A stretch of 24,946 nucleotides of DNA, from positions 1 to 24,946 of IMG/VR virus record IMGVR_UViG_3300030110_005329; one strand, written 5' to 3'. Positions 1 to 24,946 of this stretch are shown one piece after another (positions within the stretch are counted from its first letter, which is position 1; the number at the start of each line of letters is the position of its first letter). This stretch comes from a virus. The notes beneath the pieces are model-generated. The model was not told the DNA's origin. It ran no database searches and saw only the letters and a program-made list of their open reading frames with translations. Both the position numbers and the translations under genes were made by a program.

Positions 1-2
1 AA

Positions 3-3000
3 GGCATTGGTCCTCAAATCGGACAAGTGTTTAAAAACACCAGAGATGCAGCAAAGCTTAACGCCTTGGAGTCCGCACGCAGAAAAATGGGTTTGTTTGA
101 AACCGAAGAGGGACGAGAAGAGCTAAACAAACAAATCGACGCAGAAGCAACGGTGCTTCTTAAACAAATTAACGAAGGCATTAGGCGTGTTGAAGACCTC
201 AACCCCGAAGACTTGAACACTCTTCAACAAGGAATCAGAAGCGGTGTAATAAGTTTTTCTATGATGGCACCGTTATTGGCGGCAAGCATTTTTAAAAGAG
301 ATCCAACAGTAATGATTACTGGTATGTCTTTGCTTACGGCTGGCGACAGCTATACAAGTGGAAGAGCCGAAGGTTTATCGCACAAAGACGCATTTATTTA
401 TGGTGGAATAGATGGGTTTATTGAAGGCGCGACCGAAATAATTCCTGCCAAAACGCTTTTAAAATTATTTCCCGGCGCCAAAGATACGGCCGGAAGATTC
501 TCCGTAAACGCGCTCAAGTTTCTTTTTCAAGACATTGCAGGAGAACAGGCAGCCACGTATCTACAAAACATTAACGCCTATTATTTTGATTTGGACAAAG
601 AAAGATTGGCCATTGAAAACGATCCAAATTTAGACGGAGTACAAAAAGAACAGCTTCTTGGTGAACTTAAAAAGAAACGTGCCGTAATCACTTTCTTTGC
701 AACACTCACAGCCGGGGGTATGCAAGTCGGTACTGCTAAAATGATCGACTACGGTTTGTCGGAGAAAGAAATACAAGAGACCTTAAACCCGCCGATAACG
801 GAGCAGTTGGAACTGTTTCCAAACATTGAAACAGAACAAACAATTGGACAGGGTTTGGCTCTTCTTGGAGAAGCGCAAACTGAAGCGGTGCAAAACTTAA
901 ACGAGCTTTCAAAACAAAGAGAAGGCATATTGACCGACGTTACGCTTAAAGAAGACAAGAAAAAACAAGCAACGGCCCTTGAAGAAATAGACAAACAAAT
1001 ACTTGAAGCCGAACAAAAGGTGAACCGTATTGAACAAACACGCGCTGAGTTTGAAAGAAACGACGAGCGTTTAAAACGATTAAGAGAAATTGAAGAAGAG
1101 CTTGAATACAGTGAAGACGCACAAATCACCGAGGAACTCAACCAAGAAAAGACAACCCTCTTATCGGAAATCAAAATGGAAGGACCGGGGACCGGGGTTC
1201 AACGATTAGAACCTGTTGAGTACACACCTTACGAGATTGATGAAGGCGTCCTTGCTTTAGAAAATACTCCAGAAGCACAAAACCAAAAAGGAAAAACGGG
1301 TTTCTATAATGCGTCTATACAAAAACTGTATGACGAGCTTATTGATCCGCAAATCGCGGACCGAATTGTTACGGCGTACAACACAACGGCACAAAAGATG
1401 GCGGACCTTGGATTTACTTCTCAGGGCACCGTAGATAAAAATGCTCCTTTGGTCATCAAAGAAATGCAAAAAGACCTTCGACGTTTGGTCACACAATCAA
1501 AAAATCTTTTAAACAAACGTGTGGCTCTTTCGCGTTTGGACAACAAAGTTGCCGAAGGAAAAATAGAACGAGAAGACTATAACCAGAAGGTACTAAAAAC
1601 CAACCAAGAGATTGCAGAAATTCAAGCAAGAATAGATGCCATCGTTGAGCGTTCTCAAAACCCTGTGTTGCAATTGCCCGATCTTCCAGAAAATTTGCAG
1701 AACCCTTACGGTGTCAACAGTCGTTTCTTTGCTCCTAAAAGTTTTATCAAAACAATACGGGAAAAAATAATTCCATATAAGTTTGGAGACAATGTTGTTG
1801 TGTATAGACCCACAGCGGAAAAAGAACAGGTGTTTCGAGAAGACCTTCCCGAAGATGAAAAGGAAGCAATGCCGCAAGTTTCTTTTAAAAACATTCCGTT
1901 TGACTCTACGATTCGGTTGTACTTTTATGATATGGCTGGAACAGGAGACTTTAGTGAGAGAGCACTGAAAGATCCATTGACCGGAGAAGTGTTTTACCGA
2001 GAGTACGACGCAATAGAGTTTGTTGATCCGCTTACAGGAACATTAAATTTAAGCGAGGTGTTGTTGCCGTCAATTGAAATGGACGGCAAAACTTTCCAAG
2101 CGTTGTGGGAACCGGGCACACAATCACGGGCATTGGTTCAAATGATGAAAGATCCAGGAATGTCTCCAGTTAGAACAAGAGAACTCCTCGTAAGAGGAGG
2201 CGTCCCCGAAGTGGCCGCTTTTTACTATGATCGTTTTAAAAGTTTGTTTCGTCCGAGAGGCGTGCGTCCAACAATCATGGAAGAGTTGCAAACAGGGCCC
2301 GAAGGACCGATAGCCAAGGGCAGATTGTCAGAAAGGCAAATCAATCGCATATTCAGAGACATTGCAAACATTCAAAAAACTTTAGAAAAAAACATTGAAC
2401 AGGGTTTGGTAAAAATAAAAGCCACGATGGAAGACAAAGGCGTGATTTACCAGTCTGGAGAGGCTTATCTTGACCCGATGACAACCATGGATCGTTTTAA
2501 AGAACTGATTGCAAAAGCGTTTAGGGGAAATCAAAAAGCACAAAAAGAATTGAGACGACTGGGCCAAGGAGAGTTGGTTGATGCGATTGTAAAAGGAAGA
2601 AAAAGAATCAGCAAAAACTCAAGACGGATTATTGATTTGGTTAAAAAGATTGATCCGGAAGGCACAGTGTACACCAAAGAAAAAGTGGCCATGTTGGAAG
2701 ATGCAATTGAGCGTTACATGGGAAGAATTTTTGGTGCGTACGTTTTCCCTGATTGGCGTCCTCCCAATAGGCTAACCGCTACAAAAAGAGAAAAAGATCA
2801 GCACAAAGCTGCGGTCGAGCAGTTGGCAGGAATTTATGCACAAAAGCAAGGATTAGGTGCAAACATGGAAGAGGCCACAGAGCAGGCTGAGAGAGACTTG
2901 GATATTTTATACAGTGGGACAGGACAACAAAGAGCAGAGCTTTTTGTGTCTATGTTTGAGTTTACTCCACCTTACCTGACAGCGGAAACAGGGGGAGAAA

Positions 3001-5504
3001 CTTTGATGCTGCCTCAACTCAAACAAAAAAGAGCCGACATTCCAAGCGAGGTAAGAAAAGCTTTGGGCGAGGTCACTGAGTCTTGGGCACAAGCGCAAAT
3101 GACCGCAATGAAGCAAGAACAGTTTATTGCTGTAACGGAATATTTATTGGAGCTTGCAGAGATTGGCAACGCGCCTGCAACACGTTTTCTTTCTCGTCGA
3201 GAGACACCACGGTACAATACAGAAATTACCATCCCTGGTGATGTACTAAACCCTCTTAACGGTTTCTTTACAACACCTGCGATGGCACAAGCGATTATGA
3301 AAACGATGGGTTACGGTCCGTTGCGTCGTTATTTAAACGAGATGCCCGCGCTTCTTAATCCACTCAAACAACCTTATTTAAGTGCACAGGGGTCTATGGG
3401 GTACATTTCTCTTGCTTACTTAAATCTTTCGGTAAAAACACAGAGCAGAAACTTTCAAAGTGCGATGTTTTTCCCCATGATGTCGGGTAACTGGCAGGCA
3501 TACAAAAATCCGCGTGCAGCGGCACAATACATCAAAGAACAATTTGGAGACATGTCTTCAGCGGAACTGGATTTTATTGTTGGAGAAGGAATTATTGGTT
3601 CAAGTGTAATGCTTGGAGAACGAAAAGCAATGCTCGACAGAATGCAGGGTATGGCAACTTGGCAAGAGTTCACTGACTTTTTAGAAGAAAGTTCTGTTGA
3701 CAGAGTTGAAAAAGCCAAACGTGGAACACAAAGAGGCTTACGCACAGCGGAAGAACTTTACCAACTGGCCGACGACATACCTAAAATAATGAACTATCTT
3801 GGAGAAAGAGAATCGGGCTTTAGAGTATTTGTTCCCGAGGGCACACAAAATTTGTCCGAGCAACAAATGGACGATCTGTTTGACATGATTTCTGAGTTAG
3901 TTGTTGAGCAAGGCGGTCGAAAAGTAACGCGTTCAGAAAGCACGCCTGCCGAGAATTTACAAAAAGCCATTCATGCCAGAGCTTCGTTTCTTACTCGAAG
4001 AAACATTCCAAACTACAATCGACTGCCAAACATTCTCGATGCTTTGAGACTGGGCTTGGTTTCTAACTTCCCCGGTTTTAACACTGCGGTAATAACAAGC
4101 CAAGCAAACGCTATGAAGACCGCGTTGCTTGAACACCAGTTAGCACATTCGGGCGATCCCGCGGTTGATGCTGGTTTAAAGTTTCGTTTGCAAAAAAGAG
4201 CAGCCATGCGTGGAACATCCAATGCCGCTTGGATGGTCGGACCAGGAACATTTTTGGCGGCTGCTACCGCTTTACGGTTTGCAGGGAAAACAGCCAAAGT
4301 TGCAGGAATTGGTGTTGGGGCGACTGCATTAATTGCTCCTCAAGCGTTGTCTCGTTTTGTTGCGGAGTGGTCGGTCAACAACAATCTTCTTTTTGTATCA
4401 GACGCCGACGAGGATGGCACGCTTGAAGTGTATGATTTTTCACACACGGACGGTTTTACACTAATTTCTGAGCCTTCTAGGTTGTTGTTAAAATACCTTG
4501 CCACCGATGCGTATTTAGGAGAAGAAGCTTCGGACAAACTTTGGGACACACTTATGCAGTCTTTAAAGAACGTGCGATCAAGCTACACCGATGAAAAGAT
4601 TATGAAAAGAGCGGTGTTGGAATTTATTAGCGGAAAAGATCGAGAAACAGGCAAACCCTACACAGATCCAAATGCGCCTTGGTGGATACAATTGAAAGAC
4701 AAAGGTACGCGTTTTATTAGCACTGTGTCGCCAAAAATTTTCCACGAAAGTCTTGATCTAGCAAAAGCATTGGTGCTTACAGGGGAAGAGTCTTTGGACA
4801 AGAAAGGCAGAGAAAGAAATCTTTTGCGTTCTCTGGCTTATACTTTTGGGTTTAAAACAGATCAAATTTCTCCCAAAGAAATCATCAACGACTATAAAAT
4901 TTCTGGTTTTAACAACGCATTGAGCACCAGCGAATCGTGGGCCAAAGGTGTTTTTTATAGAGCCGAGGGCCGCGAACTGGGTTACGACGACATGCCGGCG
5001 ATGGTCGCAGCTTACGACGAGTTGCAACGACAACATTTTGAACAAGTGAGAGATTTGCGTTTAGATATTCATTGGATGGCACCCATTCTCGGTACTTCCC
5101 CTGCTGAAACATTTAATTATCTTGCAGAAAAAGATCGTATCAAATCTCTACGAAAAGCGGACAGAGCAAACATCATACCGGACCGCAACGACAATCCGTT
5201 GTATGTACCAACAAGCATTTCCAGTTTTATAAAAGCTTATGATGCTGAACTTAGAAACGTGCAAGCAAAAAATCCAGATCTTTTGTCTAACCAAGAAATA
5301 GATGAACGTGTTGGCACTTTGGCGGCAAGAATAGAAAAATTGTCCTACAACAAGTGGGCAGAACAACCGATTGCGTGGACGTGGCAAGGAGTGGTTCAAA
5401 AAGCAGTAGAGTTTGAAGAAAACAAAAAGAACCAAGACATTACTGCTCGAACACCTATTTTTTCCGAGCAAGAATTAATTGAAGCGTATTCTACAAAAGA
5501 CTAA
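3..5504 (+). CDS. Giant virion-associated (probably ejected) protein, 5' end missing
   Basis: The frame is open to the window edge (codons from base 3), so the GTG at 27 is only an internal candidate start and the true start lies upstream. At least 1834 codons remain. Residues below count from the GTG. Residues 70-140 and 218-235 are Gly/Ala-rich and hydrophobic, like membrane-interacting parts of phage ejection proteins. Residues 285-385 are a charged, Glu/Lys/Arg-rich probable coiled coil. Residues 1398-1448 are a second Gly/Ala-rich hydrophobic stretch. I see no polymerase, protease or lysozyme motif with confidence. Size and composition match the giant podovirus internal virion or 'large polyvalent' proteins, so a role in DNA delivery is inferred. 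The last 14 bases overlap the convergent nuclease gene, leaving no room for a terminator between them. Confidence 0.75.
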   Translation, partial: GIGPQIGQVFKNTRDAAKLNALESARRKMGLFETEEGREELNKQIDAEATVLLKQINEGIRRVEDLNPEDLNTLQQGIRSGVISFSMMAPLLAASIFKRDPTVMITGMSLLTAGDSYTSGRAEGLSHKDAFIYGGIDGFIEGATEIIPAKTLLKLFPGAKDTAGRFSVNALKFLFQDIAGEQAATYLQNINAYYFDLDKERLAIENDPNLDGVQKEQLLGELKKKRAVITFFATLTAGGMQVGTAKMIDYGLSEKEIQETLNPPITEQLELFPNIETEQTIGQGLALLGEAQTEAVQNLNELSKQREGILTDVTLKEDKKKQATALEEIDKQILEAEQKVNRIEQTRAEFERNDERLKRLREIEEELEYSEDAQITEELNQEKTTLLSEIKMEGPGTGVQRLEPVEYTPYEIDEGVLALENTPEAQNQKGKTGFYNASIQKLYDELIDPQIADRIVTAYNTTAQKMADLGFTSQGTVDKNAPLVIKEMQKDLRRLVTQSKNLLNKRVALSRLDNKVAEGKIEREDYNQKVLKTNQEIAEIQARIDAIVERSQNPVLQLPDLPENLQNPYGVNSRFFAPKSFIKTIREKIIPYKFGDNVVVYRPTAEKEQVFREDLPEDEKEAMPQVSFKNIPFDSTIRLYFYDMAGTGDFSERALKDPLTGEVFYREYDAIEFVDPLTGTLNLSEVLLPSIEMDGKTFQALWEPGTQSRALVQMMKDPGMSPVRTRELLVRGGVPEVAAFYYDRFKSLFRPRGVRPTIMEELQTGPEGPIAKGRLSERQINRIFRDIANIQKTLEKNIEQGLVKIKATMEDKGVIYQSGEAYLDPMTTMDRFKELIAKAFRGNQKAQKELRRLGQGELVDAIVKGRKRISKNSRRIIDLVKKIDPEGTVYTKEKVAMLEDAIERYMGRIFGAYVFPDWRPPNRLTATKREKDQHKAAVEQLAGIYAQKQGLGANMEEATEQAERDLDILYSGTGQQRAELFVSMFEFTPPYLTAETGGETLMLPQLKQKRADIPSEVRKALGEVTESWAQAQMTAMKQEQFIAVTEYLLELAEIGNAPATRFLSRRETPRYNTEITIPGDVLNPLNGFFTTPAMAQAIMKTMGYGPLRRYLNEMPALLNPLKQPYLSAQGSMGYISLAYLNLSVKTQSRNFQSAMFFPMMSGNWQAYKNPRAAAQYIKEQFGDMSSAELDFIVGEGIIGSSVMLGERKAMLDRMQGMATWQEFTDFLEESSVDRVEKAKRGTQRGLRTAEELYQLADDIPKIMNYLGERESGFRVFVPEGTQNLSEQQMDDLFDMISELVVEQGGRKVTRSESTPAENLQKAIHARASFLTRRNIPNYNRLPNILDALRLGLVSNFPGFNTAVITSQANAMKTALLEHQLAHSGDPAVDAGLKFRLQKRAAMRGTSNAAWMVGPGTFLAAATALRFAGKTAKVAGIGVGATALIAPQALSRFVAEWSVNNNLLFVSDADEDGTLEVYDFSHTDGFTLISEPSRLLLKYLATDAYLGEEASDKLWDTLMQSLKNVRSSYTDEKIMKRAVLEFISGKDRETGKPYTDPNAPWWIQLKDKGTRFISTVSPKIFHESLDLAKALVLTGEESLDKKGRERNLLRSLAYTFGFKTDQISPKEIINDYKISGFNNALSTSESWAKGVFYRAEGRELGYDDMPAMVAAYDELQRQHFEQVRDLRLDIHWMAPILGTSPAETFNYLAEKDRIKSLRKADRANIIPDRNDNPLYVPTSISSFIKAYDAELRNVQAKNPDLLSNQEIDERVGTLAARIEKLSYNKWAEQPIAWTWQGVVQKAVEFEENKKNQDITARTPIFSEQELIEAYSTKD

Positions 5505-6177
5505 ACTGGGCCACTCTGTCGTTCCAAGCGTCCACGGCTCGATCAAATTCTCTGCCTTCTAAAACAAACTCTTGATAGAAACAATCTACTGAGCACATCA
5601 TAATCACGCCTTTCTTGATTTCGGTGCCGTGTAGTGCATTGTGCGCCGTTGCATAAGCGGCAAGTTGTTGAAAGTAGTCCCAGACATAGCGTCTGCTTTT
5701 CTTGGGTATGTTGGTTTGCTTAAAGTCCATGATGGCTTCTTCGCCTAAATGTTTCCCGATTACATCCGCGGTGCCAGCGTATTTTCCTGGATAATATAAA
5801 GGCACTTCACAACCGTATACTTGGTCGATGGAAGGAAAGCCTTGGTCCATGATGGTACAAGCCATTTTATAAGCTTTTTTCTTGTCGGGAGTTTCTGGAT
5901 AATAGTCCCAAATGTTGCCTTCTTTCAATTGTCTTTCAAGTATCTCGTGCATTTCGGTACCTCGAGCCGCGGCTTCGTTGCGTATACGATCCGCTTCTTC
6001 TTGTCCGACCTTTTCAATCCACTGCTTTATGCTGTCGCCTTTCTTTGTTCCAGATAAAATAGTGGTCACGGAGGGCAACCTTTCTTCGCCATAAACATAA
6101 AGACGTCGACCGTCCTCTGTTTCTTGAGTCAGTTCTGCGTACTCATACGGAGACTCAAATAAAATGTCGTGCTTCAT
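5491..6177 (-). CDS. RecB/Cas4-like PD-(D/E)XK nuclease
   Basis: A 228-aa protein with the full set of RecB-family nuclease motifs: GTEMH at 73-77, E124 in CEVPLY, GTAD at 135-138, DFK at 151-153 and QLAAY at 171-175. Such proteins cut DNA in a metal-dependent way, and in phages act as exonucleases for recombination, end processing or host DNA breakdown. LPSVTTIL at 34-41 is also typical of the phage members. It is the last gene of the minus-strand replication block and follows the small ribbon-helix-helix gene by 5 bases, so the two are probably cotranscribed. Its 3' end overlaps the giant protein gene by 14 bases. The nuclease fold is well supported; whether it is an exonuclease or endonuclease is not shown by the sequence. 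Confidence 0.85.
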   Translation of the reverse strand: MKHDILFESPYEYAELTQETEDGRRLYVYGEERLPSVTTILSGTKKGDSIKQWIEKVGQEEADRIRNEAAARGTEMHEILERQLKEGNIWDYYPETPDKKKAYKMACTIMDQGFPSIDQVYGCEVPLYYPGKYAGTADVIGKHLGEEAIMDFKQTNIPKKSRRYVWDYFQQLAAYATAHNALHGTEIKKGVIMMCSVDCFYQEFVLEGREFDRAVDAWNDRVAQFSLL

Positions 6178-6182
6178 GGCAC

Positions 6183-6329
6183 CTACTTTATTTTTTCTTT
6201 TGCGGCCATTTCTTTAATGGCTTGTGCAAACACATTACTGGTTGGACGCTCTGTTGCGAGTCCAATTTTTCTAGCCAGCTCTACGATTTCTTTTCGTATC
6301 GCTACGCTTTTCCATTTATCAGTGTTCAT
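6183..6329 (-). CDS. Small ribbon-helix-helix DNA-binding protein
   Basis: A 48-aa protein starting MNTDKWKSVAIRKEIVEL. The pattern is a short beta strand (KSVAIRK), a helix (EIVELARKIG), a turn (RPTSN) and a second helix (VFAQAIKEMAAKEK). This is the CopG/Arc-type ribbon-helix-helix fold, whose members bind operators as dimers. The start is chosen from a good ribosome binding site, GAGGAGA, five bases upstream of the ATG. It stands between the polymerase gene and the nuclease gene on the same strand. A candidate promoter with an inverted repeat lies directly upstream, so autoregulation and control of the nuclease are plausible. The fold call is by pattern only. Confidence 0.7.
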   Translation of the reverse strand: MNTDKWKSVAIRKEIVELARKIGLATERPTSNVFAQAIKEMAAKEKIK

Positions 6330-6356
6330 AAATTCTCCTCATGGTTTATCTGATAG

Positions 6357-6386
6357 ATTATAATACAAGTCCCTTAATATATACAA
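6357..6386 (-). promoter_or_regulatory. Candidate sigma70 promoter for the RHH-nuclease gene pair
   Basis: Read on the minus strand: -35 TTGTAT (6381-6386), an 18-base spacer, and -10 TATAAT (6357-6362, perfect). It points at the RHH gene, whose start codon is at 6329. The -35 lies inside the inverted repeat at 6375-6395. Confidence 0.5.
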
Positions 6387-6395
6387 CATATATTA
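6375..6395. promoter_or_regulatory. Operator-like inverted repeat
   Basis: TAATATAT, five bases, then ATATATTA: perfect 8-bp arms. The repeat overlaps the stop codon of the polymerase gene and the -35 box of the candidate promoter for the RHH gene. A symmetric AT-rich site at this spot is what an autorepressing RHH protein would need. The low GC content means chance symmetry is possible. Confidence 0.5.
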
Positions 6396-8252
6396 GGACA
6401 TAGAATCGCCCCAATTTTCTCCAAGTTCCGCATCAACTTTGTTCGGCACCTCAAGCCTGAGTGCCTTTTCCATAATCTCTGCAATGCCTTTTACCTCTTC
6501 CTCACTAGACACAGAAAAAACAAGCTCGTCGTGTACCTGCAATACAGGCTTATAGGAAGCGTTGTAGCAGTCCAACATGGCTTTCTTTGTCATGTCTGCG
6601 GCCGAACCCTGGATTAATTTGTTCAGGGCCTTATAAACGAAAGCACGCTTGATCTCTCCGTTGTACTCGTGCATGGCTTCTTTGTACTTCATGGGCCTTC
6701 CGGTGCCGTATTGACGCGGTTCCCACATATCAAAGTGGCACCGTCGTCCAAGCAAAGTTTTAATGTAGCCACGAGTGCTTGCGCTTCGCATCACTGTGTC
6801 CGCCATTTGACGAACAAATGGCGCATAGGTATTAAAACGCATTAGAATGTCGCTTGCTTCTTCAACGTCTACGCCCAACTGGTCGGCAAGCTTTCCTTTG
6901 CCCATGCCGTACATGATTCCAAGCCCTATGGTTTTGGCTGTCTTGCGATCAATGCCCACCAGATCGGCAACCTCTTGGTGAAAGTCTGCCTCTCCGTTAA
7001 TGTAAGCCTCTGCAATTGTGTCTGCCCCTTCGTATTGAGAACGATAGGCAAAGTGAGTCAGTATTCTAGGCTCTTGTTGTGAAAAATCCGCCGAACACCA
7101 CTTCTGTCCTTCTTCCGGAAGAAACAAAGAACGAATCAAAGGACCGATCTCTTTGTCTCGAGCAGGAACTTGTTGCAGGTTCGGGTTGGACATGGACAAT
7201 CTTCCGGTCACTGTTCCACCCGTTTCTCCTTTAAGTTGTCTGACGTCTGCGTGAATCCGCCCGTTGTGTGCGTGTTTAATGATCGTGTCTATAAATGTTT
7301 TGTGGGCTTTGTTTAGCTCGCGTATACGCATAATCATTTGTGCAACAGGGTGTTTTTGATTGGCTAAAAACGCTTTGGTAAAACTTGGCGAACCTTTGGC
7401 CGTGTGGTTGTAGGGAATTTCACACGCATCGAAGACTTGTGCCACGTCGTTTGCCGCCCAAACTCTTATGTCTTTAATACCGGAAACCTTTTCCACTTCT
7501 TTTAACGTCTTTTTCTCTTTGGCAAGCAGTTGTTTCTTTAGTTTGTCTGCTCGTTCTAGGTCCACTCGTACTCCCGTCATCTTCATGTTAAACAAAACAG
7601 GAAACAAATCTGTCTCTAGGTTAAAAATGTTCCAAAGATTTTGTTCTTCCAAATGAATTTTAAAATGATTCCAAAGTTTAAGCGTCAGTGCTGCATCTTG
7701 TGTTGCATAGGTGCCGACATAAGAAGAAGGCAAACGCCACATTTCTGCTTTCGGATCAATGCCCCACTCTTCGGCGGCTTGTCTGAGTTCAGCCTCGGAC
7801 TTGCCCTCTTGCAAATATTCCATGCCCAAAGAATTAAGCGTGTACCAATACATGTTTTCATTAACCAAAGGCGCAACAACCATGGTGTCAATGACTCTTC
7901 CTTTGACTTCAACGCCTTCCTTCTTTAGCCAACCCACGTCGTACATGGCGTTGTGAAAGATTTTGTCTTGGTCTCCAGACAGCACGTCCTTTACGAATTC
8001 CAAGACTCTCTTCTTTGGAAAATTAAATCCTGCTTCGTGAGCAAAAGGAAAATAATCGGCGTAGCCGTCTATTGCAATGGAGACTCCCACGATCTCTCCG
8101 TCGCCGCGAACATAGCCTGGACCTTTCTCTTTTAAAGAGGGGTCTCTGGTTTCGGTGTCGATTGCAATCTCATCGGCGTCGAGTATTCTTTGTGCCGGAA
8201 AAGTATCGGGTGGAGTCCACTCTGTGGGGGGTTGAAATGTTTTAAAGGCCAT
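6393..8252 (-). CDS. polA: Family A DNA polymerase with 3'-5' exonuclease
   Basis: A 619-aa replicative polymerase. Exonuclease domain: IDTETRD with D32/E34, HNAMYD with D105, and YATQD with Y182/D186, so proofreading residues are intact. Polymerase domain: TGRLSMSNPNLQQVPAR (348-364), motif A SADFSQQEPR with D389, motif B RKTAKTIGLGIMYG with K440 and Y448, motif C VHDE with D575. There is no 5' nuclease domain, as is usual for phage PolA. Aligning motif B to E. coli Pol I puts Leu444 at the Phe762 position, which affects nucleotide discrimination and speed. The start overlaps the helicase stop by 11 bases, which suggests translational coupling. Identity is firm. Confidence 0.96.
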   Translation of the reverse strand: MAFKTFQPPTEWTPPDTFPAQRILDADEIAIDTETRDPSLKEKGPGYVRGDGEIVGVSIAIDGYADYFPFAHEAGFNFPKKRVLEFVKDVLSGDQDKIFHNAMYDVGWLKKEGVEVKGRVIDTMVVAPLVNENMYWYTLNSLGMEYLQEGKSEAELRQAAEEWGIDPKAEMWRLPSSYVGTYATQDAALTLKLWNHFKIHLEEQNLWNIFNLETDLFPVLFNMKMTGVRVDLERADKLKKQLLAKEKKTLKEVEKVSGIKDIRVWAANDVAQVFDACEIPYNHTAKGSPSFTKAFLANQKHPVAQMIMRIRELNKAHKTFIDTIIKHAHNGRIHADVRQLKGETGGTVTGRLSMSNPNLQQVPARDKEIGPLIRSLFLPEEGQKWCSADFSQQEPRILTHFAYRSQYEGADTIAEAYINGEADFHQEVADLVGIDRKTAKTIGLGIMYGMGKGKLADQLGVDVEEASDILMRFNTYAPFVRQMADTVMRSASTRGYIKTLLGRRCHFDMWEPRQYGTGRPMKYKEAMHEYNGEIKRAFVYKALNKLIQGSAADMTKKAMLDCYNASYKPVLQVHDELVFSVSSEEEVKGIAEIMEKALRLEVPNKVDAELGENWGDSMS

Positions 8253-9780
8253 ATTTTAAACTCTCGTTTTGTGCGTTAATAAGGAAAAGATTTTCTTTTG
8301 CTCGAGTCACCGCGACATAAAATTGTCGATGCAAACTGTCTGCATTAAGAACAGCGTTAAGCTTTTGTGCGGGGGATAGGTCTAACAATATCGCAACATT
8401 GTCTGCCTCTCCCCCCTTTGCTTTGTGTATTGTCGATAAAGCAACACGCGGTTCACCGTATAAATCTTCATTGTTTTTAAATGCTTTTTTAATAAATGCT
8501 CTTCGTTCTTCGTTGATCTTTTTCGCATACTGTTCTTCCCATGAGCGCCCCAAACACTCTTCGGCAAGACCGAAGGCGCTGACCACTTCTTTTTTAGAAA
8601 GCGTTCTTTGTTTGTCTTCTTCTTTTCCTGGAGCAGATAAAAACCCTCTTCTGACTTCGTTCTTTGTAAGGTATCTGTAAACCGTTTCCAGTTCCCCCAC
8701 TGTAATTTTAGTGTGCTCTCTGTTTAATTTTTTCCACCCGTCGATGGCTTGAATCATTGGAAAAGGAATGTAACGAAAGGTGTTGTGTGAAAAGGGAATG
8801 CCTTTATCAATCAGATGCTTGCGGTTTTTGTCCAACATGTAATCGCAAGACGCAAGAATCAACCACTCTCCTTCTTCCAAAGGCAAGAACTCTGCGGAAT
8901 GCAAATGCTCTAAACTGCCTTCTTCGGGTCTGGGTAAATACGTCTTGGCTTGTCGGTTACTGATTCGTCCGGCAATCTTCTCGGCCACCTTGTGTATCTG
9001 TATGGGCACTCGAAACGACTGATCGAGGACCGTGGTGTTTCCTTGCATGGCAATAAACCGATCCGGACGTGCACCGTTCCATTCGTAAATGGCTTGGTCA
9101 TCGTCGCCCGCGATGTAAGAAACGGGGACCACGGACATGAGCTTTTCTATCAGACGCCAGTTCAGTTCTGCCAAGTCTTGAGCCTCGTCCACCACCAATA
9201 CTTGCAGAGGAGGAACGCGTCCTTTGTTGATAAATTCAAGAATCATGTCGGCAAAAGAGAAGATTCCTTGCTCTTCTCGGTACTGTGCCCACGCACGATC
9301 AATCAGTTCTAACATAGACGGCACAACTTTCTGTCTTTGTTTCAACCCTGTTTTAAGTCGCTCTACGCCGACGCTGTTGCAGTTTGATTTGGCGTTTTCA
9401 ATGATTTGAAAATAAGGGTCTTCCAACATGGCTTCCAAAGACTTGCGTGTGTTGCCGTGATAGTGTTGTGTCAAGGGAAAACTATAGTTTTCTAAAAACT
9501 CTTTAATATCAGCACCTTCCATGACTCGAGTGATTCCCATGGCTCTTTTACAAAACGCGTGGCTGGTGCAAAAATAAACCAATTCGTCTTTGTCTAAACC
9601 AAAACGCATTCGAGCCCGTTCTTTCCCCTCATTTGCAGCTTTTACAGAAAAAGAAATAAATGCAATTTGATCGGGAGCAACTCCTTGGTCTAGGTGTTGC
9701 TCTATTTGTCGAAGTAGTGTAGTGGTTTTGCCGGTTCCAGGGGGTCCAAAATACTTGATTGTACGGAACGTCCTACTCAT
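8242..9780 (-). CDS. UvrD/Rep-like superfamily 1 DNA helicase
   Basis: A 512-aa ATP-driven DNA unwinding enzyme. Walker A is GPPGTGKTTT (12-21), motif II is VVDEAQDL (196-203), and motif III is AGDDDQAIYEWNG (224-236). SFRVP (255-259) matches motif IV, TIHKAKGGEADNV motif V, and YVAVTRAKENLF motif VI near the C-terminus. It is shorter than bacterial UvrD (about 720 aa), as phage versions often are. I start at MSRTF: its ATG overlaps the end of the primase gene by 8 bases, and the 15 codons upstream carry no family signature. It lies between primase and polymerase genes, so it is probably the replisome helicase, though a recombination role is possible. Confidence 0.92.
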   Translation of the reverse strand: MSRTFRTIKYFGPPGTGKTTTLLRQIEQHLDQGVAPDQIAFISFSVKAANEGKERARMRFGLDKDELVYFCTSHAFCKRAMGITRVMEGADIKEFLENYSFPLTQHYHGNTRKSLEAMLEDPYFQIIENAKSNCNSVGVERLKTGLKQRQKVVPSMLELIDRAWAQYREEQGIFSFADMILEFINKGRVPPLQVLVVDEAQDLAELNWRLIEKLMSVVPVSYIAGDDDQAIYEWNGARPDRFIAMQGNTTVLDQSFRVPIQIHKVAEKIAGRISNRQAKTYLPRPEEGSLEHLHSAEFLPLEEGEWLILASCDYMLDKNRKHLIDKGIPFSHNTFRYIPFPMIQAIDGWKKLNREHTKITVGELETVYRYLTKNEVRRGFLSAPGKEEDKQRTLSKKEVVSAFGLAEECLGRSWEEQYAKKINEERRAFIKKAFKNNEDLYGEPRVALSTIHKAKGGEADNVAILLDLSPAQKLNAVLNADSLHRQFYVAVTRAKENLFLINAQNESLKYGL

Positions 9781-11371
9781 CTTCCCAATCCTTTTTGGGT
9801 TTGTTGAGCTTAAAATCTTTCGCACTGACGTTTAAGTTAGACTCTTCTTGTGTCTCGAGAATCCAGATGGAAGTAGCGCCGGCCCCCTTGTCAATATATT
9901 TCGTCGCCGTGTGAGCCCCCAGTTCCTTCAACTCGTTAAAAATCTCTGCGTCTCTTATGGTCTTCATGTTTTTGAAGTCCTTAATATACTTTACCAAATC
10001 TCGCCCACGAAACCACCATTCTTGTGGTTTTGTTTCTTCGCTTCTATAAACAGCCCCTGCGGCAACGGCCACTCGAGCAGAAGACTCTGTGTTTTTGCAA
10101 AACTCTATGATCGCATCTTGCAACAAGCCCGCCTTTGTCATATCCGGTGGCACCTCAATTTCTTGTACGTCTTGCAAAAGCGTGTTGAGTTTCATCACCC
10201 AGTCTTTCTTTTTTAAATCAGGTGGGCAAACATTGAGCACTTCCATGCACCGTTGTTGGTACAAAGAAAAGTTGTGAAGTTGCCGCGTCTCGAGGACCAA
10301 GGTTTGTCCTTCTATGTCTAGGTGCCATAAGGGAGGGTCCGTCAGATACTTTCTAAGTCCAGTCAAAGCCACCTCTTTTTCAGAGGCATCAATGCCGTAC
10401 CTTTTTGTAACGCAAACGCCGCTTTGGCAATGGTTTACCAAAGGAGGTGTGGTACACTTATAACGATAGTCGGACTTCTCCAAACTATTCATTAAAGCGT
10501 TCAACTCAGAGTGTGACAGGGGCTTGTGACACGCTGCTTTGTTCACTTCCTGAAGTTTGTCGCGCCACTCATCGCTTTCAGGGTGCATCTTTCTAAAGAG
10601 TACCCCGTAAGAGAAAAGAGCGTCGTTGCGGGTGCCTTCAGGTATCCCGTTTAGCTTCATGTGTACCAAACACGGCGGCGCTTGGTCCCAGAAAGACTCT
10701 TTCGAGCCCTCCCCGTTAGCCTTTCGGCTTTTCTTTATGGGTTTTAGTTTGTCAAGCTGTTGTTCCGTAATTGCGGCTTTCTTAACAACTTGGATGAATT
10801 CTTCGGGAGACAGTGTTTCTCCTTGTTTGTTTATTCCGTAGCGTGTGGTTTCTTGTCCACCAAAATAAGGCATGTTCAACCAGTTTCCTGTTTGTTTTTC
10901 CTTGGGCAGTTGTTTGGCCCATTGGTATTGTTTGGGAAAGATCTCGTCTTGTGTGCGCCCCATGGCGGCGGCAATCTCTTCGAGCTTGGTTTTAAATTTG
11001 TATGCAGGCACAGGGTTCTGTGTAAACAAAAACAAGTGTACTCCGCCCGATTTAGTCATACAGGGGACCAAGGGCAGTGACATGTCTGCAATGAGTTTTT
11101 GTAGGTGATCGATGTCAACCGGATATTCGTCAACGTCTATGCAACCCCATTGACAGGTTTCGTCGTCAGTGATGGGTATGACACCAATGGAGGTTTGTCC
11201 GTTTAAGTGATTCTGCCAGTGGACCAGGGACAGGGGTTCTTGCAGTGTTCGTCCTCTGCCGTCTTTCTTCGTGCCTTTCGCTGTTTGTTTGGTGCCGCGA
11301 ATTTCATAGATACCATACGCTCTTTCCAATCCGGCGAATGTTTCCATAAATTCTACTGCTAATTCTTTCAC
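9773..11371 (-). CDS. Archaeo-eukaryotic primase (AEP/PrimPol-type)
   Basis: A 532-aa protein starting at GTG. GCIDVDEYP carries the catalytic D79xD81 pair, SGGVH at 108-112 is the nucleotide-binding sGGxH motif, and GNWLNMPY at 162-169 is another AEP signature. A second region resembles primase C-terminal domains: PPCLVHM, GIPEGTRNDALF, and cysteines 234, 306, 315 and 320, which could bind zinc or an iron-sulfur cluster (inferred). It would make primers for the neighbouring PolA, replacing the TOPRIM primase-helicase of T7-like phages. There is no helicase domain in the protein; the separate helicase gene follows with an 8-base overlap. Primase assignment is strong, the metal site is a guess. 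Confidence 0.88.
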   Translation of the reverse strand: MKELAVEFMETFAGLERAYGIYEIRGTKQTAKGTKKDGRGRTLQEPLSLVHWQNHLNGQTSIGVIPITDDETCQWGCIDVDEYPVDIDHLQKLIADMSLPLVPCMTKSGGVHLFLFTQNPVPAYKFKTKLEEIAAAMGRTQDEIFPKQYQWAKQLPKEKQTGNWLNMPYFGGQETTRYGINKQGETLSPEEFIQVVKKAAITEQQLDKLKPIKKSRKANGEGSKESFWDQAPPCLVHMKLNGIPEGTRNDALFSYGVLFRKMHPESDEWRDKLQEVNKAACHKPLSHSELNALMNSLEKSDYRYKCTTPPLVNHCQSGVCVTKRYGIDASEKEVALTGLRKYLTDPPLWHLDIEGQTLVLETRQLHNFSLYQQRCMEVLNVCPPDLKKKDWVMKLNTLLQDVQEIEVPPDMTKAGLLQDAIIEFCKNTESSARVAVAAGAVYRSEETKPQEWWFRGRDLVKYIKDFKNMKTIRDAEIFNELKELGAHTATKYIDKGAGATSIWILETQEESNLNVSAKDFKLNKPKKDWEDE

Positions 11372-11449
11372 TTATGCCCCTTTGCTGACAAGGGCCTCTC
11401 TGGGGGTTTACCATAGGTATAGAAAGACCCTTGCGCTAGCAGTTTTTGT
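11372..11449 (-). other. Short intergenic gap between SSB candidate and primase
   Basis: 78 bases without a gene. On the minus strand CCCTT and AAGGG at 11376-11393 can form a weak 5-bp hairpin that includes the primase ribosome binding site region (AAAGGGGC). I see no convincing promoter here. Confidence 0.3.
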
Positions 11450-12226
11450 TTACCAATCTGTAGACTGGTCCTCTATTGCTTGTGCGTTCTGCTCCGCTCT
11501 GGGTAGTACGGGCTGCATCCCGCCTTTTTCACAAAACGAAGAAAACTCTTGTGCTTCTTCAAAAAGCTCCGCCTCTTTGTTATTCAACGGGCGTTCTTGC
11601 GTAACCGCAAAGTTGTAGTAAGAACCTTTAGCGCCTTCAATCTCTACGCTTCTTACCACATACCAATGAGAGTATGACGGAGGAGTAAAGTCTCCTTTGG
11701 CGCCATTCATTCGTGTTCCGTTGATTAAACCAATCCACGCTCTCGAAACTTTAAGTTGTGAACGGGACATGTTTATGACACAACGCTGTAGCTCACCGTT
11801 GATTTCAGCAAAGCCGTAGTGATTTGCAGTGTTCTGCAAAATCGTAGTGCTTCCATCGGGTTTGGTCAGTACGTCGTTGTAGCTCGCGTCTCTTGTGGTT
11901 TGTGCCATCAGTGGCGTGTTTAGTGGGTGTACTCCAACAAAGCCCTCACGTCCCATTTTCCACTCAACGTAGTTTCGATCATAGAAAACCGGCAGAAAGC
12001 GTATGCCTTCATCGCCGTCCACGAACGTATTGGTTGCCGTGAACATCATGTCGCCAACTTTGGCGTCTGGACTGTACTTTGGACTTGATTTCTTAATTTG
12101 CGGACTCATCGCCTGCACTATGGAGATACGCGGAGTCGCTAAATCATCCGCACTAATTTCGCCGATACCGGCACCTGCGTTGTCTTCAAAAAGAGACAAC
12201 ATATTATCTTGCTTTTTCGTAGCCAT
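11450..12226 (-). CDS. Probable single-stranded DNA-binding protein
   Basis: A 258-aa soluble protein beginning MATKKQDNMLSLFED. The N-terminal segment DDLATPRISIVQAMSPQIKK is a type seen in phage proteins encoded beside replication genes. The C-terminus is acidic and ends QSTDW, resembling the acidic tail with a terminal aromatic residue of phage SSBs such as T7 gp2.5. The position just before primase, helicase and polymerase fits an SSB. I see no definite OB-fold signature by eye, so this is an inference from tail and context. It has a good ribosome binding site (AAAGGAAG) and is followed by a 78-base gap before the primase. Confidence 0.5.
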   Translation of the reverse strand: MATKKQDNMLSLFEDNAGAGIGEISADDLATPRISIVQAMSPQIKKSSPKYSPDAKVGDMMFTATNTFVDGDEGIRFLPVFYDRNYVEWKMGREGFVGVHPLNTPLMAQTTRDASYNDVLTKPDGSTTILQNTANHYGFAEINGELQRCVINMSRSQLKVSRAWIGLINGTRMNGAKGDFTPPSYSHWYVVRSVEIEGAKGSYYNFAVTQERPLNNKEAELFEEAQEFSSFCEKGGMQPVLPRAEQNAQAIEDQSTDW

Positions 12227-12249
12227 TTTTTCTTCCTTTCTTATTTATA

Positions 12250-12828
12250 TTATTTAGTTATTTTCGTCCGTTTCCCTTTGTACAAAGAAAATTGTTTCTG
12301 TACGTCGAGATTGAACGCAGTGTCGCCACTTTCAACTCGTTCTTTAACGAACGCTTTGAGGGTGGATGGGTGGACAGCCTCCTTTTGCGTAGGCAGGTGT
12401 CCTTGATTTTGTAGCCCTTCCATGAGTTCGAGGGCCATTTCGTCTTCACCTTTTCCGAAAGAAACCGTAACAGCGTTCTTGATGATGTCGCCGTGGCCGT
12501 TGTCGCGCAGCCATTGGTGTGCGGCTTCTTTGTTTTTCTCGGTGATGCGAGTGGAATAAAAATTATCTATTGTGATCTTAGAACCGTCTTCCAGACGCAG
12601 TTCTTTCATGCCGATCTGCGCAAGTTTTTCTGGAAGCGCTTCTTCGGAAAGCTGTCGGTATTGTTCTCTGAGTTTGCGGAGCAGTTCCTCGGTGTTGCCG
12701 ATTTCTCCGCCAATTCGAAGCAGTTGGTCAATGCTTTCGCTCAAGGATTTAAGTTGGGAGTCGTCTAGTTTAGTGACTTTGCGTTCGGTCGCCTTTTCAA
12801 AAAGGTCTACGATTGGTTCGTTCTTCAT
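12250..12828 (-). CDS. Conserved phage protein of unknown function, first gene of the replication operon
   Basis: A 192-aa hydrophilic protein, not recognised with a function. Residues 1-70 are helical and charged (probable coiled coil, with LRKLREQYRQLSEEALPEKL). A central part contains LRLEDGSKITIDNFYSTRI and a conserved-looking stretch with WLRDNGHGDIIKNAVTVSFG. The C-terminal part, HPSTLKAFVKERVESG, looks like a helix pair. There are no membrane segments or catalytic motifs. It lies immediately before the SSB candidate, so a role in replication is likely but unproven. The ribosome binding site AGAGGAA lies five bases from the ATG and can be buried in one of two alternative hairpins. Confidence 0.7.
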   Translation of the reverse strand: MKNEPIVDLFEKATERKVTKLDDSQLKSLSESIDQLLRIGGEIGNTEELLRKLREQYRQLSEEALPEKLAQIGMKELRLEDGSKITIDNFYSTRITEKNKEAAHQWLRDNGHGDIIKNAVTVSFGKGEDEMALELMEGLQNQGHLPTQKEAVHPSTLKAFVKERVESGDTAFNLDVQKQFSLYKGKRTKITK

Positions 12829-12835
12829 TCTATTT

Positions 12836-12875
12836 CCTCTGGTGTGCGACCAGAAAACCCCGCAGTCTTCTGGTC
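12836..12875 (-). promoter_or_regulatory. Alternative hairpins in the 5' leader of the replication operon
   Basis: On the minus-strand RNA three segments compete. A is GACCAGAA (12868-12875), B is TTCTGGTC (12848-12855) and C is ACCAGAGG (12836-12843). A and B form a perfect 8-bp stem with a 12-base loop. B can instead pair with C through TCTGGT/ACCAGA, extendable with G-U pairs, with a 5-base loop, and C contains the ribosome binding site. So pairing A-B leaves translation open and pairing B-C closes it. This geometry is seen directly; that it acts as a switch is inferred. Confidence 0.55.
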
Positions 12876-12886
12876 ACTTTGTTTAT

Positions 12887-12905
12887 ACGGTTTCTATATA
12901 ACCGT
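12887..12905. promoter_or_regulatory. Operator-like inverted repeat
   Basis: ACGGTT, seven bases, AACCGT: perfect 6-bp arms. It covers the -10 box of the candidate minus-strand promoter for the replication operon, a typical repressor position. Neither arm resembles the other operator-like repeat at 6375-6395, so a different protein would be expected to bind. Confidence 0.4.
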
Positions 12906-12921
12906 TAGTGTGATTTGTAAA
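12893..12921 (-). promoter_or_regulatory. Candidate sigma70 promoter of the replication operon
   Basis: On the minus strand: TTTACA (12916-12921), a 17-base spacer, and TATAGA (12893-12898). Predicted transcription would start near 12886 and run through the alternative hairpins into the gene at 12828. Both boxes differ slightly from consensus. Confidence 0.45.
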
Positions 12922-12978
12922 ACGATGGTAAACGAAACACGGACCAAAAGCAAATTTATTTTAAGACTTATAAAAAGC

Positions 12979-13007
12979 TTGACCTATAATATTAAGACAA
13001 CTATACT
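12979..13007 (+). promoter_or_regulatory. Strong sigma70-type promoter of the rightward operon
   Basis: TTGACC (12979-12984), a 17-base spacer, and TATACT (13002-13007), each one base from consensus. The start site would be near 13014, giving a leader of about 30 bases before the ATG at 13043. It is the best promoter match I found in the window. Confidence 0.75.
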
Positions 13008-13042
13008 TCCCATACAAATTAATTTTATACACGAGAAGAACA

Positions 13043-13306
13043 ATGAAAGATGAATGCAAAGTAGAACAAAACGAGCACCACATAAGAATTAAGGTGGGTT
13101 GTATGGAAATATATGCAGAAAGCAATGATATGCATGATCTCATTACGGTTTACCATGCGGACGATAGCCCATTTAGGTTCAAGGATCAAAAGATTGTGGA
13201 CATTGAAAATGGAGAAATATTTGATCTGCCTAAAAATCCACATAAAGAAACCAATAACAATATATTACAAAAATGTTTAAGCGTTTCTATTGGGGAAAAA
13301 CAATGA
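13043..13306 (+). CDS. Hypothetical protein, first gene of the rightward operon
   Basis: An 87-aa soluble protein starting MKDECKVEQNEHHIRIKVG, family not recognised. It is rich in Asp, Glu and His, with two cysteines near the N-terminus (C5, C20) and one near the C-terminus, and no membrane segment. Alternating polar and hydrophobic residues (HHIRIKVGCMEIYAE, LITVYH) suggest beta strands. The ribosome binding site GAGAAG precedes the ATG by four bases. It is directly downstream of the strong promoter, so it should be expressed early and strongly; leading genes of such operons are often host-takeover proteins (inference). Its TGA overlaps the next ATG (ATGA). Confidence 0.65.
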   Translation: MKDECKVEQNEHHIRIKVGCMEIYAESNDMHDLITVYHADDSPFRFKDQKIVDIENGEIFDLPKNPHKETNNNILQKCLSVSIGEKQ

Positions 13307-13614
13307 GCGTAGAAGTTAAAGTACATTATTATGAAGTCGTAGAAGCCCTTGAGCTGTATTTAAAAGAAAACTACAAGATGGATGTAAACTTGGATATTTT
13401 CTCCGAGAACTGTGTGTTATCGGAAGGTATCGTGGAAGTGGAATATCGTGAACTGGACCCTGTTTACAAAAAACACAAAAATGGAAGAATGGTCAAAAAC
13501 CAATACGGGCATCCTATTATTGACTATGAAAATTCTGAGTATGTAAAAAGACACCTTTCTTTTGATGAAAGAGCTTCGTTTGTTTTTAGCGTCAACAATA
13601 AAGACGGGTATTGA
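13303..13614 (+). CDS. Hypothetical protein
   Basis: A 103-aa protein, MSVEVKVHYYEVVEALELYL at its start, not recognised. The N-terminal third looks helical. The middle (EGIVEVEYRELDPVYKK) looks like beta strands, and YGHPIIDYEN is a charged turn-rich part. I start at 13303, where the ATG shares four bases with the previous stop and follows a GGGGAAA ribosome binding site; an ATG 30 bases earlier in the same frame has no such site. No enzyme motif or membrane segment is visible. Its neighbours are all short phage genes of the same operon. Confidence 0.65.
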   Translation: MSVEVKVHYYEVVEALELYLKENYKMDVNLDIFSENCVLSEGIVEVEYRELDPVYKKHKNGRMVKNQYGHPIIDYENSEYVKRHLSFDERASFVFSVNNKDGY

Positions 13615-13615
13615 T

Positions 13616-13807
13616 ATGAGTAATGACTACTACGATTACGTCATGGAGTTGATCTATCAAGACATAGACGATGAAGACGAGAAAGGTTTATTGGACGACA
13701 AAATAAATACATTGGCCAAGGAACATAGCCTTCATGCAGACGATGAACGAGACGACATTAAAGTAAAGATCGCAGAGGAGCGTCTTCGGGAGAGTTTCTA
13801 TGAGTGA
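13616..13807 (+). CDS. Small acidic hypothetical protein
   Basis: A 63-aa protein starting MSNDYYDYVMELIYQ, strongly acidic (DIDDEDEKGLLDD) and probably all helical. The acidic surface could mimic DNA, as in some phage anti-host proteins, but nothing proves this. The start is set by the previous stop one base away. It ends 8 bases inside the next gene. Confidence 0.6.
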   Translation: MSNDYYDYVMELIYQDIDDEDEKGLLDDKINTLAKEHSLHADDERDDIKVKIAEERLRESFYE

Positions 13808-14087
13808 AGCAACTAAAAAAGACTTTCAAAAAGCTTTTGCAGAAAACAAGTATTTCAGCGAAGCGCACCAAGAACTGGAGGAGTTTATATTGAGCTTTGA
13901 TCTTCCGGTGTTCACAACGTATCACTTGGATGAATTGCTTCGATTTCAGCAGCAGTTGGGTGCGTACCACGAAAGATACGGTCGGCGTTTGACTGCACAG
14001 GAAGAATCTTGGTTAAAGGAATACGATGCCATTCATCCCAGAGAGATTGTTGGATACGACGACGTGGAAGAGGAGGCAGAAGAATGA
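13800..14087 (+). CDS. Hypothetical protein
   Basis: A 95-aa protein starting MSEATKKDFQKAFAENKYF, not recognised. It is helical with several aromatic residues, and ends in an acidic tail, DDVEEEAEE. The tail codons GAG GAG GCA GAA GAA double as the strong ribosome binding site (AGGAGG) of the next gene, so the acidic end may reflect that constraint as much as protein function. It overlaps the previous gene by 8 bases and the next by 4. Confidence 0.65.
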   Translation: MSEATKKDFQKAFAENKYFSEAHQELEEFILSFDLPVFTTYHLDELLRFQQQLGAYHERYGRRLTAQEESWLKEYDAIHPREIVGYDDVEEEAEE

Positions 14088-14566
14088 ACATCTTTTACTT
14101 TGACAGTTGTCCAATACAATCAGCCCAAGCACAGCCTGATAAGATGTTGGTCAAGATGCCCCTTGAAACGGCTCAAATGTTGTGCACCGCGCACCGAGAG
14201 TTGGACGGCGATGAATACGCAGACGAGGTGGGTCTTTACAAGAAAGCTTATCTAAATCACCCTTGCACGATTTGGACCAGAGCAACGCACAGTAATTACA
14301 GGTGGCTGTACAAACACTTCTTGGCTTTGGGCGATGAATACAGTTTTCGTTACGGCAAAACACACAAAAGCGTGGACAAACTGTTTACTGCTTTGGCACA
14401 GATTCCAGGAAACATACCTTTAAACGGCATGACTCCCATTGCACAGGCCATGCCGGATCAATACAAAGACGAAGATCCAGTCAAGGCGTACAGAAACTAC
14501 TGCATCAATGAAAAAACCTACGCGAAATGGGAAAAAGGTAGAGAAAAACCGGAGTGGTGGACATGA
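14084..14566 (+). CDS. Conserved phage protein of unknown function (MNIF..DSCP family)
   Basis: A 160-aa protein starting MNIFYFDSCPIQSAQ. The pattern of DKMLVKMPLETAQMLCTAHR, then CTIWTRATHSNYRWL, YRYGKTHKS, and AQAMPDQYK followed by AYRNYCINEK and PEWW is one I recall from many marine phages, where it has no agreed function. Conserved His, Lys, Arg and Trp residues suggest an enzyme or nucleic-acid binder (inference). The start is chosen at the ATG eight bases after AGGAGG; it overlaps the previous stop. It is placed just before the SNF2-like helicase and overlaps it by four bases, so a DNA-related role is possible. Confidence 0.75.
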   Translation: MNIFYFDSCPIQSAQAQPDKMLVKMPLETAQMLCTAHRELDGDEYADEVGLYKKAYLNHPCTIWTRATHSNYRWLYKHFLALGDEYSFRYGKTHKSVDKLFTALAQIPGNIPLNGMTPIAQAMPDQYKDEDPVKAYRNYCINEKTYAKWEKGREKPEWWT

Positions 14567-16014
14567 ACTTTGAAGAATACCCTTTTAAAACAACGCCTTA
14601 CGAGCACCAAATAAAAAGCTTACAGCGATCCGTGCACCGCCAAGAGTATGCGTACTTTTTGGAAATGGGTTTGGGCAAGTCCAAAGTGTTGTTGGACAAT
14701 GCTGCAATACTTTTTGATGAAGGCAAGATCGATGCGTTGGTGGTGATTACGCCGAAAGGAAACTTGAGGAACTGGGACAAGTTGGAGATTCCGAGACACT
14801 TGCCGGACCACATTGAACGCAGAGTGTTGGTGTGGCAACCCAATCACACGAAACAGTGGCGAGAGAAGTACGATGAAATGGTCAAGGACGACTCACACGG
14901 TGTGTTGAACATATTGACGGTGAACGTGGAAGCGTTTTCCACGAAGAAAGGCTGTTTGTTTGTGGAGAATTTTCTCAATGTTCATCATGCGATGATGGCG
15001 GTCGATGAAAGCACTTTAATAAAAAATCCCAAAGCACAGCGGACCAAGAACTTATTGAAGTTGTCTACCTTGCCACGATACAAAAGAATTCTGACAGGGT
15101 TCCCTGTGACCAAGGCACCGTTGGATCTCTTCTCACAGTGCGCTTTTCTCAGTCCCAACCTTCTGGGGTTCAGTAGTTATTATGCGTTTCGCGCGAGGTA
15201 TGCTGTGATTAAACAGCGACAACTGGGGCGCGGACGAAGTTTTCAAGAAATCGTGGACTTTCAACGTTTGGACGAATTGCAAGGCGCACTCAGTGATTTT
15301 TCTGTGCGCTACACCAAAGACGAGTGCCTGGATTTACCGGAGAAGGTGTACATGAGGCGCGAGGTAGAGCTCACCGACGAGCAGAAGCAGGCTTATCATA
15401 CGATGAAAAAGGAAGCTCTGATGATTGTTGAGAACAGTTTGTTCAGTACGCAAAGTGTGTTGACGCAGTTGATGCGATTGCAGCAAGTGGTTGCAGGCAG
15501 TTTACGAGACGCGGACGGCAATACGGTGGTGCTCAAGAACAATCGGGTCAAAGAAGTGCTTTCTTTATTGGAGGAAACGCGAGGCAAGGTGATTCTTTTT
15601 GCTGTGTTTCAGACCGACATCGAGGCGTTGCAAAAAGCAATTGCTGAAAAGTTTGGTGAGGACAGCGTTGCGACTTATTACGGGCCAACGAGTGCCAGTG
15701 ACAGAGAGAAGACGTTGGATCGCTTTCAAGACGAGGACGACTCTTTACGCTTCTTTGTTTCCAATCCACATACCGGGGGCCGGGGACTGACATTGACCGC
15801 GGCAAACACCATGATTTTCTATTCAAACAGTTATGATTTGGAATTGAGGTTACAAGCCGAGGACCGGATTCACCGGATCGGTCAGACGAACCGATGTACG
15901 TATGTCGATCTTGTTGCACCGGGGACCGTGGATGAAAAGATTTTGGATTCTTTGCGAAAAAAGGTGAAGATAAGTAATGAAGTATTGGGTGAGGTAAAAG
16001 AATGGCTAGTTTAA
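14563..16014 (+). CDS. SNF2-like superfamily 2 helicase/translocase
   Basis: A 483-aa ATPase. YEHQ at 13-16 matches the Q motif, EMGLGKS at 34-40 is Walker A, and DEST at 148-151 is motif II. ILTGFP at 176-181 is motif III, and the second RecA-like lobe ends with QAEDRIHRIGQ near 431-441, the SNF2/RapA motif VI signature. Such enzymes move on double-stranded DNA and can remodel forks or strip proteins; phages also use SF2 helicases for recombination and for starting replication. There is no extra nuclease or zinc domain. I start at the ATG overlapping the previous stop (ATGA), after GGAG, rather than at the GTG nine bases upstream. Confidence 0.9.
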   Translation: MNFEEYPFKTTPYEHQIKSLQRSVHRQEYAYFLEMGLGKSKVLLDNAAILFDEGKIDALVVITPKGNLRNWDKLEIPRHLPDHIERRVLVWQPNHTKQWREKYDEMVKDDSHGVLNILTVNVEAFSTKKGCLFVENFLNVHHAMMAVDESTLIKNPKAQRTKNLLKLSTLPRYKRILTGFPVTKAPLDLFSQCAFLSPNLLGFSSYYAFRARYAVIKQRQLGRGRSFQEIVDFQRLDELQGALSDFSVRYTKDECLDLPEKVYMRREVELTDEQKQAYHTMKKEALMIVENSLFSTQSVLTQLMRLQQVVAGSLRDADGNTVVLKNNRVKEVLSLLEETRGKVILFAVFQTDIEALQKAIAEKFGEDSVATYYGPTSASDREKTLDRFQDEDDSLRFFVSNPHTGGRGLTLTAANTMIFYSNSYDLELRLQAEDRIHRIGQTNRCTYVDLVAPGTVDEKILDSLRKKVKISNEVLGEVKEWLV

Positions 16015-16217
16015 TCAACAACTTAGTTGAGCAAATGCTCGAAAAAATTAACACCGGCAAAAGCACCGTACGAGAGTATGGCGACGTTTATGTGGACGAG
16101 GACACAAAACTGGTGGTGGTGTCAAAAGAAGACGTGGACGACTTGTTGGAGACGTTGGAGTGGTTTAGAACCGCTTTGCAATCGTTTCCAAGCGGAAACA
16201 ACAATGAAAGCGGGTAG
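16002..16217 (+). CDS. Small hypothetical protein
   Basis: A 71-aa protein starting MASLINNLVEQMLEK, not recognised. A helical N-terminus is followed by a probable beta segment (GDVYVDEDTKLVVVSKED) and a helix (VDDLLETLEWFRTALQ). It overlaps the helicase gene by 13 bases and the next by 14, so it is coupled to both. No motif indicates function. Confidence 0.6.
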   Translation: MASLINNLVEQMLEKINTGKSTVREYGDVYVDEDTKLVVVSKEDVDDLLETLEWFRTALQSFPSGNNNESG

Positions 16218-16422
16218 TCTGGTTGGTGTCGTTGTCATTGTTTTTGGAGCTGTTTTTCTGGACCTAGCGACATTGGTTTTTAAAAACGACCTTTACTTGC
16301 TCACACTTTTGGGGACTTTCAACAACTGGTTTTCTTTGGGTGTTTGGTTCGCCGGATTGCAGGCAATCATCAGTCTTGCTTTGGTTGTGCTAGGCGTTAA
16401 AATAATACAATGGCAAAGATAA
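16204..16422 (+). CDS. Small two-span membrane protein
   Basis: A 72-aa protein starting MKAGSLVGVVVIVFGAVFLD. Two hydrophobic segments are clear, at about 5-27 and 44-67, joined by FKNDLYLLTLLGTFNN, with a short basic tail (QWQR). It is the only clear two-span protein in the rightward operon. The topology would suit a holin or superinfection protein, but no lysis enzyme is nearby, so I do not assign one. The start is the ATG after GCGGAA; it overlaps the upstream gene by 14 bases and the next by 13. Confidence 0.6.
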   Translation: MKAGSLVGVVVIVFGAVFLDLATLVFKNDLYLLTLLGTFNNWFSLGVWFAGLQAIISLALVVLGVKIIQWQR

Positions 16423-16700
16423 GAAGCATTGTGGGTATTGGACCAAAAAAATTGTCTGACTGGGCGGAGTTTTTAGAAGATTCCGGTGAGGCTATGTTGG
16501 TTGCAGACGGGTTTGAAGAAGCCTTTGTGGGTGTTTCAAACGAATGGGGTCCACCTCGAGCCGTTTACAGCTACGATCACTGCGTTCAGGTGCTTACACG
16601 AGACATGAGCCTTGAAGATGCGGTCGAACACATGGAGTTTAATGTTGTGGGAGCCTATGTTGGAGAACAAACACCCATTTTTGTGAGGGAATACGTATGA
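16410..16700 (+). CDS. Conserved phage protein of unknown function (DGFE..FVGV family)
   Basis: A 96-aa protein starting MAKIRSIVGIGPKKLSDW. The core has DGFEEAFVGV, then RAVYSYDHCVQVL, then a segment EDAVEHMEFNVVGAYVGEQT followed by PIFV. I recall this core as very common in marine T4-like and podovirus genomes, always without a known role. No membrane segments are seen. It overlaps both neighbours, and its ATGA junction with the next gene shows coupling. Confidence 0.75.
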   Translation: MAKIRSIVGIGPKKLSDWAEFLEDSGEAMLVADGFEEAFVGVSNEWGPPRAVYSYDHCVQVLTRDMSLEDAVEHMEFNVVGAYVGEQTPIFVREYV

Positions 16701-17005
16701 CAACTGAAAAAGAATTGTGGGAAGAAGAAACTAGAACGGTTTTGGAAGAAACCAAGTCTATACACAAATGGAATAAGGAGGATATGGTCAACCATCCACC
16801 GCATTATAAAAAAGGTGATATGGAAGCGATCAAGGTCATTGAAGCGGGGATCGGGGACCAGGGATTCGTTGGATATTTGCTCGGAAACATAATGAAGTAT
16901 CTTTTGAGGTTTCCACACAAAGGCAAACCCATCGAGGATCTAAAGAAGGCCCGGTGGTATTTGGACCGACTGATACTCGTGGTTTCAAAACAACAAGACC
17001 AGTAA
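16697..17005 (+). CDS. DUF3310 protein, T7 gp1.7-like
   Basis: A 102-aa protein. The signature is VNHPPHYKKG at 31-40, then GFVGYLLGNIMKYLLRFPHK and EDLKKARWYLDRLI at 80-93, which is the DUF3310 domain. T7 gp1.7, which carries this domain, is a nucleotide kinase acting on dTMP/dGMP, so a role in nucleotide supply is possible; the residues needed for that cannot be checked by eye. The N-terminal 30 residues are a charged helix. It is the last gene of this run and is followed by the repeat-rich gap. Confidence 0.75.
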   Translation: MTTEKELWEEETRTVLEETKSIHKWNKEDMVNHPPHYKKGDMEAIKVIEAGIGDQGFVGYLLGNIMKYLLRFPHKGKPIEDLKKARWYLDRLILVVSKQQDQ

Positions 17006-17017
17006 AATGTTATATGG
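17006..17017 (+). repeat. Direct repeat AATGTTATATGG, copy 1
   Basis: This 12-base sequence recurs exactly at 17202-17213. In both copies a CGTCTAA motif follows within about 15 bases. A related TGTTATATGGG lies on the minus strand at 21062-21072. Confidence 0.6.
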
Positions 17018-17201
17018 ACGAATGTTCGTCTAATACATATCTAATATAATACTGGAAACCCTATATACCCTACTTTTCATCAAAACATTATATCTTAGAT
17101 GGATTTTTGAGTTTTTCAGAGAAAAAGACTATCACGTGCAACGAACAAATTCCGTCTAACACGGAGTAATTTGCTCCAAATATAAGCCCTATAGGGGTTT
17201 C

Positions 17202-17213
17202 AATGTTATATGG
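17202..17213 (+). repeat. Direct repeat AATGTTATATGG, copy 2
   Basis: Second exact copy, 196 bases after the first. It is followed by CGTCTAA, CATCTAA and AATCTAA within 30 bases. Confidence 0.6.
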
Positions 17214-17349
17214 GCCGTCTAAGGTTCATCTAATAATCTAAGGAAAAAAGGGTGTTTTTGCGCATTTGCCATAGTAAAAAAAGCAAATTTTTATGAGACA
17301 GGACTTATGGTCTAACATTTTTGCCCTTGATTTATAAGGAGTTTAGCGT

Positions 17350-17394
17350 ATGCGATGGCTCTTATGGGGTTTACTATGGCTCTTTTATTGCTAA
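17350..17394 (+). CDS. 14-residue hydrophobic leader-like peptide
   Basis: MRWLLWGLLWLFYC then TAA. AAGGAG (17336-17341) sits eight bases upstream, one of the better ribosome binding sites in the region, while the terminase start only 9 bases after the stop has no good one. The peptide is almost entirely hydrophobic with three Trp. It may be a coupling leader for the terminase or a micro membrane peptide. With only 14 codons, chance cannot be excluded. Confidence 0.4.
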   Translation: MRWLLWGLLWLFYC

Positions 17395-17403
17395 ACTTCG
17401 GGT

Positions 17404-17904
17404 ATGGAAAACGGTTCTGGCAACCCTACAGGGAAAAACAGTAAGCACCTCACAGACAAACAAAAAAGGTTTGCAAGAGAGTTTGTTTACAACGACGGAA
17501 CAAAAACCAAAACAGAATGTGCGATAGATGCAGGCTATGGCAAATCAAGCGCACACGTACGAGCCTCAGAACTTACCAACCCAAGAAAGTTTCCTTTGGT
17601 TGTTCGATACATACAAGAACTACAAAGCGAAGTGCAGCAAAAGTTTGATGTCACTTTTGACAGACACATCAGAAAACTTGCTGAGATTCGAGACCAAGCC
17701 ATTGATAAAGGTAATTTGACCGCCGCTGTTTCTGCCGAAGTGCAAAGAGGCCGTGCCGCTGGAATTTACGTTGAAAGAAAAGAGATCCGCACAGGTACGC
17801 TCGAATCTTTGTCAGAAAAACAAATAAAACAGAAAATAGACGCTTTACTTGCAGACTACCAACCTTTGCTCGAAGCCGAAGAAGCTGAGTTTGAGGAAGT
17901 TTAG
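17404..17904 (+). CDS. terS: Terminase small subunit
   Basis: A 166-aa protein with the terminase_2 pattern: LTDKQKRFAREFV (16-28), TKTECAIDAGYGKSSAHVRA (helix-turn-helix, 35-54), then NPRKFPLVVRYIQEL. A helical oligomerisation region and an acidic tail (EAEEAEFEEV) follow. It should recognise the packaging site and hand DNA to the large subunit. The large subunit is unusually far away (start at 24740). The ATG at 17404 has little ribosome binding site of its own, so translation may depend on the short hydrophobic ORF just upstream. The terminal GAGGAA codons also provide the binding site for the next gene. Confidence 0.82.
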   Translation: MENGSGNPTGKNSKHLTDKQKRFAREFVYNDGTKTKTECAIDAGYGKSSAHVRASELTNPRKFPLVVRYIQELQSEVQQKFDVTFDRHIRKLAEIRDQAIDKGNLTAAVSAEVQRGRAAGIYVERKEIRTGTLESLSEKQIKQKIDALLADYQPLLEAEEAEFEEV

Positions 17905-18047
17905 TGGTTTTGTACACAGAACAGCAACTCGAAGACTGCTATAAAATATACTGCAAGGAACAAAGTTTGAACGACATGTCTTTTATGTCTTTAATTGATT
18001 TTAGAAAAATGTTTGAAAAGATGATGGAACGCCTTTACAGTGCTTAA
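17904..18047 (+). CDS. Small conserved phage protein
   Basis: A 47-aa protein starting at GTG: MVLYTEQQLEDCYKIYCKEQ, then SLNDMSFMSLIDFRKMFEKM. I recall short proteins of this pattern (YTxxQLxxCYKIY, FMSLxDFRxMFE) from marine phages, beside structural or terminase genes, function unknown. The start shares its first base with the terminase stop and has GAGGAA five bases upstream. Its last four bases overlap the convergent gene. Confidence 0.6.
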   Translation: MVLYTEQQLEDCYKIYCKEQSLNDMSFMSLIDFRKMFEKMMERLYSA

Positions 18048-18241
18048 TCCCCTGGAAGTCTCCAAGTCCACTTTTCAAAATCTTCTTGTCGCCAACCTCT
18101 GTTGACCAATTCCACCGTTATTGCGCTCGTCAGTTCAGCGTGAACTCTAGCCTCTTTCTTTAGTTCGTTGTGCAACCTTAAAATTTCAACATCAGACATT
18201 TCTGATAAAGAATCTTGCTTTACTTTAGCTATCATAACCAT
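18044..18241 (-). CDS. Small helical hypothetical protein, last of the leftward small-gene cluster
   Basis: A 65-aa protein starting MVMIAKVKQDSLSEMSDVEI. A long helix (VEILRLHNELKKEARVHAEL) is followed by WRQEDFEKWTWRLPGD. A start two codons later (18235) is also possible. It overlaps the preceding gene by 17 bases and the convergent 47-aa gene by 4. Function unknown. Confidence 0.55.
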   Translation of the reverse strand: MVMIAKVKQDSLSEMSDVEILRLHNELKKEARVHAELTSAITVELVNRGWRQEDFEKWTWRLPGD

Positions 18242-18518
18242 AAAACTTTCTTGCTCCGTTGGGTTTTTTGTTCCATTCTTTTTCCGAGACACGTTTTCCC
18301 TCATAAAAATAGGTCTTGGTCCACGTTCCTTCTTCCACCACTCGTTCTTTCGTCTTCTTAACAGAAGTGTCTGCCTCAATGAGTTCCTGCACAAAGGCTT
18401 GGACAATCTTGGTCAACTCTTTTCGAGTCAATAGTTTTTTGTGGGTCGTGCCTGTATATTTTTGAGCAAGGTTCAAACGCTCGTCCTTGGTAAGGTCTAT
18501 AGGAATATTGGTTCTCAT
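18225..18518 (-). CDS. Hypothetical protein with a possible DNA-binding N-terminus
   Basis: A 97-aa basic protein starting MRTNIPIDLTKDERLNLAQK. TRKELTKIVQAFVQELIE looks like a helix of a small DNA-binding or RHH-like fold, preceded by a strand-like RTNIPIDL, but the match is weak. The C-terminal half, TWTKTYFYEGKRVSEKEWNK, looks like beta strands. The ATG overlaps the previous stop (ATGA). An upstream in-frame start at 18560 would only read through the preceding gene. Confidence 0.55.
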   Translation of the reverse strand: MRTNIPIDLTKDERLNLAQKYTGTTHKKLLTRKELTKIVQAFVQELIEADTSVKKTKERVVEEGTWTKTYFYEGKRVSEKEWNKKPNGARKFYGYDS

Positions 18519-18757
18519 TGGCTTGTACCAATTTCCTTGTAGTATGTTTTTAACAACCAATCGTGGTTTTTTCTGTAGTATCGAAACACGTTTTTGTATT
18601 CTTCTTGCCCGTGTTCTCGTCTTTCCCTACAGTTTTTGTCAAACATTCTAAAAACAAACACCTTAAAGCCGTTCGTTAAAACATTCTCTCGTTCTTGTTT
18701 TGATACAGGAAACAACTTCAATTGCTCCCACTCGTTCTTACGCCATATTTTTGTCAT
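18515..18757 (-). CDS. Small basic hypothetical protein
   Basis: An 80-aa protein starting MTKIWRKNEWEQLKLF, rich in Lys, Arg, Tyr and Phe (VFVFRMFDKNCRERREHGQE, NVFRYYRKNHDWLL). It has a strong ribosome binding site, AAGGAGG, five bases before the ATG, so it is probably well expressed. The charge suggests nucleic-acid binding, but no known motif is visible. It overlaps the upstream gene by 20 bases. Confidence 0.6.
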   Translation of the reverse strand: MTKIWRKNEWEQLKLFPVSKQERENVLTNGFKVFVFRMFDKNCRERREHGQEEYKNVFRYYRKNHDWLLKTYYKEIGTSQ

Positions 18758-18962
18758 GCGTCCTCCTTTCTTTTTTGTAGATCGCTTTCGCTCTCTGGAT
18801 TAATAAACTATTGACTTGCGGGCTTGCTGTTTCTTTTGGGTTCCAAAACTTTGTTTGGCCCGTCTCGTGATCTATCTCAAATCGTATGTTGCCACGTCCG
18901 AAACCAAGATAAACCACTCCCCCATTGTCTGAGGTAAAATTAACTTTTGCACCATTACTCAT
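18738..18962 (-). CDS. Small hypothetical protein
   Basis: A 74-aa protein starting MSNGAKVNFTSDNGGVVYLG. The first half looks like a small beta fold (VVYLGFGRGNIRFEIDHETG) and the second like a basic helix (LLIQRAKAIYKKERRTHDKN). The start at 18962 is set by an 8-base overlap with the previous stop (ATGAGTAA) and an AAGGAGA site upstream. Not recognised. Confidence 0.55.
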   Translation of the reverse strand: MSNGAKVNFTSDNGGVVYLGFGRGNIRFEIDHETGQTKFWNPKETASPQVNSLLIQRAKAIYKKERRTHDKNMA

Positions 18963-19161
18963 CGCTTTTCTCCTTTTTGTAAGCACAAATTAAAAAATTG
19001 TAGCCTTCTGCATCGGAGTCAAACCCAATCAACTCACTCAATATTGTTGGTATGTTTGCTTTATGTGAGTCAGCCAGATCAAAGCCGAACCAAACCCCAT
19101 CGGGCAAAACTTCCCACCCATTATTTTTGAGGTCTTTTTCATTAAAATTAAATTTACTCAT
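18955..19161 (-). CDS. Small hypothetical protein
   Basis: A 68-aa protein starting MSKFNFNEKDLKNNGWEVLP. It contains DGVWFGFDLADSHKANIPTI and an aromatic-rich NFLICAYKKEK. No recognised domain. The ATG lies in the repeated junction sequence GCGATGAGTAA shared by several genes here. Confidence 0.55.
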   Translation of the reverse strand: MSKFNFNEKDLKNNGWEVLPDGVWFGFDLADSHKANIPTILSELIGFDSDAEGYNFLICAYKKEKSDE

Positions 19162-19492
19162 CGCTCGCCTCCTCTATTGACATATAGTTATCGTCTATCG
19201 CTTGAGCTTCATCGTCTTCGGTTTCCTCATTGAATGAGCCAAGCATATCAGCAACATCACCTTGGTCTATCTTATTACTGCTTTCTTTGATTAGCACAGT
19301 TTCCATTATGGCTTCAACCTGATCAACAATGTCTATAAACTCGTCTTGCTTTTCTTCTGTCCTGACTTCGTTTCCGTCTTCGTCAACAACCCATATTGGA
19401 TCGAGCGAGCTGTATTCAAGAATGTAATTGGATAAAGTTGCATAGAGTTCAACCCAATTTTCACTAGATATGATGTTTCTGTTATCACTCAT
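19154..19492 (-). CDS. Acidic hypothetical protein
   Basis: A 112-aa very acidic protein starting MSDNRNIISSENWVELYATL. It has DPIWVVDEDGNEVRTEEKQD, a helix (FIDIVDQVEAIMETVLI) and an acidic end (EETEDDEAQAIDD, then MSIEEASDE). The final EEASDE is encoded by the next gene's ribosome binding site and start region. The start shares one base with the previous stop (TAATG). A DNA-mimic role is possible but not shown. Confidence 0.55.
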   Translation of the reverse strand: MSDNRNIISSENWVELYATLSNYILEYSSLDPIWVVDEDGNEVRTEEKQDEFIDIVDQVEAIMETVLIKESSNKIDQGDVADMLGSFNEETEDDEAQAIDDNYMSIEEASDE

Positions 19493-19686
19493 TACTTGCC
19501 TCCCCAATCATTCCTTGAATAAACACCCAGAAGCTCGTCCATTCTCTGTTGAATAAACTCCATTCTCGGCTCGAATTGTGTGATCCCCAAATCGTCTGCT
19601 TGTTTTGCTGCCTGTACTCTAGCCTGCTCAAACAACTGGCTCTGTACCTTGAGGAAGTGTTGCAGGTTGTCGGTTATTCTACTCAT
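19492..19686 (-). CDS. Small helical hypothetical protein
   Basis: A 64-aa protein starting MSRITDNLQHFLKVQSQLFE, predicted all-helical and Gln-rich (QARVQAAKQADD, FIQQRMDELLGVY), so it may form a coiled-coil oligomer. The start at 19686 lies in the ATGAGTAG overlap with the previous gene, next to GAGGAGG. Function unknown. Confidence 0.55.
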   Translation of the reverse strand: MSRITDNLQHFLKVQSQLFEQARVQAAKQADDLGITQFEPRMEFIQQRMDELLGVYSRNDWGGK

Positions 19687-19969
19687 CACTTGCCTCCTCT
19701 ATCAAAACCCTAATTTCATTTTTTGCGTTTTCCAGACAAGCATCTTCATCCCCCATACAACACAAGTCTTCAGAAATAATTTCCTCGTCTTGGTTATAAA
19801 TTTGGTATCCGTAGTTGCCTATTTCATCGCCACTTAAAATGTCCATGTTTTCTGTCTTTTCATATTCAACAAACTCTGGATCTGGTGTCAGCGAGAACAC
19901 ACTAATTAAATAATCCTTGTGCTGTGCCAAAATTACCCTGTGCGCTCTTTTTATACTTGGTTCACTCAT
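19679..19969 (-). CDS. Acidic hypothetical protein
   Basis: A 96-aa protein starting MSEPSIKRAHRVILAQHKDY. The first part is a probable helix-strand unit (HRVILAQHKDYLISVFSL). The middle is acidic (DILSGDEIGNYGYQIYNQDE) with paired cysteines (DLCCMGDEDAC). It ends in IEEASDE, the same tail as the gene at 19154, because both overlap the same ribosome-binding junction sequence. Not recognised. Confidence 0.55.
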   Translation of the reverse strand: MSEPSIKRAHRVILAQHKDYLISVFSLTPDPEFVEYEKTENMDILSGDEIGNYGYQIYNQDEEIISEDLCCMGDEDACLENAKNEIRVLIEEASDE

Positions 19970-20156
19970 CTCGTTTTTCCCCCTGCTCTAGTTTTAGTCT
20001 GATTGTCATTCTTCCATGACCTGTATCAATCAGTATTCGGTCAATTATTTTGCCCATGTGGTATTCCGTTTCCGTCAACCCCAAAGCATATTTCTCTGTT
20101 TCATCGGCATCTACTAACGCTTTCCAATGAAAGTGTATTTCTTCAGTTAGACTCAT
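19962..20156 (-). CDS. Small hypothetical protein, MSLTEE start type
   Basis: A 64-aa protein starting MSLTEEIHFHWKALVDADET. It contains KYALGLTETEYHMGKIIDRI and a beta-like end (HGRMTIRLKLEQ). Its first 19 bases are identical to the start of the gene at 20323, although the rest differs. Function unknown. Confidence 0.55.
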   Translation of the reverse strand: MSLTEEIHFHWKALVDADETEKYALGLTETEYHMGKIIDRILIDTGHGRMTIRLKLEQGEKRDE

Positions 20157-20323
20157 ATCCTTTCCCCTTCTTCATCAAACAAACCATCGGCTTCTATGTA
20201 GCCACCTTTTGCTTGCTTTAAAATCCATGCAGACCAGTCTTTCTCTATCTCTTTTATATCTTCTTCACTAACGACTAAACTGCCTAAATCCTGTGTGTAA
20301 TATTTTTCTTCAGTTAGACTCAT
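20153..20323 (-). CDS. Small acidic hypothetical protein, MSLTEE start type
   Basis: A 56-aa protein starting MSLTEEKYYTQDLGSLVVSE, with an acidic helix (EDIKEIEKDWSAWILKQA) and the ending DGLFDEEGERI. I start at 20323, where GGGGGAAGGAC precedes ATG and the previous stop overlaps by four bases; the frame stays open six codons further upstream. Function unknown. Confidence 0.55.
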   Translation of the reverse strand: MSLTEEKYYTQDLGSLVVSEEDIKEIEKDWSAWILKQAKGGYIEADGLFDEEGERI

Positions 20324-20496
20324 GTCCTTCCCCCATTCCATATTACAAACGCAAGACAGTTTATAACGAACCCAATTACTATTATAAAAAAGGCTATTGG
20401 CATCATGTCAGTCATATTCCAAAGGAACAAACCACTAGCGACCATGAACCAACCAATCAACGAGGTGATCAAACCTATTATTACTTTATCAAGCAT
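20320..20496 (-). CDS. Small two-span membrane protein
   Basis: A 58-aa protein starting MLDKVIIGLITSLIGWFMVA. Two membrane spans are seen at about 4-22 and 30-51 (AFFIIVIGFVINCLAFVIW), joined by a short loop with NMTDMM. The start at 20496 follows AAAGGGGGAG and overlaps the previous gene by 8 bases. This could be a membrane modifier or holin-like protein; nothing in the neighbourhood supports lysis. Confidence 0.6.
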   Translation of the reverse strand: MLDKVIIGLITSLIGWFMVASGLFLWNMTDMMPIAFFIIVIGFVINCLAFVIWNGGRT

Positions 20497-20701
20497 GATC
20501 TCCCCCTTTCTTTTCTGGCTTAACAAAGCCACCTTTCTTGATGCCTTCCAATCTCATGGGCAACACAAAAAAGGAGTTGCATAAATCACAGGCTCTCCCG
20601 TCTTTGAAAGGTCGTGCATTGTGTCCGTACTGCCACCCATGTTCATCGGGCTGTATTTCCATTTCGCAAATGTCACAATTGATTATTTTTTCTTCAGTCA
20701 T
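20489..20701 (-). CDS. Small zinc-finger-like protein
   Basis: A 70-aa protein with two CxxC pairs: CDIC (9-12) and CDLC (39-42), separated by GWQYGHNARPFKDGRA. This suggests one zinc site. I recall small phage and bacterial proteins with this GHNAxPxxDGRxCxxCN pattern, function unknown. The tail is Lys/Gly-rich. The ATG follows AGAGGGGAGA, and the start lies two bases after the previous stop codon. Confidence 0.65.
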   Translation of the reverse strand: MTEEKIINCDICEMEIQPDEHGWQYGHNARPFKDGRACDLCNSFFVLPMRLEGIKKGGFVKPEKKGGDHA

Positions 20702-20703
20702 TT

Positions 20704-20994
20704 TTATCTCCCCTCTGTAATGAATGTATTTGGTCTAAGAATATGGATCGAAAGATCACCACTATCAATCATCTTTTGTAGGGCTTTATCGGCTTTTGAC
20801 ATACCGCCTTCTTGATCTTTGGGATTGTAAGCACCGACAAGAATTTCATAGCCAAGTGACTGGATGTCGTTGAGGTGAGTGTGAGTGAAAGTTTTGCTGT
20901 TGGTTAGCTTGGCTAATTTCTTTGCTGTCTCACACTTTGGATAGCAAAGTTCGTTGCCATAAACATTTTTGTAATATACTGTTATCGTTTTCAT
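20704..20994 (-). CDS. Hypothetical protein, first gene of the leftward small-gene cluster
   Basis: A 96-aa protein starting MKTITVYYKNVYGNELCYPK. It has an alternating strand-helix pattern (TITVYYKNVYG, ETAKKLAKLTN, GYEILVGAYNP, KADKALQKMIDSG), and CYPKC near the N-terminus recalls thioredoxin/glutaredoxin-like folds, but the spacing (C17-x3-C21) is not the usual CxxC, so I do not name it. AAGGA precedes the ATG. It leads the 13-gene run down to 18044. Confidence 0.6.
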   Translation of the reverse strand: MKTITVYYKNVYGNELCYPKCETAKKLAKLTNSKTFTHTHLNDIQSLGYEILVGAYNPKDQEGGMSKADKALQKMIDSGDLSIHILRPNTFITEGR

Positions 20995-21100
20995 AATTTA
21001 TCCTTTTTTTAGTTTTTATTATTTATTATACAGACATTTATGCCTTTTTCCACCAATATATCCCATATAACAAAGACTTACAAAACCCCAAAAATTTACT
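20995..21100. promoter_or_regulatory. Divergent control region
   Basis: 106 AT-rich bases between the leftward cluster and the rightward nuclease gene. On the minus strand a perfect -10 TATAAT is at 21025-21030 without a clear -35. TGTTATATGGG on the minus strand at 21062-21072 matches the direct repeats near 17006 and 17202. Confidence 0.4.
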
Positions 21101-21511
21101 GTGGCTAATCCTGAGACAAATTTCTGGAAACAGGTAAAGAAAAATCTGCCTAAATATCGTTGGGTTAGGATCGAATCTTGGGCAACACAAGGTGTTCCCG
21201 ATCTGTTGGGGTTCACTGAGGAAGGAAGGCTATTCACAATCGAATTGAAAGTAAGCAAAAGTAATCGCATATCTATCTCACCACACCAAATAGCGTTCCA
21301 TGTTGAAAGAGAAGACTGTCCGTGTTTTATCTTGGTCAAGCGGTCCTCGGAGAAGGAACCGAAAAAATCTGAGGTGTTGTTGTATGAGGCAGGGAAGATA
21401 CGAGAGATCAGCGAACAGGGGACAAGGATTAAACCCGTGTTCGCGCTCTCGTATCCCCACAACTGGAAAGAGTTGGAAAATTTTTTGGACAAATCTGTAA
21501 ATAGTTCTTGA
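21101..21511 (+). CDS. VRR-NUC family nuclease
   Basis: A 136-aa single-domain nuclease. RIESWATQGVPDLLGF carries G31xPD34, TIELKVS carries E48 and K50 of the PD-(D/E)XK core, and Q63 is in SPHQIAF. This is the virus-type replication-repair nuclease pattern; relatives act on branched DNA such as Holliday junctions or as nicking enzymes. The GTG start has no visible ribosome binding site, so expression may be low or the start leaderless. It stands alone on the plus strand, divergent from the leftward cluster and convergent with the gene at 21683. Confidence 0.82.
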   Translation: MANPETNFWKQVKKNLPKYRWVRIESWATQGVPDLLGFTEEGRLFTIELKVSKSNRISISPHQIAFHVEREDCPCFILVKRSSEKEPKKSEVLLYEAGKIREISEQGTRIKPVFALSYPHNWKELENFLDKSVNSS

Positions 21512-21514
21512 CCA

Positions 21515-21557
21515 ATGGTGGAAGACGGAAAAAGCGGGACGCCCGTTCTTCCACCAT
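21515..21557. repeat. Stem-junction element, short form
   Basis: ATGGTGGAAGA (21515-21525) pairs perfectly with TCTTCCACCAT (21547-21557). Inside, CGG pairs with CCG past one unpaired base, then GCG-GGA-CGC forms a small hairpin beside an A-rich bulge. It lies between two convergent genes, so a two-way terminator is the simplest role. Its right half is nearly identical to the element at 22346-22408. Confidence 0.65.
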
Positions 21558-21682
21558 CAAAGAAAAACACACACTCGTTGCTCGTTTTTTCAGCATGATT
21601 ATTTTTATTTTTTCTTTGGGAAAGGTGTCCGCGATCCGTTGGGATAAATAGGAATATAACAACGGACCGCGAACCAAGGGCA
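21558..21682. other. Intergenic region between convergent genes
   Basis: 125 bases with no gene seen. It holds the inverted repeat at 21628-21673 and an A/T-rich stretch. Together with the stem-junction element it separates the nuclease gene (+) from the gene at 21683 (-). Confidence 0.4.
21628..21673 (-). terminator. Inverted repeat, probable leftward terminator
   Basis: On the minus strand TTCGCGGTCCGTTG and CAACGGATCGCGGA form a 14-bp stem with two G-U pairs and an 18-base loop. On the plus strand the same positions are A-C mismatches, so the structure favours minus-strand RNA. It follows the leftward gene that ends at 21683. No T-run follows closely. Confidence 0.45.
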
Positions 21683-22273
21683 TTAGATGGCTTCTTGATA
21701 TTCTAATTCTTCGCGGATCTGATCGGAATCCATGTGCCAGTTAAGCAACATATCCCAATCAATGCGAAAGAATTTATAATCTGTATAACCGCCCCGAACA
21801 TCACAACCATTGTGAATAGATAAAGCGATCATATCATTGTCGTAAATGTCACCGACATGAACGAACTGTATGGTTTGGCTCAAATCGCAATCACCATTAT
21901 ATGAATTGATACACTCCACTTCTTGTCCGAATCTCTCGGTCATGTATTCTTCAACGCTTTCCAAATCGTGACCTCTTCCGAGTGGGTTATCAATGAAGTT
22001 GAATTTATCTTCATCTATCCAGTTTTCAAAAGTCATGTTTTCACGCTCTGCAAATTCGCAACTTTCAACCAGATGATGAAACAGCGATTTTTCACAATAT
22101 GGATAGTCTGTGCCTGTGTCTAAAAACTTTTGATATTCTTCTTTTTCAAAATCTTCCAGACTCATCTTCTGGTTGCGTTGCCAGTGTCGGTCGTCATCGC
22201 CTCCGCTGTCTAGCATGTGCGTTCCCGTTGGCTCGGTCAGCATCTCATAGATTATCTGTTTTGTTTGGTTCAT
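21683..22273 (-). CDS. Conserved phage protein of unknown function (HMLDSGG..RHWQRN family)
   Basis: A 196-aa acidic protein starting MNQTKQIIYEMLTEPTGTHM. The segment TGTHMLDSGGDDDRHWQRNQ near the N-terminus is a signature I recall from many phage proteins of unknown function. Later parts have FENWIDEDKFNFIDN, HNGCDVRGGYTDYKFF and a Trp/Asp-rich end. Conserved His, Asp, Arg and Trp residues could form an active or binding site (inference). AAGGAG precedes the ATG, and a perfect TATAAT lies about 45 bases upstream, so it probably has its own promoter. Confidence 0.7.
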   Translation of the reverse strand: MNQTKQIIYEMLTEPTGTHMLDSGGDDDRHWQRNQKMSLEDFEKEEYQKFLDTGTDYPYCEKSLFHHLVESCEFAERENMTFENWIDEDKFNFIDNPLGRGHDLESVEEYMTERFGQEVECINSYNGDCDLSQTIQFVHVGDIYDNDMIALSIHNGCDVRGGYTDYKFFRIDWDMLLNWHMDSDQIREELEYQEAI

Positions 22274-22345
22274 GGTTTTACTCCTTGTTTATAAAAATTA
22301 ACTAACATCTATATTATACATAAATATGGGATACATTTTATACAT

Positions 22346-22408
22346 AATTGATGGTGAAAGAACCCCACGCAGTGGGAAGGCGGAACGCCCGTTCTTTCAC
22401 CATCAATT
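22346..22408. repeat. Cloverleaf-like stem-junction element, long form
   Basis: AATTGATGGTGAAAGAAC (22346-22363) pairs perfectly with 22391-22408, an 18-bp stem. The 27 bases between form two small hairpins, CCCAC-GCA-GTGGG (22364-22376) and GGCG-GAA-CGCC (22379-22389), so the whole is a three-way junction. The last 27 bases of the pattern (22380-22406) match 21534-21560 with two changes. It could be a terminator, a structured RNA or a DNA cruciform site; the sequence alone does not decide. Confidence 0.75.
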
Positions 22409-22432
22409 AAACACCCCCCTCATAAATGAACC

Positions 22433-22448
22433 GAGGCCCGAAGGCCCC
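22433..22448 (-). terminator. UUCG-tetraloop hairpin after a leftward gene pair
   Basis: On the minus strand GGGGCC-TTCG-GGCCTC: six pairs including one G-U, with the very stable C(UUCG)G loop. It is 30 bases past the stop of the gene ending at 22478, so it is a likely terminator or RNA-stabilising hairpin. There is no T-run. Confidence 0.5.
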
Positions 22449-22477
22449 GATCCGCGGACAGTGGTACATGGCCAGAA

Positions 22478-22819
22478 TCATGGAAGAAAAGTCTCATCAA
22501 CTTCGTAGCACCTTCGGCATAACTCAAGTTCAATGCTGCCGACCTTTCGCATCCAACAGGCATCTTCCAAAAACCCACACCAATGACAGGCCTCTTTGCC
22601 TTCGGGTATGGGTAGAGTGTGCTGGGATCCAGTGGCCTTAAATACAACGGATTCAATTTCAAAAGTGTCGGCCATTTCTTCGTTGACCCACCAGGTGAAA
22701 ACAATGTTCTTTACAGCTTCTTCAAGATCTGCGGTGTACAACTCCTCCCCCGTTTTTTTCAACGGGGTTCGGTGGTGACTGTCTGAAAAGATTTTATTTG
22801 TTTTTGTTTCCTTGTTCAT
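22478..22819 (-). CDS. Zinc-ribbon-like hypothetical protein
   Basis: A 113-aa protein starting MNKETKTNKIFSDSHHRTPL. The C-terminal third has two CxxC knuckles, CHWC (78-81) and CRRC (100-103), separated by GFLEDACWMRKVGSIELEL, which suggests a zinc ribbon. The middle (ADLEEAVKNIVFTWWVNEEM) is helical. Zinc ribbons in small phage proteins often bind nucleic acid or host proteins, but the partner is unknown. The ATG overlaps the previous stop (ATGA) after AGGCGG. Confidence 0.65.
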   Translation of the reverse strand: MNKETKTNKIFSDSHHRTPLKKTGEELYTADLEEAVKNIVFTWWVNEEMADTFEIESVVFKATGSQHTLPIPEGKEACHWCGFLEDACWMRKVGSIELELCRRCYEVDETFLP

Positions 22820-23088
22820 ACGGACCGCCTACGCAACAAAGCGCCAAGGTTTTTGCTGTAATGTATATCGAGAGCCGAAGCAAAAGCGTTACCACCACGG
22901 AAGTAATTTGTGGTTTTCTCATAAATGTAGTGGTCTTCTTCCGGAGTTCTCTCGGCTTCGTAAATCTCCATCACATCTTTTTTGCTCCCGTTGTATCGTA
23001 AGCGCTCATACTGGGCGCAGATCTCACCGACCAAGCGGTTTTTCTCTTCTTCGCTTAGTTCAGATTTGTCTAAGATAGATTCAATCAT
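22816..23088 (-). CDS. Small hypothetical protein
   Basis: A 90-aa protein starting MIESILDKSELSEEEKNRLV, helical and charged, with DVMEIYEAERTPEEDHYIYE in the middle and a basic end (LLRRRSV). Not recognised. AGGAGAAA precedes the ATG and a minus-strand TATACT (23120-23125) about 30 bases upstream may be its -10. It begins a two-gene leftward unit with the zinc-ribbon gene. Confidence 0.6.
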   Translation of the reverse strand: MIESILDKSELSEEEKNRLVGEICAQYERLRYNGSKKDVMEIYEAERTPEEDHYIYEKTTNYFRGGNAFASALDIHYSKNLGALLRRRSV

Positions 23089-23143
23089 TTAGTTTCTCCT
23101 ATTAATTAAATGTATATCCAGTATATCATTATTTATGGGAGGG

Positions 23144-23152
23144 TGGTATAAT
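23144..23152 (+). promoter_or_regulatory. Extended -10 promoter
   Basis: TGGTATAAT is a perfect extended -10 (TGn followed by TATAAT), which can work without a -35. It points at the gene starting at 23181, giving a leader of about 20 bases. Confidence 0.6.
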
Positions 23153-23180
23153 TAAAGAGTCAAACAAATAGGAGAACAAC

Positions 23181-23579
23181 ATGACACAAGAATATTATAA
23201 AAAGGACGAAATCAAAGAACACTTTGACGACTTTATCGAAGATTGCGATAAAGAATGGATAGATGAAAACATTGACGATTTGCACCATCACGCATTCAAT
23301 ATGGATTATTTTATCATTGGCTACGCTCGAGCCGAGCGATGGTTAGGTAATCAAGTTTTTAATGTTATTGAAACCATACGAGAATATGAAGATATGCATT
23401 TCGGAGAAGTTACAACAGATTTTTCCAACTCTGAAAAAGTGGTCAATATGTACGCTTACATTGTCGGCGAAGAGGTCGTGCAGGAATGGTTAGAAAATGG
23501 TAGAGAATTAGAGTTGTTATCATCTGACCCAACAGTTTCAGAACTAGAACAAGCGATTATAATAGAGGGGAGATCATGA
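23181..23579 (+). CDS. Conserved phage protein of unknown function
   Basis: A 132-aa acidic protein starting MTQEYYKKDEIKEHFDDFIE. The core DDLHHHAFNMDYFIIGYARA followed by ERWLGNQVF, and later NSEKVVNMYAYIVGEE, matches a pattern I recall from marine phages without known function. The paired His residues and acidic stretch could bind metal (inference). Expression signals are good: an extended -10 and AGGAG six bases before the ATG. Its stop overlaps a 26-codon membrane peptide. Confidence 0.7.
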   Translation: MTQEYYKKDEIKEHFDDFIEDCDKEWIDENIDDLHHHAFNMDYFIIGYARAERWLGNQVFNVIETIREYEDMHFGEVTTDFSNSEKVVNMYAYIVGEEVVQEWLENGRELELLSSDPTVSELEQAIIIEGRS

Positions 23580-23656
23580 TTGACACTGCATTTATAATCG
23601 TCATTGCAATTGCGTTCGTGATTGCAATCCTCGGCATACTCGCCACAATCCGATAA
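23576..23656 (+). CDS. 26-residue single-span membrane peptide
   Basis: MIDTAFIIVIAIAFVIAILG then ILATIR and TAA. The ATG overlaps the previous stop (ATGA), and GGGGAG lies four bases upstream, so coupled translation is likely. The whole peptide is one hydrophobic helix with Asp at the start and Arg at the end. Small phage membrane peptides can act as toxins, pinholins or superinfection factors; none is assigned. Composition and signals argue against chance. Confidence 0.6.
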   Translation: MIDTAFIIVIAIAFVIAILGILATIR

Positions 23657-23665
23657 TCCCCCAAA

Positions 23666-23697
23666 GACATGAGGCACGCGATCGCGTGCCTCATGTC
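23666..23697. repeat. Perfect 32-bp palindrome
   Basis: GACATGAGGCACGCGA followed directly by its exact reverse complement. As RNA it would be a 14-bp stem with a 4-base loop. It lies 10 bases after the membrane peptide gene and may end the upstream transcript, or be a binding site for a dimeric protein. Confidence 0.85.
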
Positions 23698-23699
23698 CA

Positions 23700-23739
23700 T
23701 AACGAAAAGAAGATAGCCCTAACGAAAAGAAGATAGCCT
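23700..23739 (+). repeat. Two tandem 20-bp repeats
   Basis: TAACGAAAAGAAGATAGCCC then TAACGAAAAGAAGATAGCCT: back to back, differing only in the last base. Purine-rich. It resembles a protein-binding iteron pair. Confidence 0.8.
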
Positions 23740-23746
23740 TAATATG

Positions 23747-23838
23747 GGGATCCTATTGGCCTAATTTTGGCGCGAAAGCCCTTGATGGATGGATTATTCC
23801 GATAGGACCCTTGGGCTTGATAATCCATCCATCAAGGG
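23747..23838 (+). ncRNA. Candidate pseudoknot RNA or intertwined inverted repeats
   Basis: Stem 2: 23779-23797 (CCCTTGATGGATGGATTAT) pairs perfectly over 19 bp with 23820-23838. Stem 1: TCCTATTGG (23751-23759) pairs with CCGATAGGA (23799-23807), extended by GGG (23747-23749) with CCC (23808-23810) past one unpaired A; it contains one G-U. The 3' half of stem 1 lies within the loop of stem 2, and one base separates the stems, which is H-type pseudoknot order. Whether it is transcribed is unknown; as DNA it would be two overlapping dyads. Confidence 0.45.
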
Positions 23839-23888
23839 GAAAGATCGAGACATAAATTCTCTGGTGAAATAATTTGGCACTTTTTTGT

Positions 23889-23935
23889 TAGGAGTCCCTA
23901 CCCAAAAAATTTTATATTTTTTTCTAGGAGTCCCT
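23889..23935 (+). repeat. Direct repeat TAGGAGTCCCT, two copies
   Basis: Copies at 23889-23899 and 23925-23935, 36 bases apart, each followed by a C-rich stretch, flanking an A/T-only run. They lie just upstream of the HNH gene. Confidence 0.6.
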
Positions 23936-23968
23936 GGTCCCCGGAAAAATTTGTGTATACTAAAAAAT

Positions 23969-24415
23969 ATGGCAAAAACGTGCATTACTTGTAATCGATC
24001 CCTGTCAAAAACGGAATACACCAAAAACCGTAATGTCTGTAAACGCTGTACCTCTTTTCAAAGAAACGTTGCAAGGAACCACACACCGGAATCCTACATC
24101 ACAATTGTTTACAACAAGCTGAAAAGCGCAAGAGTAGACATGGAGTGGGACATTGATTTGGACCACATTAAAACTCTTTGGCAAAAGCAAGACGGACGTT
24201 GTGCCCTGTCCGGCGTATTTATGACGTGGCACGGAGGCGAAGGTCGACAAGATTTGAACGCCAGTATTGATAGAAAAGATCCCACAAAAGGGTATATAAT
24301 AGGCAACGTTCAATTAGTGACGCAACGAATAAACATAATGAAACACACGCTGGGAGAGGGAGAACTCTACTGGTGGTGCAAAAACGTAGTACACGACAAA
24401 GAAAATGCCGATTAA
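23969..24415 (+). CDS. HNH endonuclease
   Basis: A 148-aa protein. The N-terminus has a zinc knuckle pair, CITC (5-8) and CKRC (24-27). The HNH core is DGRCALSG, then NASIDRKDPTKGYIIGNVQL followed by VTQRINIMK. HNH enzymes nick or cut DNA; many phage copies are mobile (homing), while others next to terminase genes help cut cos sites. I start at the ATG before AKTCITC because the frame upstream reads through non-coding repeats. There is no ribosome binding site, but TATACT lies 7 bases before the ATG, so a leaderless transcript is possible. It overlaps the next gene by 11 bases. Confidence 0.85.
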   Translation: MAKTCITCNRSLSKTEYTKNRNVCKRCTSFQRNVARNHTPESYITIVYNKLKSARVDMEWDIDLDHIKTLWQKQDGRCALSGVFMTWHGGEGRQDLNASIDRKDPTKGYIIGNVQLVTQRINIMKHTLGEGELYWWCKNVVHDKENAD

Positions 24416-24596
24416 GTTTAAACCCACAGAAAAAAACTACAACCGAAGAACCGGTCAAACCACCGTTCAACACAACTATTTAAAAGCGACTTCTATGAAA
24501 GATTTGCTTGCCGCCATTGAAAATCCCAACACCAAGGCAAAAAAGATACACAAGTATAAAAAAGAAATAGTAAGGAGAAAAAAGTATGCAAACTGA
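24405..24596 (+). CDS. Small basic phage protein
   Basis: A 63-aa protein starting MPIKFKPTEKNYNRRTGQTT. It ends in a basic helix (KIHKYKKEIVRRKKYAN) with MKDLLAAIENPN before it. I recall similar short proteins (FKPTEK start, LLxxIE, basic tail) next to terminase or structural genes in marine phages, function unknown. The charge suggests nucleic-acid binding. It overlaps both neighbours by 11 bases. Confidence 0.65.
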   Translation: MPIKFKPTEKNYNRRTGQTTVQHNYLKATSMKDLLAAIENPNTKAKKIHKYKKEIVRRKKYAN

Positions 24597-24747
24597 AAAA
24601 ACGGAAAAGATGACCCCTGAAAAAGCAGGGCAATACTGGTACAACCGTGGTTTCCGTGACAAGGAACTGCACCGCCGCGTAGCAGAAACCTTAAACAGCC
24701 AAGAGTTACTCGACAACAACAACGAAGTTTGCAAAGTTTGTGACTAA
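24586..24747 (+). CDS. Small hypothetical protein
   Basis: A 53-aa protein starting MQTEKTEKMTPEKAGQYWYN, followed by RGFRDKELHRRVAETLNSQE and the end CKVCD. The single CxxC at the C-terminus could take part in metal binding in a dimer (inference). AAGGAGA lies upstream of the ATG. The stop overlaps the large terminase start by 8 bases, so it is probably coupled to it. Confidence 0.6.
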   Translation: MQTEKTEKMTPEKAGQYWYNRGFRDKELHRRVAETLNSQELLDNNNEVCKVCD

Positions 24748-24946
24748 ACTCAACACAGAAAAACTCGTAGAAAAATACCCTGACGCAGCAAAAGAACTTT
24801 TTGAGCTGCAAGAAGCGTTGTCGTTTAAAACATTGCAACGAAAGGGACAAGAAAGTTTCATCACATACATAAAACACATGTGGCCCGACTTCATTGAAGG
24901 AGAGCACCACAAGATTTTTGCAGAAAAACTTGAAAGAGTGGCTCGT
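24740..24946 (+). CDS. terL: Terminase large subunit, N-terminal fragment (cut by window end)
   Basis: 69 codons from a GTG start: MTKLNTEKLVEKYPDAAKEL, then SFITYIKHMWPDFIEGEHHK and IFAEKLERVAR at the edge. The WPDFIEGEHHKIFAEKLERV stretch is the usual lead-in to the ATPase domain of phage large terminases; Walker A and the nuclease domain would lie beyond the window. The protein is the packaging motor and nuclease. The start overlaps the previous stop by 8 bases. Assignment rests on this short but characteristic N-terminus. Confidence 0.75.
   Translation, partial: MTKLNTEKLVEKYPDAAKELFELQEALSFKTLQRKGQESFITYIKHMWPDFIEGEHHKIFAEKLERVAR

Follow-up and report, generated by a model that had tools for sequence, protein, structure and literature searches.

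The palindromic elements e1 and e2 are probably parts of intergenic regulatory modules that bound exchangeable short transcription units. They are found in a single virus record of 24,946 bases, which was analyzed over its whole length and is called the window herein. Judging from the comparison with related loci, the modules would form a hypervariable array in marine phages that are distantly related to HTVC023P-type pelagiphages. The array is real and is neither a chance structure nor a transposon. A VRR-NUC-like gene borders it on the left, and an endonuclease-VII-like/terminase block on the right (Table 1). As far as homologous DNA of relatives records it, genes have been replaced, lost, inverted, or moved around modules that stay fixed. 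The nearest named phages by the DNA polymerase of the window are 023Pt_psg01, DSL-LC04, HTVC023P, and HTVC027P, and the same four are nearest by the terminase of a sister locus.

Table 1. Features of the array and its borders in window coordinates (WIN, window).
Feature	Position	Strand	Description
VRR-NUC-like/Holliday-junction-resolvase-like gene	21101–21511	+	136 aa; matches phrog_2165, phrog_93, phrog_5702; left array border
e2	21515–21557	.	arms 21515–21525/21547–21557; conserved bulged T (21546); single inner stem
196-aa gene	21683–22273	-	phrog_11344; cargo of the window between e2 and e1
Conserved intergenic e1 module	22278–22477	-	promoter region, e1, and UUCG hairpin; about 200 bp
TATAAT (−10-like)	22313–22318	-	between e1 and the 196-aa gene; kept in WIN, L060, L059, L061; TATACT in L063
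e1	22345–22409	.	perfect 19-bp arms 22345–22363/22391–22409; 27 nt between
Inner hairpins of e1	22364–22376 and 22379–22389		CCCAC-GCA-GTGGG and GGCG-GAA-CGCC
UUCG hairpin	22432–22449	-	after the 113-aa stop codon; CUCG loop in some relatives; weak U-rich tail, terminator-like
113-aa gene	22478–22819	-	cargo right of e1; other genes in this slot in relatives
90-aa gene, family F43	22816–23088	-	cargo
Second conserved intergenic module	23090–23192	.	divergent promoter region; 75–94% identical in relatives with other neighbors
132-aa gene, F14	23181–23579	+	phrog_10208
e3a	23666–23697	.	palindrome; 14-bp arms; GATC loop
e3b	23779–23838	.	palindrome; 19-bp arms
HNH/endonuclease-VII-like gene	23885–24415	+	phrog_3322, phrog_1035; right array border; precedes the terminase large subunit gene

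Palindromes of the window

The element e1 is situated between two minus-strand genes and upstream of the 196-aa gene. Its arms are one pair longer than the 18-bp stem that an earlier note on this DNA had described; the perfection of the stem stands, and the two small hairpins described inside it are both present. The fold of e1 reaches −37.8 kcal/mol on the plus strand (z −8.8) and −39.5 kcal/mol on the minus strand (z −7.8), and none of 200 shuffles folds as well. e2 starts 4 nt past the stop codon of the VRR-NUC-like gene in the gap of convergent genes and folds with −24.7 kcal/mol on the plus strand (z −4.6). It is a shorter relative of e1, and the description of both elements as cloverleaf-like holds for e1 with its two inner hairpins but not for e2 with only one inner stem. 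The reported match of 22380–22406 to 21534–21560 is confirmed with 25 of 27 identical bases, as is the T/C difference that is accompanied by A/G in the opposite arm, whereby pairing is retained.

The palindromes e3a and e3b precede the HNH/endonuclease-VII-like gene and are members of the same array. A different palindrome occupies the place of e3a in L061, L063, L242, and L244, and two other palindromes are found at the place of e3b in L063 and L244. With arms of at least 12 and loops below 60, the window contains three perfect palindromes, all within 22345–23838. These comprise 19 12-mer pairs, whereas 200 first-order Markov simulations averaged 0.12 such pairs and reached at most 2. e1 and e2 are not chance structures.

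The suggestion that the elements constitute a structured RNA family found no support. At the gathering score, Rfam gave no match in the window, L063, L064, and L070, and a tRNA/tmRNA search returned none. A covariance model built on e1 was run on 38 sources and gave 37 matches with E of 1 or less, a total that includes both strands because the elements are palindromic. All matches below E 0.01 belong to the clade of the window, and the model thus fails to reach the sister clades.

Gene exchange around fixed modules

Relatives were fetched with the 136-aa VRR-NUC-like protein as bait, which yielded 61 viral loci, including the near-duplicates L064/L065, L067/L068, and L069/L070 and the pairs from the same contigs L059/L048, L060/L052, and L063/L019. 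Perfect palindromes with arms of at least 13 are present in the corresponding region of 23 loci, most of which have a common arm throughout; 38 loci have none at this arm length. Together with the two-sided arm changes described below, this bears out the earlier expectation of a recurrent family with further covarying copies. The arms are TGATGGTGAAAGAAC in the window clade, AAAAGCGACGAGCC in the L069 clade, and AAGCGACAAG in L064, L066, and L067. Eight records were searched whole for AAGCGACRAG, which is nearly confined to the array: its 11 occurrences in a 59,063-base record all lie there, within 3.2 kb, as do 11 of 12 in a 38,852-base record. The arm of the window clade exhibits much the same confinement to the array across six records, one of which had no match. 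In L074 (7821–7976) and L079, a palindrome with TTTATAAGCAAAAGGTC arms is nested inside a GCGACGAG palindrome at the F15/F13 site.

The corresponding regions of the isolates contain four palindromes with arms of at least 10 (one in 023Pt_psg01, three in HTVC023P, and none in HTVC027P and DSL-LC04). In HTVC023P, a TTGAC-type promoter-like site comes after one of them (L241:5495–5522). Hence, the array is not general in the HTVC023P-type group. A DNA search of the nearest phage records with the e2–e1 stretch found nothing. In a term search, the article on HTVC023P-type genomes (PMC9599517) had no mention of palindromes, hairpins, stem-loops, terminators, intergenic sequence, or promoters. Searching the literature by title and start of abstract, we found no description of this array, which is not proof of absence.

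Orthologues of e1 are found in six relatives (L052/L060, L059, L061, L063, L242, and L244). The e1 module (WIN 22257/22282–22460/22477) is 78–97% identical in L052, L059, L061, L063, L242, and L244, and its flanking genes are often unrelated between relatives, with homology ending at start and stop codons. The islands of homology in pairwise DNA comparison are the VRR-NUC-like gene with e2, the e1 module, the 23090–23192 module, and the e3 module; the genes in between often differ. The slot between e2 and e1 is filled by the 196-aa gene in the window and L052, by F14 in L061, L062, and L244, by two other ORFs in L063, and by short unassigned ORFs only in L059. F14, a plus-strand gene at 23181 in the window, has the other strand orientation between e2 and e1 of these relatives, and its DNA in the window and L244 gives an inverted match of 77.7% identity. 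The gene at 21683 is exchangeable cargo, since the module is conserved while its flanking genes differ and homology breaks off at their start and stop codons. The region is one of gene exchange.

The earlier note considered e1 and e2 as possible termini of a small mobile unit with the 196-aa gene inside. Such a unit, in which the palindromes would be short mobile elements of the MITE or REP type, could account for the third palindrome of L063 (8079–8163), which combines the arms of e1 with an unrelated inside at a new place where the window has no palindrome. However, the positions of e1 and e2 are unchanged when the cargo differs. The 196-aa gene is absent in L059, L061, and L063, where e1 and e2 are both kept, and e1 is kept in L242 and L244 as well. 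Gene and elements are therefore not missing as a block, and e1 and e2 are not transposon ends. Conversely, L056 (3222–3812) encodes an 89%-identical 196-aa protein adjoining an unrelated terminase and a portal, both from other PHROG families, and the 12-base arm motif of the window clade was not found there; judged by this identity and these neighbors, the gene is a transfer between phage lineages. The copies of the palindromes are, moreover, restricted to one region, and a nonsystematic look revealed neither target duplication nor transposase. Mobile elements of this kind are thus a very improbable explanation.

Of 279 homology break edges in the L069 clade, 77% lie within 30 bp of a gene edge versus 34% of random points. 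Palindromes show no such clustering, with 18% of edges versus 16% of random points within 60 bp. Homologous exchange in the module would place break edges at gene borders, since cargo starts there and homology stops, but such edges are not by themselves proof of this mechanism. Modules within one genome of the sister clade are similar to one another. Homologous recombination in common modules, which have about 200 bp in the window clade, would exchange the genes, and each incoming gene would land beside a ready promoter. The slots provide a rule for locating exchangeable accessory genes in metagenomes.

Module architecture and known systems

In gene sense, the sister-clade modules are ordered stop codon, U-tract terminator, palindrome, promoter, and gene. 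In 28 of 38 tandem modules, a U-tract terminator was called ahead of the palindrome, usually at a distance of 50–135 nt; the remaining 10 without a called terminator include spurious ORFs (L069:6482 and L066:1607) and L064:3626, where a terminator is visible that the finder missed. Hence, termination of the upstream gene does not require the palindrome. A promoter-like site, by consensus match only (at least 9 of 12, within 60 nt after the palindrome), is present in 31 of 45 cases versus 5.7% of 1115 AT-matched controls, with orthologous modules treated as separate cases in this as in the break-edge, terminator, and two-sided-change counts. The −35 element is located about 15 to 18 nt past the palindrome in many sister-clade modules. 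In the window clade, the UUCG hairpin with its weak tail is the counterpart of the upstream hairpin, and the promoter-like region of e1 contains a clear −10 and no clear −35. A rough census of palindrome gaps with imperfect gene calls (n = 63) gave 39 tandem, 21 divergent, and 3 convergent cases. Near-identical contigs were removed by hand before counting. Palindromes with loops >34 and arms ≤13 were left out of the sister-clade arm survey and of the terminator, promoter, and attC counts, except for 55-nt loops, which were kept in the terminator, promoter-like, and attC counts. In L064, L067, and modules of the L069 clade, short palindromes, for example ATATGGGATAATCCCTATAT and TTATGGGACATATGCCATAA, coincide in part with the promoters and may be operators.

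We infer promoter function, the recombination route, and the role of the palindrome. With less certainty, the palindrome may be a bidirectional transcription barrier, either a terminator or an insulator, that isolates promoter–gene units from their neighbors.

A simpler alternative is that the palindromes are ordinary bidirectional terminators and that the surrounding gene turnover is ordinary phage mosaicism unrelated to them. They share a stable stem, an intergenic location, and the frequent position after a stop codon with intrinsic (Rho-independent) terminators. At e2, L064:2989, and the F13/F12 site, they follow directly after stop codons, and the sister-clade arms AAAAGCGACGAGCC..GGCTCGTCGCTTTT with their A/T tract resemble a bidirectional terminator. 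However, there is no clear U-tract after e1 or e2 on either strand, and the sole near match of a terminator scan at e1 is the inner hairpin 22377–22363 with the tail TTCTTTCACC. Genuine U-tract terminators are separate structures in the sister clades, where they precede most palindromes. In addition, divergent genes flank some palindromes, the modules persist beyond the genes that they supposedly terminate, and clades with different arms have a loop motif in common. Ordinary terminators are a possible but rather doubtful explanation.

By analogy with the ESAS of cluster K mycobacteriophages, the palindromes could instead be DNA sites at which a dimeric phage regulator binds paired half-sites and controls the adjacent promoter. 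According to PMC3203893, ESAS are imperfect inverted repeats of ~17 bp with a variable spacer, have a subset of non-structural genes downstream, vary in consensus among subclusters, and adjoin a 13-bp SAS at the start codon. The palindromes described here are likewise inverted repeats that precede some of the genes; their arms are common to the modules of one phage and differ between clades. Their placement between terminator and promoter, the distance to the −35 element, and the near absence of interior half-steps suit a regulator site as well. Perfect arms of 14–25 bp with loops from 3 to about 60 nt would be unusual for an operator, and differing palindromes substitute for each other at the same site, as at e3a and e3b. 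The reading as regulator sites is accordingly considered unlikely. As for membership in ESAS/SAS itself, the arms are perfect here, a promoter and a leader lie between palindrome and gene, and the 13-bp SAS has no match within two mismatches in the window and L070, on which grounds it is rejected.

The preferred reading, regulatory modules that bound exchangeable units, has its closest counterpart in the PeSLs (promoter-early stem-loops), reportedly described for T4-like phages by Arbiol in 2010 and Comeau in 2014; the modules here would work in a similar manner. PeSLs mediate gene shuffling in T4-like phages and have a high density in shuffled regions, as stated in PMC4503421. Both systems join a promoter and a stem-loop into a composite that recurs many times where gene shuffling is intense and bounds the exchanged genes. 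The stem-loop of a PeSL terminates the upstream gene; the position of the palindrome would fit such a role at some sites, but 28 of 38 tandem modules have the separate U-tract terminator before the palindrome that distinguishes the sister clades from PeSLs. Further differences are the perfect palindromes with clade-specific arms and a common loop motif, and the phages themselves, which have an HTVC023P-like terminase and the four nearest phages named above. In the literature found, gene-shuffling promoter–stem-loop cassettes are described for T4-like phages, whereas the array described here belongs to an unrelated phage group.

An array of single genes separated by palindromes with variable loops also calls to mind an integron-like cassette array, in which the palindromes would be attC sites. 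The attC consensus includes the box pair RYYYAAC/GTTRRRY. This pair is present at the ends of 0 of 64 palindromes (0 of 3200 control positions), on which basis an identity with attC is rejected. The stems are perfect and have no extrahelical bases except for the bulge of e2, and the cassettes have their own promoter-like sites and occur in both orientations. In PMC9892861, GTTRRRY is given too, palindromes lie between single-gene cassettes, and phages are known to carry attC arrays; an integron-like origin of the present array nevertheless has next to no probability.

Palindromy of the arms and the loop motif

Ten orthologous sites comprise 750 unchanged, 65 two-sided, 27 G-T, and 56 mismatched arm cells, a count that favors paired cells since the sites were picked for holding palindromes; two sequences were unalignable, and 8 cells have no partner. 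There are 28 distinct two-sided arm changes, including 16 transversions. Unpaired cells are nearly all located at the arm ends; site s3 has an inner exception that is common to three contigs. The arm sequence is clade specific, palindromy is retained, and interior changes are almost all two-sided. RNA stems usually evolve via G-U half-steps. Their scarcity in the interior fits strong selection that acts on both strands as well as a process in which one arm serves as template for its partner, which poses the testable question of what preserves palindromy, selection or copying. As evidence for selection on an RNA structure, covariation is weaker than proposed. On e1 alone, one covarying pair among four distinct sequences is reached by 133 of 500 shuffles and is not significant. 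Over all palindromes, covariation is strong, but the few half-steps inside the arms also fit a DNA-level or arm-templated process.

Such a process can be pictured as follows. The palindromes would extrude cruciforms while the phage replicates, and the border nucleases (VRR-NUC-like and endonuclease-VII-like) would cut or resolve these, which would start recombination in the neighboring module and drive cassette exchange, while copying from arm to arm would keep the arms perfect. Such copying would account for two-sided transversions that lack intermediates. L063 and L086–L088 have no F5, and F34 takes its place in L067 and L077; the presence of VRR-NUC proves nothing for the role of border nucleases, since it served as search bait. 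On balance, this DNA-level process is improbable.

Palindrome loops (1,820 bases) contain the motif GTACCTCG 12 times, whereas 232,559 other bases of 26 loci contain it once. It is present in loops of L063 from the window clade, L064, L087, and the L069 clade despite different arms. Hence, even palindromes with unrelated arms have related loops, and the motif may be common to them through descent. The inner CGTTCCGCCTT of e1 is only weakly like GTACCTCG and carries no weight in the argument.

Several further observations concern the borders of the array. The product of the left border gene, which we take to be VRR-NUC-like, has no match in Pfam. It is matched by a gene of DSL-LC04 (L240, OR003939.1 19130–19963) that is labeled “terminase small subunit,” a label that is probably wrong or transferred. 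Toward the right border, a ~19-nt unit (TAACGAAAAGAAGATAGCC) is present twice in tandem at 23701–23742 and was not seen doubled in L059, L060, and L061. Ahead of the endonuclease/terminase block, TTGGCAC-N5-TTGTT (23873–23889) is kept in the window, L060, L059, and L061, with TTGGCAT in L063; it is similar to a −24/−12 element of sigma-54. AGGAGTCCC is present twice at 23887–23940 ahead of the endonuclease gene and again just ahead of the corresponding gene in L070, L074–L076, L078, and L086, and its sequence resembles an extended ribosome-binding site. Outside the array, at 18955–19702 and 20136–20334, several neighboring proteins encoded on the minus strand have (I)EEASDE as their C-terminus or MSLTEE as their N-terminus. 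The junction repeats of these regions have 23–30 nt and 74–93% identity, which looks like exchange at start/stop junctions without palindromes.
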